From assembly GCA_947504705.1 (NCBI GenBank), contig CANNIA010000003.1:124001-188000 (forward strand): a stretch of 64,000 nucleotides of DNA, given 5' to 3'. A program made the translations under genes and the position numbers. The stretch's first letter is position 1. Every line of letters begins with the position of its first letter. The DNA comes from Paracoccaceae bacterium (lineage in GTDB: Bacteria; Pseudomonadota; Alphaproteobacteria; Rhodobacterales; Rhodobacteraceae). Below are positions 1 through 64,000 of the stretch, piece after piece. A model generated the notes under the pieces. That model worked only from the letters and a program-made list of their open reading frames with translations. It ran no database searches and had not been told where the DNA came from.

Positions 1-1991
1 CGCAGATGGGCGAACTTCCGGGCATCGCCCCCTTCACTCGCGGCGTGCGGGCCACGATGTATGCGGGCCGCCCCTGGACGATCCGGCAATATGCGGGGTT
101 TTCGACGGCCGAGGAATCGAACACTTTCTACCGTAAGGCGCTTGCAGGCGGCCAGCAGGGCGTGTCGGTCGCCTTCGACCTTGCCACCCACCGCGGCTAT
201 GACAGCGACCACCCGCGCGTGGTGGGCGATGTCGGCAAGGCGGGCGTGGCGATTGATTCAGTCGAGGACATGAAGATCCTCTTCGACGGCATCCCTTTGG
301 AAAAGATCAGCGTTTCCATGACGATGAATGGCGCGGTGATCCCGATCCTTGCCAGCTTCATCGTCGCGGGTGAAGAACAGGGCGTCCCCCGCGCGGCCCT
401 GTCCGGCACCATCCAGAACGACATTCTGAAAGAGTTCATGGTGCGGAACACCTATATCTATCCGCCCGAACCCTCGATGCGGATCGTTGCCGACATCATC
501 GAATACACTTCCGCCGAGATGCCCAAGTTCAACTCGATCTCGATCTCCGGCTACCACATGCAAGAAGCCGGGGCGAACCTGGTGCAGGAACTGGCCTTCA
601 CCTTGGCCGATGGCCGCGAATACGTGAAAACCGCCACCGCGCGCGGCATGGATGTCGACGATTTCGCCGGGCGGCTGTCCTTTTTCTTCGCCATCGGCAT
701 GAACTTCTTCATGGAGGTCGCCAAGCTGCGCGCCGCAAGGATGCTCTGGCACCGGATCATGACCGAATTCGGCGCGAAAAAAACCTCCAGCCTGATGCTG
801 CGCACCCATTGCCAGACTTCTGGCGTGTCCTTGCAGGAACAGGACCCCTACAACAACGTCATCCGCACGGCTTACGAGGCGATGTCGGCGGTTCTGGGCG
901 GGACGCAAAGCCTGCACACCAATGCTTTGGACGAAGCCATCGCCCTGCCCACAGATTTCGCGGCCCGGATCGCGCGGAACACCCAGCTGGTGTTGCAAGA
1001 GGAAACCGGGATCACCCATGTCGTCGACCCGCTGGCGGGCAGCTATTATGTCGAAAGCCTTACCAACCAGCTGGCGACCGAAGCCTGGAAGATCATCGAG
1101 GAAGTCGAGGCGATGGGCGGCATGACCAACGCGGTCGCCTCTGGCATGCCCAAGCTTCGTATCGAAGAAAGCGCCGCCCGCCGTCAGGCGATGATCGACC
1201 GGGGCGAAGAGGTGATCGTTGGGGTCAACAAGTACCGCAAGGACAAGGAAGACCTGATCGACATCCGCGACATCGACAACAACGCGGTGCGCGAAGCTCA
1301 GGTCGCACGGCTGAAAACGGTCCGCAGCACGCGGGATGAGGCCCACTGTCAAGCTGCGCTGGCGGAACTGACCCGCCGCGCGAGCGAGGGCGGCAACCTT
1401 CTGGAAGCTGCTGTCGACGCCGCAAGGGCAAGGGCCACGGTTGGGGAGATTTCGGACGCCATGGAAAAGATCTTCGGGCGGCATCGGGCCGAGGTGAAGA
1501 CCCTCGCCGGGGTCTATGGCGCCGCCTATGAAGGCGATGCGGGGTTCCAGCAGATCCAGAAGGACGTGGAAACCTTCGCCGAAACCGAAGGCCGCCGCCC
1601 CCGGATGCTGGTGGTCAAGATGGGCCAGGACGGCCATGACCGGGGCGCCAAGGTGATTGCCACCGCCTTCGCCGACATCGGCTTTGACGTGGATGTGGGC
1701 CCCCTGTTCCAGACCCCGGAAGAGGCCGCGCAGGACGCAATCGACAACGACGTACATGTCATCGGCATCTCCAGTCAGGCGGCGGGCCACAAGACGCTGG
1801 CCCCGAAACTGGTACAGGCGCTGAAGGATCAAGGGGCAGGGGATATCCTTGTGATCTGCGGCGGCGTGATCCCGCAGCAGGACTATGACTTCCTGAAAGC
1901 GGCAGGCGTGAAGGCGATCTTCGGACCGGGGACCAATATCCCGGCAGCCGCGAAAGACATCCTGGACCTGATCCGCGCCGCACGGGGCTAG
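1..1991 (+). CDS. scpA: Methylmalonyl-CoA mutase, 5'-truncated by the window edge
   Basis: Adenosylcobalamin-dependent isomerase that interconverts (R)-methylmalonyl-CoA and succinyl-CoA, the last step of propionyl-CoA assimilation and of the ethylmalonyl-CoA pathway; it acts in the cytoplasm. The reading frame is open to the left edge, so the Met at base 6 is probably internal. About 660 residues are visible against roughly 700-740 for the family, so some tens of residues are missing. The N-terminal part is the substrate-binding TIM barrel, starting near the family signature [20 protein letters not shown]. The C-terminal ~130 residues are the B12-binding domain with the DxHxxG motif ([11 protein letters not shown]) that supplies the cobalt-ligating His. 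The gene ends at 1991 just before a hairpin-rich repeat. Identification is very secure; only the start is unseen. Confidence 0.97.
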
Positions 1992-2028
1992 GGGCGGCTA
2001 TTGAGCGGAGCGGCTTCGCCGCAAGTCT

Positions 2029-2184
2029 CTTGTCTCGTCGTCGGGCTTCGCCTCCTCCTCGGTTGATTGGGGTTTCACCCCCAAACCCCAGAGTATTTCG
2101 GCCAAGAGGAACCAAGTTCAGCTTCCTCTTGGCGAAAACACTCATGTTTCGCGAGGAGGAGGCGAAGCCCAACGACGAGACAAG
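2029..2184. repeat. Hairpin-rich intergenic repeat, copy 1
   Basis: A 156-bp element between the convergent mutase and endonuclease-like genes. Its outer arms (2029-2062 and 2152-2184) are inverted repeats of about 33 bp with one mismatch. Inside are a perfect 11-bp hairpin (2101-2111 with 2123-2133) and a G/C-rich hairpin near 2069-2089. The 32 bases 2031-2062 recur without mismatch at 35304-35335. It may act as a bidirectional terminator or as a REP/MITE-like element; the sequence does not decide between these. Confidence 0.8.
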
Positions 2185-2211
2185 GAACACGCGCCGTCAG
2201 GCGCGCAATTC

Positions 2212-3273
2212 TTAAACCCCTTGCGGAAAATCCACTGTCACCGGGAAATGGTCCGACGCCTGCAGCAGCGCCTCGCGCAGGTCGGGGATTTCCATGATCC
2301 GGGGATCGTTGAATGGATGCCAGATCCGCCAGTCGGGGCCCTTGGCCGCAAGGTCGGGCGAGACCATGATGAAATCCAGAAGCGCCTCGAAGAACCGCTT
2401 TTGGGGGGCAAGGTAGAACCGGGCCGAGGTCGGGGCGAAGCCAATCCGGCTTTGCAGCGCCATCAGGGCATGCGGGTCGGTCAGCGTCATCGTCGGATCG
2501 GGCTCGGCGCCCAGCACGATTTCCACCCCGGAATGGCCGAAAAGTTTTTCAAACTCGTCGATCCCGGGGCCGTCGTTGAAGTCGCCTAGCACGACCAAAC
2601 TGTCGCCGACCGCTAGGTGCCCCTCGACCCGCTGGCGCAGCCAAAGGCACTGGGCTAACTGCTTGCGGCGGTTCTCGATGGAAAGCCGGATCATCGCCTC
2701 GCGGCCAACCGCGCCGTGGGGGTTCTTCGACTTGGCATGCATCCCGATCAGCCGCAGCTTTCGGCCTTCCGGGGTACTGATGGCCAATTCCAGCGGAGGT
2801 TTGGAGAAGCGGATGGTTTCCGACAGACCGTCAGCATCAAGGTCATAGCGGAAGGTGGTGTCAAACCGGGGCCCGTCGGGCGAGCCGTGGCTGGTCGAGG
2901 GCGCGCCTTGCGGATCGTGGTGGGCGGTCAAGCGGTCGGGATCGTAAAGAAAGGCGATTTCCTGTTCGGTTTCCGAAGGATATCCGATCAGGGCTTTGCG
3001 CGCGCGCAGACCCATGGTCAGGGCAAAGTTTTCCAGCGCGCGGGTGGTTTGGCGGTGGGTGTTGGTGTCGGGCGCCTCGACGATCAGGATGCCATCAGCG
3101 TCAAGCGCAGTGAACACGATCCCCAAGGCGGCGAGCTGTTCGCCCCGGCTGGTCTTGTAGCGCGACGAGGGTTCGCCGTCCTGCAACAGCCGCCCCTGAT
3201 CATCAAAGAGTGCATTCATCCATTCGACATTATAGGTCGCCAGCCGCAGCGGGCGCGACCCGGGCGCGGTCAC
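2212..3273 (-). CDS. Endonuclease/exonuclease/phosphatase-fold protein
   Basis: Member of the metal-dependent EEP superfamily (DNase I, exonuclease III and inositol-phosphatase fold); the substrate cannot be told. Visible motifs are an N-terminal LRLATYNVEWMN (Asn and Glu metal site), a central VVLGDFNDGPG (Asp/Asn catalytic pair) and a C-terminal QASDHFPV (catalytic Asp-His). No signal peptide is obvious, so it is probably cytoplasmic. I chose the GTG at 3273 because it overlaps the stop of the upstream J-domain gene as GTGA, an arrangement common in this window; an ATG at 3303 in the same frame is the alternative and would overlap more. The two genes are probably translationally coupled. 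Confidence in the family is high; no physiological role is claimed. Confidence 0.85.
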   Translation of the reverse strand: MTAPGSRPLRLATYNVEWMNALFDDQGRLLQDGEPSSRYKTSRGEQLAALGIVFTALDADGILIVEAPDTNTHRQTTRALENFALTMGLRARKALIGYPSETEQEIAFLYDPDRLTAHHDPQGAPSTSHGSPDGPRFDTTFRYDLDADGLSETIRFSKPPLELAISTPEGRKLRLIGMHAKSKNPHGAVGREAMIRLSIENRRKQLAQCLWLRQRVEGHLAVGDSLVVLGDFNDGPGIDEFEKLFGHSGVEIVLGAEPDPTMTLTDPHALMALQSRIGFAPTSARFYLAPQKRFFEALLDFIMVSPDLAAKGPDWRIWHPFNDPRIMEIPDLREALLQASDHFPVTVDFPQGV

Positions 3274-3983
3274 GCCGCGACCTTGGCCGAAATCTCGCGC
3301 CAAGCCTCGTTGATCAGTTGCAACCTGCGTTCGGCCAGCTTCATCGCCTCGGGCGGCACGCCACGGGATTGCAGCACGTCGGGGTGCGTGTTTCGGATAA
3401 GCGATTTCCAGGCCTGCCGCGCCTCATCCCGCGTGGCGTCGCGGGGCAGGCCCAGCACGTCATAGGGGTCACGCGGCGCGCCTTCGACAAGGCGTGATCG
3501 CACGATGCGGAAGCAGCCCTCATCCAGCCCGAATTCCTGCGCCACATGGGTCAGGAAGGCATCTTCGCCTGCATGATAGCTGCCATCGGCGACGGCGATT
3601 TGGAACAGCGCCTCAAGGATATCGACCAGCACATGATGATCATCAGCGCAGATCGACTGGCCATCCGGGTTGAACAGCCGCGCGATTTTGCGGGCATAGG
3701 CATCGAACCCCGCCACATCCTGCCGGGCAAGGTTGAAGACGCGGGCGGCATGTTCTTCCTCGCCTTCCGGAAAGGTGAAGATGCGGCGAAAGGCGGTGAC
3801 TTCGTCGCGGGTCACCGTGCCATCGGCCTTGGCCATTTTCGCGCCAAGGGCAAGGACGGCGATGGTGAAGCCGACTGATTGCTCGGCCGGAGGAGAACTG
3901 CGCAGCTTGTCGAAGACAACCGACAACGGCTCGCCCTTGGCAAGGGCGGCAAGGGCTTCGGTGATGCGGGTCCAGATCGACAT
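3270..3983 (-). CDS. TerB/DjlA-like protein with C-terminal J domain
   Basis: 237 residues. The first ~150 residues resemble the TerB/DjlA all-helical domain (acidic, with a KMAKADGTVTRDE segment). The last ~65 residues form a J domain opening with DPYDVLGLPRDATRDEARQAW and carrying the HPD motif (RNTHPDVL) that stimulates DnaK ATPase. It is therefore a DnaK co-chaperone of the DjlA type, but without the N-terminal membrane anchor of E. coli DjlA. It is followed by the endonuclease-fold gene with a 4-base GTGA overlap. The client proteins are unknown. Confidence 0.88.
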   Translation of the reverse strand: MSIWTRITEALAALAKGEPLSVVFDKLRSSPPAEQSVGFTIAVLALGAKMAKADGTVTRDEVTAFRRIFTFPEGEEEHAARVFNLARQDVAGFDAYARKIARLFNPDGQSICADDHHVLVDILEALFQIAVADGSYHAGEDAFLTHVAQEFGLDEGCFRIVRSRLVEGAPRDPYDVLGLPRDATRDEARQAWKSLIRNTHPDVLQSRGVPPEAMKLAERRLQLINEAWREISAKVAA

Positions 3984-4014
3984 GGGGCGACAATAACCGG
4001 GGCCGGGGCGGTTG

Positions 4015-4503
4015 TCAGAGGAATTTCTGCATCAGCACAAGGTCCATGAAGCGACCGAACTTGTGGCCTGCTTCCGGCACTATGGCGATCACACGGTAGC
4101 CCGATTTTTCGTGAAAGGCACGGCCTTCAGGGTTCTCGCCCGAAACACCCGCAATCATCTGATGCGCGCCTGCTGTACGGGCATGGTCCTCGATCACCGT
4201 CATCAGCGCCCGGCCAAGGCCCTGTGCCTTTACACCCGGGGCAAGCGAAATCGAATGCTCCATACAGGTCTTGTAGCCGATCCCACCCCGAAACTGGCCA
4301 TAGCTCGCCTGCCCGATCACCGCGCCTTCGTCATTCGTGGCAACAAAGAACCCATGCCCGGCGGCGGCCTTGGCGGCGATCATCTCGCGGATGTCAGCCT
4401 CGGTCTTTGGCACGGGGTTGAAGGTGATCGCGGTCTTCTCGATCCAGTGGTTCAGAAGTGCCGCCAACTGGGCCGCGTCTTCGGGTCGGGCCGGGCGGAT
4501 CAT
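4015..4503 (-). CDS. GNAT-family N-acetyltransferase
   Basis: 162 residues starting MIRPARPEDAAQL. The ATG at 4503 overlaps the stop of the upstream glyoxalase-fold gene as ATGA, which decides the start; the frame extends further upstream but that part has no family resemblance. The acetyl-CoA pyrophosphate-binding loop is visible as VKAQGLGRALM, and the surrounding pattern (ITFNPVPKTEADIREMI, then GVSGENPEGRAFHEKSGY) matches the phosphinothricin/methionine-sulfone acetyltransferase-like branch. It probably acetylates a small amine or amino-acid analogue; the substrate is not determinable. Confidence 0.85.
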   Translation of the reverse strand: MIRPARPEDAAQLAALLNHWIEKTAITFNPVPKTEADIREMIAAKAAAGHGFFVATNDEGAVIGQASYGQFRGGIGYKTCMEHSISLAPGVKAQGLGRALMTVIEDHARTAGAHQMIAGVSGENPEGRAFHEKSGYRVIAIVPEAGHKFGRFMDLVLMQKFL

Positions 4504-5117
4504 GTCAGAACCCGGGTCCCCTTGGGCGTTGCAAAAACCGCCCGCATCGCCTTGTGGGGCGAGCGGTAGATATGGACCAAGGAGTCGGCGAGCCGCGTGG
4601 CAAGGCCTGCAGCAAGCGCTTCGGCGTCGGGGTGAAAGATTTCCAGTGCGGTCATGCGGACCCCCTGATCGGGCAACGCCTTGGCCGGGTGCAGGCTCCC
4701 CTGCCATTCGATCAGCGCCGGGTAGGCATTGTCAAACGGCAGGATACCATCACCGGGCACCGCCATTCGCCAGCGGTAATCGCCGCGCTGCAAGGATACC
4801 GGAGCACCGGTTCCGGGGGGCGAGGCGGCAAGCGCCGCGTCAAGGTTATCGGTGCGGCAAATCCAGTTGCTCAGCCGCGGCGGACCGGAAAAGTGGTCAA
4901 GGTCGAACCAGCGTGGCCATGCCGGGCGGGGGGCCGAAGGGTCGGCGGCGATCACCTCAAGATAGACATCACCCAGACCCAGAAGCCGGTTATGCGTCGC
5001 CATATGCGGATGCTGGCCGCCGCCCGCCAAGGGCACGCCAAGGGCGGCTTCGACAAAGGCGACCCCCTCATCAAGCGAACCAGCGGAAATCGCGATATGG
5101 TCAAGGGTCAGGCTCAT
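4500..5117 (-). CDS. Glyoxalase-like (VOC-fold) protein
   Basis: 205 residues starting MSLTLDHIAISAGSLDEGVA, the typical N-terminal beta-alpha-beta of a VOC/glyoxalase-like domain, with a potential metal His (DHIAI) and HNRLLGLGDVYLEVIA further on. It resembles the single-chain glyoxalase-like proteins of Rhodobacteraceae whose substrate is unknown. Its ATG overlaps the ppx stop (4-base ATGA) and its own stop overlaps the GNAT start, so ppx, this gene and the GNAT gene form one transcription unit. Confidence 0.8.
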   Translation of the reverse strand: MSLTLDHIAISAGSLDEGVAFVEAALGVPLAGGGQHPHMATHNRLLGLGDVYLEVIAADPSAPRPAWPRWFDLDHFSGPPRLSNWICRTDNLDAALAASPPGTGAPVSLQRGDYRWRMAVPGDGILPFDNAYPALIEWQGSLHPAKALPDQGVRMTALEIFHPDAEALAAGLATRLADSLVHIYRSPHKAMRAVFATPKGTRVLT

Positions 5118-6685
5118 GCTTTCGCCATGCTGACGATATTTGTCTGCGCTTTCAGGGCCAGCGCCAAGGCCGCAAACCGGGCCTGCGCCACTTCGCCGAA
5201 CAGGCCCAAGCCATCTTCGGTCAAGGCCAAAGTCAGCAGGCGCTTTTTCTCTTGCCAGCGAAGTTCGCCCGCCTGGGCGGGATCGCCGACCGAGAACATC
5301 GCCCCAAAGCGCATCGCCTTGCCCAAGGCCTCGGCCTCTTGAATCTCGAGTTCCGAGAGCAGCCTGAACAGGGGTTCCATCCGGCTGCCAGCGCGACTGT
5401 TCTTGTAGCGATGCAACAGCGCCAACCCCAGAAACACCCGGCCCGGATGGTCAAGCCCGCCAAGGTTCGAGCGGGTGGCGTTGTCGAAACAGGCCTCGGC
5501 CCGGTAATCGGGGTGCGCGCGCCAGGTGGTGTCATGCAACAGGCAAGCCGCCTTGATCAGCCGCAATCGCTCGGGCGTTGCGGTCTTGTACAGCGGCTCC
5601 AGGAACTCAAACAGTTTCTTGCCAAAGCCGGGGATGCGGGCCTGGGTCAGTTCGGCCATCCGCGCGGCCTCGATCAGCGGGTCGCGGGCGCGCAGCCGTT
5701 CGGGCATCTGTTCGTACAAAAGCCCCTCGCGGATGCCATAGGCCGAGACATCGATTTCCGAGGGTTTCAGCACTCGGATGATCTCGCGCAGCACTTCGCA
5801 GGCCAGCGGCACCAGTTCCATCCGTTCGGCGCTGGTGCCGGTCCGACCGCGCAGCGCTGCAAGGTCGGTCGAGGCCAGCCAATCCAAGGTGTCGCTCAGC
5901 CCCTCGGGCGTCATACGGTATTCGTGCAGAACCGTCAGCGGGTAATTTCGCCGCTCCATGTCCAGCCGTCCGATGACGCGCCACGAGCCGCCGACCAGAT
6001 AGACCCGGTCGCCTGCAGGCCTGATCTCTTTCGCAGCCGCTTCCAACACCGCGTCGATATGCGCCTTGCGCTTCTTAGGGTCGTCGCTGATCTGCTGCAG
6101 CCGGAACGGCCCCAGCGGGGTAGAGACCCGCTTGCCGACCTTGCCGCCGCCGATCCGCGCCAGTTCCATCGAGTTACCGCCGATGTCGCAGACGATACCC
6201 TGCGCTTCCGGCCAGCCCAGAAGCACGCCCTGCGCCGACAGCCGCGCCTCTTCGCCGCCGTCGATGACATGCAGCTTCAGCCCGGTCTCGCGCAGCACTT
6301 GCGCCTGAAACTCCGGCCCATCTTCGGCTTCGCGCGTCGCGGCCGTGGCGACGACGGTGAAGGGGGAAATGTTCATCCCTTTGGCCAGCAAGGAAAACCG
6401 CTTCAGCGCCGCTAGCGCCCGGGCCTTGCCTTCTGGGTTCAGCTTGCCCGTCTCGGCCAGCCCCTTGCCCAGTCCGCACATGATCTTTTCGTTGTAAAAA
6501 TATGCAGGCGAGCGTGCAGCACCATCAAACACCACCATCCGGACCGAGTTCGACCCGACATCAACCACCCCCACCCGGCTAAGGGCGCGGGCCGATGGAT
6601 CGTCGAACAAGGGCTTGCCAAAGGGACCCCAGTCGCCAGCGTCGTCATCATCTCCGCTCAAGGGCGATTTTCCGTCAGCTGCCAT
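5114..6685 (-). CDS. ppx: Ppx/GppA-family exopolyphosphatase
   Basis: 523 residues. The actin-like fold phosphatase motif is seen as VVDVGSNSVRMVVFD near the N-terminus, followed by VVATAATREAEDGPEF and by VCDIGGNSMELARIGGG (second phosphate loop). The C-terminal half is the HD-like helical domain. The enzyme releases phosphate from polyphosphate or the 5' phosphate of pppGpp. It lies directly downstream of ppk1 on the same strand, separated by 140 bases that hold a strong nested hairpin, so the polymerising and degrading enzymes are paired. The start at 6685 (ATG) has a GGGGA-type ribosome site 8 bases upstream; a TTG lies one codon earlier. Confidence 0.93.
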   Translation of the reverse strand: MAADGKSPLSGDDDDAGDWGPFGKPLFDDPSARALSRVGVVDVGSNSVRMVVFDGAARSPAYFYNEKIMCGLGKGLAETGKLNPEGKARALAALKRFSLLAKGMNISPFTVVATAATREAEDGPEFQAQVLRETGLKLHVIDGGEEARLSAQGVLLGWPEAQGIVCDIGGNSMELARIGGGKVGKRVSTPLGPFRLQQISDDPKKRKAHIDAVLEAAAKEIRPAGDRVYLVGGSWRVIGRLDMERRNYPLTVLHEYRMTPEGLSDTLDWLASTDLAALRGRTGTSAERMELVPLACEVLREIIRVLKPSEIDVSAYGIREGLLYEQMPERLRARDPLIEAARMAELTQARIPGFGKKLFEFLEPLYKTATPERLRLIKAACLLHDTTWRAHPDYRAEACFDNATRSNLGGLDHPGRVFLGLALLHRYKNSRAGSRMEPLFRLLSELEIQEAEALGKAMRFGAMFSVGDPAQAGELRWQEKKRLLTLALTEDGLGLFGEVAQARFAALALALKAQTNIVSMAKA

Positions 6686-6767
6686 CAAAGAATCCCCTGA
6701 TCTTCTTGCATCATCGTGCGGGTCCTACCGAGTGTGGTCAACCATGTGCCGAGTGGTTGGCCGGGGG

Positions 6768-6825
6768 CCAAAGGTCTTAAGGAAGACTTTTGCAAATTCC
6801 TTGCTTAAGGAATTTGGCCCCGGCC
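6768..6825. terminator. Nested hairpin between ppk1 and ppx
   Basis: Directly after the ppk1 stop lies a perfect 9-bp hairpin with a 4-base loop (about 6793-6814), nested within GC-rich arms that pair GGCCGGGGGCCAA-like sequence with its complement, plus a 5-bp hairpin near 6775-6788. There is no clear T-run, so it may be a Rho-independent-like terminator, an attenuator or an mRNA-processing structure that sets the ppk1:ppx ratio. Confidence 0.6.
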
Positions 6826-9030
6826 CTAGCGTGCCGCAGCTTCCCCACCGTTATCGTCATCCTTCGCAGAGATCAGACGCGGCGCGTCCTTGGCTCCTGC
6901 GGTTCCCCGCCCGGACAGCGAAGGGTTCTCCATGAAGAAGTTGTGACAGTTGAACAGCTTCGCCCCTTCCGGCCCCAGGTCGCGGGTATAACCGCCGTCG
7001 GGGGCCAGTACCCAGCTTTGTGCCTCATCACCCAGGTTCGCCGCCATGATCTGCGTCAATATCTGGCTTTTTACTGTCGGGTTCAGCGCCTCGACCAAAG
7101 TTTCCACCCGCCGCGTCAGGTTGCGCCCCATCCAGTCGGCGGATGAGAAGAAGACGCGCGCTTTCTTGGCCGGAAGCCCGTGGCCATTCCCAAAGCAGAC
7201 GATGCGGGAATGTTCCAGAAACCGCCCGACGATCGATTTGACCCGGATGTTTTCCGATAGCCCCTTCACCCCAGGACGCACGCCGCAGATGCCCCGGATC
7301 ACCAGAGAGATCTTCACCCCGGCTTGGCTTGCCGCATAAAGCGCGTCGATCACATCTGGCTCGACGACAGAATTCATCTTGGCCCAGATTTCCGCCGGCC
7401 GCCCGGCGCGGGCATGGTCAGCCTCAGCCGCAATCAACTCCAGAAGCCGGGGTTTCAGCGTGATGGGCGAGATCGCCAAATTCTCAAGCCCCTCGGGCTG
7501 CACATAGCCGGAAAGGTAATTGAACACCTTGGTCGCATCGCGCCCCAAAGCCGCATCGCAGGTGAAGAAGCTAAGGTCGGTATAGATCCGCGCAGTGATC
7601 GGGTGATAGTTGCCGGTTCCATAGTGGGTATAGGTCACCAGATGGTCACCTTCGCGCCGCACGACGGTGCTGATCTTGGCATGGGTCTTGTAGTTCACGA
7701 ACCCGTAAACCACATGCGCCCCGGCCCGCTCCAGACGGCGGCTTTGCCGGATGTTTGCTGCCTCGTCGAACCGCGCCTTCAACTCGACCAAGGCGGTCAC
7801 CGATTTCCCCGCCTCTGCCGCCTCGCAAAGCGCCGTGACCACGGGGCTGTCCCATGAAGTCCGGTAAAGCGTCTGCTTGATCGCCAGCACATCGGGGTCA
7901 CGCGCCGCCTGCTGCAAGAACCCGATCACCATATCGAAGGTCTCGTAAGGGTGATGCAGCAGCATGTCCTTTTGCCGGATTGCTGCGAACATGTCGCCGT
8001 CGTGGTCCTGCACCCTCTCAGGCACGCGGGGTGTGAAAGGCGGCCACATCAGATCCTTACGGCTGGACAGGATCAGCTCCTTCAGATCCGCCACACCCAA
8101 GAGGCCCTTGACCTCCACCACCTCATCCTCGGTGACGGCCAACTCGCCCATGATCAGCGAGCGCAGGCTTTCCAGCGCGCCGGCCGACATCTTCAGCCGG
8201 ATCACCTCGCCCCTGCGACGGCGTTTCAGCGCGGTCTCGAACTCGCGCACCAGATCTTCGGCCTCGTCCTCAACCTCAAGGTCGCTGTCGCGCAGCACCC
8301 GGAACATGCAATGGCCCTTGTCGGCATAGCCGGGAAACAGCATCCCCAGATGCAACAGCAGCAATTCTTCCAAAGGCAGGAACCGATGCTCACCTTCTTT
8401 TCCCGGCAGGGCCACGAAACGGGCGATCTGCTGCGGGATTGGCAACAACGCCTTCAGCTGCCGGTGGTCCGAGACTCGCTCCAACTCCAGCGCCAAAGAG
8501 AACCCGGTGTTCGGGATAAAGGGGAACGGGTGCGCCGGGTCGATCGCAAGGGGCGACAGCACCGGAAAGACATTCGACAGGAAGTGGCTTTCCAGAAACT
8601 TCAGGTCCCGCGCCGTCAGACGCGAGCGCTGCACGATGCTGATCCCTTCCGCCTCCATCTCTTTGCGCAGCCGGTTGAACGTCGTCTGCTGGGTCTGCAT
8701 CAACCGCCTTGCATCGGCGTTGATCAGCTGCAGCTGTTCAGCGGGGCTGCGGCCATCTTCCGACAGGATCGCATTGCCGTTGCGGACCAGCGCCCGCAAA
8801 CCCGCGACCCGCACCATATAGAATTCGTCAAGGTTCGCCGCCGAAATCGACAGGAACCGCAGCCGCTCCAAAAGCGGAACGGCCGGGTTCGCCGCCTCTT
8901 CCAGCACACGCCAGTTGAAGGCCAGCCAGGAAAGCTCGCGGTTGAAGAACCGGCCCGGCCCTGCGGTTTCGGCAAAGGGCAGCGAGACCGGGGCGTGGAA
9001 CGGGGATTTAAGGAAATCGGCCTGGGTCAT
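6826..9030 (-). CDS. ppk1: Polyphosphate kinase 1
   Basis: 734 residues, usual length for PPK1. It polymerises the terminal phosphate of ATP into inorganic polyphosphate. The N-terminal domain ([20 protein letters not shown]), the head domain ([13 protein letters not shown]) and the PLD-like catalytic domains are all visible. The autophosphorylated His sits in [15 protein letters not shown] at about residue 450, and the C-terminal segment has the second conserved stretch [15 protein letters not shown]. It heads the ppk1-ppx unit. No convincing ribosome binding site precedes the ATG at 9030. Confidence 0.97.
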
Positions 9031-9223
9031 CGGGGGGTTATGCCGCGCATATCATGAAAGGATTGTGACAGTCTTTCACCGGGGCGGGGGCATGTCTAGG
9101 GGAGGTATCGCCAGCCCTCTCCGTGGCAGGCCCGGCTCTGCCCCAAAGCCAGTTTCATTGACCGTGGCCCCTGCCGCACTTTACGCTTGGCACCGTGCTC
9201 ATTGATCGAAGGATACGGACATC
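9031..9223. other. Divergent intergenic region, ppk1 / SnoaL-like pseudogene
   Basis: About 190 bases carrying the upstream signals for ppk1 and for the broken SnoaL-like gene. I see no recognisable operator. The sequence GATTGTGACAGTCTTTCACC close to ppk1 resembles part of a PhoB box (CTGTCA-type half sites read on the other strand), but only weakly. Confidence 0.3.
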
Positions 9224-9619
9224 ATGACGCCAAGTATTGAAGCACTTTCGACCTTCGCCCGCGACTATGAGGCCGCCTGGAATCCAGGCGATCCGGCGCA
9301 GGTGGCGGCCTGATACAGCCCGGATGGCGGGATCGTCATCAACCGGGGGCAGCCTTCGCAGGGCAGGGCGAAGGTTGCCGAAATGGCGGCAGGATTCTAT
9401 GCCGATGTGAACGACATGCGCGTCACCCTGGATGATCTGCGCATCGCGGGCATCCATGTGGCCTTTATCTGGACCTTCACCGGACGCCATGCCGGAACTG
9501 GCAATCCACTGCGCGTCATGGGCTGGGAGGAATGGGATCTGGACGCTGATGGCAAGATTGCCACCTCGAAAGGCTGGTATGACGCCGAGGATTTCGCCAG
9601 ACAAATCGCGGGTCACTGA
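9224..9619 (+). pseudogene. SnoaL/NTF2-like protein with in-frame TGA at codon 30
   Basis: Reading from the ATG at 9224 gives MTPSIEALSTFARDYEAAWN followed by PGDPAQVAA, a stop TGA at 9311-9313, then YSPDGGIVINRGQP and a collinear remainder to 9619 (131 codons in total). This is the layout of a SnoaL-like/DUF4440 domain, whose first helix is followed by a [FWLH]YxxDG motif; the stop sits exactly on the aromatic or hydrophobic position. TGG to TGA is the simplest change. The downstream frame could restart at the ATG at 9383, but that would lack half of the fold. Either a real nonsense mutation or a sequencing error. Confidence 0.75.
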
Positions 9620-9948
9620 TCGGTGTAGCTGCCCCGGGTTTCCGATCCGCCCGCGTCGAGAAAGCGGATCATGCTGCCCTGCGCCTCGACCCCAAAGCAG
9701 GCCGGGGTTTCCGAAGGCGGCCAGGTCGAACAATAGGCGTCATCCGCCACCCACCATTTGCCCCAGCTTTCCCCCGCGCCCGCCCGGTAAAGCGTGCGTC
9801 CGTCGGCAAAGAAATTCTGCTGCGTGCCGTCCTCATAAGCAAGGCTGCGCCCGGTCAGCGCCACCGTGATCGCTTCCGAATTCAAGGGCGTCCAATCCTC
9901 GGCAAGCGCCGGGGTCATAAACGCCAGAACCAATAGCAGAGCGCGCAT
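9613..9948 (-). CDS. Small secreted hypothetical protein
   Basis: 111 residues with a clear signal peptide (MRALLLVLAFMTPALAEDW, cleavage after ALA). The mature part has several Trp residues and two Cys (DDAYCSTWPPSETPACFG) that could form a disulphide in the periplasm. The pattern NFFADGRTLYRAG...GKWW resembles small periplasmic proteins of Rhodobacteraceae of unknown role. It converges on and overlaps the SnoaL-like pseudogene by 7 bases. No function is assigned. Confidence 0.7.
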   Translation of the reverse strand: MRALLLVLAFMTPALAEDWTPLNSEAITVALTGRSLAYEDGTQQNFFADGRTLYRAGAGESWGKWWVADDAYCSTWPPSETPACFGVEAQGSMIRFLDAGGSETRGSYTDQ

Positions 9949-10109
9949 GTCGGGCCCTTTCCCGCCTTTGCCAAAAGTCTAGGCCGCTCCTGGTCTGCGA
10001 GGCCAGTCACAGTCGCGTGCGCAAGTCCGGTCGTCCCGGCCGTTCATCCCGGTCTCGGCCTCGTCGGGTAGCGCCTGATCGTATTTCGGCAAGGCTGCCC
10101 GGATGCAGC

Positions 10110-10766
10110 TTATGCGTCGCCAAGCACCTCGGCGGCAAGCGCCCGCGTTATTGGGCGGCCAAGGGCCAGCGCGCGGGCGTCAAGCGTTGCCACCAGCGCC
10201 CGCGCCGCACCGATGGACCGGGGCATGCGGGTGATCAGGTATGAGATCAGGTTCGGCGGCACCACCACCTGCCGGTCGGCAAAAAGCTTGACCAGCACAG
10301 CAGACAAAAGCACGTCATCCGGGGCCTCCAGATGCGCGATGGCGGTGGATTGCATCCGGCTGATCAGGTCAGGCAGGGTCAGCCCCCAGTCGCGCGGCGG
10401 GGTGCGCGCGGTCATCAACAGCGCGCCGGTCCCGGTGGCCATGTTGTGTAGGTGGAAAAGGGCGGCTTCTCCGGCCCCGATCCGGTCGACATCCTCGACC
10501 ACCACAGCGCGGCCAGAAAGGCCCTCAAGCACGGTCTCGGTCAAGGCTTCGACAGACAGGATCACCGCATCGGCGCTTGCAGCCCAGACTTGGGCCAGGT
10601 GGGTCTTGCCAGACCCTTCGGGACCGACCAGCAACAATTTGCGCCCCGGCCAGTCGCGCCAGCCGTCCACCGCTTGCAGGGCCAGCGCATTCGAAGGTGC
10701 TGCGAAGAAATCGGCCCGCGTCATCGCCTCGGCATTCGGCAGATCAAAGGCCAGCTGACGGATCAC
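10110..10766 (-). CDS. hdaA: HdaA, DnaA-like regulator of replication initiation
   Basis: 218 residues, the short DnaA-homologous AAA+ protein that with the sliding clamp stimulates DnaA-ATP hydrolysis (regulatory inactivation of DnaA). The N-terminus MIRQLAFDLP is the clamp-binding motif QLxFDL. A Walker A (GPEGSGKT) is at residues 48-55, a Walker B-like VVVEDVDRI follows, and DLISRMQST carries the sensor region. It lacks the DnaA DNA-binding domain IV. The GTG at 10766 overlaps the stop of the upstream permease gene as GTGA, so the two are co-translated, a pairing that is common in Rhodobacteraceae. Confidence 0.92.
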   Translation of the reverse strand: MIRQLAFDLPNAEAMTRADFFAAPSNALALQAVDGWRDWPGRKLLLVGPEGSGKTHLAQVWAASADAVILSVEALTETVLEGLSGRAVVVEDVDRIGAGEAALFHLHNMATGTGALLMTARTPPRDWGLTLPDLISRMQSTAIAHLEAPDDVLLSAVLVKLFADRQVVVPPNLISYLITRMPRSIGAARALVATLDARALALGRPITRALAAEVLGDA

Positions 10767-11911
10767 ACGCCCTCTCCGCCCTCACCGGCAGGCTTGCGAC
10801 GGCGCTTGGGCTTCGGTTCGAGTTCAGGGGCCGAGGTAAAGCTGGCCGCTTCCACCAGCCCCGCCTTGCCCTGATACAGCAGGCTCGCATGATACTGCGT
10901 AACCCCGAACCGGGTCAGCACCCCGATGGCTGCGGCCACGGGAACCGCGATCAGCATCCCGACAAAGCCAAAGACGGTGCCAAAAGCCGATAGCGCGAAC
11001 AACAGCCACACCGGATGCAACCCAACCGATTTCCCCACCAAGCGGGGGGTCAGGATATTGCCCTCGACAAACTGCCCGACGCCGAAGATCGCCGCGATGA
11101 TGCCGATCTGCACCCAGTCGCCCCAGAACTGGAACAGGGCCAGCCCGACGGCCAAGGCTCCGCCCACCAAGGAACCAACATAGGGAATGAACGTGATCGC
11201 CCCGGCAATCACCCCCACGATCAGCCCGAACTGCAACCCAGCGATCATCAGCGCGACCGCATAGAACGTCCCAAGTGCCGCGCAAACCGACACCTGCCCG
11301 CGCACGAAACCGGCCAGCACCGCGTCAATCTCTCGCGCCAAACGGCGGACCGTCGGGGCATGGTCCAGGGGCAGCATCGCGTCGATCCGGGCCAGCATCC
11401 GGTCCCAGTCCAGCAGCAGATAGAACGACACCACCGGCACGACCACGATGAACACAACCACCGAAATTACCCCAAGGGCCGAGCTGATCAGCCCCTGCAC
11501 CACCTGCCCGCCCCGCGCCTGGATCGCTGTCCCGATCTCGGCCAAAGTCTGGCGGATGGTCGAGGTGCTATCAGCCAGCGACGGGAACCGCTCCAACAAG
11601 AACCCCTGCAACCGCTTGGCAATGTCGGGCGCGGCATTCACCAGCGCCGTCAACTGGTTCACCAGCGTCGGAATGACCGCCAGCACCAGCAGGATCACCC
11701 CAAAAAGGGCCACCAGCGAGATGATCGTCGTCGCCGCCGTCCGGCTTAGCCCCAGCCGCTCCAGACGGTCGGCCAAGGGGTCCATGAAATAGGCAATCGC
11801 CCCGCCGACGATGAAGGGCAACAGCACATTGCCCAGAAACCACAGCACAACCAGAAACACCGCAAACGCGATGCCCCAATAGCGAAACTGGTCTTTGGTC
11901 GGCAGTGCCAT
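10763..11911 (-). CDS. AI-2E family (PerM-like) transporter
   Basis: About 382 residues with seven to eight hydrophobic segments (for example IAFAVFLVVLWFLGNVLL and VISVVVFIVVVPVVSFYLLL). The GxxPY-like ITFIPYVGSLVGG motif of the AI-2E/PerM superfamily lies towards the C-terminal half. Inner-membrane exporter or channel of uncertain substrate; family names reflect only some members. The C-terminal tail is basic (PKPKRRRKPAGEGG). I prefer the ATG at 11911, preceded by AAAGGA at good spacing; further upstream in-frame starts reach 11950 (TTG). Its stop overlaps the hdaA start. Confidence 0.85.
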   Translation of the reverse strand: MALPTKDQFRYWGIAFAVFLVVLWFLGNVLLPFIVGGAIAYFMDPLADRLERLGLSRTAATTIISLVALFGVILLVLAVIPTLVNQLTALVNAAPDIAKRLQGFLLERFPSLADSTSTIRQTLAEIGTAIQARGGQVVQGLISSALGVISVVVFIVVVPVVSFYLLLDWDRMLARIDAMLPLDHAPTVRRLAREIDAVLAGFVRGQVSVCAALGTFYAVALMIAGLQFGLIVGVIAGAITFIPYVGSLVGGALAVGLALFQFWGDWVQIGIIAAIFGVGQFVEGNILTPRLVGKSVGLHPVWLLFALSAFGTVFGFVGMLIAVPVAAAIGVLTRFGVTQYHASLLYQGKAGLVEAASFTSAPELEPKPKRRRKPAGEGGEGV

Positions 11912-12127
11912 CGCGCCATCCTTTGCTTTCGCCCCCATATTGCCGCGCAAGGTCCCGCGTGCAAGGGGCTGCCCAGCGAAACCCCGCTGTCAGCAGGCGC
12001 TTAGCCCGGCCTTGGTAAGCCTTGTGGCAATGGAGCCCGGCGCCATGGTCGGACAGATAACCGCCACCGGGGCATCCAGTCCCGGCTGAAGATCCCAAGA
12101 CCGGGATCCCACCCAAAGGAAGATCAC

Positions 12128-12391
12128 ATGCAGAAACTTCTCCTCTCGGCTGCCATTGCGGCGCTTGCCCCGATGGCCGCCCTTGCCGCGCCTGCCGTTG
12201 GCGACTTGATCGGCACCGATGCGGAAACAGCCAAGGCCGCGCTGGAAGCTGCCGGCTGCCCGGTTGACGATTTTGAAGCCGAAGACGGCAAGGTCGAAGC
12301 CGTCTGCACCGACACCGCCACCGGCAAAGCGATCGAAGTCGCCATCGACCCTGCTACGGGCCTTGTGACCGCGATCACGGACAAGGACTGA
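12128..12391 (+). CDS. Small periplasmic PepSY-like protein
   Basis: 87 residues: a signal peptide (MQKLLLSAAIAALAPMAALA) followed by a single acidic PepSY-like repeat (VGDLIGTDAETAKAALEAAG, then AIEVAIDPATGLVTAITDKD). There are two Cys. AAGGA precedes the ATG. It starts a three-gene operon with a membrane cytochrome b (1 base downstream) and a membrane-anchored HTH regulator. In such operons PepSY proteins usually modulate or receive signals for a redox partner; this is inference. Confidence 0.75.
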   Translation: MQKLLLSAAIAALAPMAALAAPAVGDLIGTDAETAKAALEAAGCPVDDFEAEDGKVEAVCTDTATGKAIEVAIDPATGLVTAITDKD

Positions 12392-12392
12392 C

Positions 12393-13025
12393 ATGGCACC
12401 CCCCCGGACCAAATCGCATGTCACCCTCTGGGATCCCATCGTTCGGATCACCCACTGGGGCGTCGCCGGCGTCGTTCTGACCAATGCCCTGATCACCAAG
12501 GGCGGAAGCGTTGCCCACGTTTCCCTTGGTTGGGGCCTGATGGCGCTTCTTCTTCTGCGAACGGTCTGGGGGGTCCTTGGCCCGACGGAGGCCCGGTTTT
12601 CCGCCTTCCCCCCGAACCCCATCGCAGCCCTTCGGCACCTGCGCGATCTCGTCGCAGGCAGGGTCCGCGAATACCCCTCGCACAATCCCGCAGGCGCGCT
12701 CATGGTCTATGCATTCTGGGTCGCTCTGGGGCTTGTGGTCGCAACTGGGCTTGTCATGACCGGCGGAGAAACACCGATGCAGGTGGCCGCCGACAAGGCA
12801 ACAGTTGAAACCGGCGACTGGAGTGCCTTGATAAAGGACAGCGAAGGTGAGACTTCCGATCAGGAAGACTCCGGCCTTCGGGAGACCGCCGAGGAGGTGC
12901 ATGACGTGGCTGCCAATCTGCTTCTGTTTCTTGCGGCCCTGCATATCGCCGGGGTTCTGATCGAAAGCCGGGCCCTCCGGCGCAACCTCGTTGCCCCGAT
13001 GCTGCTGGGCGAACGGCGGAAATGA
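12393..13025 (+). CDS. Cytochrome b561-type membrane protein
   Basis: 210 residues, Ni,Fe-hydrogenase-type cytochrome b/b561 family. The N-terminal WDPIVRITHWGVAG carries the first haem-ligand His. Four hydrophobic segments follow, with further conserved His at AHVSLGWGLMALLLLR and in the last helix (LLLFLAALHIAGVLIE). It would move electrons across or along the inner membrane. It sits between the PepSY-like gene and the HTH gene, and its stop overlaps the next start as ATGA. An acidic loop between helices 3 and 4 is periplasmic or cytoplasmic depending on topology. Confidence 0.85.
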   Translation: MAPPRTKSHVTLWDPIVRITHWGVAGVVLTNALITKGGSVAHVSLGWGLMALLLLRTVWGVLGPTEARFSAFPPNPIAALRHLRDLVAGRVREYPSHNPAGALMVYAFWVALGLVVATGLVMTGGETPMQVAADKATVETGDWSALIKDSEGETSDQEDSGLRETAEEVHDVAANLLLFLAALHIAGVLIESRALRRNLVAPMLLGERRK

Positions 13026-13558
13026 CCCTTACGCCCAAGCTGCATACGACCGGACGGCGCCAGACCATGGCGCTGTCGCTTTTCCTGCTGGTCCAGACCG
13101 TGGGCATGGTTTTCTATGTCGGCGATGTGATCAGCGACTTCCGCGACAACCCCGAATCCGTGCATTTCATCTTCGAGGCCACCGTGACCACGGCCCTTGT
13201 CCTTGGCATCCTCTTCGGCACCTTCGCGCTGCGCCGCACGATCGATCTGCTACAGGCGCAAGAGCAGGCGCTTGATGTCGCCCGGGGCGCCCTTGGCGCG
13301 GTAATCGACCGCCAGTTTCAGGACTGGGCCCTGACCCCCGCCGAACGCGACGTGGCCTTCCTTGCGCTCAAAGGCCTTGACGTGGCCGAGATCGCTGACC
13401 TGCGCGGTGCCGCCCAAGGCACCGTCCGCGCCCAACTGACCCGGATCTACTCCAAAGCTGGCGTCTCCGGCCGCGCCCAATTCGCCGCGTTCTTTGTGGA
13501 GGATTTGCTGGGCGAAGGTGTCCCCGGGCCCGAGGTGCCGAAGACCGCCGCCCACTAG
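13022..13558 (+). CDS. Membrane-anchored LuxR-type HTH regulator
   Basis: 178 residues. Two transmembrane segments (SLFLLVQTVGMVFYVGDVI and ATVTTALVLGILFGTFAL) are followed by a short coiled linker (IDLLQAQEQALDVARGALG) and a C-terminal GerE/LuxR-type HTH, LTPAERDVAFLALKGLDVAE then GTVRAQLTRIYSKAGVSGRA. There is no receiver domain, so sensing is probably through the membrane or the two upstream proteins. It is translationally coupled (ATGA) to the cytochrome b gene. Such one-component membrane regulators bind DNA while anchored. Target unknown. Confidence 0.82.
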   Translation: MTLTPKLHTTGRRQTMALSLFLLVQTVGMVFYVGDVISDFRDNPESVHFIFEATVTTALVLGILFGTFALRRTIDLLQAQEQALDVARGALGAVIDRQFQDWALTPAERDVAFLALKGLDVAEIADLRGAAQGTVRAQLTRIYSKAGVSGRAQFAAFFVEDLLGEGVPGPEVPKTAAH

Positions 13559-13564
13559 CGCCCG

Positions 13565-14335
13565 TTACGCCCGCAACGTGAAGCCCTTGGCCAGGTGATT
13601 GCGGACGAACCAGATCATCGCCACCCCCGGCAGAAGCGACAGGCAGGTCATCGCCATCACCCTGCCGATGTCGGTCTGGAAACTGAACATCGCCTGAATC
13701 GCCATGGTGATCGGCTTGCCGCCGGTCACCGTCAGGATGCGGGCGAAGACCACCTCGACCCAGGAGAAGATGAAGCAGAAGAACGCCGCCACCCCGATCC
13801 CGGGCGCGATCTGCGGGATGAGGTGCCGAAAAAAGAACGACAGGCCTGAATGCCCGTCGAGGTAAGCCGTCTCGTCGAACTCCCTCGGGACAGCGCGGAT
13901 GAAGCTTTCCAGCACCCAGACCGCCACAGGCAGGTTGAAGAGGCAATGGACCACGGCGATCCCGATCGGAGAGTTCACCAGGCCGAACTGGCTGAAGAGG
14001 ATGAAGATCGGCAGCGACAGGACCACCGGTGGCGTCACCCGGAAGACCAGGATCGCCAGCAGGAAATGCCGGTCCCCCGTGAACCGGGTGCGCGCCAGGG
14101 CATACGCAGCTGGCAGGCCGATGCCGATGCAGAGAGCGACGTTGAGGGTGACGTAGAAGGCCGAATTGACCATCGCCGCTCGCAGCTCCGGCGTCGCCAG
14201 CACGCCTTGGTAGTTCATCAGGCCGAACGACCCCTGCGCCTCGGTCGGCAGGGTGGCCGTAAAGCTCAGGATCACCGCCTGCACCAGCGGCAACAGGATG
14301 AACCCGGCCAGCGCCAGGATACCGAGATGCCTCAT
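13565..14335 (-). CDS. glpQ: Glycerol/sugar-type ABC permease, MalG-like
   Basis: 256 residues, six hydrophobic segments and the EAA loop seen as ESFIRAVPREFDETAYLDG. This is the MalG-type inner-membrane permease of a carbohydrate ABC importer. The partner upstream resembles GlpP of the GlpSTPQV glycerol importer, so GlpQ is the best guess, but other polyol importers are not excluded. The ATG at 14335 overlaps the stop of the partner permease (ATGA); the longer upstream frame has no family resemblance. No ATPase or binding protein lies next to it. Confidence 0.75.
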   Translation of the reverse strand: MRHLGILALAGFILLPLVQAVILSFTATLPTEAQGSFGLMNYQGVLATPELRAAMVNSAFYVTLNVALCIGIGLPAAYALARTRFTGDRHFLLAILVFRVTPPVVLSLPIFILFSQFGLVNSPIGIAVVHCLFNLPVAVWVLESFIRAVPREFDETAYLDGHSGLSFFFRHLIPQIAPGIGVAAFFCFIFSWVEVVFARILTVTGGKPITMAIQAMFSFQTDIGRVMAMTCLSLLPGVAMIWFVRNHLAKGFTLRA

Positions 14336-15180
14336 CCCTCTCGCTCCCGTGTGGCCGCGACGAAGGCCCAGACCACCGCCAGCACGATCAGGAAATAGAT
14401 CGTCGCCCGCGCCGCCGCCTGACCGTAGGAAAAGCCCTTGATCTCCTCGCCCAGCTCCAGAGACAGAAAGCGCGTCGCGTCGCTGGGGCCGCCAGCGTTG
14501 ATCGCAAAGGCCTCGGTGTAGATCATGAAGCTGTCGACGAAGCGCAGAAGGAACACGATCGCCAGTGCTGCCGCGATTTTGGGCAACTGGATGTAGCGCA
14601 ACATCGCCCACCGCGACGCCCCATCGATCGCCGCCGCCTGCCCGTAAGCCGGAGGGATCGCCGATAGCCCGGCATAAGCCAGCACCACGACAAGCCCCAG
14701 CCAATGCCAGGTATCCACCACCAGAATGAGCGCCCAAGTGTGCCAGCCGGTGAACTTCCAGTCGAAGCCGATAGCCGCAAGGCTTGGCCCCAAAAGGCCG
14801 CTCTTCGCGTCGATCAGCCCCAGCCAAAACATCGGAATCATGTTCCACGGCACGACCAGGGGCAGCGCCACCAGCATCAACCCCCAGACCGCCCGCTTCC
14901 CGTAGCTTAGCAAGAGCAGCGCCACCCCGATCCCCAGCGGCACCTGGATGCCAAGCGCGAGGGCAGAAAAGAGAAGGCTCCGCCCCAGGGAGGCCAGAAA
15001 CCGGTCCGACTGCAGGATATCGGTGAACCACTGGACCCCGACCCAGTAGACGTCCTGCAACGAGAAGATGTCGTGAAAGCCGTAGTTGATGACAGCGAGG
15101 AGGGGAAGCGCCCCCACCAGTCCCAGTAGCGTGAGAGCCGGAAGAACGAGAAACCAGGCGCGATTGTCATGTGGTCGCAT
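14332..15180 (-). CDS. glpP: Glycerol/sugar-type ABC permease, MalF-like
   Basis: 282 residues from the ATG at 15180 (MRPHDNRAWFLVLPALTLLG). Six hydrophobic segments and an EAA-type loop (AIPPAYGQAAAIDGASRW). The opening resembles the GlpP permease of alphaproteobacterial glycerol importers. It overlaps the MalG-type permease by four bases. The start lacks a clear Shine-Dalgarno sequence. Nothing upstream (15181-15319) looks like the binding-protein or ATPase genes expected in a working operon. Confidence 0.75.
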   Translation of the reverse strand: MRPHDNRAWFLVLPALTLLGLVGALPLLAVINYGFHDIFSLQDVYWVGVQWFTDILQSDRFLASLGRSLLFSALALGIQVPLGIGVALLLLSYGKRAVWGLMLVALPLVVPWNMIPMFWLGLIDAKSGLLGPSLAAIGFDWKFTGWHTWALILVVDTWHWLGLVVVLAYAGLSAIPPAYGQAAAIDGASRWAMLRYIQLPKIAAALAIVFLLRFVDSFMIYTEAFAINAGGPSDATRFLSLELGEEIKGFSYGQAAARATIYFLIVLAVVWAFVAATREREG

Positions 15181-15319
15181 CGGGATAGGGGAGGGGGAAG
15201 GCAGGCGGGAGTCAAGGTGGTAGGTCGAGGCGTGCCCCAACTCTTTGTCCGGCCCGGCGTTCCGCCTAGGGTTTCTCATCGATGCTCGTCCGGTCAAGTC
15301 CTTATGCGCTTCACAGAGA
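15181..15319. other. Intergenic region upstream of orphan permeases
   Basis: About 140 bases between the permease pair and the secreted hypothetical gene. No gene, hairpin or known operator is apparent. Base composition changes here from GC-rich on the left to AT-richer on the right, so it may be an old junction. Confidence 0.4.
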
Positions 15320-16057
15320 CTAACTTAAAAATGGCATGCAATCTGCCAAGTATTTCATGTCAAAGATCTGAACCCCACCTTCGTCGATGTTCTCAATTGT
15401 AACTCCGGAAACATTTGGTATCGATCCGGCAGGCAACGAAAATCCATAGTAATAGATGTCGCCTTTCCCAAGAAGGAATTCCCCCAGTATACTTCCGTCA
15501 TCTGCGTAGAAGATCACTCCGATGGGGCCTCTCATGTAATTTCCGGAGATCGGCCGCAGGGGGGTATTCACGCGTGCTTTGAATCCGAACTGGCAGATGG
15601 GTTCATCGAAACGAATGGCGACGGATCCTGCCCCGACTTGCTGTTTCCCGAATTCTGTAACACCCGCAATAAAGCTTGTGCCCTTATCGTTCTTGTCCAG
15701 GATCCCGGTCCAGAGATTTGCTCCGCCAGAGTCAAACTGAAGGGTCAAGGGAGAGTTGGGCTGGCCAACCAGATCGTCGAATTTCTCCCCATAGAAATCG
15801 CGCTCGGTAATGGCCAATCCTTCGAAGGACTTTCCGATCTCACCACCGCTGAAATAAATGGGGTCACCTGCGGGGCCGCTTTGCCCTGTCGTGGAAGAGG
15901 ACTGATCCACCCAAATTGCTGGGGGCACCGGAATGGCACCATACGGGACAATCCCCATGTCCTGCGCAGCCACGGAACTTAAGTCGAAGAAAGCCAAGCC
16001 CAATGCCAGAAAGGTTCTTGGAATGAATGCCTTAGCCATCGCCCAAATAACTTTCAT
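15320..16057 (-). CDS. Secreted hypothetical protein, AT-richer than its neighbours
   Basis: 245 residues (239 if the Met at 16039 is used). A signal peptide runs FIPRTFLALGLAFFDLSSVAA then QDMG. The mature part is beta-rich, with Gly/Asp/Phe-rich strands (TLQFDSGGANLWTGILDK, GVIFYADDGSILGEF) like extracellular or PEP-CTERM-associated beta-sandwich proteins, but there is no C-terminal sorting signal. Codon use is visibly less GC-biased than in flanking genes, suggesting transfer. No family is recognised. Confidence 0.6.
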   Translation of the reverse strand: MKVIWAMAKAFIPRTFLALGLAFFDLSSVAAQDMGIVPYGAIPVPPAIWVDQSSSTTGQSGPAGDPIYFSGGEIGKSFEGLAITERDFYGEKFDDLVGQPNSPLTLQFDSGGANLWTGILDKNDKGTSFIAGVTEFGKQQVGAGSVAIRFDEPICQFGFKARVNTPLRPISGNYMRGPIGVIFYADDGSILGEFLLGKGDIYYYGFSLPAGSIPNVSGVTIENIDEGGVQIFDMKYLADCMPFLS

Positions 16058-16360
16058 GTTTCCTGTGGTTGCAAGTTTACGACCACGCTTGCCTGGATGG
16101 AAAGGGTGAATCGGAGAGAGCTTGAGGGTTCTTCCACTCTATTCGACCGTTGGTCTTGGGGTTTGATCTTTCAGCATAGGGCGATCTTCATCTTGACCAA
16201 AAGTTTGTCCTAAACCTTAACAAACCCCTAACGCCCACAGCTAACCGATTGAAACCTCACATCCTTCCAAATCCGACCAGCGTGGACACAACCCAGCACC
16301 TTGCCTGCCCGCCCCCGACCCGCTAGGAAACCGGGGAACCCTTTTCAGGCAGGCCAAAAG
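16058..16360. other. Intergenic region upstream of proS
   Basis: About 300 bases, AT-richer on its left half. It contains the divergent promoters for proS (+) and the secreted hypothetical protein (-), but I see no convincing -35/-10 pair, T-box or other structured leader. The frame of proS is open upstream to 16301, but that extension has no ProRS character. Confidence 0.4.
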
Positions 16361-17698
16361 ATGCGTCTCTCCCGCTACTTCCTCCCCGTCCTCAAGGAAA
16401 ACCCCGCCGAGGCCCAGATCGTTTCCCACCGCTACATGCTGCGGGCCGGGATGATCAAGCAGCAGGCCGCGGGGATCTATTCCTGGCTGCCGCTGGGCCT
16501 GAAGGTCCTCCGCCGGATCGAAGCCATCGTGAACGAGGAACAGGAACGCGCGGGCCACATCCCCCTGTTGATGCCCACCCTCCAGCCCGCCGACCTCTGG
16601 CGGGAAAGCGGTCGCTATGACGACTACGGGCAGGAGATGCTGCGGATCAAGGACCGGCAGGACCGCGAGATGCTGTACGGCCCGACGAACGAAGAGATGA
16701 TCACCGACATCTTCCGGTCCCATGTCAGCAGCTACAAGGACCTGCCGCTGACCCTTTACCACATCCAGTGGAAGTTCCGCGACGAGATGCGCCCCCGGTT
16801 CGGCGTGATGCGGGGGCGTGAGTTCCTGATGAAGGACGGCTACAACTTCGACGTCGACAAGGCCGCCGCCCTGCACGCCTACAACCGCCACATGGTCAGC
16901 TACCTGCGCACCTATGAACGCATGGGCCTGACCGCGATCCCGATGCGGGCGGCTTCGGGGCCGATCGGGGGCGACAATACGCATGAATTCCTGGTGCTGG
17001 CCCAGACGGGCGAGTCCGAGGTCTTCTACGACGACCGCGTGACCAGCCTGACGCTTGGCCAGCGCGAGATCGACTATGATGACCGGACCCAGGTCGCAGA
17101 TGTCTGCAAGGAATTCACCACCCTTTACGCCCGCACCGACGAGACCCACGATCAGGCGGTCTTCGATCAGGTTCCCGAGGCCCACCGCAAGGTTGGCCGC
17201 GGGATCGAAGTTGGGCAGATCTTCTATTTCGGGACCAAGTATTCCGATGCCATGGGGGCTGAAGTCACCACTGCCGAGGGCACGAAGGTTCCGGTCGAGA
17301 TGGGCAGCCACGGCATCGGCGTTTCCCGCCTGCTGGGCGCGATCATCGAGGCCTCTCACGACGACAAAGGGATTATCTGGCCGGAAGGCGTGACGCCGTT
17401 CCCGGTTGGGATCGTGAATCTGAAGCAGGGTGACAGCGCCGCCGATGCCGCCTGCGAGGGGCTTTACAAGGCCTTGGCCGCCAAGGGGCTCGAGGCCCTC
17501 TATGACGACCGCGACGAACGGGCGGGCGCGAAGTTCGCCACGATGGACCTGATCGGCCTGCCTTGGCGGATCACCGTAGGCCCGCGCGGGCTGGCGAATG
17601 GGGTAGTTGAACTGACCTCGCGCCGCACCGGCGTCAGCGAGGAGATGTCGCCGGAATCCGCCGTCGACCGCATCGCGCAGATCTACGCGGGAGTTTGA
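16361..17698 (+). CDS. proS: Prolyl-tRNA synthetase
   Basis: 445 residues, the short class II ProRS typical of Alphaproteobacteria, lacking the YbaK-like editing insertion. Motif 1 lies near the N-terminus ([20 protein letters not shown]), motif 2 is [20 protein letters not shown] and motif 3 is [15 protein letters not shown]. The anticodon-binding domain is at the C-terminus, ending [13 protein letters not shown] chose the ATG at 16361 ([15 protein letters not shown]) as the conserved start. The 3' end of this gene is found again, diverged, at about 18229-18280 and 20083-20198, with unrelated genes between. The usual neighbour lolC is displaced about 4.2 kb downstream. Confidence 0.96.
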
Positions 17699-17702
17699 TG
17701 TC

Positions 17703-18197
17703 ATGCTGGGCCGGATAATTATCTTTGCGGGCGGCCTTTCCGGCGCAGTTACGTTGTCGCAGTTTCCGGAGTTTTCGCAGCAGTACTTGCAACGTTTGGC
17801 AGGACAGGTCGAGGCTTTGGCGCGGGTCGAGGCAGATTTCGACCAGTCCGCCGACCGCGCCGGGCTTACCCGTGACCAAGCACTAGCGGAACTTGGCACC
17901 AGTGGTTTTTCCGGCCAGCATGCCAAGGATCTTCAAGCGACATTTGCCCGGGCTGACGGACTTCGGTCCGATCTGGCGTTGCTTCGCCTGGCCGGGGTCT
18001 ACGAACGTCTGATGATGCCGCACCGAATGGCAGACGGCGAGCTTTTGCAAGCGACCTGGGCCGATTTCGTACCGGCCGTTCCGGTTTCGGTCGCAGGTGG
18101 GGTTTGTTCCGGTTTGGGCTTTCTGGCAGGCTGGGCCTTGGTTAGGGCCGCGCTCACGCTGTTGCTTTGGCCCTTTCGCCGCCGACAGGTCGCCTGA
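17703..18197 (+). CDS. DUF2937-family membrane protein
   Basis: 164 residues starting MLGRIIIFAGGLSGAVTLSQ, then FPEFSQQYLQRLAGQV, the signature of DUF2937. There is an N-terminal hydrophobic segment, a central helical region (ARVEADFDQSADRAGLTRDQ) and a C-terminal transmembrane stretch (VAGGVCSGLGFLAGWALVRA) ending in basic residues. Function unknown. It begins 4 bases after the proS stop and is followed by a short sequence resembling the proS 3' end. Confidence 0.82.
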   Translation: MLGRIIIFAGGLSGAVTLSQFPEFSQQYLQRLAGQVEALARVEADFDQSADRAGLTRDQALAELGTSGFSGQHAKDLQATFARADGLRSDLALLRLAGVYERLMMPHRMADGELLQATWADFVPAVPVSVAGGVCSGLGFLAGWALVRAALTLLLWPFRRRQVA

Positions 18198-18226
18198 CCG
18201 GTTGCCGCATGAGCGACCCCAAGGCA

Positions 18227-18280
18227 ATGCTTCCCGACGCCAATGTCTACCGGGCGGTCCAGATCTACGCCGAGCGCTAA
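18227..18280 (+). pseudogene. Remnant of proS 3' end (short, copy 2)
   Basis: The last 18 codons before TAA at 18278-18280 read MLPDANVYRAVQIYAER, which lines up without gaps to [17 protein letters not shown] of the other remnant; by hand 40 of 54 bases agree. It lies 30 bases after the DUF2937 gene. A 23-codon open frame (ATG at 18209) contains it, but with no ribosome site and no independent gene character. I interpret it as a decayed proS tail. Confidence 0.6.
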
Positions 18281-18307
18281 GGAGCGGGACATAGCGAAGC
18301 TTGATCA

Positions 18308-18330
18308 GGCACCCTTTCGGGTGCCGGTTT
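18308..18330 (-). terminator. Hairpin downstream of the DUF4166 gene
   Basis: A perfect 7-bp stem (18308-18314 with 18319-18325) and a 4-base loop lie between the proS tail remnant and the convergent saccharopine-dehydrogenase-like gene. The T-run is short (GGTTT on the plus strand), so termination efficiency is uncertain; it could serve both directions. Confidence 0.5.
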
Positions 18331-18346
18331 CATTCCGTCTGGCCCA

Positions 18347-20020
18347 TCAGACTGTGTCAGCCTTGACCGGCTCCAGCCAGCCATCATAGCGCACCACCGG
18401 GCCGATCAGGGGCAGGATGATCTGAACGTGAAAGCGGAAGCGGCCGTCTTGCACGTCCTCCCAAGCCGGTCCGTGCGGCATCAGCCAGAGTGGCAGCGGC
18501 AGGGGGCCGATCCCCCAGCGGCGGGGGATGATCTGCAGGCGGGTGCCGTCCCAATCCAGCGCCAGGCCAAAGCGGAAGGGGCCGAAGCGTTCGACGATCA
18601 GGGCGGCATCGCGGCCAGAGCCTGCCTCTTGGGTGGAGCGCATCGGTTGCGCCCCAAAGCGTCGGGTCCAGGTTTCGCGGCCCTGCGGATCGGTCGTGAA
18701 GGTCACTTCGACCGGCTGGCCAAAGCCCGCTTTGGGAAAGCGGAAGAGGGTGGCGACCAGCAAGGCCATCAGGTTTTTGCCGCGTGTCACCTCGGCCCTT
18801 CCGCGCCAGACCGACCGGGGGCCGGGGCGGTGCAGCTGCTGCAAAAGCGGGGGCAGGTCGTCAAAGATCGGGCCAAGGGTCTGGGGGTAGGGTTCTGGCT
18901 GCGCCCCCTCACGCCAGCCGGTCACGATGGTGCGCCCGACGAAGGCGGTCATGTAGTCGTCCAGCGTCAGGGCGCCGATCCCGGCGCGGGCACCGGGGGC
19001 GGGGGGCAAACCCTGTTGCATCTTGCTGACCAACAAGGCCACGGCCATCGAAGGGATCAGCGGGCCATCGTCGCCTTCGGCCAGAAGATGCCAGGAAAGC
19101 TGGGCAGGCTGGCCATCGCGCAGGCCCTTGGCCGCAAGGAACATGCCACCGCGATGTTCGCCCATCGGGCGCAGGTTCAACAGCCAGTGCGCAATCGGGG
19201 CCAAGGGGGCAAGCGAGGGCAGGTGCAGCTTGGCGCGGGCCAGTGCCAGCAGGGTTAGCAACCGGTGCAGAAAGCGTGGCTGTGGTGCGGCGCCCAACCA
19301 GAGGGATTGCAGCTCGGGATGGGCCGGGGGCAGGATACGCAGGTCGGGCACATCGACCAGCGAAAAGCGCAGGGGCTGCAGTGGGACCTTGCCCGGCACG
19401 GCGACGGTCGCAATCAGGCTTTCGCCAAGCCCGATGCCGGCTGAAGGCTTGCCCTGTCGCCACAGCCGGACCGGCGCGCCAGCATAGCTCAAGACCGCGC
19501 GCAAGACGTTCAGCCCTACCCCGGCATAGGGCGAGGGGGCGATGCCGCCGGTCAATTCGGTCACCGTCAGGCGCGTTTCCATTTCGGTCAGGACGGCATG
19601 GGTCAGGACCGGAAAGCTGGAGACCCCGGCAAGAACAAAGACCCCTGCCGCGCGGGCCTCAGCATCTAAGGCGCTGATCCCGGAAACGAAATCCGCCCCG
19701 TCGGCGAGGTCAAGATAGGGCAAGCGGGCAGCGATGGCGGCTTTGGGGACCAGATAGGGATCGGTGCCGTAGGCCTGAAACGGGCCGGAGGCGTCGACGA
19801 TCAGATCGGGTCGGTGCTGGGCCAAAGCCGAAGCGACATCGTGGCGATCAAGGGCCAGAGGCAGGGCCATAGCCGCCCCGCCAAGGGTTTCGGCAAAGAT
19901 GCGGGCCTTCCCGCCGTCGCGACCCGCAAGCAGCAGGGTCAGGCTTGGGTCGTCTTTCAAAAGCTGGGCAAGTCTGCCGCCAAAGACACCATAGCCGCCA
20001 AGAACAAGGATCCTCATCAT
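18347..20020 (-). CDS. Saccharopine dehydrogenase-like protein with C-terminal DUF4166
   Basis: 557 residues. The N-terminal Rossmann motif [20 protein letters not shown] binds NAD(P), and the pattern through [13 protein letters not shown] and [11 protein letters not shown] is that of saccharopine dehydrogenase/trans-acting enoyl reductase family proteins. The C-terminal ~180 residues match the DUF4166 layout (GVEVTF, then [20 protein letters not shown] and YDGWLEPV). Reaction unknown. Two adjacent ATGs (20020, 20017) follow AGGGAATT. It is oriented against proS and lies between two proS-tail remnants, so it appears to be part of inserted DNA. Confidence 0.8.
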
Positions 20021-20082
20021 GCAATTCCCTAGGCCTGCGATCTTAGTCGCTGGGTGCGCAGGCGAAAGGGCGCTGATTGTCG

Positions 20083-20198
20083 CGGGTGGGCTGGCCAATG
20101 GCATGGTCGAACTGACCAGCCGCCGCACCGGGGTCAGCGAGCAGATGTCGCCCGAAGTCGCTGTCGACCGGATCGCTCAGATCTACGCCGGGCGCTAA
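20083..20198 (+). pseudogene. Remnant of proS 3' end (copy 3)
   Basis: Thirty-six sense codons plus stop reading [20 protein letters not shown] then [16 protein letters not shown]. Against intact proS (17586-17698) I count 89 of 111 bases and 32 of 36 residues identical, with most base changes silent. It has no start and no upstream ProRS sequence, so it is a 3' fragment of a second proS allele. The fact that the stop and last codons are intact suggests this was once a functional gene end. It is followed immediately by an 18-bp tandem repeat. Confidence 0.88.
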
Positions 20199-20231
20199 GC
20201 TGTCGCTGGGCGCTAAGCTGTCGCCGGGCGG
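20190..20231. repeat. 18-bp tandem repeat at end of proS remnant
   Basis: The last bases of the proS remnant, GGGCGCTAAGCTGTCGCT, are repeated directly (20190-20207 and 20208-20225), with a degenerate third unit GGGCGGTTAG overlapping the stop of the convergent oxidoreductase gene at 20232. Confidence 0.75.
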
Positions 20232-21206
20232 TTAGTCGCCGCCCGCCACCATCTCGACCACCAGATTGCCCGGCTTGTGGAAGCTTTCGGCAATCGCGTG
20301 GGCTTTGCGAAGGTCGGCAAAGGGCAGCATCTGGCCAAGGGCAGGGCGGTAGCCCCCGGCTTGGTGCAGATCAACAAGCCGCTGCATTGCCGCTTTCGTC
20401 TCGCGGTTCATGCTGGCGATGACGCGGCGGCCCGACCGGCGCGGCCAGAGACCCGCGCCGATCATTTGGCCAAGGGTGGCTGTGATCAGCACAAGCCGCC
20501 CATCTGGGGGCAGAAGCGGGCGGGCGCCTTTCCAGCCAAGCCCGCCCATGACATCGATGATTGCGTCAAACGGTCCCGGGGGCGGTGGGTCCCGGTAATC
20601 GGCAACAGTGTCGGCCCCAAGGCGGCGCGCCAGATCGTGGTTGGCGGGTGAAGCAAGTGCCGTTACCTCGGCTCCTAGATGGTGGGCAATCTGTACAGCG
20701 GCGCTGCCGACCGATCCGGTTGCGCCCGCGACCAGCACCCGCTTGCCCGGCCCGACCATGGCTTCGTCGATCACCGCCTGCGCAGCGGTAAGCCCGCCAA
20801 AGAAGAAGGCTGCGCCCTCGGCCAGGGACAGGCTTTCGGGCAGGGGCAGTACAAGTCCGTCAGCCTTGACCAGGAGATACTCGCGATGCGTGCCGCCGGG
20901 AAAACCCAGAATGCCAAAGACCCGGGCGCCGTCGCGAAAGTCGGTCACCCCCGCGCCAAGCCCGGCGATGGTGCCGGAAAAGGACCAGCCCGGGGCATTC
21001 TTTGGACGCCGAAGGCCAATTACCAGCCGTAGGATAAACCCCATTCCTCGCGGCACCTTGCCGGAACGCATGCGCGCATCCCCTGCGGTGACCGGCGCGG
21101 CATGGACCCGGATCAGCAGCTCGCTGGGCCCCGGGGTCGGGATCGGGGCGTCTTCGAGCGCAATGGTTTCCGGGCCGCCATAGGCGGTGTAGCGGGCAAC
21201 CTTCAT
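20232..21206 (-). CDS. NAD(P)H:quinone oxidoreductase-like MDR protein
   Basis: 324 residues, zinc-independent medium-chain dehydrogenase/reductase. N-terminal GroES-like domain (MKVARYTAYGGPETIALEDA) and a nucleotide-binding Rossmann domain with VLVAGATGSVGSAAVQIAHH. The zinc-ligating Cys/His set of alcohol dehydrogenases is absent, placing it with quinone oxidoreductase/crotonyl-type reductases. Cytoplasmic. Its stop abuts the tandem repeat after the proS remnant. Substrate unknown. Confidence 0.88.
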   Translation of the reverse strand: MKVARYTAYGGPETIALEDAPIPTPGPSELLIRVHAAPVTAGDARMRSGKVPRGMGFILRLVIGLRRPKNAPGWSFSGTIAGLGAGVTDFRDGARVFGILGFPGGTHREYLLVKADGLVLPLPESLSLAEGAAFFFGGLTAAQAVIDEAMVGPGKRVLVAGATGSVGSAAVQIAHHLGAEVTALASPANHDLARRLGADTVADYRDPPPPGPFDAIIDVMGGLGWKGARPLLPPDGRLVLITATLGQMIGAGLWPRRSGRRVIASMNRETKAAMQRLVDLHQAGGYRPALGQMLPFADLRKAHAIAESFHKPGNLVVEMVAGGD

Positions 21207-21267
21207 GGTGCCTCCTCGTGGCAGGTGAAGTCCGCGTCGAGCCTTGCGCCAATGGCGCGGGCGATAC

Positions 21268-21302
21268 GGAAAAATGCACAGGCCGGGCTTGAGCCCGGCC
21301 TG
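21268..21302 (-). terminator. Rho-independent terminator after the small lipoprotein gene
   Basis: An 11-bp perfect stem with a 2-base loop (21279-21289 with 21292-21302). On the minus strand it is followed by TGCATTTTTCC, giving a five-T run, so it should terminate transcription of the lipoprotein gene at 21351-21620. A smaller GC-rich hairpin lies just before it near 21318-21338. Confidence 0.8.
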
Positions 21303-21350
21303 CCAATCCGTCTTGGTCGCGCGCCCGGCACCGGGCGAGCGCGAGCAACA

Positions 21351-21620
21351 TTACTTCGACAGCTCAGCCATCATTTCGTCGATGGCCTTGCAGGTGGCGT
21401 CCAGATCGTCGCCAGCAGCGGCGGCTTTGGTCGACAGCTCGGTCAGCTTCGGGGTCAGTTCCGCCAGCTTGGCGGGGTCGGTGGTCCCAATTTCGGTGAC
21501 CTTGGCGCTCAGGTCGGTGACCTTTTTCTGAGCATCTTCCTTGGTGCAGCTCGGCTCGCTGTTGCAGGCAGCAAGCAGGCCGATAGCGGTGATGACGGCG
21601 AGATTCAGTGCGATACGCAT
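21351..21620 (-). CDS. Small helical lipoprotein
   Basis: 89 residues. The N-terminus MRIALNLAVITAIGLLAACN carries a lipobox (LLAAC), so it is probably lipidated and exported. The rest is a charged, helical, coiled-coil-like segment (KVTDLSAKVTEIGTTDPAKL, TPKLTELSTKAAAAGDDLDA) with two further Cys. The ATG at 21620 follows GAGGATTGCC. No family recognised. Confidence 0.75.
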   Translation of the reverse strand: MRIALNLAVITAIGLLAACNSEPSCTKEDAQKKVTDLSAKVTEIGTTDPAKLAELTPKLTELSTKAAAAGDDLDATCKAIDEMMAELSK

Positions 21621-21866
21621 GGCAATCCTCAATGGTTAAGTTTGTTTCAACGCGGTCCGGATAGACCCAAGCCCAAAATGGGTCAAGGTTAGGGATACAC
21701 CACCTTGTGATTGATTTCTGCAGGCCTGCCCCGGATTGGCGAAAATTTGCGCGCGGGGTTCACGGTCCGATCACCCCCCTTTGCCTTGACCTTTCCGGCC
21801 CTGTCCCGCAGGTTGCCCTGCAAGAAGGCCCCAATCAATCGGCCCCCAATCAATCAAGCGTGGCAG

Positions 21867-23162
21867 ATGGCAACGAAAACCTCTTCATTTTCAGGCTACG
21901 AATTCATGATCGCCTGGCGCTACCTGCGTGCGCGCCGCGCCGAGGGTGGGGTCTCGGTGATGACCTGGATCAGCGTGATCGGCATCTCCTTGGCCGTCTT
22001 TGCCCTGATCGCGACCATGGCGGTGCGGGCGGGGTTCCGGGCGGAATTCGTCAACACGATCCTGGGTGCGAACGCGCATGTCTCGGTCTATTCAGTGGGC
22101 GAGTTTGGCCCCGACGGCGAAAACTTGCGCGGTTTTGGAAATTATGACCCGATTGCCGAGGTTTTGGCGGCGGTGCCGGGGGTTACAGCAGCCGCCCCGG
22201 TAGTGCGGACGCAAGTGATGATCTCAACCGGAGAGCGCAATTCCGGGGTCGAGGTGGTTGGCATCACGGCAGCTGACTACGTGGCCATTCCGGCAATGAC
22301 TGCGGGTGGTGATGACCTTGGCGACATTGGCCAGTTTGACACTAGCATCGAGAGCATCGCGCTGGGCTCGGGCGTTGCTCGGGAGCTTGGGGTGACGCTG
22401 GGCGACAGGGTGCGGCTGACTTCGCCCAATGGGGTGAAGACGGCGATGGGGTCCTCGCCCCGGGTGAATGCCTATACGGTCACCTATATCTTCACCACCG
22501 GCAGCCCCGATATCGACCGCGTCCGCGCCTATCTGCCGCTGGCCGAAGCGCAAGGCTTCTTCAATATGGAAGGACGGATTGACGAGTTTCAGGTCACTGT
22601 CGCCAATCCCGAAGAGATCGACAGTTACGCCAATGATCTGCTGATGGCGGCTGGCCCTTCGGCGATGCTGTGGAGCTGGAAGGACAGTTCCGGCAACTTC
22701 CTGCGCGCGCTGACGGTCGAGGACAACATGATGTTCATCCTGATGTCGATCCTTGTCCTGATCGCCGCGATGAACATCATTTCGGGGCTGGTGATGCTGG
22801 TGAAAAACAAGGGCCGCGACATCGGCATCCTGCGGACGATGGGCCTGACCGAAGGGGCGGTGCTGCGGATCTTCTTTCTGTGCGGGTCGTTTACCGGGCT
22901 GGCCGGCACCATCCTTGGGATCGCCATAGGTTGCCTCTTCGCGCTTTATTTCACGCCGATATTCGATTTCATCAACTGGGCGGCGGGCGGCGGGGTCTGG
23001 GACCCAACGGTGCGTCCGATTTATCATCTGACCGCCAAGCTGCAGGCGGGTGACGTGCTGTCGGCGGCTCTGCTGTCGCTGGGGCTGTCCTTTGTCGTCA
23101 CTCTGTTGCCCGCCCGCCGTGCCGCAAGGATGAACCCGGTCGAGGCGCTGCGCTATGAGTGA
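21867..23162 (+). CDS. lolC: Lipoprotein-releasing ABC transporter permease LolC/LolE
   Basis: 431 residues. It extracts lipoproteins from the inner membrane for the Lol pathway, together with LolD. The family opening is visible as [14 protein letters not shown], with a transmembrane segment [20 protein letters not shown], a large periplasmic domain (~220 residues), and three C-terminal helices beginning [20 protein letters not shown]. The MacB/FtsX-type ending [16 protein letters not shown] is present. The ATG at 21867 was chosen by family length; an upstream in-frame extension lacks resemblance. It overlaps lolD by 8 bases. Confidence 0.93.
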
Positions 23163-23832
23163 GGCGATGCTGGAACTTTCGGGGATCGAAAAGGGCTACA
23201 ACCGCGGCAAGCCGTCGGAAGTCATCGTGCTGCGCGGGGCGACGCTGTCGGTCGCAAAGGGCGAGGTTGTGGCACTTGTGGCCCCCTCTGGCGCGGGCAA
23301 GTCGACGCTTTTGCACATCGCGGGGCTGCTGGACACGCCCGATACTGGCACGGTCCGGCTGGATGGCCGCGACATGGGCGGGCTTTCCGAACGCGCCAGA
23401 ACCGAAGCGCGGAGGGAGGATGTGGGCTTTATCTACCAGTTCCACCACCTTCTGCCGGAATTCTCCGCGCTGGAAAACGTGATGATCCCGCAGCTTGCCA
23501 ACGGTGCGACGAAGCCGCAGGCCGAAGCGCGGGCGCGTGACCTGTTGGGCCGCGTCGGGTTGGCGGCACGCGGCGACCACCGCCCGGCAGCCCTGTCGGG
23601 GGGCGAACAGCAGCGCGTCGCCTTCTGCCGCGCGCTGGCCAATGGGCCCAAGCTGTTGCTGGCCGATGAACCCACCGGCAACCTTGACCCCGGCACTTCG
23701 GATCAGGTCTTTGGCGTCTTGATGGATCTGGTCCGCGAAACCGGGCTTTCGGCGCTGATCGCCACCCATAACCTTGAGCTTGCCGCGCGGATGGACCGGG
23801 TGGTCCGGCTTTCGGCGGGTCAGGTGACCTGA
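23155..23832 (+). CDS. lolD: Lipoprotein-releasing ABC transporter ATPase LolD
   Basis: 225 residues. Walker [10 protein letters not shown] at residues 43-51, Q-loop in [19 protein letters not shown] (the LolD signature), ABC signature LSGGEQQRV, Walker [13 protein letters not shown] and the H-loop IATHN. It energises LolC-type lipoprotein release. The start overlaps the lolC stop by 8 bases (ATGAGTGA), so the pair is co-translated. Confidence 0.95.
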
Positions 23833-23928
23833 CGTTCGGGCCAAGAAGGCACTGGAATTGCCCCGCAGGATGGGGGAAGGTTCCCCCGGCGAAGCATTGC
23901 GCCGGTTTGCAAGTCATTGGGGGAAGGC

Positions 23929-24572
23929 ATGAACACCGCCCTGCCGAAAATCTGGGACACGACGTACACGGATCATACGATCAATGTGCGGAATATGGAC
24001 TTCCATCTTACAGAGAACGACGTCCAGACCCGCGTTTTGCTCGGGCGGGAGGCAAAATGGCCACAGGCAATCCCCTGGCAGCAAACCTTGTTCCTGAGTA
24101 TATCTTCTTTGATCTCAGGGACCTGTCCAAAGATTATCGCGCGAAGACTCCCGACTGGGTAATGATTTCAGGCGGTATCCATGTGATTTCAGAAAAGTTC
24201 CGCGACTTGCTGGCCAGTTTTGATCTTGGCGCGAATGAAGTCTTCGAGGTGCCGCTTTACGAATTCGACCAAAAGACCCTGCGCCCCGGACGATGGTTCA
24301 TTTTTCACCTGTGCGAAACGAAGGACACACTGGTGCCGGAGCAGTCGGATGGGCTGGAGCAAAGAGGGGGGATCGTCGGGAACTTTCGGTCTGCATTGGC
24401 CCAGAAAGATGTCCTGGCGGTGAAAGCTTCTGCTGCCGAAGGCGCCGATATCTGGCTGGACTTGCATATTCTGGGCCGCATCTTCCTGTCGGATCGGCTG
24501 AAATCCGCCCTGAAGCCTGCGGGCATCCGGGTGCTGAAGATGCCGATCAGGCCTTGCGTCGTCGTCGCGTGA
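23929..24572 (+). pseudogene. Imm11-type immunity protein, frameshifted
   Basis: The first frame from the ATG at 23929 (after GGGGGAAGG) reads MNTALPKIWDTTYTDHTINV and continues to about LLGRE near 24050. The rest of the protein is in another frame, from MATGNPLAANLVPEYIFFD through WVMISGGIHVISEKFRDLLA and WFIFHLCETKDTLVP to 24572. The second part has the layout of the Imm11/DUF1629 immunity domain of polymorphic-toxin systems. The break lies around 24045-24060, at GGGAGGCAAAATGG. That stretch also offers a ribosome site and ATG (24057), so a two-cistron reading is possible, but it would split one conserved domain. No toxin gene is next to it. Confidence 0.65.
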
Positions 24573-24686
24573 CCCTTCCCTTGCCGCGCTGCCCAAGGCG
24601 GGCCTTTAAGCCCCTTGCCACCATGACCTGCATCAAGGCGCGGCCCGGCCCGTTCGGCTTTGCTGAGCGTAAGAAGGAGACCCCCG

Positions 24687-25076
24687 ATGCGCCATTTCTG
24701 GATGCTTCTGCCCTTGGCCCTGATGGCCTGCGTCGACCGGCATGAACCGACCGGGCGTGAGGATTTCCAGACCTTCTGTGTCGCCTGTCACGGCACCTCG
24801 GGCCGGGGGGATGGCGAGGCAGCCGCAAGGCTTGACCGCCAGCCCGCCGATCTGACCGGGCTTTCTGCGCGCAATAACGGGGTGTTTCCGGGCACGCGGG
24901 TGATGGCCAAGATCTGGGGCTATACCGGGGGGCATGACGGGACCTCGCCCATGCCGCAGTTCGGGCCGCTTTTGCAGGGGGAGCTGGTGCCCTATGACGG
25001 GGGCGACGGGATCGCCTCACCCACGCCGGTCCGGCTGGTCGGGATCGCGGAGTATCTCAAGACGCTACAGAAGTGA
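24687..25076 (+). CDS. Lipoprotein c-type cytochrome
   Basis: 129 residues. Lipobox LALMAC at the end of a short signal sequence, then one haem c site FCVACHGTSGRGDG and a later Met ligand candidate (PMPQFGPLL). Monohaem class I cytochrome anchored to a membrane facing the periplasm; it would accept or donate electrons. AAGGAGA lies 6 bases before the ATG at 24687. It converges on the GNAT gene with 6 bases between. Confidence 0.88.
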   Translation: MRHFWMLLPLALMACVDRHEPTGREDFQTFCVACHGTSGRGDGEAAARLDRQPADLTGLSARNNGVFPGTRVMAKIWGYTGGHDGTSPMPQFGPLLQGELVPYDGGDGIASPTPVRLVGIAEYLKTLQK

Positions 25077-25082
25077 CTGGGT

Positions 25083-25529
25083 TTAAACCGGGCGGACATA
25101 GCGGATGAAGGGCGTCACCTTGGCAATCCGGTCATACAACAGGCGGGCCTCATGGTTGAAATCCTGCGTCAGCCAGTAGACCGCGGGCGACCCCGCCGCA
25201 TCGGCGCGGGCATAGACCGCCTCGATCAACGCACGGCCAAGGCCAGTGCCCCGCGCGACAGGATCAACGTAAAGGTCCTGCAAGTAGCAGGTGTTCTCGA
25301 TCTTCCAGCAATGCCGGTGGAAAAGGTAATGCGTCAGGCCCAGTAGCCCATTGTCGCCTTCGGCCACCAGAGCGCTGAAATCTTGGCGGTCATCGCCCAG
25401 CAGCCGCGCGAAGGTCGAAGCGTAGACGGCTTCGGGCACCGAGGTCTTGTAGAAGGCAAGGTAATCGGTCCAAAGCCTGCGCCATTCGGCCTCGTCAGTC
25501 TGTTGCAGCGGGCGAATCTTGTGGGTCAC
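25083..25529 (-). CDS. GNAT-family N-acetyltransferase
   Basis: 148 residues, GTG start at 25529 preceded by AAAGGA at 6-7 bases. The acetyl-CoA site is ARGTGLGRALIEAVY, preceded by TCYLQDLYVDPVA, the pattern of diamine/polyamine-type or amino-acid N-acetyltransferases. C-terminal YWLTQDFNHEARLLYDRIA fits the same subgroup. Substrate unknown. Confidence 0.85.
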   Translation of the reverse strand: MTHKIRPLQQTDEAEWRRLWTDYLAFYKTSVPEAVYASTFARLLGDDRQDFSALVAEGDNGLLGLTHYLFHRHCWKIENTCYLQDLYVDPVARGTGLGRALIEAVYARADAAGSPAVYWLTQDFNHEARLLYDRIAKVTPFIRYVRPV

Positions 25530-25620
25530 GGCTTGTCCTTTCTGCAGGTCGGCAGAGAGTGCTGTGGAAGACCGCCCTTGGCAACCGGTGGAAACTGCGC
25601 GCAAAGTCACTGGGTGGGCA

Positions 25621-25658
25621 GGCCGGGGTGACCCAAGGCCGGGGTGACCCAAGGCCGG
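25621..25658. repeat. 16-bp tandem repeat upstream of DUF4153 gene
   Basis: Two perfect direct copies of GGCCGGGGTGACCCAA (25621-25636, 25637-25652) plus a partial third (GGCCGG). It lies between the divergent GNAT and DUF4153 genes, 20-55 bases before the DUF4153 start. GGGTGACCC within it is itself a partial palindrome, so it may be an operator or only replication slippage. Confidence 0.7.
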
Positions 25659-25676
25659 CAATGAAGGAGACGAAGG

Positions 25677-27404
25677 ATGCAGGGCCAGATCGCAGCACGG
25701 GTTCAGCTTGGTCTTGCAGGGGCTCTGGGGGCAGGGCTTTTGTGGTGGGTCCTTGCCGCCTATGACCACGGAAAGCTTGGCGACTATCCGGCGCTGGTGC
25801 TATCAGGCCTGATCCTGACGCTGTTCGGGGGGCTTCTTGCCATGGCCGGGCCGCTTGGCCTTTGGCGGGCCTTGCCGCGCGCAGCCGGGTTGGCGGTCAT
25901 CACCGGGGGGTTGGTCGCGTTGACGCGGCTTCGCTTTGATGACCCCGCGCAATTCTTTGACACCCCGCTGCCCGCGCTGGCCGGGCTTGCCGTGGCGGTG
26001 CTTCCGGTTCCCTTCCTTGTCGCCGCCGGGCGGACACGCTGGAACGACTATCCGCTGCTGTTCCTTGAGGCCTGGTCGATTGCGCTGCGCATTGCGGCGG
26101 CCTTCACCTTTACCGGCCTTGTCTGGCTGGCGATTTTCCTTTCGGATCAAGTGCTGCAGATCGTTGGCATCGGCGTGCTGGGGCAGCTCATGCAGGACGA
26201 GCTTCCGGTCATGGTGATCAGCGGGGCCGCCTTTGGTCTTGGCATGGCGGTGATTCATGAGCTGGCCGAGGTTGCCTCGCCCTATCTTTTGCTGCGGCTA
26301 TTCCGGCTGTTCCTGCCTGTGGTCCTTGGGGTCATGGCGATCTTCCTTGTCGCCCTGCCGATCCGGGGAGTTGACGGACTGACCGGCGGGCTTTCCCCCG
26401 CTATGCTTTTGTTGGTCATGGTCGGGGCCGGGATCACGCTGACCTCGATCGTTGTCGACCAAAGCGACGCCGAGGCGGTGCAAAGCCCGATCCTGATCCG
26501 CTCGGCGCAGGCGATGGCGCTGATCTTGCCGGTCGTTGCCGCGCTGGCGCTGTGGGCGATCTGGTTGCGCATCGGCCAGTACGGCTGGACGCCGGGTCGG
26601 GTCTTTGTGGCAATGGTTGGCGGGCTTGGTCTGGGCTATGGGCTGATCTATGCGCAGGCGGTCCTGCGTGGCCCGGGGTGGAGGGAACGGATCCGCCAAG
26701 GCAATCTTCGCATGATCCTGCTGGTCATTGCACTGGCGGCTTTGTGGCTGACGCCGATCCTGAACGCAGAACGGATATCGGCCAACGACCAATTGGCCCG
26801 GTTCCAGGACGGGCGCACTCCGATTGAGGAACTTGACCCCTACGCGTTCAGCCAGTGGGGCAGGCCGGGGGCCGAGGCGTTTGCCGTGCTGGAAACGCTG
26901 GCGAAAGAGCCGGGGCAAGAGGCGCTGGCCCGCAGGCTGGCCGGAGAGACTGCCGAACCCGTGCCCGACCGCGCCGCCCTTGCCGCCGATCTGGCCGCCG
27001 TGCTGCCAGTTCAGCCCGCGACCGCGACCGGCACCCGCGACACGCTTTTGCCCGAGGTCGACGATTACCAGCTTCAGGACTGGCTGCAGGTTTGCGGCCA
27101 AAGCCTTTCCACAGACGGCCCGCCCTGCCTGATGGTGGTAGCTGATCTGTTGCCAACCCTGCCGGGCGAAGAGGCATTCCTGTTCCTGGACCGCAGCGCG
27201 GATTACATTGAAATTGTCGGGCTTTACCTTGATGCCAAGGGAGTGCTGCAATACCGCACAGCGACCCATCCCGACGGCAGCGTGATCGACACGGTCGAGG
27301 CGAAGGCGCTGATGGAGGCCTATCGCCTGACCCCGCCCCCGGTTTCTGCAGCGCTTCTGAACCAGCTTGGGACAGGCGAAGACGGGCTGATCATCCTGCC
27401 ATAA
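25677..27404 (+). CDS. DUF4153 polytopic membrane protein
   Basis: 575 residues. About ten hydrophobic segments occupy residues 1-385, including VQLGLAGALGAGLLWWVLAA, then a soluble acidic C-terminal domain of about 190 residues. The layout and the motif RTRWNDYPLLFLEAWSIALR match DUF4153 proteins. Inner membrane; function unknown. AAGGAG precedes the ATG. It is followed, 60 bases later, by the H-NOX-like gene. Confidence 0.82.
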   Translation: MQGQIAARVQLGLAGALGAGLLWWVLAAYDHGKLGDYPALVLSGLILTLFGGLLAMAGPLGLWRALPRAAGLAVITGGLVALTRLRFDDPAQFFDTPLPALAGLAVAVLPVPFLVAAGRTRWNDYPLLFLEAWSIALRIAAAFTFTGLVWLAIFLSDQVLQIVGIGVLGQLMQDELPVMVISGAAFGLGMAVIHELAEVASPYLLLRLFRLFLPVVLGVMAIFLVALPIRGVDGLTGGLSPAMLLLVMVGAGITLTSIVVDQSDAEAVQSPILIRSAQAMALILPVVAALALWAIWLRIGQYGWTPGRVFVAMVGGLGLGYGLIYAQAVLRGPGWRERIRQGNLRMILLVIALAALWLTPILNAERISANDQLARFQDGRTPIEELDPYAFSQWGRPGAEAFAVLETLAKEPGQEALARRLAGETAEPVPDRAALAADLAAVLPVQPATATGTRDTLLPEVDDYQLQDWLQVCGQSLSTDGPPCLMVVADLLPTLPGEEAFLFLDRSADYIEIVGLYLDAKGVLQYRTATHPDGSVIDTVEAKALMEAYRLTPPPVSAALLNQLGTGEDGLIILP

Positions 27405-27462
27405 TAGCCAGATTTCTTAATCTTTGCTGCTTAGCGTAACGGCCTGAAGCCGCTTGGGCCTG

Positions 27463-28047
27463 ATGATGGATGCACTGCTGTTACGTTCGCTTGAAGGCTA
27501 TGTCCGCGACACATTCGGGCAGCCGGTCTGGCTTGCCATCTGCCGCAGGGCTTCGCTGAAGATCGAGACATTTGAACCGATGTTGCGCTATGATCCGGGC
27601 ATGGCGGACCGGGTCGCTGTACATGCAGCGCAAGAACTGGGACGGCCCGTCGGCACGATTTGGGAAGACATGGGAACCTATCTGGTGACCGACCCCGGAC
27701 ATGAAGGCGTACGTCGGCTGTTGCGGTTCGGCGGGCAAGGTTTTGTTGATTTTCTGCATTCGCTGGAAGATGCGCCGGGCCGGGCGCGGCTGGCACTTCC
27801 GGGGCTTGATCTGCCCGAGGTGACCCTGACCGAAACCGCCCCCGACCAGTTCGACATTGATTGCCAGTCCCGTGTTCAGGGCGTGCAGCGGGTGCTGGTC
27901 GGAATGCTGACGGCGATGGCAGATGACTACGGTGCGCTTTGTCTGGTCGAACCAGTGGGGGCCGCGCGCATTCGCGTCAGGGTCCTGGACAGCGCCTATG
28001 CCAGCGGCCGCGCCTTTGCGCTTGCCAAGCCGGAGCGGCGGGAATGA
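27463..28047 (+). CDS. H-NOX-family sensor protein lacking canonical haem ligands
   Basis: 194 residues. The family outline is clear: SLEGYVRDTFGQPVWLAICR, LRFGGQGFVDFL, then the C-terminal sheet/helix. In canonical H-NOX proteins, a proximal His sits 13 residues before a conserved Pro; here that position is Pro105 (in SLEDAPGRARL). The YxSxR haem-propionate motif reads CQSRV at residues 134-138, keeping only the Ser. So gas sensing by bound haem is unlikely by the known mechanism. It overlaps the HNOBA-GGDEF gene by ATGA. Start uncertain among TTG 27454, ATG 27463 and ATG 27466. Confidence 0.82.
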   Translation: MMDALLLRSLEGYVRDTFGQPVWLAICRRASLKIETFEPMLRYDPGMADRVAVHAAQELGRPVGTIWEDMGTYLVTDPGHEGVRRLLRFGGQGFVDFLHSLEDAPGRARLALPGLDLPEVTLTETAPDQFDIDCQSRVQGVQRVLVGMLTAMADDYGALCLVEPVGAARIRVRVLDSAYASGRAFALAKPERRE

Positions 28048-29045
28048 CCCAAGGACCGGCAGGCCGGGAGTTTCCCCTTGGCGCCGATGCGCTGTGCCGG
28101 TTCATGCCGATGCACCTTCTTCTTGACCCGGAAGAGAAGGTCATCAGCATCGGCCCGACCCTGCGCCGCGTGCTGGGAGAGGCGGCAGTTGAGGGCGCTT
28201 CTTTTGACCAGCTTTTCGAAGTGCGCTCGCCCGGCGGAGTAACCCGTGTGTCCGAGCTGATCACGCGATCCGCCAACCGCTTCCGTCTTTCGCCGCGCCA
28301 AGCGCATAACGTCAGCCTGCGCGGCCTTGGCCAGCGGCTGGGGGCGGATGGGACCCTGCTTCTGAACCTGACCTTCGGCATCGACCTGATCGCCGCCGTG
28401 CGCGAATTCTCCCTCACCGACACCGATTTCGCCGCCACCGATCTGGCGATGGAACTTCTCTATCTGGCCGAGGCGAATGCCGCCGTCACCCAGGAATTGC
28501 GCGGTCTGAACCTGCGGCTGGAAGGCGCGCGTCTGGCTGCGGAAGAGGAAGCCCTGACCGATCCCCTGACGGGCCTGCGCAACCGCCGCGCTGCCGATCT
28601 GGTGCTGGAACGGCTGTGCAAAGCCCGCGCGCCGTTCGGGTTGATGCATCTGGACCTTGACTACTTCAAGGCGGTGAACGACACGCTGGGTCACGCGGCG
28701 GGCGATTTCGTGCTGGAAAACGTGGGGCGCATCCTGCGCGAACAGATCCGGGCTGAAGATTGCGCCGCGCGGATCGGGGGCGATGAATTCGTCATCATCC
28801 TTCCCGGTCGGACCGATGCGCAAATCCTGCGCTCGATCGCGGCACGGATCATCGCCAAGGTCTCGGAACCAGCCATTTTCGAGGGCAGTCCCTGCCGGGT
28901 ATCTGGCAGCATCGGAGTTGTGCGGTCACCTGATCTGGACCGCCCCGATGCGGCACAGGTTATGGCAGCCTCGGACCGCGCGCTTTATGCGGCCAAACAT
29001 GCCGGGCGCGGGCAGGCGGTTCTGCTGGCGGGCGGGGCAGACTAA
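28044..29045 (+). CDS. HNOBA-GGDEF diguanylate cyclase
   Basis: 333 residues. Residues ~10-150 resemble the H-NOX-associated (HNOBA) PAS-like domain (FMPMHLLLDPEEKVISIGPT), followed by a coiled linker (LRGLNLRLEGARLAAEEEAL) and a GGDEF domain. The active site is intact (RIGGDEFVIILPG), and the RxxD inhibitory site lies five residues before it (RAED). It should make cyclic di-GMP and be allosterically inhibited by it. It is co-translated with the H-NOX-like gene, its presumed partner. Confidence 0.9.
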   Translation: MTQGPAGREFPLGADALCRFMPMHLLLDPEEKVISIGPTLRRVLGEAAVEGASFDQLFEVRSPGGVTRVSELITRSANRFRLSPRQAHNVSLRGLGQRLGADGTLLLNLTFGIDLIAAVREFSLTDTDFAATDLAMELLYLAEANAAVTQELRGLNLRLEGARLAAEEEALTDPLTGLRNRRAADLVLERLCKARAPFGLMHLDLDYFKAVNDTLGHAAGDFVLENVGRILREQIRAEDCAARIGGDEFVIILPGRTDAQILRSIAARIIAKVSEPAIFEGSPCRVSGSIGVVRSPDLDRPDAAQVMAASDRALYAAKHAGRGQAVLLAGGAD

Positions 29046-30079
29046 GGTTGAGGGAGCACCCAAAGCGCCTTTGCAGGTAGGTTGACTGCGATCTCCTGAC
29101 CCACGGTAAGGCTTTCCGCCACGTCCGGCGCGACCAGCGCCTCAAGCGTCGTGGCCATGAGGTCAAGCGTCACCCGGCTTTGGGTGCCCAGAAAGGCAAT
29201 CTCCTGCACCCGTCCCGTCAGCGTATTGGGCCCCTCGCCAAGGCGGATCGCCTCGGGCCGGATCGTCACCGTGGCCTCCCGGTCAAGACCGGCCTCGGCC
29301 AGCGCCAAGCGTCCGAAAGTCGCATGGAATTGCCCGCCAGCAACCCGCCCAGGCAGAAAGTTCACCCCACCAAAGAACTGCGCCACTTCGGCCGTGGCGG
29401 GGCGGCGATAGAGATCCTCGGGCGCGCCGGATTGGGCAAGGCGACCGTCAAGCATCAGCGCGATCCGGTCGGCAATCGCCACTGCTTCGGCCTGATCATG
29501 GGTCACGATCAGCGTGGTGATCCCCGTCTCGCGCTGCAAGCCGCGGATCAGGCAGCGCATTTCGTCCCGCAGGCCGGGGTCAAGGTTCGACAGCGGCTCG
29601 TCCAGCAGCAGCACTTTCGGCTGCAAGATCAGCGCCCGCGCCAGCGCCGCCCGCTGCTGCTGGCCGCCCGAAAGGTCCACTGGGCGGCGGGGGCCAAGGC
29701 CGTCCAGACGAACCCGCTCCAGCATCGGCTCGACCCGTGCCGCAATCTCACGCGGCGAAAGCCCACGCATGCGCAGACCAAAGCCAAGGTTTCCGGCCAC
29801 AGTCAGATGTGGGAAGAGCAGCGGGTTTTGGAACACCATCGCCACCCCGCGCCGCTCGGGCGGCAGGGCTAGAACCGACCGCCCATCCAAGAGCACATCC
29901 CCCGCATCTGGGCGCAACAGCCCCGCGACCAGCTTCATCGCTGTGGTCTTGCCGCAGCCCGACGGGCCAAGAAGCGCGGTCAGCGTGCCGCTTTCAACCG
30001 TCAGGTCCAGACCCGCCAGCGCCCGGTGATCGGCCCCCTGATAGGTTTTGCACAGGCCAGCTAGGCCAAGGGTCGTCAT
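29042..30079 (-). CDS. ABC transporter ATPase of a YnjBCD-type importer
   Basis: 345 residues. Walker A GPSGCGKTT, Q-loop MVFQNPLLFPHLTV, signature LSGGQQQRAALARAL, Walker B VLLLDEPLSNLDP, H-loop VTHDQAEAVAI, and a C-terminal TOBE-like region (from about residue 240). It drives uptake through the two permeases just upstream; its ATG overlaps the permease stop by ATGA. Together with the COG4134/YnjB-type binding protein it forms a complete importer with unknown ligand (thiamine precursors and metals have been proposed elsewhere; not shown here). Confidence 0.9.
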   Translation of the reverse strand: MTTLGLAGLCKTYQGADHRALAGLDLTVESGTLTALLGPSGCGKTTAMKLVAGLLRPDAGDVLLDGRSVLALPPERRGVAMVFQNPLLFPHLTVAGNLGFGLRMRGLSPREIAARVEPMLERVRLDGLGPRRPVDLSGGQQQRAALARALILQPKVLLLDEPLSNLDPGLRDEMRCLIRGLQRETGITTLIVTHDQAEAVAIADRIALMLDGRLAQSGAPEDLYRRPATAEVAQFFGGVNFLPGRVAGGQFHATFGRLALAEAGLDREATVTIRPEAIRLGEGPNTLTGRVQEIAFLGTQSRVTLDLMATTLEALVAPDVAESLTVGQEIAVNLPAKALWVLPQP

Positions 30080-30882
30080 GAGCCGATCCCTCCGGTCAAG
30101 GCCGCGCCGCGCCCGGTGATCTGGCGGGCTGTGATGATCAGGACCAGCAACCCCGGCAGAATATACAACAGCGCAATCGCCGCCGTCACGTCATTGCGCC
30201 CGGCGCTGGCGCTGCTGAACAGCAAAAGCGGCAGGGTCTGCACCCGCCCCCCGCCGATGGCCAGCGTCAAAAGGTATTGCGACCAGGACACAAGGAAAGC
30301 AAACAGCGCCGCCGTCAGAAGTCCGGGCCAGATCGCGGGCAGGGTAACGCGCGTCAGACATTGCAGGGGCGTGGCACCCAGACTGCGGGCTTGATCCTCA
30401 AACGCCGGATCGAACCGCGAAAAGACCGCCGCAAGGACCAGCGTGACATAGGGCAGCACCGGCACAAGATGGGCCAGGATGACGCCCGCAATGGTTCCGG
30501 TCAGCCCCAGACGCAGGAAAATCCCGTGCAGCCCGAAGACCACCGCAATCCCCGGCAGCACCGCCGGAGCGACCAACAGCAGCGCGACCAACCCCTTGCC
30601 GCGAAAGCGATAGAGCCCCAGCGCACGCCCTGCGGGCAGCCCGATCAGAAGGGCGATCAGGGTGGTGGCCGCTGCAATCAGGGCCGTCAGGCCAAAACTT
30701 TGCAAGACCCCCGCCCGGTCAGAAAGGGCGATTGCCCAGCCATCCAGCGATACGTCTTCCGGCCAAAGCGACGGAAAGCGCCAGCCATGCGCAAAGGACC
30801 AGATCACCAGTGGCAGGACCGGCAACACCATGAACAGGCCAAGCGCCAGCCCGGCAAGCCCCCTTGACCCCCTACCGCGCAT
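30076..30882 (-). CDS. ABC transporter permease (second of pair), YnjBCD type
   Basis: 268 residues, six hydrophobic segments with the EAA loop in DPAFEDQARSLGATPLQCLT. The ATG at 30882 (MRGRGSRGLAGLALG) overlaps the upstream permease stop by 11 bases. E. coli YnjC fuses both halves; here they are separate proteins. Confidence 0.88.
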   Translation of the reverse strand: MRGRGSRGLAGLALGLFMVLPVLPLVIWSFAHGWRFPSLWPEDVSLDGWAIALSDRAGVLQSFGLTALIAAATTLIALLIGLPAGRALGLYRFRGKGLVALLLVAPAVLPGIAVVFGLHGIFLRLGLTGTIAGVILAHLVPVLPYVTLVLAAVFSRFDPAFEDQARSLGATPLQCLTRVTLPAIWPGLLTAALFAFLVSWSQYLLTLAIGGGRVQTLPLLLFSSASAGRNDVTAAIALLYILPGLLVLIITARQITGRGAALTGGIGS

Positions 30883-31735
30883 GAAGCCCCCGGTGACGCA
30901 GGCTGCGCAGAGTGGCCAGCAACAGCCCAAGCCCGATCAGCGCGGTGATCACCGCCATGGCCATCGCTTCGGGCCGTGCAACAAGATCGGGTTCGGTCTG
31001 GGCCTGCCAGGCCAGTACGGCCAGCGCTTTCGGGGCATTGGCCCCCAAGATGAGCGGCACCTCATAGGCCCCGAAAGAAAAAGCAAAAACCAGCGCCGAG
31101 GCCGAGAGCAATGCCGGGCTTATCATTGGCAAGAGGACATGGGCAACGGCCTGCCAGCGCGAGGCGCCAAGGCTGCGGGCAACGGCCTCGTGATCCTCGC
31201 CAAGGGTTTGAAGGCTGGAGAGCAGGATCAGGGTGATGAAGGGCAGTTCCTTCCAGACGTAAAGCAGGATGATCCCGATGCCGTCGGGGTCGTTGGTCAG
31301 GATCGGGAAGTCTGAAGGCGCGGCAATCATCCCGGCCGCACGGGCAAGCCGGGCGAACACCCCCGATTGCGAGACCAGATAAAGCACGCCAATCGCCCCG
31401 ACGATATGAGGAATGGTCAGGTTCAGTTGGACCAGAAAGCTGATGACCGCCCGGCCCGGAAAGCTTTGCCGAAGGAGCAGCGCCGAAGCCAGCGCCAGCA
31501 TGGCGGCGATCAGGGTCGAGGCGGCAGCGATCCAAAGCGAGAAGCCAAGCGAGGCCAGAAAATCGGGGCGCGTCAGGACCGCCACATAGGCGGCTAGGTC
31601 AGGGTCAGTCAGGCCAAGCGCCGGCATATAGCGGAAGGACCGCAAAAGCGTCAGCCCAAGCCCGGTCAGGAACAGCCCCCCAATGACCATCAGAGCAGGG
31701 GCAAGCAGAAGAAAGATGCGTCTGCGGTCGGTCAC
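30872..31735 (-). CDS. ABC transporter permease (first of pair), YnjBCD type
   Basis: 287 residues from the GTG at 31735 (AAAAGG six bases upstream); a GTG at 31750 is the alternative. Six hydrophobic segments; EAA loop in GEDHEAVARSLGASRWQAVA. It is the N-terminal-half equivalent of YnjC. It follows the binding-protein gene by about 70 bases. Confidence 0.88.
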   Translation of the reverse strand: MTDRRRIFLLLAPALMVIGGLFLTGLGLTLLRSFRYMPALGLTDPDLAAYVAVLTRPDFLASLGFSLWIAAASTLIAAMLALASALLLRQSFPGRAVISFLVQLNLTIPHIVGAIGVLYLVSQSGVFARLARAAGMIAAPSDFPILTNDPDGIGIILLYVWKELPFITLILLSSLQTLGEDHEAVARSLGASRWQAVAHVLLPMISPALLSASALVFAFSFGAYEVPLILGANAPKALAVLAWQAQTEPDLVARPEAMAMAVITALIGLGLLLATLRSLRHRGLHAR

Positions 31736-31807
31736 GGGGTGCCTTTTCACTGTCCGAACAAGCTTGCGCTATGCGGGTCGGGGCGGCAAGAGAGCGCAGA
31801 GCGGGTC

Positions 31808-33022
31808 TCAGTTTCCGACGTTTTCCAGCCAGCCCTTTTCGATGGCGGTCAGCCAGTCAGCCTGCAGTTCGGGCAGGGCGGCCTTGGCAAGTTCGGCCGC
31901 GGGGACAACGGACGGGTGGCCGACGATCTCGACGAACCCGGCTTGTGTGTCCTCAGAAGTCCGGGAGACATCAATCGCCGGGGAAGCCCCCCAGACCTCG
32001 GTCTTCGCCTTTTCCAGCTGCGCCTCGCCCGAGAGAAGCAGGTTCTCCGCCACCATCGCGGCGGATTTGTTGGGCGCGTTGAAGGGGATCAACGTGTAAT
32101 TGGTATTGCCGAGGGTGCCGTCAGTCAGACCAAAGCTGCGGGTCGTGTCAGGATAGGTCCCGGCATCAACCGCGATCCCGAACTGGGCCGGGTCATAGTT
32201 GAAAGTCATTGCGACTTCCCCGTTGGCGAATAGCTCGTTCAACTGGATGATGGAGGTGGGATAGGTCAGGCCTTCGCGCCAGAGGAAGGGTTCAATCTCG
32301 TTCAGGATTGCCCAGGTCTTGGTCGCAGCCTCGTCGAACTTGGCCTGATCGAAGGGGCCAAGCAGGGCCTCGGGCCCGCCAGCCGCATAGATGAAGACGT
32401 GCCGCACAAAGGCCGAGCCGGTGAAATCCGGCGGGGCGGGATAGGTGAAGCGGCCGGGGTTGGCCTGGATCCAGGCCAGCAGCCCGGCCATGTCGCGGGG
32501 CGGGTCGGTCAGGGTGGCGCTGTCATGGGCGAAGGCGAACTGGACGGTGTTCCAGGGCACCTCGCAACCGTCAACCGGCACACCGAAATCATTGGCGATG
32601 GCGGGGTTGTCCCAGTTGATGAGGGCGTCGTTCGGCAAGATGCCGGTATAGCCGCAGAAGGCGAGGTCGGCTTGTTTCATCGACCGGAAATTCTCGCCGT
32701 TGATCCAGAGGAGATCGACTGACCCGGCATCCGTTACCCCGGCCTCACCCTCATTGAGGATCAGGTTCACGATATCGGCGGCGTCGGTGATCGGCACGCG
32801 GGTGAGGGTGATGTCATACTCGGCTTTCAGGCGGTCGGCCACGTAGGTCGAGACATAGGCGTTGATATTGTCCGCGCCCCCCCACATGAACCAGGTGACG
32901 GTGCCGCCCCGCGCCTGATCCTCGATCTGGGACCAGCTCATCGCCTTCAGGGCCTCGCCGTCGGCGGTGTCGGCCAGGGTGCCGTTGGTCAGGAGGAGGA
33001 GGGCGAGAACGGGGCGGAGCAT
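31808..33022 (-). CDS. YnjB-type ABC substrate-binding protein
   Basis: 404 residues, with a signal peptide (MLRPVLALLLLTNGTLADTA). The body starts with ARGGTVTWFMWGGADNINAY, the signature of the COG4134/YnjB family, and LLWINGENFRSMKQADLAFC follows. Periplasmic ligand-binding protein and first gene of a four-gene operon that runs to 29042. Ligand unknown. The ATG at 33022 fits the signal peptide; an in-frame ATG at 33055 does not. Confidence 0.9.
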   Translation of the reverse strand: MLRPVLALLLLTNGTLADTADGEALKAMSWSQIEDQARGGTVTWFMWGGADNINAYVSTYVADRLKAEYDITLTRVPITDAADIVNLILNEGEAGVTDAGSVDLLWINGENFRSMKQADLAFCGYTGILPNDALINWDNPAIANDFGVPVDGCEVPWNTVQFAFAHDSATLTDPPRDMAGLLAWIQANPGRFTYPAPPDFTGSAFVRHVFIYAAGGPEALLGPFDQAKFDEAATKTWAILNEIEPFLWREGLTYPTSIIQLNELFANGEVAMTFNYDPAQFGIAVDAGTYPDTTRSFGLTDGTLGNTNYTLIPFNAPNKSAAMVAENLLLSGEAQLEKAKTEVWGASPAIDVSRTSEDTQAGFVEIVGHPSVVPAAELAKAALPELQADWLTAIEKGWLENVGN

Positions 33023-33137
33023 GGGGGGCCTTTGGTTCGGGTCGGGTCGCGACATGAAACCCGGATCCGGGGGAAAGGCCAGTCACATCGGTGTTTCCGG
33101 GTGAAATGATGGGGTGGGGGCCGCAGGGGCGGGTGGT

Positions 33138-33212
33138 CTGTCCACGGTGGACGGATTTTTGAATATAAGCGATTACGAAGGGTTACCTATGGATGTTAAG
33201 GATTTGGCAAGG
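33138..33212 (+). repeat. Dispersed ~75-bp intergenic motif, copy A
   Basis: Starts CTGTCCACGGTG and continues through an AT-rich core (GATTTTTGAATATAAGCG) and GGGTT. Aligned without gaps to 35176-35250, I count 35 of the first 48 bases identical. It sits between the ABC operon start and the end of the autotransporter pseudogene. The opening resembles a degenerate DnaA box (TGTCCAC), but this is weak. Confidence 0.65.
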
Positions 33213-33266
33213 ACTCTGGCACAAGCGGGGACCGGTGCCACGCCAAGCCGGGCCTCCGGCAAGGCG

Positions 33267-34982
33267 TCAGAATTTCAAGTTGAACTTGAAGCCCGCGCTG
33301 AGGTTGGTTGAATTGTCGCCAAGCGCGCCAGTCAAGTTTGCCGAGGTTACCCAGCCGGTCTGGTGGGCGAATTCACGGCTTACCGACAAGAGCATGGCGT
33401 CCTGCGATGCAGCCGCACCCGCCACGTCAAAGCTGGATCCGGGCAGGGATGAAAAGCCTGCGGTCGCAGTCCGGTCGGTGTCCAGATTATGCGCCCAAAT
33501 TGCACTTGCGGTCAGCTGATGCGATCCGTTTGCCGTGTCCAGATGCCGGTCCCAGCGCAACCCCAGTTCGGTCCGCGAGGGCCGCACGGTTTTGGCATCA
33601 TAGTCCAGCGCGAAGGTATCGTCGCCGGATGCTGCACTTTCGCTGAAGGCAGGCAGCCGCAACTCGGACGCTTAGTAGGCGACAAAGGGGGTAAGATCGG
33701 ACCGTCCGCCGGTCAGATCAAACCCGGCTTCAAGGCGAGCGATGATCGAATCTGCGTTGAAATCCGCCTCTAGCCGGTCCTCACCGGACACGGTGACCAG
33801 CCGGTCAGTCCGGGTTGATCCGGTGGCGACGCCAAGCCCGCCGGCAAGATAGGCATTGCCCCAGTCCTGACGCAGGTTGACCGCCGCATGGAAAAGGTTC
33901 GACTGGCCGGATCCGCCAGTCAGGCTATAGCCCGAGCGCGTCGTGCCAAGGGCAAAGCCAAGCTGAGCCCCCGAGGCAAGCTGGCTGGTGCCCCCAAGGC
34001 TTAGACCGGCAGTGATGTTCGAAAAACCGCTGGCCTCGGTGTCCGCATCGCCCTGGGCATGCGCGCCTCAGCCGTGGAAACTGGCCCAGAACCGCCGGCC
34101 CCCCCTCAAGCTGGCCCTGGTCGTCCGCACCAAGGCCATTGGCGAACATAGCGCCCATGAAGGCGTCGTCGGCGTTGTAACGAGATTGCTGGACGCCCAT
34201 CCCAAGCTCGCCCGAGATTTGCAGCAGGGCGTTGACTTGATCAGTGGTGGAAAGGGCGTAGAGTTCGACGAACTTCGCCGGGAAAGCCCCAAGATCGGCG
34301 GTGAAGGGGTCGATTGCTTCGGCCGCATTCCCCGCGTTTTTGGGGGCGTCGGCGGGCAGAAGCCCGGCGACGGGCGGCAGTGCCAGAAGGGTCAGCACGG
34401 CATTGTCGAAATCGAAGTTTGCCGCACAATACCCGTTGGCTGTGATCCAGGAGATCTGAGTATCGCAGCCAGCGGTCGCGAAGGTGAACGTCACAGTTGC
34501 CGCACCTGAGGTGGTAACGGCGTAGATATCCGAATGCACGGTGGTTGGCACTGCGCTGAAAAAGGCTAGATCGCTAATGCCGCCCGAGGCTGTGGTTGTC
34601 GACAGTTGCGTGCCGGTTCCCCCGGTGGAAATCGATGGTGTCAGCGTCGTCGGCGATCCGCTGGCCGTGACCAGTGGGTCGCCACGATAGTCCATAAGAT
34701 AGACTCCGACGGCCAGGTTCACCACCTGGGAAAGCGCAACATAAGGGGTAAAGATAAGGAAGAAGTGTTTGCGCCATTCTGCGCGACAAAGATCACGCCG
34801 GTGTTGTCGTCAAGGCCATCGATCGTCCAGTCGGAGCTGAGCGTTTCGGCCTGCGCATCCGTCGCCGGGGCGGCCCAGCCGAACCCGGTCAGGGCAAGGG
34901 TCAGCGCCGCGCCGGTCGCGATGGTGGCGGGGCGGTTGACGCAGTGGGGCCGGGGGAAGGGCGCTGCGGGACGCGAGTTCAT
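33267..34982 (-). pseudogene. Autotransporter, disrupted
   Basis: The parts of one autotransporter are spread over several frames. There is a signal peptide region from the ATG at 34982 (ATIATGAALTLALTGFGWAA), a short passenger, and a linker (YALSTTDQVNALLQISGELG). The beta-barrel ends at 33267 with NLSAGFKFNLKF, whose final Phe is the outer-membrane insertion signal. Breaks: a frameshift near 34740, frame disruption with a stop near 34070-34090, and an in-frame TAA at 33672-33674 just before ASELRLPAFSE. The remains would have displayed or released a small passenger. It is flanked by direct repeats at 33138-33212 and 35176-35250. Confidence 0.82.
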
Positions 34983-35175
34983 ATCAAGCTTTGCACCGGG
35001 TAGGTCGCTGCGCAAGTTCTGTCGCCTTGCAAGAGGTAGATAGCTGATGGGTTTGCAGCCGGTTGTCAGGCGGAAATACCGACTTGCGAATGTTTCTTGA
35101 AACTTAACCGGGGCGTCAAGCCCGCGACTGACATGGATGCCTCGCTCCTTGCCCACCCTGATGGTGAAGGCGGGC

Positions 35176-35250
35176 CTGTCCACGGTGAAAAGATTCCTGG
35201 ATGTTAGTGACTACAAGGGGTTGCGCGTGGGTGGTAGGGAAATCTTAACG
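35176..35250 (+). repeat. Dispersed ~75-bp intergenic motif, copy B
   Basis: Same orientation as copy A; starts CTGTCCACGGTG and contains GACTACAAGGGGTTGCGCG and a terminal TCTTAACG. The two copies bracket the autotransporter pseudogene. A third copy lies on the other strand at 57321-57394. Confidence 0.65.
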
Positions 35251-35260
35251 TCTGGCAGGC

Positions 35261-35412
35261 TAGGGCGGCTGCTGAATGGAGCGCGTTCCGCGCGAAGACT
35301 TTTTGTCTCGTCGTCGGGCTTCGCCTCCTCCTCGGGGATGGGGGCGCTTCGCCCGCCAAGCTTGCGGTTCCTTGAACCGCAAGCCTCCCCCCGAGGATAT
35401 TTGGAGAAGAGA
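35261..35412. repeat. Hairpin-rich intergenic repeat, copy 2
   Basis: Bases 35304-35335 are identical (32/32) to 2031-2062, and the 40 bases before them are also clearly similar. Inside are an 11-bp perfect hairpin (35360-35370 with 35374-35384) and outer arms of CCTCCTCCTCGG type pairing with CCCCGAGGA-type sequence. It lies 3' of the MttB-like gene, as copy 1 lies 3' of the mutase gene. Confidence 0.8.
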
Positions 35413-35473
35413 AAGCTGCAGGGGGTAGGGGCTGGGCCTATCAGGCCAAGCCCCAAGCTATGATGACTTTCGC

Positions 35474-37030
35474 TTAGAAATCGGTCGGCGCGCCGCCCTC
35501 TTGTTTGCGTTTGGCGACGAAGCGGCGGAGGTCTTCCTGGTGGTCGCCGTTCATCGCCGGGGGCTCGAATTCAGCCATGATCTGCTTGTAGATCCGGTGC
35601 GCGCGTTCCACGGTCCAGATGGAGCCGTCAAGCTGCCAGGCCTCATAGTTGCGCCAGTCGCTGGCGATGGGGGCATAAAAGGCGTGCTGGTAGCGGTCCT
35701 GGGTGTGCTGGATGCCGAAGTAATGGCCGCCGGGGCCGACCTCTTTGATCGCGTCAAAGGCAAGGTCGTCTTCGGTGGTGGCGAAGGTTGCTTCTTCGAA
35801 ATAGCGCTGGATCATCTGCAGGACTTCGCAGTCCATGATGAACTTTTCGGGGGAAGCGATCAGCCCGCCCTCAAGCCAGCCGGCGGCGTGATAGACCATG
35901 TTGGTCTGGCTTTGCACGGCGGACCACAGGCTGTTGGAGGTTTCCCACATCGCCTGCCCGTCGGGGACGTTGGCGGCGCAGACACCGCTGGCACGCATCG
36001 GCACGCCGTAGAAGCGGACAAGTTGCCCGGTCATTTGGGTCGCGCGCATGTATTCGGGGGTGCCGAAGGCAGGGGCACCCGATTTCATGTCGACGTTCGA
36101 GGTGAAGGTGCCGATGGCGACCGGGCAACCGGGGTTGATGTATTGCAAAAGGGCGACCGCCGCCAAAGCCTCGGCAATCGAAAGGGCCACAGCGCCCGAC
36201 ATGGTGACGGGGGCCATGGCACCCGCCAGCGTGAAGGGGGTGATCACGACAGGCTGACCGCGCCGGGCAAGGCGCATGGCCCCGTCCAGCATCGGGTAGT
36301 CGTGCTTCAGGGGCGAGACCGAGTTGATGTTGGTGTACATCCTTGGTTTCGCTTGGAATTCCTCTTCCGTCAGCCCGCCCGCGATGCGGACCATTTCCAT
36401 CACGTCTTCGACCCGTTCCGCGCCAAGCGAATAGGCGTGGCAGACCTTGTCGGTGAGGGTCAGCTTTTCGTAAAGGCAATCAAGGTGGCGGACCGAGGCG
36501 TGGATGTCGACCGGTTCAACCGGATAGCCGCCCGCGATGTGGATGCAGTTGAAATACTGCGTCAGCTTCATGAAGTCCTTGAACGTCTCGAAATCGCCAG
36601 TGCGTTTGCCGCGTTCCAGATCCCAGGAGTTCGGCGGCGAGGAGACGTTCACGAACAGCATGTGGTTGCCGCCCATGATCACTTCACGTTCCGGGTTCCG
36701 GGGGGTGATGGTAAAGGTAGACGGCGCGCGGCCCACCATTTCCATCACGAAATCCTCGTCCATGCGGACGTTGGTGCCGTTGATGATGCAGCCGGCCTTG
36801 CGCATGATTTCCAGCGCCTCGGGATTCAGGAATTCGATGCCGATGTCGCGCAGGATGCGCATGGCGATCTTGTGGATGCGCTGGACGCCGTCGGCATCCA
36901 GAGGTTCGGTCGGTTTGTCGGGGTTGACCGGAATGCGCCACGGCATCTGGTCGACGGCTGCCGTTCCGGCCCGAACCTTCATGCCCGCCCGCCCGCCCGC
37001 GCGCTTTCTCCGGTTTGGGTCATCCGCCAT
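35474..37030 (-). CDS. MttB-family methyltransferase, non-pyrrolysine type
   Basis: 518 residues of the trimethylamine methyltransferase (MttB) superfamily. It starts MADDPNRRKRAGGRAGMKVR, then a TIM-barrel body (IHKIAMRILRDIGIEFLNPE, TPFTLAGAMAPVTMSGAVAL). The frame is uninterrupted with no internal TAG, so it belongs to the pyrrolysine-lacking branch, whose characterised members demethylate glycine betaine or related quaternary amines onto a corrinoid protein. No corrinoid protein gene is adjacent. ATG at 37030 follows AAGGAG. Substrate is inference. Confidence 0.88.
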   Translation of the reverse strand: MADDPNRRKRAGGRAGMKVRAGTAAVDQMPWRIPVNPDKPTEPLDADGVQRIHKIAMRILRDIGIEFLNPEALEIMRKAGCIINGTNVRMDEDFVMEMVGRAPSTFTITPRNPEREVIMGGNHMLFVNVSSPPNSWDLERGKRTGDFETFKDFMKLTQYFNCIHIAGGYPVEPVDIHASVRHLDCLYEKLTLTDKVCHAYSLGAERVEDVMEMVRIAGGLTEEEFQAKPRMYTNINSVSPLKHDYPMLDGAMRLARRGQPVVITPFTLAGAMAPVTMSGAVALSIAEALAAVALLQYINPGCPVAIGTFTSNVDMKSGAPAFGTPEYMRATQMTGQLVRFYGVPMRASGVCAANVPDGQAMWETSNSLWSAVQSQTNMVYHAAGWLEGGLIASPEKFIMDCEVLQMIQRYFEEATFATTEDDLAFDAIKEVGPGGHYFGIQHTQDRYQHAFYAPIASDWRNYEAWQLDGSIWTVERAHRIYKQIMAEFEPPAMNGDHQEDLRRFVAKRKQEGGAPTDF

Positions 37031-37129
37031 TGTCGTCACTCCTTGTCTTTCGGCCAGCATGACGTGAGGCGGCGCGCAAAAGACACCGCGTCAGCGACGT
37101 GAACTGGTCGTTTTTCGCTGATCGAGGCG

Positions 37130-37828
37130 CTAGAACTGGTCCAGCCAGCCGGGAATAGCCCCGATATCCGGCAGGACGGCATCGGCATGGGGTTCCAGTA
37201 CATCGCGGGTTGCGATCCCGGTCAAGACCGCAATCGTGCGCATTCCGGCGGCGCGACCAGCCTCCAAGTCATGCAGGCTGTCACCGACCATGGCGGTCCG
37301 GCGGGGGTCAAGGTCGAAGCGGGTCAGGAAGGCAAGGCACATGCCCGGGCCCGGTTTCGCGCCATGGCCGGAGTCGTAGCCCGCGATGAAATCGAAGCTG
37401 TCGGTCAGGCCATGGGCGGCAAGGTGGCGGCGGGCGGGGGCCTCGGTGTCGTTGGTGGCGACGCCAAGACGCAGGCCACGGGTCTTGAAATCGGCCAGAA
37501 GCGGGAGCAGTGGCACGGCGGGGGCCATCGGCGCGGTGCCTGCGGTCGCGTTGATCCGGTCGGTCAGGTCTTGCAGGTCGGTGCCGGGCAGGCCGGGCAA
37601 CAGCGCCTCGGCAATGTCGGCGGCGGTGGCGGCGATGACCGGGCTGTCGGGGGCAAAGCCATTGGTCAGGATGTGGTAACCGATGGATGCGGCCAGTTGG
37701 TCGGCATGCGCGCTGTCGCGGGCAATCGAGGCAAGAAAGCCCGCAGCCCAGCGACCCCAGCTGGTCTTGAAGTCGAACAGGGTTCCGTCCTTGTCGAAAA
37801 GAAGGCCGTCGATCTTTGACTCGGGCAT
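37130..37828 (-). CDS. HAD-superfamily phosphatase (phosphoglycolate phosphatase-like)
   Basis: 232 residues. Motif I DGLLFDKDGTLFDF (nucleophile Asp), motif II VATNDTE, motif III Lys in GAKPGPGM and motif IV MVGDSLHDLEAG. This order and a helical cap between I and II match subfamily IA phosphatases such as Gph. It probably dephosphorylates phosphoglycolate or a sugar phosphate. The ATG at 37828 follows GGAG; an earlier ATG at 37843 overlaps the DUF3572 stop by one base (TGATG). Either way the two genes are coupled. Confidence 0.85.
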   Translation of the reverse strand: MPESKIDGLLFDKDGTLFDFKTSWGRWAAGFLASIARDSAHADQLAASIGYHILTNGFAPDSPVIAATAADIAEALLPGLPGTDLQDLTDRINATAGTAPMAPAVPLLPLLADFKTRGLRLGVATNDTEAPARRHLAAHGLTDSFDFIAGYDSGHGAKPGPGMCLAFLTRFDLDPRRTAMVGDSLHDLEAGRAAGMRTIAVLTGIATRDVLEPHADAVLPDIGAIPGWLDQF

Positions 37829-37842
37829 CGGGTCACGCTCCA

Positions 37843-38121
37843 TCAGGTCCAATGCGGCAGATCGCCCCCGGGAAGGGCAGCGCGGGCCGCTTGCAGGCTG
37901 GCAGGAGGCAGTCCGTTCTGGCCGCAGAAGTCAAGCACCCAAGCGTCCTCTTGCAGCAGGAAATCAAGGACGGCGGCCAGAAACTGCGGATCAGCGGCAC
38001 GGGTTCGAAGCTCGGACAGGCTGGCACCAGTGGCGGTTAAGAAGGCCGGAAAGAGGTCATCGTTGGCCGCAATCCAGCCAAGGGCCTGCAGCGCGATGGT
38101 TTGGGCGGCGTCTTGCTGCAT
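37843..38121 (-). CDS. DUF3572-family protein
   Basis: 92 residues, all-helical and acidic, starting MQQDAAQTIALQALGWIAAN; DPQFLAAVLDFLLQEDAWVL and FCGQNGLPPASL match DUF3572, a small alphaproteobacterial family of unknown function often found beside a PleD-type cyclase. Divergent from the PleD-like gene; overlaps the HAD gene start. Confidence 0.82.
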   Translation of the reverse strand: MQQDAAQTIALQALGWIAANDDLFPAFLTATGASLSELRTRAADPQFLAAVLDFLLQEDAWVLDFCGQNGLPPASLQAARAALPGGDLPHWT

Positions 38122-38253
38122 CTGGTGCTTTCCCTTGGTCAGCGATCACTTTCGCGGAAATATGACGCTAGAGGGAAAACGGAAAGGATTTATTAACGAA
38201 TTCGGTAACACACTGTTCAGCATCTCTTGGGGGGGGATTCAGGGACATGGTAG

Positions 38254-39618
38254 ATGAGCGGTCGTATCCTCATTGTTGATGATGTGGCGGGCAGTCGTAT
38301 CGTCTTGCGGGCGCGTCTTGCGGCGGCTTGCTACGATACGGTCATGGCGGCCGATGGGGCGGAATGTCTGGCGATTGCCCAAGGGGGGGTGGACGCGCGG
38401 CCGGATCTGATCCTGCTGGGGCTGGGCCTTCCGGATATGACCGGGGCTGCACTGCTGCGCCGGTTGCGGGCCGATCCGCGCAGCCGGGCGATCCCGGTGA
38501 TTGGCTTTGACGCGGGGCCGGACAGCGCGGCGCGGATTGCGGCACTGGCGGCAGGTGCGGATGATGTCTTTGCGAAATCCGCGCCCGAGGCGGTTTTGCT
38601 GGCACGCGTCCGCAACCTGTTGCGCGCCCGGGTCGAACTTGCGGCGGTTCCGGGCCTTGCCGAGCCGCCAGCGGTTTTTGAGCCTTCGGGGGTGATTGCG
38701 CTGGTCTCGTCCTGCCCAGACCGGGGGGCCAGCCTGCACAAGGAATTGTGCCAGCACCTGCGGGACCGGATTGTCGTGATGAACCAGGCTCAGGCGATGG
38801 ATGCGGCGATGGCGGGGGCGATGGATGTCTTTGTCATTGATGCTGGGTCAGGCAAGGGTGCGATGGCGGCCCTTGGACTGTTGTCCGATCTGAAAAGCCG
38901 TCAGGCCACGCGGCATGCGGCAGTGTGTGTGGCCGGGATCCCCATTCAGGATTACGGGGCGGCGATGGCCTATGACCTTGGGGCCGATGATGTCGTCAGC
39001 CCCGGGGCCGATGCCATGGAGCTGGCAGTGCGGTTGTGCAGTCTGTTGCGGCGCAAGCACAGTCGCGACCGGCAGCGGGTCAGGGTGGCAGATGGGTTAA
39101 GGCTGGCCGTGATCGACCCGTTGACCGGGCTTTACAACCGCCGCCATGCCGTGCCGGAACTGCGCGCCATTGCTGCCCGGGCGCAGGAGTCCGGCACTGG
39201 CTTTACCGTGATGGTTGTCGATCTGGATCGGTTCAAGGCGGTGAATGACCAGCATGGCCATGCCGTTGGCGATGCCGTGCTGGTCGAGGTGGGGCGCCGC
39301 CTGCGGTCGAACCTGCGCGACGGCGACCTTCTGGCCCGGATCGGAGGAGAGGAGTTTCTGATCGCCCTGCCCGGAACCTTGGATGAGGAGGGGCGGCTGG
39401 TGGCCGAACGGCTGTGCGCGGCGATTGAGGAAGTGCCGATCCTGACCGGCTCGGGTCTGGGTGTCAGTGTGACGGTGTCAATCGGCGTTGCCGGGTCACT
39501 GCCCGATGGGGGTGGACCTGCCGGGATCGACGCTGTGGTCGAGGCGGCGGATCAAGCCCTGCTGGAAGCAAAGGCGGCGGGCCGCAATCAAGTGACCCTG
39601 CGCCAAAGCGCGGCCTGA
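38254..39618 (+). CDS. pleD: PleD-like REC-REC-GGDEF diguanylate cyclase, REC1 acceptor Asp missing
   Basis: 454 residues: receiver 1 (about 1-120), receiver-like adaptor 2 (about 145-275) and GGDEF (about 290-450). The cyclase site is intact (LARIGGEEFLIALPG) and the RxxD inhibitory site is RDGD five residues before. In receiver 1 the acidic pair is present (ILIVDD), and the Lys is present (VFAKS). However, the phospho-acceptor position reads Gly56 (DLILLGLGLPDM) where PleD has Asp, and the conserved Thr/Ser is also replaced (VIGFDAG). So activation by phosphorylation is unlikely in the classical way. Architecture is PleD; function as c-di-GMP synthase is expected. Confidence 0.88.
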   Translation: MSGRILIVDDVAGSRIVLRARLAAACYDTVMAADGAECLAIAQGGVDARPDLILLGLGLPDMTGAALLRRLRADPRSRAIPVIGFDAGPDSAARIAALAAGADDVFAKSAPEAVLLARVRNLLRARVELAAVPGLAEPPAVFEPSGVIALVSSCPDRGASLHKELCQHLRDRIVVMNQAQAMDAAMAGAMDVFVIDAGSGKGAMAALGLLSDLKSRQATRHAAVCVAGIPIQDYGAAMAYDLGADDVVSPGADAMELAVRLCSLLRRKHSRDRQRVRVADGLRLAVIDPLTGLYNRRHAVPELRAIAARAQESGTGFTVMVVDLDRFKAVNDQHGHAVGDAVLVEVGRRLRSNLRDGDLLARIGGEEFLIALPGTLDEEGRLVAERLCAAIEEVPILTGSGLGVSVTVSIGVAGSLPDGGGPAGIDAVVEAADQALLEAKAAGRNQVTLRQSAA

Positions 39619-39721
39619 GGCTGGATCGGGAGGAGTTAACATAGACTCGGAAAGTGCTGCCTCTCGCCTAGGCTTGACCGCGCCTTCCGGCCGCATGTTT
39701 TTTCGGAAAATTCATCCCACT

Positions 39722-40207
39722 TTAATCGCGCGGGCCGTGTTGCAGCGCACCTTCCAGCCTGTCGGCAAAGGCCAGCCGGTCCGGGGCGGACATCTCCTCA
39801 ATCCGCGCATGCAAAAGCGCCTGACCCTTCTCCAGCCGTCCGGCATTCCGCGCCACAATCGCGGAAAGGGCGGCATCGAGGGCGGCAGGGTCATGAGGAT
39901 CGGCCCGCAATGCGGCAAGAAGGCTGTCGAATTCCGCTTTTGCGGCCTCGCGCCCCTCACGGATGCTGGCACGATCTGCCAGGATTGCTCGACCTATGGC
40001 ACGCCGGTCTTCGGAATTTAGCGCCTCGCTGAAAGGACCAAAGGAGAGGTCGTGCCCCATGCCCCGCCAAGGTCCGCCATGTAGCCAAGCGCCAAGGACA
40101 AGGCCCGCCACGGCAAGGTTCAGCGCGACGGAAATCGCGAAGGCGATCTTCAGCCCACGACTTGAAGAGGGTGGAGTTTGCCGGGCGGATTGCGGGGTGT
40201 CGGTCAT
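39722..40207 (-). CDS. CpxP/Spy-like periplasmic sensor, membrane-anchored
   Basis: 161 residues. One N-terminal transmembrane segment (IAFAISVALNLAVAGLVLGA), then a helical periplasmic part (SEDRRAIGRAILADRASIRE and RLEKGQALLHARIEEMSAPD) of the heavy-metal-resistance/CpxP-like type. It follows the ECF sigma factor and a small membrane protein in one operon; probable role is envelope-stress or metal sensing, or antagonism of the sigma factor. ATG 40207 is used; 40222 is possible. Confidence 0.78.
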   Translation of the reverse strand: MTDTPQSARQTPPSSSRGLKIAFAISVALNLAVAGLVLGAWLHGGPWRGMGHDLSFGPFSEALNSEDRRAIGRAILADRASIREGREAAKAEFDSLLAALRADPHDPAALDAALSAIVARNAGRLEKGQALLHARIEEMSAPDRLAFADRLEGALQHGPRD

Positions 40208-40211
40208 GATC

Positions 40212-40553
40212 TCAGCCCTCATCTGTCAGAAAATCGACCGAGGGGAAGAACTCCTCGGTGCCGGTGTAGCTCAATCCGCTGGCAAGGCCGTCCATGACGG
40301 TCGGGTTCAAATAGCCAACGGCAATGCCAAGCAGGGCCGCCGCCGAGACGGCTGCCAACCCGGGAGCACCGCCGAAAAGGCCGGCAAACCGGGCCAGAAG
40401 TCCGGGTCGCGGGGCGCGGGGCCGGGCAAGGGTTTTGGCGGCTGGTTGCAGGGCAAGGCCATCGGTCAAAACCCGATCCATCAGCGCGGGTGAGGGGGCG
40501 GGCGGGCTTGCCGCCGCTTCGGCGAACAGTCGGTCAAGCGCATCATCCTGCAT
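40212..40553 (-). CDS. Probable anti-sigma-like membrane protein
   Basis: About 113 residues from the ATG at 40553 (40562 also possible). The cytoplasmic N-terminus is acidic and helical (MQDDALDRLFAEAAASPPAP), then one transmembrane segment (LAAVSAAALLGIAVGYL), then a short C-terminal tail. It overlaps the ECF sigma gene stop. Position and topology (single TM, cytoplasmic N-domain) are those of anti-sigma factors, but there is no recognisable zinc-binding HxxxCxxC motif. Inference mostly from context. Confidence 0.65.
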   Translation of the reverse strand: MQDDALDRLFAEAAASPPAPSPALMDRVLTDGLALQPAAKTLARPRAPRPGLLARFAGLFGGAPGLAAVSAAALLGIAVGYLNPTVMDGLASGLSYTGTEEFFPSVDFLTDEG

Positions 40554-41145
40554 CTTCGTCATCCTCATATCCAAGCGCGGGCTTCTGCCCGGACAAAAGC
40601 GCCGCCAGCGCCCGTTTGCCGCGTGCGGTCAGACTTTCCACCGCTTCGACCCCGATCTCAAGGATCTGGGCGATTTCGGGGTTGGTCAGGCCTTCGATGT
40701 GGCGCAGCACCACCGCCTGCCGCTGCCGGTCTGGCAGGGCAGCCAGCGCCGTTTGCAACGCATCCAGCCGCTGGGCATCCTGCAACCGTCCTTCGGTGCC
40801 GGGGCCCGGTTCGGGCAGATCGGGGGCGTCGTCAAGGCCGACATGGCCCTTGCGTCGGCGCGACCTTTGCCGGTCGATGCACAGGTTGGTGGCGACCCGG
40901 TAGGCCCAGGTCGTCACGCGTGTGTCGCCTTGCTGCCAGTGCCGAGCCTGACGCCAAAGCCGCAGCATGGTGTCTTGCGCCACATCCTCGGCCTCGGCCC
41001 GGTCGCCACCCAAAAGCCGGGTGGCATAGGCCAGCACGCGGGGGGTGATCCGCTGGGTCAGGGCAAGAGCGGCTGCGCGGTCTCCATTGGCATAGAGAGC
41101 CATCAGCGCCTCGTCCGAGACATCGCTTGCAGCGTCAAAGGCCAT
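40543..41145 (-). CDS. ECF-type RNA polymerase sigma factor
   Basis: About 200 residues. Region 2 is visible as GDRAEAEDVAQDTMLRLWRQ and TWAYRVATNLCIDRQR; region 4 as LPDRQRQAVVLRHIEGLTNP then EIAQILEIGVEAVESLTARG. No region 1 or 3. AGGA lies six bases before the ATG at 41145; an ATG two codons upstream is possible. It probably directs the neighbouring operon in response to a cue sensed by the downstream membrane proteins. Confidence 0.92.
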   Translation of the reverse strand: MAFDAASDVSDEALMALYANGDRAAALALTQRITPRVLAYATRLLGGDRAEAEDVAQDTMLRLWRQARHWQQGDTRVTTWAYRVATNLCIDRQRSRRRKGHVGLDDAPDLPEPGPGTEGRLQDAQRLDALQTALAALPDRQRQAVVLRHIEGLTNPEIAQILEIGVEAVESLTARGKRALAALLSGQKPALGYEDDEDAG

Positions 41146-41194
41146 TGTCATTCCTGAACCAGTTTAGCCGCTGTCACCCCTTCAGGGCAAAGGC

Positions 41195-41737
41195 TTAGTT
41201 GCCGCCCTCGCCCTCGGCGCAGCCTTGACCGCTGCCCATCATGCCCATGCCACGGCCATGTTTCTTTCGCATCTGAATCGCGGTTTCGGCCTCGGCCTTG
41301 GTGATCATGCCGTCATTGTCGGTGTCGATCCGGGCGAAGTGTTCCATCCCGGGTCCTTGGCCCATTTCGTCGACAGAGAGGCTGCCGTTGGCATCGGCAT
41401 CGCGATTTTCGATCATGGCCTGCGTCCGTTCGGCCATCTTGCCCTGAAAGCGCGCCATCATGTGGGTGGCCAATTCCTCGGCGTCCAAAGCCCCATCGCT
41501 GTTGGTGTCGGCGGCGGTGAATTCGGCGGCGCGGTGGACCTCAAGCTCGGCCAAGCTCAGCTTGCCATCCGAGTCGGTGTCGATGGCGTCGAACATTTCC
41601 AGAAGCATCGGGCCGGGGCCTTCGCCGTGACCCATGCCAACCATGCCGCCGGGCCCCATTTCAGCAAGCGTTGCGGTTGCCAGAACCGTGCCCGCCAGAA
41701 GCGTGCCGATCAGGACGGTTTTCTTCGACAGTTTCAT
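41195..41737 (-). CDS. Periplasmic four-EF-hand calcium-binding protein
   Basis: 180 residues. Signal peptide (MKLSKKTVLIGTLLAGTVLA), Gly/Met-rich N-terminus, then four EF-hand loops: DTDSDGKLSLAE, DTNSDGALDAEE, DADANGSLSVDE and DTDNDGMITKAE. The C-terminus is Met/His/Gly-rich (KKHGRGMGMMGSG), which could also bind metal. It is the first gene before the ECF sigma factor on the same strand, and calcium or another divalent metal may be linked to the sigma-factor cue. Confidence 0.9.
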   Translation of the reverse strand: MKLSKKTVLIGTLLAGTVLATATLAEMGPGGMVGMGHGEGPGPMLLEMFDAIDTDSDGKLSLAELEVHRAAEFTAADTNSDGALDAEELATHMMARFQGKMAERTQAMIENRDADANGSLSVDEMGQGPGMEHFARIDTDNDGMITKAEAETAIQMRKKHGRGMGMMGSGQGCAEGEGGN

Positions 41738-41920
41738 GTCAGTCTCCTGTATTCGGGCCGTTCATCCGACCCTTCTGATTGTCACACGCTGCGGCCCAAG
41801 CTTTCCGTCGCGGGTTTTGCGACATCTCGACACGGGACGGTCTTCCCCCTGTGAAGGGCGGCGCATTACGGGTAGTGTCGTGCCCGGCCTAGCGGGCCAT
41901 CCCTGAAGGAGCCGTTTCAG

Positions 41921-42322
41921 ATGACGACCGAAGCCATGTCTGCCGAGCCGGAAGAACGCCCGGTCAAGCCCGCGATGCTGCGGGGCTGGCGGCGGCGGTG
42001 CCCGAACTGTGGGGCGGGACCAATGTTCCGGGGCTATCTGAAGGTGCGCGACGCCTGCCCAGTCTGCGGGCAGGAACTGCACCACCACCGCGCCGATGAT
42101 GGGCCGGCTTACCTGACGATCCTGATCGTCGGGCATCTTCTGGCCCCGGCACTGCTGATCACGTTCGTCAAATTTCGGCCCGAGCCGATGGTGATGGCGG
42201 TCGGCTTCACGATCGGGACTGTCGTGCTGTCGCTGTACCTTCTGCCCCGGCTGAAGGGGGCTCTGATCGGCTTGCAATGGGCGAACCGGATGCATGGTTT
42301 CGGAGCCGAACCGCATGAGTGA
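41921..42322 (+). CDS. DUF983 zinc-ribbon membrane protein
   Basis: 133 residues. A zinc ribbon of two CxxC pairs (RRCPNCGAGPMFRGYLK, ACPVCGQEL) followed by two transmembrane segments. Inner-membrane protein of unknown role. Its last codons overlap the NUDIX start by 8 bases (ATGAGTGA). Confidence 0.85.
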   Translation: MTTEAMSAEPEERPVKPAMLRGWRRRCPNCGAGPMFRGYLKVRDACPVCGQELHHHRADDGPAYLTILIVGHLLAPALLITFVKFRPEPMVMAVGFTIGTVVLSLYLLPRLKGALIGLQWANRMHGFGAEPHE

Positions 42323-42920
42323 CGGCATTCGCCCGGCCTCGACCGTGATCCTGTGTCGCGAGGGGCGCGGGGGTCCCGAGATTTTGATGGGTCAAAGGGG
42401 CGCGGGGGCGGTGTTCATGCCGTCCAAGTTCGTCTTCCCCGGCGGCGGCGTCGATGCCGAGGACCATGTGGCGGATGGCAACGGCTTTCTGGCCCAGCAA
42501 TGCCGCGAACGGCTGACGCAGCTGGTCCCGCCCGAGGCGCCAAGCCCGGAGATGCTGGTGGCGGCGGCGCTGCGTGAGTTGACCGAAGAGACCGGGCTTT
42601 CCCTGCCGCGCGCCAGGGAACCCGCCTTCCGCTTCATCTTCCGGGCGATCACTCCGCCCTGGAAGGGCCGCCGGTTCGATGCGCGGTTTTTTCTGGCGCA
42701 GGCTGATGAGAGCGCCGCGCATGAGGATTTCTCGGCCGGGTCGGGCGAATTGCAGCACCTGCGCTGGCTGAACCTGCCGGACGCGCGCGAACTGGACCTG
42801 CCCTTCATCACCGAAGTCGTGCTGGCCGAAGTCGGCGCGCTGCTTGCTGGCACCCCGCAGCCGGGGGTGCCGTTCTTTGACAATTCCACCAGCACGCCCG
42901 CCTTTCGGCGGATCGTCTAG
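42315..42920 (+). CDS. NUDIX hydrolase
   Basis: 201 residues. A Nudix box with an insertion: FPGGGVDAEDHV begins it and AALRELTEETGL completes it (REUxEExGU). Hydrolyses nucleoside diphosphate-X compounds; substrate unknown. Family members of this size are often annotated as CoA or ADP-ribose pyrophosphatases. Start ATG 42315 overlaps the DUF983 stop; the stop overlaps the convergent agmatinase gene by 3 bases. Confidence 0.87.
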   Translation: MSDGIRPASTVILCREGRGGPEILMGQRGAGAVFMPSKFVFPGGGVDAEDHVADGNGFLAQQCRERLTQLVPPEAPSPEMLVAAALRELTEETGLSLPRAREPAFRFIFRAITPPWKGRRFDARFFLAQADESAAHEDFSAGSGELQHLRWLNLPDARELDLPFITEVVLAEVGALLAGTPQPGVPFFDNSTSTPAFRRIV

Positions 42921-43903
42921 ATCGGGATCGCCGTGGGCTTTGCGCCCCGGGCATAGGCCTTAAGGCACAAAAGCTCGACCGCAATGATCGCGGCGGCGTT
43001 GGTGGTCATTTCGGCATGGTCATAGGCGGGGGATACTTCGACCACATCCATGCCCTTGAAATCCATCCCCTTCATCGCCCGAAGGATCGACAGCGCCTGA
43101 TGGCTGGTGAGGCCACCGGGCACCGGGGTTCCAGTTCCCGGCGCGGTAGATGGATCAAGGCAATCGATGTCGAAGGTCAGGTAAGCTGGGCCTTGGCCCA
43201 CCTTTTCGCGGATGATCCCAGCAACGTCTTCGGCAGACATCCGATGCACGTCGTCGGCGTAGAGGATGGTCATGCCGTGGCTTTTCTCGCCATTGAAACA
43301 GGTGCGGATGCCGACCTGAACCGATCGTGTCGGGTCCACCAGCCCCTCATTAACCGCGTAGGTGAACATTGCGCCGTGGTCGAGGCGTCCGGGTGCACCC
43401 TCTTCGACATCGCGGTGGGCGTCGAACTGGACGATGGCAAGCGGGCCATACTTGGCCGCATAGGCGCGCAGGATCGGGTAGGTGATGAAATGATCGCCGC
43501 CAAGCGTCAGGGTCGCTGCGCCCTTTTCAAGGATCTCCGCGATATGGGCGGTGATGGCATCGGGGATTTCCATCGGCGTACCCCAGTCGAAGTGGCAATC
43601 GCCATAATCGACGCAGGCGAGCGTATCGAAGGGGTCAAACCGCCATGGCCAGATCGGGCCCCACGCATGTTGAGCGCTGGCTTTGCGGATGCCTTCGGGG
43701 CCAAAGCGGGTGCCGGGGCGGTTCGACACGGTAAGGTCCAGCGGGATGCCGGTGACCGCCAGATCAACGCCAGTGAGGTCGCGGCTGTACTTGCGACGGA
43801 AGAAGGAAAGCGTTCCCGCGTAACTGGGTTCGATGAACGAGCCCTTCAGCCGATCCCGGCGAAAGCCCTGATCCTGCAACTCTTCGCCGACATCCTTGCC
43901 CAT
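42917..43903 (-). CDS. speB: Agmatinase/ureohydrolase family protein
   Basis: 328 residues. The binuclear Mn site is seen as GGDHF, FDAHRDVEEG and FDIDCLDPSTAPGTGTP, the arginase/agmatinase signature. It converts agmatine (or a related guanidino compound) to putrescine and urea. Related guanidine-specific ureohydrolases cannot be excluded from the sequence. Cytoplasmic. It lies downstream of the desaturase gene on the same strand with about 50 bases between. Confidence 0.9.
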   Translation of the reverse strand: MGKDVGEELQDQGFRRDRLKGSFIEPSYAGTLSFFRRKYSRDLTGVDLAVTGIPLDLTVSNRPGTRFGPEGIRKASAQHAWGPIWPWRFDPFDTLACVDYGDCHFDWGTPMEIPDAITAHIAEILEKGAATLTLGGDHFITYPILRAYAAKYGPLAIVQFDAHRDVEEGAPGRLDHGAMFTYAVNEGLVDPTRSVQVGIRTCFNGEKSHGMTILYADDVHRMSAEDVAGIIREKVGQGPAYLTFDIDCLDPSTAPGTGTPVPGGLTSHQALSILRAMKGMDFKGMDVVEVSPAYDHAEMTTNAAAIIAVELLCLKAYARGAKPTAIPI

Positions 43904-43954
43904 GGTGGTCCCCCGTTGGTATCCGGGCCACTATTGCGACGGTGCCTTCCGGGG

Positions 43955-44869
43955 TCAATCGTTGCCGCTGTGCTTTACCGGCCAAATCGGGTGCGGCACC
44001 GGGTCCTTGGCCTTGAAGAAGTGCTTGGCGAAGATTTCCACGTAACTGCGGTAGACATAAGTGTCGTTCCGGCGCTGGTAATGCTCCTTTCGCGCGGCAT
44101 AAAGCGCGGGGATCTTGTACCACGGAACGGCAGGGTGCATGTGGTGGACGACGTGGAAGTTGTTGTTCAGGAACAAAAGGCTAAGCGGCCCCCGGCTTTC
44201 GATGACTACCGTCCGCGCCCGTGCCACCTCATGCGCTCGGTGCTCCAGATAGGTGCGGATTTTAAGCAGGCTCCAACCAATATAGGCGGCCAGAAGACAG
44301 GCCCAGAACGGTATGGACCCGACATAGGCCAGCCACAGCCAGACCGGGACCAGACCGGCGGCATGCAGCACCCATGCTAGTGTCACCCGGTGTTCGCCCC
44401 GCAGGATCGCCTTGCCGTCGCCTTTCAGCAGTGCCCAAGTGGAAATCGCCGGGCCAATCAGCATCCTTCCGCCGAGCGTGTTGTTAAAGCGCAGCATCAG
44501 TTGGACCGGGCGGGGCAGCCCGGCCCAGACGGAGGGCTCCAGATAGTTCGACTCCGGGTCGTCATACGGGTCGGTCAGTGCCGGGTCGAAATGGTGCTGC
44601 AGATGCAGGTCCTTGAAGCGCAGATAGGGGACATAGACGGTGAAACCGGGAAAGACGAGCAATTCGGATAGTGTCTGGTTGGGGAAGGGATGGCCGTGCA
44701 GCACCTCATGGGTCAGCGAGGAATACTGCCCGATCGCCAGCGCTGCCGCTAGGATCGCAAGCGTGGGCGAGACGGTCCAAAGCACCGTGGTCGCAAGCGC
44801 CCAAAGGCCGTAGGTCGCCACGAATACGACAAGGGTCGGCCATTCGATGCCGCGAGAGTCGGTCTGCAT
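43955..44869 (-). CDS. Membrane fatty-acid desaturase-like protein
   Basis: 304 residues with hydrophobic segments and the three histidine boxes of di-iron membrane desaturases: THEVLHGH, LHLQHH and FHVVHHMHP. It would introduce a double bond (or hydroxylate) acyl chains of membrane lipids; carotenoid-type substrates are less likely but possible. The XRE regulator is divergent from it across 108 bases. Confidence 0.87.
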   Translation of the reverse strand: MQTDSRGIEWPTLVVFVATYGLWALATTVLWTVSPTLAILAAALAIGQYSSLTHEVLHGHPFPNQTLSELLVFPGFTVYVPYLRFKDLHLQHHFDPALTDPYDDPESNYLEPSVWAGLPRPVQLMLRFNNTLGGRMLIGPAISTWALLKGDGKAILRGEHRVTLAWVLHAAGLVPVWLWLAYVGSIPFWACLLAAYIGWSLLKIRTYLEHRAHEVARARTVVIESRGPLSLLFLNNNFHVVHHMHPAVPWYKIPALYAARKEHYQRRNDTYVYRSYVEIFAKHFFKAKDPVPHPIWPVKHSGND

Positions 44870-44977
44870 AGTCTTGTCCTGTCTGCTCTTTGTGGTCAGA
44901 GCCTAGCAGGACGTGCATTTCTCGGGAATTCAGGGTAATGTCAACTGAACCCGACATGTGTTCTGGAAAATCAACAG

Positions 44978-45835
44978 ATGCTGGATAAATTCGACAAGCG
45001 TGATCTGGCCCCCTTGTTCCGTGCCCGGCTGGGCGAGGCGATGGCGGGAAAAAAGGTCAGCCAGGCAGCCTTGGCGCGGGAGTGCGGGGTGGACCGCTCC
45101 ACCATCTCGGCCCTGTTGCAGCCCGGGACGCGGTTGCCGAATGCCGGGCTTGCCGCGGGTTGCGCGCGCGCTTTGGGCATCAGCGCCGACTGGCTTTTGG
45201 GCCTGACCGGACGGCCCGAGCCGATTGCGGACCTCTTGGCGGCTTCGCTGACCCTGACCGAAGCGCCGCGCGCGCTGATTGATGAGCAGATATTCGGCTG
45301 GCACCGCGAGGCGGCGGGCTACAAGATCCGCCATGTGCCCGCGACGCTACCGGACATGCTGAAGACCCGGGCGATGGTGGAATGGGAATATGCGCTACAA
45401 CTGGGCCGGACGGCGGAGCAGGCGATTGGCGCGTTCGAGGATCGGCTGGCATGGATGCGCGGGGCTGGGTCGAATTATGAGATCGCGCTGCCGATGCATG
45501 AACTGACGGCCTTTACCACAGCCACGGGCTATTACGAGAGGCTGTCGGCCGACATCCGGCGCGAGCAGTTGCACCACCTGATCGGGCTATGCGACCAGCT
45601 TTACCCCTCGCTGCGGGTCTGCCTGTTTGACGCAAGGCGGGTATTTTCCGCCCCGGTCACGGTCTTTGGTCCATTGCTGGCGGTGGTTTATCTGGGACAC
45701 CATTACATGGCCTTCCGCGACACGGTGCGGATCGAAGTGATCTCGGGCCATTTTGACCTTTTGGTTCGTGAAGCCGAAGTGGGCGCGCGGGACATGGTGG
45801 CGCATCTGCAAGGACTGATCGAGCGGGTCAGTTAA
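44978..45835 (+). CDS. XRE-type HTH regulator with C-terminal sensory domain
   Basis: 285 residues. N-terminal Cro/CI-type HTH (VSQAALARECGVDRSTISAL), C-terminal ~190 residues without a recognised family but containing a predicted alpha/beta sensory or ligand domain (IGLCDQLYPSLRVCLFDARR). Divergent from the desaturase gene, which is probably a target. Ligand unknown; an acyl or lipid-related signal would fit the neighbour, as inference only. Confidence 0.8.
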   Translation: MLDKFDKRDLAPLFRARLGEAMAGKKVSQAALARECGVDRSTISALLQPGTRLPNAGLAAGCARALGISADWLLGLTGRPEPIADLLAASLTLTEAPRALIDEQIFGWHREAAGYKIRHVPATLPDMLKTRAMVEWEYALQLGRTAEQAIGAFEDRLAWMRGAGSNYEIALPMHELTAFTTATGYYERLSADIRREQLHHLIGLCDQLYPSLRVCLFDARRVFSAPVTVFGPLLAVVYLGHHYMAFRDTVRIEVISGHFDLLVREAEVGARDMVAHLQGLIERVS

Positions 45836-45855
45836 GCGCCACCCCATGAGAGGGG

Positions 45856-46359
45856 TCAGAACGGAAGCAGCGACCCGGCGTTATAGCCGTTGAAATCGAA
45901 GATTTCGCGCGCGGCGTCCAGCCTGTCCTGCGGGATCACGCCCCGATCAAGGATCATGCCAAAGCGGCCCGAAGGGGTGCCAATCGCCATCGTCCGATAG
46001 CCGCTGTCGACCCAAAGAACCCACCATTCCTCGCCGCCAATGGTCAGGCGGCCCGGCCCTGTCACTTCGGCCCGGCCACGCTGCTTTTCGACCGTGCCGT
46101 TCAGGCACAGGCTGCCCGCTACGCGCAACCCCGCGCCCGCAGGCTCCAGTCGCACCGAACCGCCGTGGCAGCCACCATCATGATCGGCAAAGCCCGCGAC
46201 CTGGTGCCATTCGCCGGTGATCAGTGATGGATCGAAAGCCGCTGCTGACCAGATCGGCGCAGCGGCATTCCGGAACCCCCCGGTCGATGCGCCACCGCCC
46301 ATGCAGGCGGCAAGGATCAAGGGAAGGCCAAGAAGGGATTGCCGGATCAATCGATGCAC
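45856..46359 (-). CDS. Lipocalin-like lipoprotein
   Basis: About 167 residues from a GTG at 46359 that overlaps the upstream gene by 13 bases. Lipobox LILAAC, then a lipocalin-type opening (ITGEWHQVAGFADHDGGC, like WYEVA) and WWVLWVDSGYRTMAIGTPSG, as in bacterial Blc-like proteins. Probably an outer-membrane lipid-binding lipoprotein. The start is uncertain; the family is moderately sure. Confidence 0.75.
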   Translation of the reverse strand: MHRLIRQSLLGLPLILAACMGGGASTGGFRNAAAPIWSAAAFDPSLITGEWHQVAGFADHDGGCHGGSVRLEPAGAGLRVAGSLCLNGTVEKQRGRAEVTGPGRLTIGGEEWWVLWVDSGYRTMAIGTPSGRFGMILDRGVIPQDRLDAAREIFDFNGYNAGSLLPF

Positions 46360-46895
46360 AATGTGACCCGAGACCCATCGTCCTGCAGAATCTCGTTGCA
46401 GCCCAGAAGTGGCCTGATCGGCGAGCAGGTGCCCGAGCGGGCCAGGCAATCGCCCTCGCACTGAGTGCCTTTGGTGCAGCTCTTCCCGGCATCCTTGGTG
46501 TTGAAGATGCAGGTATGGGACGCGCCGCCGACCTGTTCCCATTGGCCTTTCCTTTTTTCGCAGGCGATCTGTTTGTCGGATTTCTGCTCTTCTACCGGCG
46601 CTTCCTCCAGTTCCGGCTTCGGCGCAGGTTCGATTTCTGCAACTGGTGCGGCCTCCACCTCGGCCACCGGGGCGGTTGACTGTGCCGGTTTTTCGCTTTC
46701 GGCCTGCGGGCCGGGCGGCAAGTCCAAGGTTGCTTCGGGCGTGCCACCATCCAGCGGCGTGACTTCAATGGCGTCACCTGCGACCGCATTCGGGGTCACA
46801 TCACCCGGTGTGGTTTCCCCGCCGGATCCAAACTGGCATGCAGCCAGAAGACCAACCAAGGCGAAAGGCAAGAGGTATGGGGCAAGGCGCGGCAT
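46347..46895 (-). CDS. Hypothetical lipoprotein with Cys-rich C-terminus
   Basis: 182 residues. Lipobox LLAAC after a signal sequence, then a long Pro/Ala/Glu-rich linker (VAEVEAAPVAEIEPAPKPEL), then a domain with eight Cys (CEKRKGQWEQVG, CIFNTKDAGKSCTKGTQCEG), probably disulphide-bonded. It overlaps the lipocalin-like gene. Function unknown. Confidence 0.75.
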   Translation of the reverse strand: MPRLAPYLLPFALVGLLAACQFGSGGETTPGDVTPNAVAGDAIEVTPLDGGTPEATLDLPPGPQAESEKPAQSTAPVAEVEAAPVAEIEPAPKPELEEAPVEEQKSDKQIACEKRKGQWEQVGGASHTCIFNTKDAGKSCTKGTQCEGDCLARSGTCSPIRPLLGCNEILQDDGSRVTLCID

Positions 46896-46952
46896 CGGCT
46901 ACTCCGGGACTGCGAAAGAAGTGCCTTGAACCGCCCTGCGCTGCAAGCCCTG

Positions 46953-47993
46953 TCAATAGGGGGCAGGGTGATCCCGGTGGGTTTTCGCGATGTCGGCCAT
47001 GACGTCAGGCGAAAGCGTGACCGCGGCCGCGCCGATGTTGGTCTTCAGCTGCTCTATCGTTGTCGCCCCGATGATCGGGATCGTCCGGAAAGGCCGGGTC
47101 ATGGTGAAGGCAATCGCCATCTGACAGGGGTCAAGCCCATGGCGCTGGGCGATGTCCAGATAGGCCGCGACGGCCGGGAAGACCTGCGGCGTGATCCTCC
47201 CGCCAAGGTTCGGGGTGTGGAAGCGGCGGGTCTTTGCAGGCGTCACATCCCCTTGATATTTCCCCGACAGAAGCCCGACCGCAAGCGGCGAGAAGGCCAG
47301 AAGCGGCATGTCCTCGACCACGCTGAACTCGGCCCAGTCGGTGTCGAACTGGCGGCAAAGCAGCGAGTATTCGTTCTGCACGCTGCCCATGCGCGGCAGG
47401 CCCAGCGTTTCGGCCAGATGCAGCCAGCGCCCGGCCCCCCAGACGGTTTCGTTGGAAAGCCCGATGGCGCGGATCTTGCCCTCGGCGATCAGGGTCTGGG
47501 CCATGGTCAGCACCTCGACCATGTGCCGGGTCTCGGCCTCGCGGTCGATGTGACGCGGGTCAAAATCCCACATCTGGCGGAAGTGATAGCTGTCGCGGTT
47601 CGGCCAGTGCAGTTGGTAAAGGTCGATGTAATCGGTCTGCAACCGGCGGAGCGAGGCTTCGACCGCTTCGCGCAGGATGGCCCCGGTGATGCCCTTGTCG
47701 GGCCGGATGATCGGGCCCTTGCCGGCGACCTTGGTCGCAATCTGCAGCCGGTCGCGCCCGCCGCGTTTGGCAAGCCAGGTGCCGATGATCGCTTCGGTGC
47801 CGCCCACGGTTTCGGCCCGGACCGGGTTCGTCGGATACATCTCGGCGGTGTCCCAGAAGGTTATGCCATGATCCAGCGCCAGATCGGCCTGTTCGTGGCC
47901 TTCGCTTTCCGTGTTGTGGCTGCCCCATGTCATCGTGCCAAGGCAAAGCTCGGAAACGGTAAGGCCGGTCTTGCCAAGGGGCAGGGTTTTCAT
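46953..47993 (-). CDS. Aldo/keto reductase (Tas-like)
   Basis: 346 residues, TIM-barrel. Motifs GLTVSELCLGTMTWG, HGITFWDTAEMYP (catalytic Asp/Tyr), KVAGKG (Lys), YIDLYQLHWPNRD (His) and the C-terminal NADP-binding PIIGATTIEQL. NADPH-dependent reductase of the Tas/YajO group; substrate not deducible. Confidence 0.9.
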   Translation of the reverse strand: MKTLPLGKTGLTVSELCLGTMTWGSHNTESEGHEQADLALDHGITFWDTAEMYPTNPVRAETVGGTEAIIGTWLAKRGGRDRLQIATKVAGKGPIIRPDKGITGAILREAVEASLRRLQTDYIDLYQLHWPNRDSYHFRQMWDFDPRHIDREAETRHMVEVLTMAQTLIAEGKIRAIGLSNETVWGAGRWLHLAETLGLPRMGSVQNEYSLLCRQFDTDWAEFSVVEDMPLLAFSPLAVGLLSGKYQGDVTPAKTRRFHTPNLGGRITPQVFPAVAAYLDIAQRHGLDPCQMAIAFTMTRPFRTIPIIGATTIEQLKTNIGAAAVTLSPDVMADIAKTHRDHPAPY

Positions 47994-48059
47994 GCGAGGC
48001 TCCTGTTGTTGCTCCAGAAACTAGGCCGGATTGGCGCCAAGGCAAAGGGCAAGACTTGA

Positions 48060-48074
48060 GAACATTAAGGGAAC
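48060..48074. promoter_or_regulatory. LexA (SOS) box upstream of imuA
   Basis: GAACATTAAGGGAAC is GAAC-N7-GAAC, the reverse complement of the GTTC-N7-GTTC operator bound by LexA in Alphaproteobacteria. It lies 17 bases before the imuA ATG, where bound LexA would block transcription. Confidence 0.8.
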
Positions 48075-48090
48075 ACGCTAGGTTTTCCGC

Positions 48091-48744
48091 ATGTCCCTGC
48101 CGATTCATCACCATGCCCCAAGGGGGCCAGAGGCGCTGCAGCTGCTTGTGGGCGATCTGACCCTGCGCCGGGGCCGGGTGCATGAGTTTTGCGGGTCGTC
48201 ACGGGTGGCGCTTGCCGCGATGGTCATGGCCAAAAGCACGGGACCGGTGGTCTGGATCCGACCTGCTTGGGTGCCCGAGCGGCTGAATGCGGCGGGGTTG
48301 CAGCCCCTGGCCGACCCCGCGCGGCTGATCCTGGCGCAGGCGGACCGGGACGAGGGGCTTTTGTGGGCGATGGAGGAATCGCTGCGCTCAGGTGCTGCCC
48401 CCTTGGTGGTGGCCGAACTGCTGGCCCCGCCTGCCCTGACCCCGATCCGCCGCCTGCACCTTGCCGCCGAAGCCGGGGCCGAGGCCGCGCGGCGTGAAGG
48501 CTGGACGCAACCTTTGGGCCTGATCCTGCTCCCGGGGCAGGGCGGCGCGCAGGGGATTGAAAGCCGCTGGCAGATGCGCCCGGTTCCCAGCCCGTCGCTG
48601 CTGTGGTCCGACGCGGCGTGCTGGCACCTCTCCCGCCTGCGCGCCCGGCTTTTGCCCCCCGCCAGCTGGACCCTGCAGCGCCGGGCCGGGGGGGAGGAGG
48701 TTCTGACTGGAGTGCCGTTTGAGGAACCGGGAACGGCAAAGTGA
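48091..48744 (+). CDS. imuA: ImuA-like SOS mutagenesis protein
   Basis: 217 residues of the ImuA/RecA-like family of Rhodobacterales (GRVHEFCGSSRVALAAMVMA, LLWAMEESLRSGAAPLVVAE, LTPIRRLHLAAEAGAEAARR, GAQGIESRWQM). ImuA works with ImuB and DnaE2 in translesion synthesis; no classical Walker A is seen. An SOS box lies immediately upstream. The usual partners imuB and dnaE2 do not follow: the next gene, 117 bases on, is an SDR. Confidence 0.82.
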   Translation: MSLPIHHHAPRGPEALQLLVGDLTLRRGRVHEFCGSSRVALAAMVMAKSTGPVVWIRPAWVPERLNAAGLQPLADPARLILAQADRDEGLLWAMEESLRSGAAPLVVAELLAPPALTPIRRLHLAAEAGAEAARREGWTQPLGLILLPGQGGAQGIESRWQMRPVPSPSLLWSDAACWHLSRLRARLLPPASWTLQRRAGGEEVLTGVPFEEPGTAK

Positions 48745-48861
48745 CCGCCGCCGCCCGTCCGCTTTGGCCCTTACAAGCCTGAAAAGGTCGCCCGAAACGA
48801 ATCCTCGCCCTGCAAGGCCCCGCCATGTCAGGCTGTCAAAGCGGACAAAGGGGCTCCAAAG

Positions 48862-49629
48862 ATGCAGCTTGATTTCACCGACAAGCGTGTGCTGGTCACC
48901 GGAGGCACGCGCGGCATAGGGCGCGCCACCGTTGCCGCCTTTCTGCAAGCCGGGGCGCGGGTTGCCGTGAACGGTCGGACGGCCCAATCCACGACTTCGG
49001 CCATCGCGGCGCTTGGCAACATGGCAAAGCTTGTGCCCGCACCGGGCAATGTGGCCACCGAAGCAGGCTGCAAGGCTATCGTTGCGGCGGCCATTACAGG
49101 CCTTGGCGGCCTAGACATTCTGGTCAACTGCGCCGGTGTCGGTGATGCCGCTGCCATCGAGGAGGTCACCGAAGCTTTCTGGGACGACATGCTTGCCGTG
49201 AACCTGAAAGGCGCCTTCTTCTGCACCCGTTGGGCGCTTCCCACCCTGCGCGAAAGCAACGGCAATGTGGTCAATCTGGCATCCGACGCGGGCCTGATGG
49301 GCGATCTTGGCGCGGGCGCGGTTTATTCGGCCTCGAAGGGGGGGCTTGTCAACATGACGCGGGCCATGGCGCTGGAACTTGCCCCGGACGTGCGGGTCAA
49401 TTCTGTCTGTCCGGGCTATGTCGATACCGACATGGTCCGCCGCGATTACATCGACAAGGCTTACGATCCGGTGGCAGCGGAGCGGGCGCTGATGGACTAC
49501 GCCCCGATGAAGCGCATTGCGACGCCGGAGGAGATTGCCAGTGCGATCCTTTACCTGGCCTCGGACCATGCCCGTTACATCACCGGGTCCGCGCTGCAGA
49601 TCGACGGCGGAACGACGGCGGGACGTTGA
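48862..49629 (+). CDS. Short-chain dehydrogenase/reductase (SDR)
   Basis: 255 residues. Cofactor loop VTGGTRGIGRATVAAF, NAG-like CAGVG, catalytic Ser in LASDAG region and YSASKGG (Tyr-x-x-x-Lys), and a C-terminal GGTTAGR ending. A classical FabG-like NAD(P)-dependent oxidoreductase; substrate unknown. Confidence 0.92.
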   Translation: MQLDFTDKRVLVTGGTRGIGRATVAAFLQAGARVAVNGRTAQSTTSAIAALGNMAKLVPAPGNVATEAGCKAIVAAAITGLGGLDILVNCAGVGDAAAIEEVTEAFWDDMLAVNLKGAFFCTRWALPTLRESNGNVVNLASDAGLMGDLGAGAVYSASKGGLVNMTRAMALELAPDVRVNSVCPGYVDTDMVRRDYIDKAYDPVAAERALMDYAPMKRIATPEEIASAILYLASDHARYITGSALQIDGGTTAGR

Positions 49630-49709
49630 CCGCCGATCCCCGGACGGGCACGGCAAGGTGATTTGCTGCATCCTGCAGGACTGCTACGGTTCCACCCAGA
49701 GGTGCCCGT

Positions 49710-50291
49710 ATGAAACATCCACTCCGTCTTGCCAGATTTGCCCTGCTGGCCGCCTTGGCGCTGCCCACCGCCCTTCTCGCCGGGACGGTGGATTACGTGC
49801 TGGACACCGAAGCCTCGACCGTAGGGTTTGAAACGGATTTCGGTCCGGACCTGATCACCGGTACTTTCCCGCTGGAAACGGCTGATCTGAAGCTCGACTT
49901 CGTCAATGTTGCCAATTCCACTGTTTCGGTAGCACTTGATGTGACGGGGGCTAAGGCCAGCTTTCCCTTTGCCGCCCAGGCCCTGAAGGGGCCGAAGGTG
50001 CTGGACGCCAAGGAATTTCCCAAGATGAGCTTTGTCTCGACCGCGGTCCGCAAGGTAGGGGATGCGGCCGAAGTGACGGGCGGTATCACCATAAGGGGCG
50101 TTACCAAGCCGATCACCTTCAAGGCCGAGCTGTTCCGCCCCGCTGGCAGCGACCCGGCTGACCACGCGCATCTGACCCTGCGCCTGACCGGCCATGTGCT
50201 GCGCAGCGCGTTTGGCGCGACCGGCTGGGCGGACATGGTCGGCGACGAGGTCCGCATCGTCATCAATGCCAAGGTGGACGCAAAGGGTTAA
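49710..50291 (+). CDS. YceI-family periplasmic protein
   Basis: 193 residues. Signal peptide (FALLAALALPTALLA), then the YceI beta-barrel (YVLDTEASTVGFETDFG, FPKMSFVSTAVRK, GGITIRGVTKPITFKAEL). Binds isoprenoid or lipid molecules. Three bases separate it from the cytochrome b561 gene, a frequent pairing. Confidence 0.93.
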   Translation: MKHPLRLARFALLAALALPTALLAGTVDYVLDTEASTVGFETDFGPDLITGTFPLETADLKLDFVNVANSTVSVALDVTGAKASFPFAAQALKGPKVLDAKEFPKMSFVSTAVRKVGDAAEVTGGITIRGVTKPITFKAELFRPAGSDPADHAHLTLRLTGHVLRSAFGATGWADMVGDEVRIVINAKVDAKG

Positions 50292-50294
50292 AGG

Positions 50295-50837
50295 ATGGCG
50301 CTGCGGAACGGCCCTGAAGAGTTCGGCCTTGTCACCCGCCTGCTGCACTGGCTGACCATGGCTTTGGTCCTTGGCATGCTGGTGCTGGGCACGCGGCTGA
50401 AGGATATGGAGCCGGGACTGGCCAACCTTTGGCTTTACGGGTTGCACAAGACCACGGGCTTTTCCGTGCTGACCCTGATCCTGCTGCGCATCCTTTGGCA
50501 TCTGGCCAGCCCGCCGCCCCGCCCCCTTGGCCCTCCGGGGCCGATGATGGTGCTGGCGCGTGCGGTGCATTGGGCGTTCTATATCCTCCTCATCGCCATT
50601 CCTCTGGCCGGTTGGGCGGGCAGTTCGGCCACCGGCATCGACGTGATGATCGCCGACCGCTGGGTGGTGCCGCCCCTGGTCGAGCCGTCGGAGGAGGCCG
50701 AAGACTTCTGGTTCGCCGTCCATGGCGTGCTGACCAAGGTCCTGATCGGCCTGATCCTCTTGCATGTCGCCGGAGCAATGGCGCGAACTATGGCAGGCGA
50801 TGGCACTGTGCGCCGGATGATCCGTGGCCGGGCCTGA
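50295..50837 (+). CDS. Cytochrome b561
   Basis: 180 residues, four transmembrane helices with His pairs that ligate two haems (VTRLLHWLTMALVLGMLVLG, GLHKTTGFSVL, ARAVHWAFYILLIAIPLAG, GLILLHVAGAMARTMAG). Inner-membrane electron carrier, probably supplying electrons to or from the YceI partner's pathway; AAAGG overlaps the YceI stop region. Confidence 0.92.
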   Translation: MALRNGPEEFGLVTRLLHWLTMALVLGMLVLGTRLKDMEPGLANLWLYGLHKTTGFSVLTLILLRILWHLASPPPRPLGPPGPMMVLARAVHWAFYILLIAIPLAGWAGSSATGIDVMIADRWVVPPLVEPSEEAEDFWFAVHGVLTKVLIGLILLHVAGAMARTMAGDGTVRRMIRGRA

Positions 50838-50901
50838 CCCGCTGGCCCTTTTCACCCGCTTCGGCTAATCAGGCCCGGACTCAGCTTTCAAGGGCGCGCG
50901 C

Positions 50902-52620
50902 ATGGCACGGATCCTCATCACCTCGGCCATTCCCTATATCAACGGGATCAAGCATCTGGGCAATCTGGTCGGCAGCCAGTTGCCCGCCGACCTTTTCGCC
51001 CGCTTCAACCGGGCGCTGGGCAATGAGGTCATGTTCATCTGCGCCACCGACGAACACGGCACCCCCGCCGAGCTTGCCGCCGCCAAGGCCGGTCAGCCGG
51101 TCGAGGATTATTGCGCCGAGATGCATGAGGTGCAGAAGGGCCTTGCCGCCGGGTTCCGCCTGTCGTTCGACCATTTCGGCCGGTCTTCCAGCCAGCGGAA
51201 CCACCGCCTGACCCAGCATTTCGCGGGCAAGCTGGCCGATGCGGGGCTGATTGCCGAAGTCAGCGAAAAGCAGGTCTTCTCCATCGACGACAACCGCTTT
51301 CTGCCCGACCGTTACATCACCGGCACCTGCCCGAACTGCGGCAATACCAGTGCCCGTGGCGACCAGTGCGAGGAATGCACCAAGCAGCTTGACCCGACCG
51401 ACCTGATCAATCCCCGCTCGTCGATCAGCGGCAGCACCAACCTTGAAGTGCGGGAAACCAAGCATCTTTTCCTGCGCCAGCGCTCTTTGCGCGACAAACT
51501 TGAAGCCTGGATCGACAGCAAACACGACTGGCCGATCCTGACCACCTCGATCGCCAAGAAATGGCTGAACGACGGCGATGGGTTGCAAGACCGGGGGATC
51601 ACCCGCGACCTGCACTGGGGCATCCCCGTGAAAAAGGGCGACCAGCCCTGGCCGGGGATGGAAGGCAAGGTCTTCTACGTCTGGTTCGATGCCCCCATCG
51701 AATACATCGCAGGAACTGCCGAATGGGCCGATGCCAACGGCAAGCCAGACGCCGATTGGGAACGCTGGTGGCGCACCGACAAGGGGGCGTCGGACGTGAC
51801 CTATTACCAGTTCATGGGCAAGGACAACGTGCCGTTCCACACCCTCTCGTTCCCCGCCACCATCCTTGGAAGCGGTGAGCCGTGGAAGCTGGTCGACTAC
51901 CTCAAGTCCTTCAACTACCTCAACTATGACGGCGGCCAGTTCTCGACCTCCAAGGGTCGCGGGGTGTTCATGGATCAGGCCCTGTCGATCCTGCCGTCGG
52001 ATTACTGGCGCTGGTGGCTGCTGTCCCATGCCCCGGAATCCAGTGACAGCGAATTCACTTGGGAAAACTTCCAGACCTCAGTGAACAAGGACCTGGCGGA
52101 CGTGCTGGGCAACCTCGTCTCCCGCGTGACCAAATTCGCCGTGTCGAAATTCGGCAATGACCTCCCCGCTGGCGGCAGCTTTGGCCCGCAAGAGGCCGCC
52201 CTCATCGCCGACCTTGGTGCCCGCATCGCCGATTACACCAAGTTCATGGCCGAGATGGAGGTCCGCAAGGCCGCGTCCGAGCTTCGCGCCATCTGGGTCA
52301 TCGGCAACGAATACCTGCAATCCTCGGCCCCTTGGACCGTGGTCAAGACCGATCCCGAACAGGCGCAGGCGATCATCCGGTTGGCGCTGAACCTGATCCG
52401 GGTCTATGCGGTGCTGTCCGCTCCCTTCATCCCCGATGCGGCGGCAACGATGATGAAGGCCATCGGTACGGATGACTGGTCCTGGCCGCACGACATTTCT
52501 GCCGCCATGCGGACACTGCCCGCAGGCCATGGCTTCACGGTTCCCGAGAACCTGTTCCGCAAGATCACGGATGAAGAGCGGGCGGATTGGCAAAGCCGGT
52601 TTTCGGGTATCCGTGCATGA
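50902..52620 (+). CDS. metG: Methionyl-tRNA synthetase
   Basis: 572 residues, class I. The HIGH-type signature is in [20 protein letters not shown], a [17 protein letters not shown] zinc knuckle lies in the connective domain, the KMSKS-type loop is [10 protein letters not shown], and the C-terminal helical anticodon-binding domain ends [20 protein letters not shown]. It lacks the tRNA-binding C-terminal dimerisation domain. The stop overlaps the start of the next gene (ATGA). A diverged copy of its last 25 sense codons appears at 53517-53591. Confidence 0.95.
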
Positions 52621-53507
52621 GATGGGCGGCGTTTCTCGCCGCTCAGCTTTTCTTGCCCGGAGCGGCCATGGCATTGGACTGCTCTGCGTCGGACAATTCC
52701 TTCCTACGCAACGTCTGCAAGCTGCCCGAGGCTGCATTCGAGTGGCAGAAAATGGAACAATCGCTGCAAGACGCACTTGCTGGTGCGCCCGATCAAACCA
52801 CGCGTGACGCCATTCAGGCCAGCCAGGATCGTTGGGTTGGCATAGTGGGCGCATGGGATGTGGACGCAACACGCGCGGCAATTGTCGATCAAAGTGCTGC
52901 GAGTCTCGAAACGAGCGGCGCTAACGACATCACGGCTGCGGTCAGCGTCGATAAGCAGCTCGCAGAAGCGGTCCAATACAGGGCACGCCAAATTTCGCGT
53001 CTGCTTGACGGCTTTGCCTCAGCCAAAGCCGATTTGGCGCGCCTTGCCGAACTGAACCCACCCGGATTTGTTCTGGCAAGCGACACTGGCTGTTTCTTTG
53101 TCGAGCCAGAGGTCATGCCGAGCGGTTATTGGGATGGCTTCTGCGGCGGAACGCTCAACCTGCAAAGGGGCGCGCGGGTCTGCTCGGTGATGACCTATTG
53201 GTACAGTGGTCATGTTGGCACGCTCTTTTCAGTGGATGACCTGACGGATGGCAAACTCACCCATCTCGGTCACTGTGAATGGGATGGGCTGGGGTCGGAC
53301 TGCTCGGATGTCGGCGCCGACGAAGCGACACTGTGGGAGACGGATGGGTCAGAGGATGTCGAGGCGATCCACCGAGTCATCCTGAACTCCAGCGCCTCGC
53401 CCCCCTCGCCACTCTCGCCGATTGACCCAGAGAGCTGGTCGGACATCTATTCCGGCGAATGGTTCGAGACTTGCCTGACGACCGAAGAATACCCTCCTAC
53501 ACACTAA
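52617..53507 (+). CDS. Secreted DUF1311/LprI-like protein, overlapping metG
   Basis: 296 residues. Signal peptide ([20 protein letters not shown]), then a LprI/DUF1311-like N-terminal region ([34 protein letters not shown]), followed by a long acidic C-terminal domain with many Cys. LprI-type proteins can inhibit lysozyme; that is a family possibility, not shown. The ATG overlaps the metG stop. It sits between metG and a duplicate metG 3' end. Codon use is less GC-biased than in metG. Confidence 0.75.
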
Positions 53508-53516
53508 AATTGGTAG

Positions 53517-53591
53517 GTTCCGGAGAACCTCTTCCGCAAGATCACCGATGAGGAACGGGCTGACTGGCAGACGCGGTTTTCCGGGCTGCGG
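53517..53591 (+). pseudogene. Remnant of metG 3' end
   Basis: Twenty-five codons reading [20 protein letters not shown] then FSGLR. Against the intact metG end I count 60 of 75 bases identical, with almost all changes silent. It has no start codon and no upstream synthetase sequence; the frame continues past the equivalent of the metG stop, so the stop has been lost or never copied. It begins 9 bases after the secreted gene's stop. Confidence 0.88.
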
Positions 53592-53789
53592 ATCTGGGCC
53601 CCGCTGCGCTGCGGAGGAATTTCCGCTGCATGTGCAGAATGCGCGGTTCCATGGGCGGGATTTTGCCGGTTTCCCCTTCTGGCGGGAAGATATTCCGCCA
53701 ACGCTCAATTCTTGGGGATCAAGGCTCCTGATCTTGGTGGTAATGTACCGGCATCGGACCCGAGTCGCTGCCACGAAGGAGTGCCCGAG
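53592..53789. other. Unexplained region after the metG remnant
   Basis: About 200 bases between the metG remnant and the small membrane protein. It is open in several frames but has no clear gene; it includes a hairpin GCGGAGGAATTTCCGC and the promoter region for the small gene. Nothing recognised. Confidence 0.4.
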
Positions 53790-53948
53790 ATGCCTGCTGT
53801 TCTGCCATCGCGTTCCACGCCGATCAGGACCTATTCGGCGATTGCTCTGTTCCTTTTGGTCTATGTTGGTGTGATGGTTCTGATCTTCGCCCCGCGTGAC
53901 TTGATTGCTGTTCAGTCCGGGGTGGCCTTCTACGGCGCCGAAGACTGA
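53790..53948 (+). CDS. Small single-pass membrane protein
   Basis: 52 residues, too short for most gene finders: [20 protein letters not shown], a transmembrane helix ([16 protein letters not shown]), and a short tail. GGAG lies 8 bases before the ATG and a strong terminator follows the stop, which together support a real small gene. Function unknown. Confidence 0.65.
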
Positions 53949-53971
53949 CACTGTGACATCCCGCAACGCAA

Positions 53972-54003
53972 ACGGCCCGGGTCAGGAAGACCCGGGCCGT
54001 TTT
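53972..54003. terminator. Bidirectional Rho-independent terminator
   Basis: A perfect 12-bp GC-rich stem with a 5-base loop (53972-53983 with 53989-54000), followed by TTT on the plus strand and preceded by AAA, so it can terminate both the small membrane-protein gene and the convergent katG. Confidence 0.88.
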
Positions 54004-54020
54004 CAGCTGTACTGCCCAAA

Positions 54021-56288
<2,268 letters not shown>

Positions 56289-56303
56289 CTAGCATGCGGC
56301 TTC

Positions 56304-56340
56304 GATAATCGGAATTTTCATTTTCCTATCGTGCCGATAA
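56304..56340. promoter_or_regulatory. Possible OxyR operator between katG and oxyR
   Basis: GATA-N7-TTTT-N7-CTAT-N7-ATAA: four tetramers at 11-base spacing, the phasing of the OxyR consensus (ATAG-N7-CTAT-N7-ATAG-N7-CTAT), though only partly matching in sequence. It lies just before the oxyR ATG. Confidence 0.4.
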
Positions 56341-56349
56341 GCTGGGCAT

Positions 56350-57240
56350 ATGATTCAATTGACGCTGAAACATCTGCGCTACTTTGACGCCTTGGCCCGC
56401 CATCGCCATTTCGGTCGCGCGGCCGAGGCTTTGGCTTTGTCGCAACCGGCCCTGTCGCTACAGGTGAAAGAGCTGGAGCTGATCCTTGGCGCGCCCTTGG
56501 TCGAACGCGGCGCGCGCCAGATCCGCCTGACCGGTCTGGGTGAGGATTTTGCCCTGCGTGCCCGCGACATCCTGCGCTCGGTCGATGAGCTTGGCACGCT
56601 GGCCCATGCCGCCTCCGGGCCTCTGTCGGGGCGGTTGCGGTTGGGGGTGATCCCGACTGTGGCACCCTATCTTCTGCCGCGCGTCATGCAGGCGCTTGCC
56701 GGCCTTTACCCCGATCTCGTCCTGCGCCCGCGCGAAGCGATCACCCCGAAACTGATGCGCGATCTGGGCGAGGGGCGGTTGGATCTTGCGCTGGTGGCCT
56801 TGCCTGTGTCCGAGCCGTCCTTTGTCGAAACCCCGCTCTTTGAGGAGGAATTCCTGCTGGTCCGGCATGAGACTGCGGCGCATTTGCCGCTTCCCGCGCT
56901 GGCCGAGCTGCCGCTGGCCCCGCTTTTGCTGTTGGAAGAAGGCCACTGCTTCCGCGATCAGGCAATTGCCTTTTGCAAGCTGCCCCCCAGCCCGGCGGGC
57001 GAGATCATGGAGGGGTCGTCGCTCTCGACTCTCGTCCAAATGGTCGGCGCGGGGATCGGCGTGACCTTGATCCCGGAAATGGCCGCCAACATCGAGGCCC
57101 GCTCCGCTCCAGTGGCTCTGCACCGCTTGCCAGCCCCCAGCCCGCGCCGGACGATCGGAATGGTCTGGCGGCGCAGCAATCCCTTGTCCGACCGCTATGC
57201 CGCCTTGGCCGAAGGCTTGCGTCAGGCGCTACTGGGATAG
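56350..57240 (+). CDS. oxyR: OxyR-type hydrogen-peroxide regulator
   Basis: 296 residues, LysR family. N-terminal HTH (HFGRAAEALALSQPALSLQV) and a ligand domain with the redox Cys pair: Cys200 and Cys209 in EEGHCFRDQAIAFCK, matching the OxyR GHCxRDQ motif and spacing. Oxidation of these Cys activates katG. Divergent from katG. Confidence 0.94.
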   Translation: MIQLTLKHLRYFDALARHRHFGRAAEALALSQPALSLQVKELELILGAPLVERGARQIRLTGLGEDFALRARDILRSVDELGTLAHAASGPLSGRLRLGVIPTVAPYLLPRVMQALAGLYPDLVLRPREAITPKLMRDLGEGRLDLALVALPVSEPSFVETPLFEEEFLLVRHETAAHLPLPALAELPLAPLLLLEEGHCFRDQAIAFCKLPPSPAGEIMEGSSLSTLVQMVGAGIGVTLIPEMAANIEARSAPVALHRLPAPSPRRTIGMVWRRSNPLSDRYAALAEGLRQALLG

Positions 57241-57262
57241 GTCTGCCACATCCTGCAGGGGG

Positions 57263-57305
57263 CCGGAGTTCTCGAAAACTCCGGTTCGATTTCTTCGAAG
57301 AAATC
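57263..57305. terminator. Paired hairpins between oxyR and dipeptidase genes
   Basis: An 8-bp hairpin (57263-57270 with 57277-57284, loop CTCGAA) followed by an 18-bp perfect palindrome (57288-57305, GATTTCTT CG AAGAAATC). They separate two convergent genes and could terminate both, although no T-run follows directly. Confidence 0.6.
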
Positions 57306-57320
57306 GGCTGCGGCGGGATT

Positions 57321-57394
57321 CCCAAGTCCTAACGTTTCGGAAACGCCCGCGCGCAACCCTTTGAAATTGCAGCACCTAAAAATTTGTCCACACG
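57321..57394 (-). repeat. Dispersed ~75-bp intergenic motif, copy C
   Basis: Read on the minus strand it starts GTGTGGACAAATTTTT and contains CAAAGGGTTGCGCGCGGGCG and ACGTTAGGACTTGGG, aligning with copies A and B (GGGTTGCGCG and a TTAACG/TTAGG end). It lies between convergent oxyR and dipeptidase genes. TTGTCCACA inside it is one base from a DnaA box. Confidence 0.6.
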
Positions 57395-57405
57395 AGGTTG
57401 GCCCC

Positions 57406-58473
57406 TCACCCCCCCCAGGTCCGCTCCAAAAGCCGGACCCAGTTCCCATGGGCAATCTTGTCGATCAAAGCCGCCCCCAACCCCATCTCTCGCATCGCCT
57501 GGATCAGCACCGGCAGCCCCTCGGCCCCGCCGATATCCTTCGGGGTCGAGGCCCCGTCATAGTCCGACCCCAGCCCCACATGATCCTCACCCGCGATCCT
57601 CAACATATGCTCGATATGCTGCTTCACCGGGTCCAGCGTCATGTCGGTGCTTTCCCGGCCATCCGGGCGCAGGAAGCAGGTCGCGAAGTTCAGCCCGGCC
57701 ATCCCGCCCGTATCACCAATCGCGGCAAGCTGACGATCAGACAGGTTCCGGCTGGAATTGCAGACCTCGTAGGCGTTGGAATGGCTGGCCACCAAGGGAG
57801 CATCGGAAAGCTTTGCCACGTCCCAGAATCCGGCCTCGTTCAGGTGGCTCAGGTCCAGCATGATCCGGAGCGCGTTGCATTCCTTGACCAGCGCGCGTCC
57901 AAGATCGGTCAACCCCGGCCCGGTATCGCCGGTCGAGGGGAAGCGGAATGGGACCCCATGGCCAAAGATCGTCGGGCGGCTCCAGACCGGCCCCACCGAC
58001 CGCAGGCCCATCGCGTGGAAAAGGTGGAGCGCGTCAAGGTCCGGGCCAATCGCCTCGGCCCCCTCGAAATGGATCACCCCGGCGACGACACCAGCGGCCA
58101 ACGCGGCGCGGATTTCCCCGGCGGTCCGGCACCAGCGGAAGCGGCCTTCGGAGGCGCGTTCCATCCACAGCAAATGCCCCAGCATCTCCACTGCCACCGG
58201 CTGCGCTGATGTGTGGTCGATCAGCGCGGGCAGGGGGAAATCATAGGGTGGCTGGTCCATCTTCTGTTCCAGCGCATCCAGATCAGCGTATTCGGGCGAG
58301 GGGATGTAGACCGCGAAGAACCCGCCCGCAAAGCCATGGGCGAGCATGCGCGGCAGGTCCAGATGCCCCGCCCCTTCGCCCTGCAGCCAACGCCGGTCGC
58401 GCTTTTCGCCGGCCGCGGCAATCTTCAGGACGATGTCGTTGTGGCCGTCGAAGACAGGAACAAGATCGGTCAT
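57406..58473 (-). CDS. Membrane dipeptidase-family peptidase (M19)
   Basis: 355 residues. Zinc-site motifs VFDGHNDIVLK (HxD), VIHFEGAE (Glu), LDLSHLNEAGFWDVA and VASHSNAYEV, and a C-terminal VGLGSDYDGA. This is the renal-dipeptidase family, which hydrolyses dipeptides, D-amino-acid-containing substrates or lactams. No signal peptide is seen, so it is probably cytoplasmic. Confidence 0.92.
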   Translation of the reverse strand: MTDLVPVFDGHNDIVLKIAAAGEKRDRRWLQGEGAGHLDLPRMLAHGFAGGFFAVYIPSPEYADLDALEQKMDQPPYDFPLPALIDHTSAQPVAVEMLGHLLWMERASEGRFRWCRTAGEIRAALAAGVVAGVIHFEGAEAIGPDLDALHLFHAMGLRSVGPVWSRPTIFGHGVPFRFPSTGDTGPGLTDLGRALVKECNALRIMLDLSHLNEAGFWDVAKLSDAPLVASHSNAYEVCNSSRNLSDRQLAAIGDTGGMAGLNFATCFLRPDGRESTDMTLDPVKQHIEHMLRIAGEDHVGLGSDYDGASTPKDIGGAEGLPVLIQAMREMGLGAALIDKIAHGNWVRLLERTWGG

Positions 58474-58597
58474 GCTGGGCCTTTCGGGGCTGGGGCTGGG
58501 CGCAGTCTTCCGTTTTTGCCGCCCCGGCGCAAGCGCCGCTGAACTGCGTCGTCCTGACCTGTTGACGACCGGGGCGATGCGGGTCTAAGTCGCAAAG

Positions 58598-58963
58598 ATG
58601 CGGACCCACCCGATCAGATTCCTGCGACGGCTTGCGCTTTTGGCGCTGGTGACGCTTGCGCTGGTTGCGCCTGGATTTGCGCACCGCATGCCTTCGCCCG
58701 ACAGTCAAGCGCTGGAACTGGCGATGGCGAATGGTATGACCGCAGCCGATCTTTGCGGCGATAAGGCCCCGGGCAAGCCCCATGCAGACCCACATTGCCT
58801 TGCCTGCCAGATTGCCGGGACAGCTGACCTGCCTGCAGCTCTGGGTGATCTGCAAAAGCTGGATCTGGTCTTTTTGGCCACCGTTGCCGCCCCGCGCGAA
58901 AGCCGTCTGGTGCCGCGCGTGCTGGGTCCGGCCAACACGCCGCAAGGCCCGCCCGTCGCCTGA
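58598..58963 (+). CDS. DUF2946-like small exported protein
   Basis: 121 residues. An N-terminal hydrophobic signal (LALLALVTLALVAPGFAH), then a His/Cys motif (DPHCLACQIAG) typical of DUF2946, a copper-associated family. It opens a row of three same-strand genes with a PepSY membrane protein and a PCuAC protein, pointing to copper or haem handling; role not proven. Confidence 0.75.
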   Translation: MRTHPIRFLRRLALLALVTLALVAPGFAHRMPSPDSQALELAMANGMTAADLCGDKAPGKPHADPHCLACQIAGTADLPAALGDLQKLDLVFLATVAAPRESRLVPRVLGPANTPQGPPVA

Positions 58964-59072
58964 TGGCGGAGTGACGGTTTTGCCCTGACCGGGCCATTCC
59001 CCCTTTCGCCGCCTTTCCGTGCCGCCTGCAGGCCACTGCCTGCGACCCATCACGCGAACCGAAGGCAACCCT

Positions 59073-60464
59073 ATGTCCACTGACACCCAAACCCCAAACC
59101 GGCCCTATTTCGCCGTCTGGCGCTGGCACTTTTATGCCGGACTTTATGTCATCCCCTTCCTGCTGATACTGGCCGTGACTGGCTTTTCCATCGTGCTGTT
59201 CACCACCTATCTGCCCGAATATGGCGACCGGATCACGGTCGAGGCAAAGGCCGAGGCCCTGCTGCCAAGCGCGCAGGTGGCTGCAGCCATTGCGGCGGTC
59301 GAAGGCGGCGGCGGCGTCTCCAAATACATCGCGCCCCTCTCTGCAACCACACCAGCCCTGATCACGGTGACCGGCCCGGAAACCCCCGTGGTGGTGGCGC
59401 TTGACCCCTACACTGGAGTTTCGCTGCGCCAGACCGATGAAGGCAACACCTGGAACGCATTTCTGACCGATATCCACGGAACCCTGCTGATCGGCGATCC
59501 GGGCGACCGGATGATCGAGATCGCGGCATCACTTGGGCTGCTTTTGGTGGCGACCGGGCTTTACCTGTGGTGGCCGCGCGATACCCGGCTTTCTGCGGCT
59601 CTTTGGCCCGACCTTGCCGCCACCGGTCGGGCCTGGTGGAAATCGCTGCATATGGTGATCGGCTTCTGGTCCTCGATCCTTCTTGTCTTCTTCCTTGTGT
59701 CGGGGCTGCCCTGGGCCGGGATCTGGGGTGGCAGGTTCGTGCAGGCCTGGTCGACCTTCCCGGCCGAGAAATGGGACAACGTGCCTTTGTCGGACGCGAC
59801 CCATGCCTCGATGAATCATGATGCGACCAAAAGTGTGCCTTGGCCGCTGGAGCAGACCAAAATGCCGGAATCGGGATCGTTCGCCGGGCAGGATGTGCTG
59901 CCCGCCGGGGCCAAGATCGACCTCGATTCCATGGTAGTGCTGGCGCGGATGATCGGTTTTGAGGGCCGCTTCCAACTGGCCCTGCCTGACGATGAGGCCG
60001 GGGTTTACACCCTAAGCCAGGATTCGATGAGCTATGCCAGCAAGGACCCGACCGCGGACCGCACCGTGCATGTCGACCAGTTCACCGGCAAGGTGCTGGC
60101 AGACGTGCGCTTTGCCGATTACAGCGCTGCAGGCAAAGCGATGGCAGTGGGTGTCGCGCTGCAAGAGGCGCAGCTCGGCGTGTGGAATCTTGTTCTGAAC
60201 ACGGCATATGTTCTGGGGACCCCGTTCCTGAGCCTTTCCGGTCTGGTAATGTGGTGGAAGCGCAGCCCCGCTGGCGCGCGCCTTGGGGCACCGCCCCGGC
60301 CCGAGGTTCTGCCCTATGCCAAGGGGGCTATCCTGTTCACGCTGGCCCTGTCGCTGGCCCTGTCACTGGCTTTCCCGGTGTTGGGCCTGACCTTGCTTGC
60401 GGTCATGGCGGTCGATTTCATTGTCCTCTCGGCGCTGCCGCCCTTGAAACGGGCGCTAAGCTGA
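59073..60464 (+). CDS. PepSY-associated membrane reductase-like protein
   Basis: 463 residues of the PepSY_TM (PiuB-like) family: N-terminal helix (FYAGLYVIPFLLILAVTGFS), PepSY repeats in periplasmic loops, and further helices (LGLLLVATGLYLWW, FWSSILLVFFLVSGLPWAG, near C-terminus ILFTLALSLALSLAFPVLGL). Family members are ferric-siderophore or copper-related membrane reductases. The ATG at 59073 follows GAAGGCAACCCT. Confidence 0.85.
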   Translation: MSTDTQTPNRPYFAVWRWHFYAGLYVIPFLLILAVTGFSIVLFTTYLPEYGDRITVEAKAEALLPSAQVAAAIAAVEGGGGVSKYIAPLSATTPALITVTGPETPVVVALDPYTGVSLRQTDEGNTWNAFLTDIHGTLLIGDPGDRMIEIAASLGLLLVATGLYLWWPRDTRLSAALWPDLAATGRAWWKSLHMVIGFWSSILLVFFLVSGLPWAGIWGGRFVQAWSTFPAEKWDNVPLSDATHASMNHDATKSVPWPLEQTKMPESGSFAGQDVLPAGAKIDLDSMVVLARMIGFEGRFQLALPDDEAGVYTLSQDSMSYASKDPTADRTVHVDQFTGKVLADVRFADYSAAGKAMAVGVALQEAQLGVWNLVLNTAYVLGTPFLSLSGLVMWWKRSPAGARLGAPPRPEVLPYAKGAILFTLALSLALSLAFPVLGLTLLAVMAVDFIVLSALPPLKRALS

Positions 60465-60507
60465 TGTTTTCCATGGTCCATGCGGAGGGAGGCGTCCCAC
60501 GTCCCGC

Positions 60508-60580
60508 AGGGGCCAACGGCCTGACCTCGTCCCGGGGTCAGGCTGCACTGGCCCTTTCCGGCATATTGTCGGGAAGGGCT
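60508..60580. terminator. Stacked hairpins before the PCuAC-fusion gene
   Basis: An 8-bp stem (GCCTGACC pairing with GGTCAGGC) inside longer GGGCCA/TGGCCC arms, then a second imperfect 9-bp stem (CCCTTTCCG pairing with CGGGAAGGG, 60551-60578). They lie in the 150 bases before the start of the next gene. Could be a terminator or a leader attenuator; no anti-terminator was worked out. Confidence 0.5.
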
Positions 60581-60615
60581 CATTTCGCAATTTTGCCCCT
60601 GAAAGGAGCGACCTC

Positions 60616-61455
60616 ATGAACCGTCTTCTGACCCTTGCCGCCGCACTCTTCCTTGCCGCGCCAGCTTTGGCGCATGAGGTAAAGGTGGGTGATCTTGAAA
60701 TCATTCATCCCCATATCCCCCAACCCGCCGAAAATGCGATGGCGGCGGGCGGGTTCATGGCGATTTCCAACAATGGCACCGAAGCTGATCGGTTGATCGG
60801 CATTGAGGCCGACTTTGCGGCCCAGGCCAGCCTGCATGAAAGCAAGGTGGACGCGAATGGCGTGGGCACCATGGCTCGGGTTGATGCCGTTGAAATCCCG
60901 GTGGGCGAGACTGTCAATCTGGAGCATGGCGGCTATCACATCATGTTCATGGGTCTGAACACGTCTTTTACCGAAGGCCAGATGGTCAAGGTAACGCTGG
61001 TCTTCGAACACGCCGGTCGGGCCGAGGTCGAGTTCATGGTTGATCCTCCGGGGGAAGACGGGGGCCATGCCCAGGGCGATCATTCTGCCATGATGGTCGA
61101 GATGACGGGCGATCCAATGGCCGACATTGCCGCGGTGATGAAGGCGCAGTTCGACACGCCGGAGAACCCGCTGACAGTGGACCCGATCTCGGTTCAAGGC
61201 GAGGTGGCCATTGCCGGATGGGCGCAAGGCGACAAAGGCGGCCGCGCCTTCCTGCGCATGAGCGAGATGGGGTGGTCGATTGAAGTCTGCGCGGGCAGTG
61301 GGCTTCTGGCGCCCGAGATGCTGACCGGCCTTGGTCTGAGCGAGGCGGATGCCGCAACGCTTCTGGCCACCGTGAACGCTGCCGAAGCCGAGCTTGGTGC
61401 TGACGCCATTGCGCTTTTCGACAGTTTCGACGGCGAGATGTTCTTTACCGAGTGA
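60616..61455 (+). CDS. PCu(A)C copper chaperone fused to a C-terminal copper-uptake-associated domain
   Basis: 279 residues. Signal peptide (MNRLLTLAAALFLAAPALAH), then a PCuAC domain with the Met/His copper ligands (HESKVDANGVGTM, LEHGGYHIMFM). After residue ~150 a His/Asp-rich hinge (GEDGGHAQGDHS) leads into a second domain (~110 residues, SVQGEVAIAGWAQGDKGGRA, IEVCAGSGLLAPEM) seen as stand-alone copper-uptake-associated proteins in related bacteria. Delivers Cu(I) to cytochrome oxidase assembly in the periplasm. AAAGGAG precedes the ATG. Confidence 0.87.
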   Translation: MNRLLTLAAALFLAAPALAHEVKVGDLEIIHPHIPQPAENAMAAGGFMAISNNGTEADRLIGIEADFAAQASLHESKVDANGVGTMARVDAVEIPVGETVNLEHGGYHIMFMGLNTSFTEGQMVKVTLVFEHAGRAEVEFMVDPPGEDGGHAQGDHSAMMVEMTGDPMADIAAVMKAQFDTPENPLTVDPISVQGEVAIAGWAQGDKGGRAFLRMSEMGWSIEVCAGSGLLAPEMLTGLGLSEADAATLLATVNAAEAELGADAIALFDSFDGEMFFTE

Positions 61456-61473
61456 TCCTTTGGGACGAGGGGG

Positions 61474-62688
61474 TCAGATGATGGCCCCCTCGACCATCGC
61501 CTTGCCCGCCGCGATCCGTTCATAGTGGAAGGGCGTGAAGTCCAGTGTCTGATAGGACCCGTGGGTGATCCATTCCGCCGTCGCCCGCCCCATTGCGGGG
61601 GATTGCTGCAGCCCGTGGCCGGAAAACCCGTTCAGGAACAGGAAGTTCGTGACTTCGGGGTGCGGGCCGGTGACCGCGTTCTGGTCCAGCGTGTTATAGT
61701 CATACTGGCCAGCCCATTCGCTGATCACCTTCACCCGCTCGAATGCCGGGATGCGGGTGGCGATGCCGGGCCAGATCTTGTCCATCCAGATATCGGGGTC
61801 CATCGTGAAATCGTCAAAGGCGACTTCGGGGTCATGGTCGGCATGGCCGCCAGCCATATAGGTGCCGCCGCCGATTTCGCGGACAAAGACACCCGAGGGG
61901 TCGATAGTCAGGGGCAGGGGGCGGCTTAGCGGCTCTTCAGCCTTGATCACCCAGTTGAAGCGCTTCCTCGGCTCGATCGGCAGCGCGATCCCGGCCATTG
62001 CCGCCATTTTCGCACCGCGCGTGCCCGACGCGTTGACGATGGTGTCGCAGGCAACCTTGTGTCCTGACGCCAGCGTGACCCCGGTCACCAGTTTGCCGTT
62101 GGGCGCAAGGTCCAGCACCACGACTTCGTTCTGGATGTATTCCACCCCGGCCTCTATGGCCTTTCGGCGGAACCAGTCGAACACGGTATAGCCGTCGAAA
62201 TATCCTTCGTCCTTGGTGTTCAGGCTGCCAAGGATCAGGTCATCGACCATGATGAAGGGGAGTTCTTCCTTGATCTGATCCGCAGTCAAAAGCCGGGTGC
62301 CCGCGCCTGCGGCCACCTGCACCTTGTGGTTGGCGCGCAGGACATCGGCGAATTCAGGCGTGTCGGCCATGTAAAGATAGCCGAAGTTCTGGATTTTCAG
62401 GTCCGGCACCCGATCATCGCCGCCCATGCGCTGGCGCAGGGAGTGCACGAAATCCGCCCCGAATTGCGAGATACGGATGTTAAGTTCGGTCGAAAACTGC
62501 TGGCGAATGCAGGAGAACGACAGCGTCGTTGCAGCTTGGGCGTAGGAGGGGTCGCGTTCCACCACCAGAACCCGCCCAGCATAGCCCATCTGGGTCAGCC
62601 ACCACGCGGTCGACGACCCCATGATCGCGCCGCCGATGATGACCACGTCATAGGCGTCTCGCGCTGGTTCCGACCTTATCCCGCTCAT
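61474..62688 (-). CDS. FAD-dependent oxidoreductase (DAO/sarcosine-oxidase-like)
   Basis: 404 residues. N-terminal dinucleotide-binding motif DVVIIGGAIMGSSTAWWL with an acidic residue at VVERD, and the C-terminal DAO signature (PHPEVTNFLFLNGFSGHGLQ). Amine/amino-acid oxidase or dehydrogenase such as sarcosine or dimethylglycine oxidase-like; substrate not determinable. Upstream of it on the same strand is a P1 peptidase. Confidence 0.87.
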   Translation of the reverse strand: MSGIRSEPARDAYDVVIIGGAIMGSSTAWWLTQMGYAGRVLVVERDPSYAQAATTLSFSCIRQQFSTELNIRISQFGADFVHSLRQRMGGDDRVPDLKIQNFGYLYMADTPEFADVLRANHKVQVAAGAGTRLLTADQIKEELPFIMVDDLILGSLNTKDEGYFDGYTVFDWFRRKAIEAGVEYIQNEVVVLDLAPNGKLVTGVTLASGHKVACDTIVNASGTRGAKMAAMAGIALPIEPRKRFNWVIKAEEPLSRPLPLTIDPSGVFVREIGGGTYMAGGHADHDPEVAFDDFTMDPDIWMDKIWPGIATRIPAFERVKVISEWAGQYDYNTLDQNAVTGPHPEVTNFLFLNGFSGHGLQQSPAMGRATAEWITHGSYQTLDFTPFHYERIAAGKAMVEGAII

Positions 62689-62778
62689 CTCAATCCCCGT
62701 CTTCGCTGCCTGTCGTGATGTAGCGCCGGGCGGAGCATTGGTAAATCTGCACCTTGGCGCGGGCGCTGGATTTCTTGG

Positions 62779-63870
62779 TCAGGACCTGTGACGCCCAAGC
62801 ACAAGACGGCAAAGCTCGGCGGTGTCTATGCCGGGGCAAGTCTCGCCTTCAGGCTTGACGCAAGCCACATCCTCGCCCTGCACGATGGCGTTGATGACGC
62901 TTTCGTCGACGGCCTGCACTGCAGCCTCGTAGACCGGGTTCATCTCGTCCCAGTTCAGGCTGTGGCGGGTGATGATCGGCCCGGCGTGCAGCGGTTCGGG
63001 CATCGCATCGGCGGTTGAAAAGGCCAGGAAGATATCGCCCGAGGAATTGCCCCCCGGCGAGCCCGACCGCCCGATCCCAAGGCCCGCCCGCTTGGCAAGC
63101 CCGCGCAACAGCGCGTCCGACAGCGGCGCGTCGGTGGCCAGGATCACGATGATCGAGCCCATCTCCTTTTCATCGCGAAAGCCTTGGCTGCCCACCGGCA
63201 TCGCCTTGCCGACCGGGACGCCCAGCACGGTGAACCAATCGCGCCGCCCGTAATTTGCCTGCACCAGTGCAGCAACAGTATAGGTCTGGCCCCCGATGGT
63301 GACTTGCCGGGACGCGGTGCCGGTGCCGCCCTTGAACTCATAGGCGATCATCCCGTTGCCGCCGCCGGTCGAGCCTTCGGCCACTGGCCCCGAAGTTGCC
63401 GCATCCAGCGCGGCAATCGCATGTTCGGGCCTGATATGCATCGCGTTGATGTCGTTCAGCGTGCCGTCATAGGTTTCGGCCACAATCGGCATGGCCCAGG
63501 CATGTTCCTCGCGGAAATGGGTGTCGTAATGACGGATCATCCATTCCACCGCGCCGTGGTGGCAGGCCCCGATCCCGTGCGTATTGGTGATCAGGATCGG
63601 GCCAAGGAAATAGCCGGCATCGTTGACCCAATGCACGCCCGTCATCTCGCCATTGCCGTTCAGCGCATGGAACCCGGCCCAGACCGGTTGCGGGCGGTGC
63701 CGATCCTGTCGCGGCAAGATCGCCGTGACCCCGGTGCGCATCTTGCGGGACGGATCGGTCAGGGTGGTGAAGCCAACCCGCACCCCCGGCACATCGGTGA
63801 TCGCATTCCATGGCCCCGGCGTTCCGCGGAAAGGCAGGCCAAGCTCACGAGCGCGGGGTTTTTGCGGCAT
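62779..63870 (-). CDS. P1-family peptidase (DmpA-like)
   Basis: 363 residues. The autocleavage region of this Ntn-like family is visible as SPGGNSSGDIFLAFST (nucleophilic Ser after the Asn), preceded by WNAITDVPGVRVGFTTL and VNDAGYFLGPILITNTHGIG. Such enzymes are aminopeptidases or amidases on beta- and D-amino acids; precursor is cut into two chains. It lies upstream of the FAD oxidoreductase, 90 bases away. Confidence 0.9.
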   Translation of the reverse strand: MPQKPRARELGLPFRGTPGPWNAITDVPGVRVGFTTLTDPSRKMRTGVTAILPRQDRHRPQPVWAGFHALNGNGEMTGVHWVNDAGYFLGPILITNTHGIGACHHGAVEWMIRHYDTHFREEHAWAMPIVAETYDGTLNDINAMHIRPEHAIAALDAATSGPVAEGSTGGGNGMIAYEFKGGTGTASRQVTIGGQTYTVAALVQANYGRRDWFTVLGVPVGKAMPVGSQGFRDEKEMGSIIVILATDAPLSDALLRGLAKRAGLGIGRSGSPGGNSSGDIFLAFSTADAMPEPLHAGPIITRHSLNWDEMNPVYEAAVQAVDESVINAIVQGEDVACVKPEGETCPGIDTAELCRLVLGRHRS

Positions 63871-63885
63871 GGGGGTTCCCTTTGA

Positions 63886-64000
63886 TCAATCCTCGAATCT
63901 GGTGCCAGATTGCTTCGGTTTTCCGGCGTAGTGCAATCCGTTGGCGGAGAGGTTGGCCCGAAGGATGCGGCGAGCCTGCGGGACTTGCGGCGTCACATGG
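63886..64000 (-). CDS. C-terminal fragment of an unidentified protein, cut by the window edge
   Basis: On the minus strand, 37 codons read HVTPQVPQARRILRANLSAN then GLHYAGKPKQSGTRFED and end in TGA at 63886-63888. The frame is open to the right edge. It is upstream of and in the same direction as the P1 peptidase. Too little is visible to identify it. Confidence 0.45.
   Translation of the reverse strand, partial: HVTPQVPQARRILRANLSANGLHYAGKPKQSGTRFED

Follow-up and report, generated by a model that had tools for sequence, protein, structure and literature searches.

Displaced gene ends in described systems

Phage 21 and e14 integrate in the 3' end of the icd gene of E. coli. In both the icd/e14 system and the proS locus described here, a housekeeping gene has a diverged 3' end that has ended up beyond the inserted DNA. 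Unlike in icd/e14, no integrase was found among the genes of the interval analyzed here, the 3' part of proS, analyzed as one piece with its tail included, shows no sign that the intact tail and the 3' body have different origins, and no recurrence at the proS end was seen in relatives across 132 sequences, including the window (the whole 64,000-nucleotide stretch of DNA that was analyzed).

In Vibrio cholerae, T6SS effector genes are displaced one after another, a process modelled as homology-facilitated illegitimate recombination (PMC5361080). The Vibrio loci share with our proposal repeated exchange at one locus, in which one side is a conserved anchor and the other is joined illegitimately, as well as displaced 3' pieces left in a row. 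They differ in that Vibrio retains complete orphan immunity genes and has its anchor upstream, whereas the pieces found here are non-coding ends of a housekeeping gene and the intact proS is apparently native (PMC5361080). In laboratory crosses, a linear fragment was reportedly joined homologously at one end and illegitimately at the other (PMC3240628). That work is a laboratory demonstration, whereas the same joining is read here only from an old end state. The type of event is already known. Literature searches covering Tabrizicola proS recombination, truncated copies, orthologous replacement and illegitimate recombination returned no report of this locus.

Organization of the proS-lolC region and its tail copies

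The following features were identified in the genome under study (G000; other G-numbers denote the family and genus genomes compared).

16361..17698, plus strand: intact copy of the essential gene proS (prolyl-tRNA synthetase; PF00587, PF03129), judged native from trees of the gene by halves
17703..18197, plus strand: DUF2937 gene (PF11157), ancestral neighbour of proS
18201..21773, no strand: interval between DUF2937 and lolC that G008 lacks where these two genes follow each other; homology to G008 stops at 18200 and restarts at 21774
18227..18280, plus strand: short decayed proS tail of 54 nt with a TAA stop, matching the long copy in frame
18347..20020, minus strand: DUF4166 / saccharopine-dehydrogenase-like gene (PF13761)
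20083..20198, plus strand: long proS tail remnant of 116 nt with a TAA stop, recognized by similarity to the intact tail and by its seam against G030
20186..20242, plus strand: 18-bp direct repeats of the remnant stop region (family D2), third copy 76%
20232..21206, minus strand: QOR, a quinone-reductase-like dehydrogenase (PF13602, PF08240)
21351..21632, minus strand: small gene common to G030 and G021, no Pfam match
21858..23162, plus strand: lolC (PF12704, PF02687), with a putative start codon

The earlier note on this DNA had listed proS tails together with DUF2937, a reversed DUF4166 gene and lolC beyond them, and Pfam assignments bear out this inventory. A second reversed gene in the interval is the dehydrogenase QOR. 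The small gene may, in our own judgement of its N-terminus, encode a lipoprotein-like product.

In a repeat search, positions 17583-17691 and 20083-20191 came up as a pair at 83% across 109 nt. Aligned in frame, the intact tail (17585-17695) and the long tail (20085-20195) agree at 88 of 111 nt (23 differences) and share 32 of 37 residues; the 32 identical residues counted previously are correct, and the 89 of 111 bases and the length of 36 residues given with them are not. When the whole genome was searched with the proS end, only the intact gene and the long copy were matched, and the long copy as query also found the short copy (E value 5e-4). The short copy had been described as equal to the proS tail. 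It matches the intact tail at only 31 of 54 nt and the long copy at 40 of 54 nt, in frame and with an identical stop. The best unrelated 54-mers in the window, both strands considered, reach 31 with the long copy as query and 30 with the intact tail, so the short copy is recognized through the long one; from sequence comparison, the intact tail alone would not make it stand out. The long copy begins at a sharp seam: alignment to G030 can be followed through the spacer upstream of DUF4166 as far as base 20085, where proS sequence starts, and the two homologies overlap by about 3 bases at 20083-20085. The observation of two diverged proS tails downstream of the intact gene is thereby confirmed. 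The other proS-bearing stretches, within the same 132 sequences (some genomes are repeated and flank lengths vary), contain no extra proS tail.

Divergence of the copies and ancestry of intact proS

Between the long and the intact tail, 11 codon changes are silent and 5 are replacing, against a neutral expectation of 4.3 and 14.4, respectively, and none of 5000 neutral simulations gave so few replacing changes. The long copy is an allele that diverged under protein-level selection, as the earlier note had argued in preferring a diverged allele to a recent slip. Its distance from the intact tail (23 nt) is typical for different species of the genus, in which species pairs have a median of 25. 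The short and long copies differ by 0 silent and 8 replacing codons, a pattern as in neutral decay. Both scars are without a coding role now, and the short one is more decayed.

Both remnants end in Arg-TAA. This ending occurs in none of the 10 clade A proS genes: eight end in Val or Ile, and in G008 and G028 the last residue is Arg, followed by a TAG stop. A TAA stop is present in 1 of 29 proS genes of the genus, and proS of G030 ends in Val-TGA. The common unusual ending indicates that the two scars derive from one allele or from alleles that were very much alike. No donor with an Arg-TAA tail adjoining DUF4166 or QOR was found among the genomes compared. G030 has the tail nearest to the long copy (18 differences), ahead of G009 and G026 (19 each) and the genome's own intact tail (23); the closeness of G030 would also be expected if the remnant came down from an old resident gene. 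The 111 nt used are too short for significant placement. In the full proS tree G030 is the best position for the remnant, and the genome's own gene is 5.2 lnL units worse (AU 0.316); in the 3'-part tree the best position is at the base of the clade B group, with the genome's own gene 2.8 worse (AU 0.179).

In 37 of the 42 family genomes compared, DUF2937 is no more than 3 kb away from proS, the exceptions being G048, G169, G122, G032 and G035. These 42 were drawn from 55 family genomes with a DUF2937 match, omitting G000 itself and 12 in which proS fell outside the matches listed. In G008 the DUF2937 product is 77% identical and its gene lies beside proS with one small open frame between, and in G008, G143 and G175 DUF2937 is followed directly by lolC. 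The gene order upstream of proS is shared with G015 and partly with G008. DUF2937, the family's ordinary proS neighbour, is probably native, and its proposed role as a passenger gene was rejected because of its usual place.

A species tree built from rpoB, gyrB, alaS and uvrA groups G000 with G030 (support 99), joined by G006 (89), within clade A (100). The gyrB and alaS trees each recover the G000-G030 pair singly with support of 1.0, and the uvrA tree lacks it. G030 is the sister species of G000. For whole proS, this pairing is rejected (AU 0.018) because G030 departs in the first 600 nt, where the rejection is strong (AU 0.0005) and G030 sits with clade B genomes. In this first part G000 groups with the clade A genomes G013, G022, G006, G008, G012 and G024 (80), and in the last 738 nt with its sister G030 (87). 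A replacement read from the whole-gene tree alone was therefore dropped, as splitting the gene confines the conflict to the first 600 nt. Within the last 738 nt the trio G000, G030 and G013 is placed next to clade B and apart from the other clade A members (AU 0.047 for the grouping), and a native proS consequently means one shared with the sister species. proS is a mosaic in at least one species of the genus. The GC3 contrast between proS (0.86) and DUF2937 (0.65) was set aside as evidence of origin, GC3 of proS being high in relatives too. Intact proS is probably native, and the foreign origin that the earlier note had assigned to it is disfavoured by the affinity of its 5' part with its own clade and of its 3' part with G030. 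The trees suggested in that note as a check on replacement lean the opposite way for the intact gene and give the remnant no significant position on either tree.

A proposed history and its alternatives

The gene content of the proS-lolC interval differs from genome to genome. G030 has the same order as G000 (DUF4166, QOR, small gene, lolC), without a tail between DUF4166 and QOR, where G000 carries the long copy. The DUF4166 protein is 82% identical in G030 and 77% in G015, and its gene lies between proS and QOR in both. Its third-position difference between G000 and G030 (0.31) is like that of gyrB (0.32), suggesting that it may be inherited rather than newly arrived. Reversed QOR relatives occur close to proS in many genus genomes. 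Some relatives do have cargo directly behind proS: in G003 and G009 QOR starts 37 bp past the proS match. The QOR tree does not group G000 with either of these. Homology to G008 covers the 43 bases before lolC; lolC and QOR of G000 form long branches without a clear donor, and no close donor emerged from the QOR, lolC and lolD trees. TIGR02217, which we take to be a gene transfer agent gene, is present in 28 of 32 genus genomes and absent from G000, which neither supports nor excludes receipt of transfer-agent DNA. The best reading is that the proS-lolC region is a cargo-exchange interval with frequent gene exchange in this Tabrizicola-like genus.

We favour, tentatively and at a little under an even chance, a history in which proS and DUF2937 are native and the remnants are donor proS ends, brought in together with cargo by recombination that used homology at one end and illegitimate joining at the opposite one. 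The donor would be a related lineage carrying cargo genes directly behind its own proS, and its DNA would have been inserted between DUF2937 and lolC. One end, probably on the lolC/QOR side, would have joined by homology; at the other, illegitimate joining would have left the last donor proS codons behind, a scar that borders the cargo on its left. The two scars may represent two such events, or one event and a duplication. The data themselves show the copies and where their seams fall, a divergence of the coding type, the genomes with which intact proS groups, and the gene-order comparison. From them we infer the direction of transfer, the joining mechanism and the sequence of events.

Much of the same evidence bears on the reading of the earlier note, in which the resident proS, all but its tail, gave way to a foreign proS and DUF2937, perhaps twice, each time leaving the tail of the predecessor. 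Such a replacement explains both tails and their downstream position, resembles the model published for Vibrio (PMC5361080), and agrees with the best placement of the remnant, in the full proS tree, on the sister species and with the whole-gene rejection. That rejection, however, stems from the first 600 nt, the remaining 738 nt pair G000 with G030 as sisters (87), and DUF2937 and the upstream genes keep their ancestral order; we regard replacement as possible but rather unlikely. Parts of it are supported, in that a diverged allele and recombination between lineages are involved, while the foreign intact proS and the passenger DUF2937 are not supported. The two steps it allowed for also stand as a possibility, as two remnants suggest more than one.

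Alternatively, DUF4166 and a proS tail may have come in together as a unit, for instance a circle that entered through a single crossover or through site-specific recombination at a proS 3' end, so that direct tail copies flank it. The remnants do lie on both sides of DUF4166 and share an Arg-TAA-G ending, but the Pfam families of the interval genes (DUF2937, DUF4166 and dehydrogenase domains, with none for the small gene) include no integrase family, the other proS loci examined carry no extra tail, and DUF4166 adjoins QOR in G030 without tails. We consider this unlikely, and the more specific idea that the tails are repeat ends of a circularising DUF4166 module, with the proS 3' end as an inter-species docking point, highly doubtful. 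An old partial duplication of the genome's own proS end, diverged in place, is tolerated by both remnant placements; a non-coding copy should, however, have gained mostly replacing changes rather than the largely silent ones seen, which makes this origin improbable. An assembly error around the tails is very improbable: the copies differ by 21% and the downstream order is identical in G030, and the region lies within a 190-kb contig of an assembly that is 99.9% complete and 0.09% contaminated.

As a single locus, this case brings a modest gain. Within the genus, the proS-lolC interval and proS itself have been exchanged often. Diverged gene ends beside a core gene are a record of past exchange between species, and short non-coding tails like these are missed by ordinary gene annotation. 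Scars of the proS type could help to date such exchanges and show their direction.

Gene order between proS and lolC

In the window (G000, the Paracoccaceae bacterium, contig C3, positions 124001-188000), two proS 3' remnants lie among the genes that separate prolyl-tRNA synthetase (proS) from lolC, as follows:

16361-17698, + strand: intact proS
directly after proS, + strand: DUF2937 gene
between DUF2937 and DUF4166 (18227-18280): short proS tail
between the two tails, - strand: DUF4166, a saccharopine-dehydrogenase-like gene
between DUF4166 and QOR (20083-20198): long proS tail
20186-20242, just before the QOR stop: tandem repeat of the long-tail stop region, period 18 bp, two copies 95-100%, third 76%
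between the long tail and the small gene, - strand: QOR, a quinone-reductase-like dehydrogenase gene
between QOR and lolC, - strand: small unassigned gene
21858-23162, + strand: lolC, then lolD (+ strand)

In the proS search, Rhodobacter sp. SY28-1 and Tabrizicola flagellatus are among the named organisms most closely related to the genus of G000. Directly upstream of proS, a 245-aa gene (15320-16057, - strand) has 51% GC and a GC3 of 0.57 against 63% GC for the window; it has no Pfam match and no counterpart in the relatives' stretches compared. In the spacer before proS (16209-16330), TTAACAAACCCCTAAC and its neighbours match many sites in many genus genomes, G000 included, and represent a dispersed repeat, with a 16-base core occurring once within the window.

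Across the genus genomes read, the genes found between proS and lolC, or behind proS, change from one genome to another; in three genomes of other genera (G053, G193, G225) lolC follows proS directly. In G003 and G009, QOR starts 37 bp past the proS match, the same layout as the long tail and QOR in G000 (33 bases). DUF4166 of the window type (77-82% identity) was found among the 31 other genus genomes only in G030, the sister species, and G015, in each of which it sits between proS and QOR; the remaining matches show at most 44% identity.

DUF2937 is present in 55 of 199 family genomes and lies within 3 kb of proS in 37 of the 42 in which both coordinates were compared. Within the genus (32 genomes searched), clear DUF2937 genes were identified in G008, G006 and G000, with one weak partial match in G026. 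In G008, a small open frame separates proS from DUF2937, and lolC and lolD follow. Genes upstream of G000 proS, including an AI-2E transporter, PepSY, cytochrome b561 and a LuxR-type regulator, are the same in G015 and partly in G008, and none of them occurs within the 15 kb read upstream of G030 proS. Given these common upstream genes and the usual closeness of DUF2937 to proS in the family, proS and DUF2937 of G000 stand in the old order. Homology between G000 and G008 ends at 18200, just behind DUF2937, and returns at 21774, before lolC; the 3573 bases without G008 homology contain both tails, DUF4166, QOR and the small gene.

Divergence of the proS tails

The earlier note's diverged proS tail copies are real. 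The long tail shares 83% identity over 109 nt with intact proS in a repeat search. The short tail matches the long tail at 40 of 54 bases, in frame and with a common stop, compared with 31 for the best unrelated 54-mer of the window. It matches the intact proS tail at only 31 of 54, so the description of this copy as equal to it was wrong. No extra proS tail was found in the other proS-bearing stretches of a set of 132 sequences that includes the window and more than one stretch from some genomes.

In frame, the long tail differs from intact proS at 23 of 111 nt and keeps 32 of 37 residues. Codon differences comprise 11 silent and 5 replacing changes, compared with neutral simulation means of 4.3 and 14.4; none of 5000 simulations (transitions weighted 2) had as few replacing changes. 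Species pairs within the genus commonly differ by as much as these 23 nt (median 25, 5-95% range 14 to 35). This silent excess and between-species distance indicate that the long copy spent most of its divergence inside a working proS of another lineage. The two tails differ by 0 silent and 8 replacing changes, close to the neutral expectation (2.1 and 8.6), and therefore one tail or both decayed without coding function. Both end in Arg-TAA-G. A TAA stop occurs in one of 29 genus proS genes (G007), and none of the 10 clade A proS genes has an Arg-TAA ending (G008 and G028, Arg with TAG; the other 8, Val or Ile). Since they share this rare ending, the two scars probably go back to a single allele or to closely similar ones.

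Phylogeny of intact proS

The species tree (rpoB, gyrB, alaS and uvrA; 29 genomes, with G011, G014 and G027 left out and several lacking one marker, e.g., rpoB in G030) groups G000 with G030 (99), then G006 (89), within clade A (100), which also contains G008, G022, G028, G013, G005, G024 and G012; clade B holds the rest except G015. The gyrB and alaS trees each recover G000+G030 (support 1.0). The uvrA tree does not, placing G000 inside clade A (0.60) and G030 outside. Whole proS rejects G000+G030 (AU 0.018) and also the monophyly of clade A (AU 6e-6), indicating that proS is often exchanged in the genus. The proS genes of G006 (L056) and G022 (L068) branch together with proS from other genera (G104, G193; support 97), which suggests import.

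In the first 600 nt of proS, G000 groups with clade A members (80) and G000+G030 is rejected (AU 0.0005); in the last 738 nt it groups with G030 (87), then G013 (77). Based on these groupings, the 5' part of intact G000 proS goes with the genome's own clade and the 3' part with the sister species, and the odd 5' part is that of G030, not G000. The G030 gene (L045, 2919-4253) is a mosaic, its first 600 nt grouping with the clade B genome G017 (83) and its last 738 nt with G000 (87). Against the simple reading, the G000-G030-G013 trio lies beside clade B in the last 738 nt, apart from other clade A members. There, grouping G000 with G013, G012, G024 and G008 gives AU 0.047, and a G000+G013 grouping is compatible with the data (AU 0.37). 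The lolC gene of G000 forms a long branch, about 0.21 from genus relatives at codon positions 1+2, compared with about 0.10-0.11 between G030 and those relatives.

Direction of the exchange

The tails are scars of between-species recombination, and the direction proposed in the earlier note is probably reversed. We favour a cargo import in which the donor lineage would have carried the cargo directly behind its own proS; one side would have joined homologously and the other illegitimately, the latter dragging the donor proS end along. Against import, neither G003 nor G009 is indicated as the source by the QOR tree, and the third-position difference of DUF4166 to G030 (0.31) is about that of a vertical gene (gyrB, 0.32). 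The tail nearest to the remnant is that of the sister species and no donor with an Arg-TAA tail was found, both of which count against import. For these four reasons, the earlier proposal that a foreign proS replaced the resident gene, leaving the resident's end as the remnant, is still given roughly one quarter of the weight. The long remnant, at 111 nt too short for a firm placement, fits best on the G030 branch of the full proS tree (own gene 5.2 lnL worse, AU 0.316); in the 3'-part tree its best position is basal to the clade B group, with lnL lower by 2.1 on G030 and by 2.8 on the own gene.

TIGR02217, a gene-transfer-agent gene family, was present in 28 of 32 genus genomes searched and was not found in G000. 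RcGTA particles of Rhodobacter carry fragments of about 4.5 kb and mediate allele replacement (PMC9690577); this size would suit the interval, but G000 lacks the TIGR02217 marker and nothing ties such particles to the proS-lolC locus. The nearest published parallel is a model of displacement at Vibrio T6SS loci, in which repeated events leave displaced 3' genes in rows (PMC5361080). The proS tails of G000 are a further instance of an already known kind of event.
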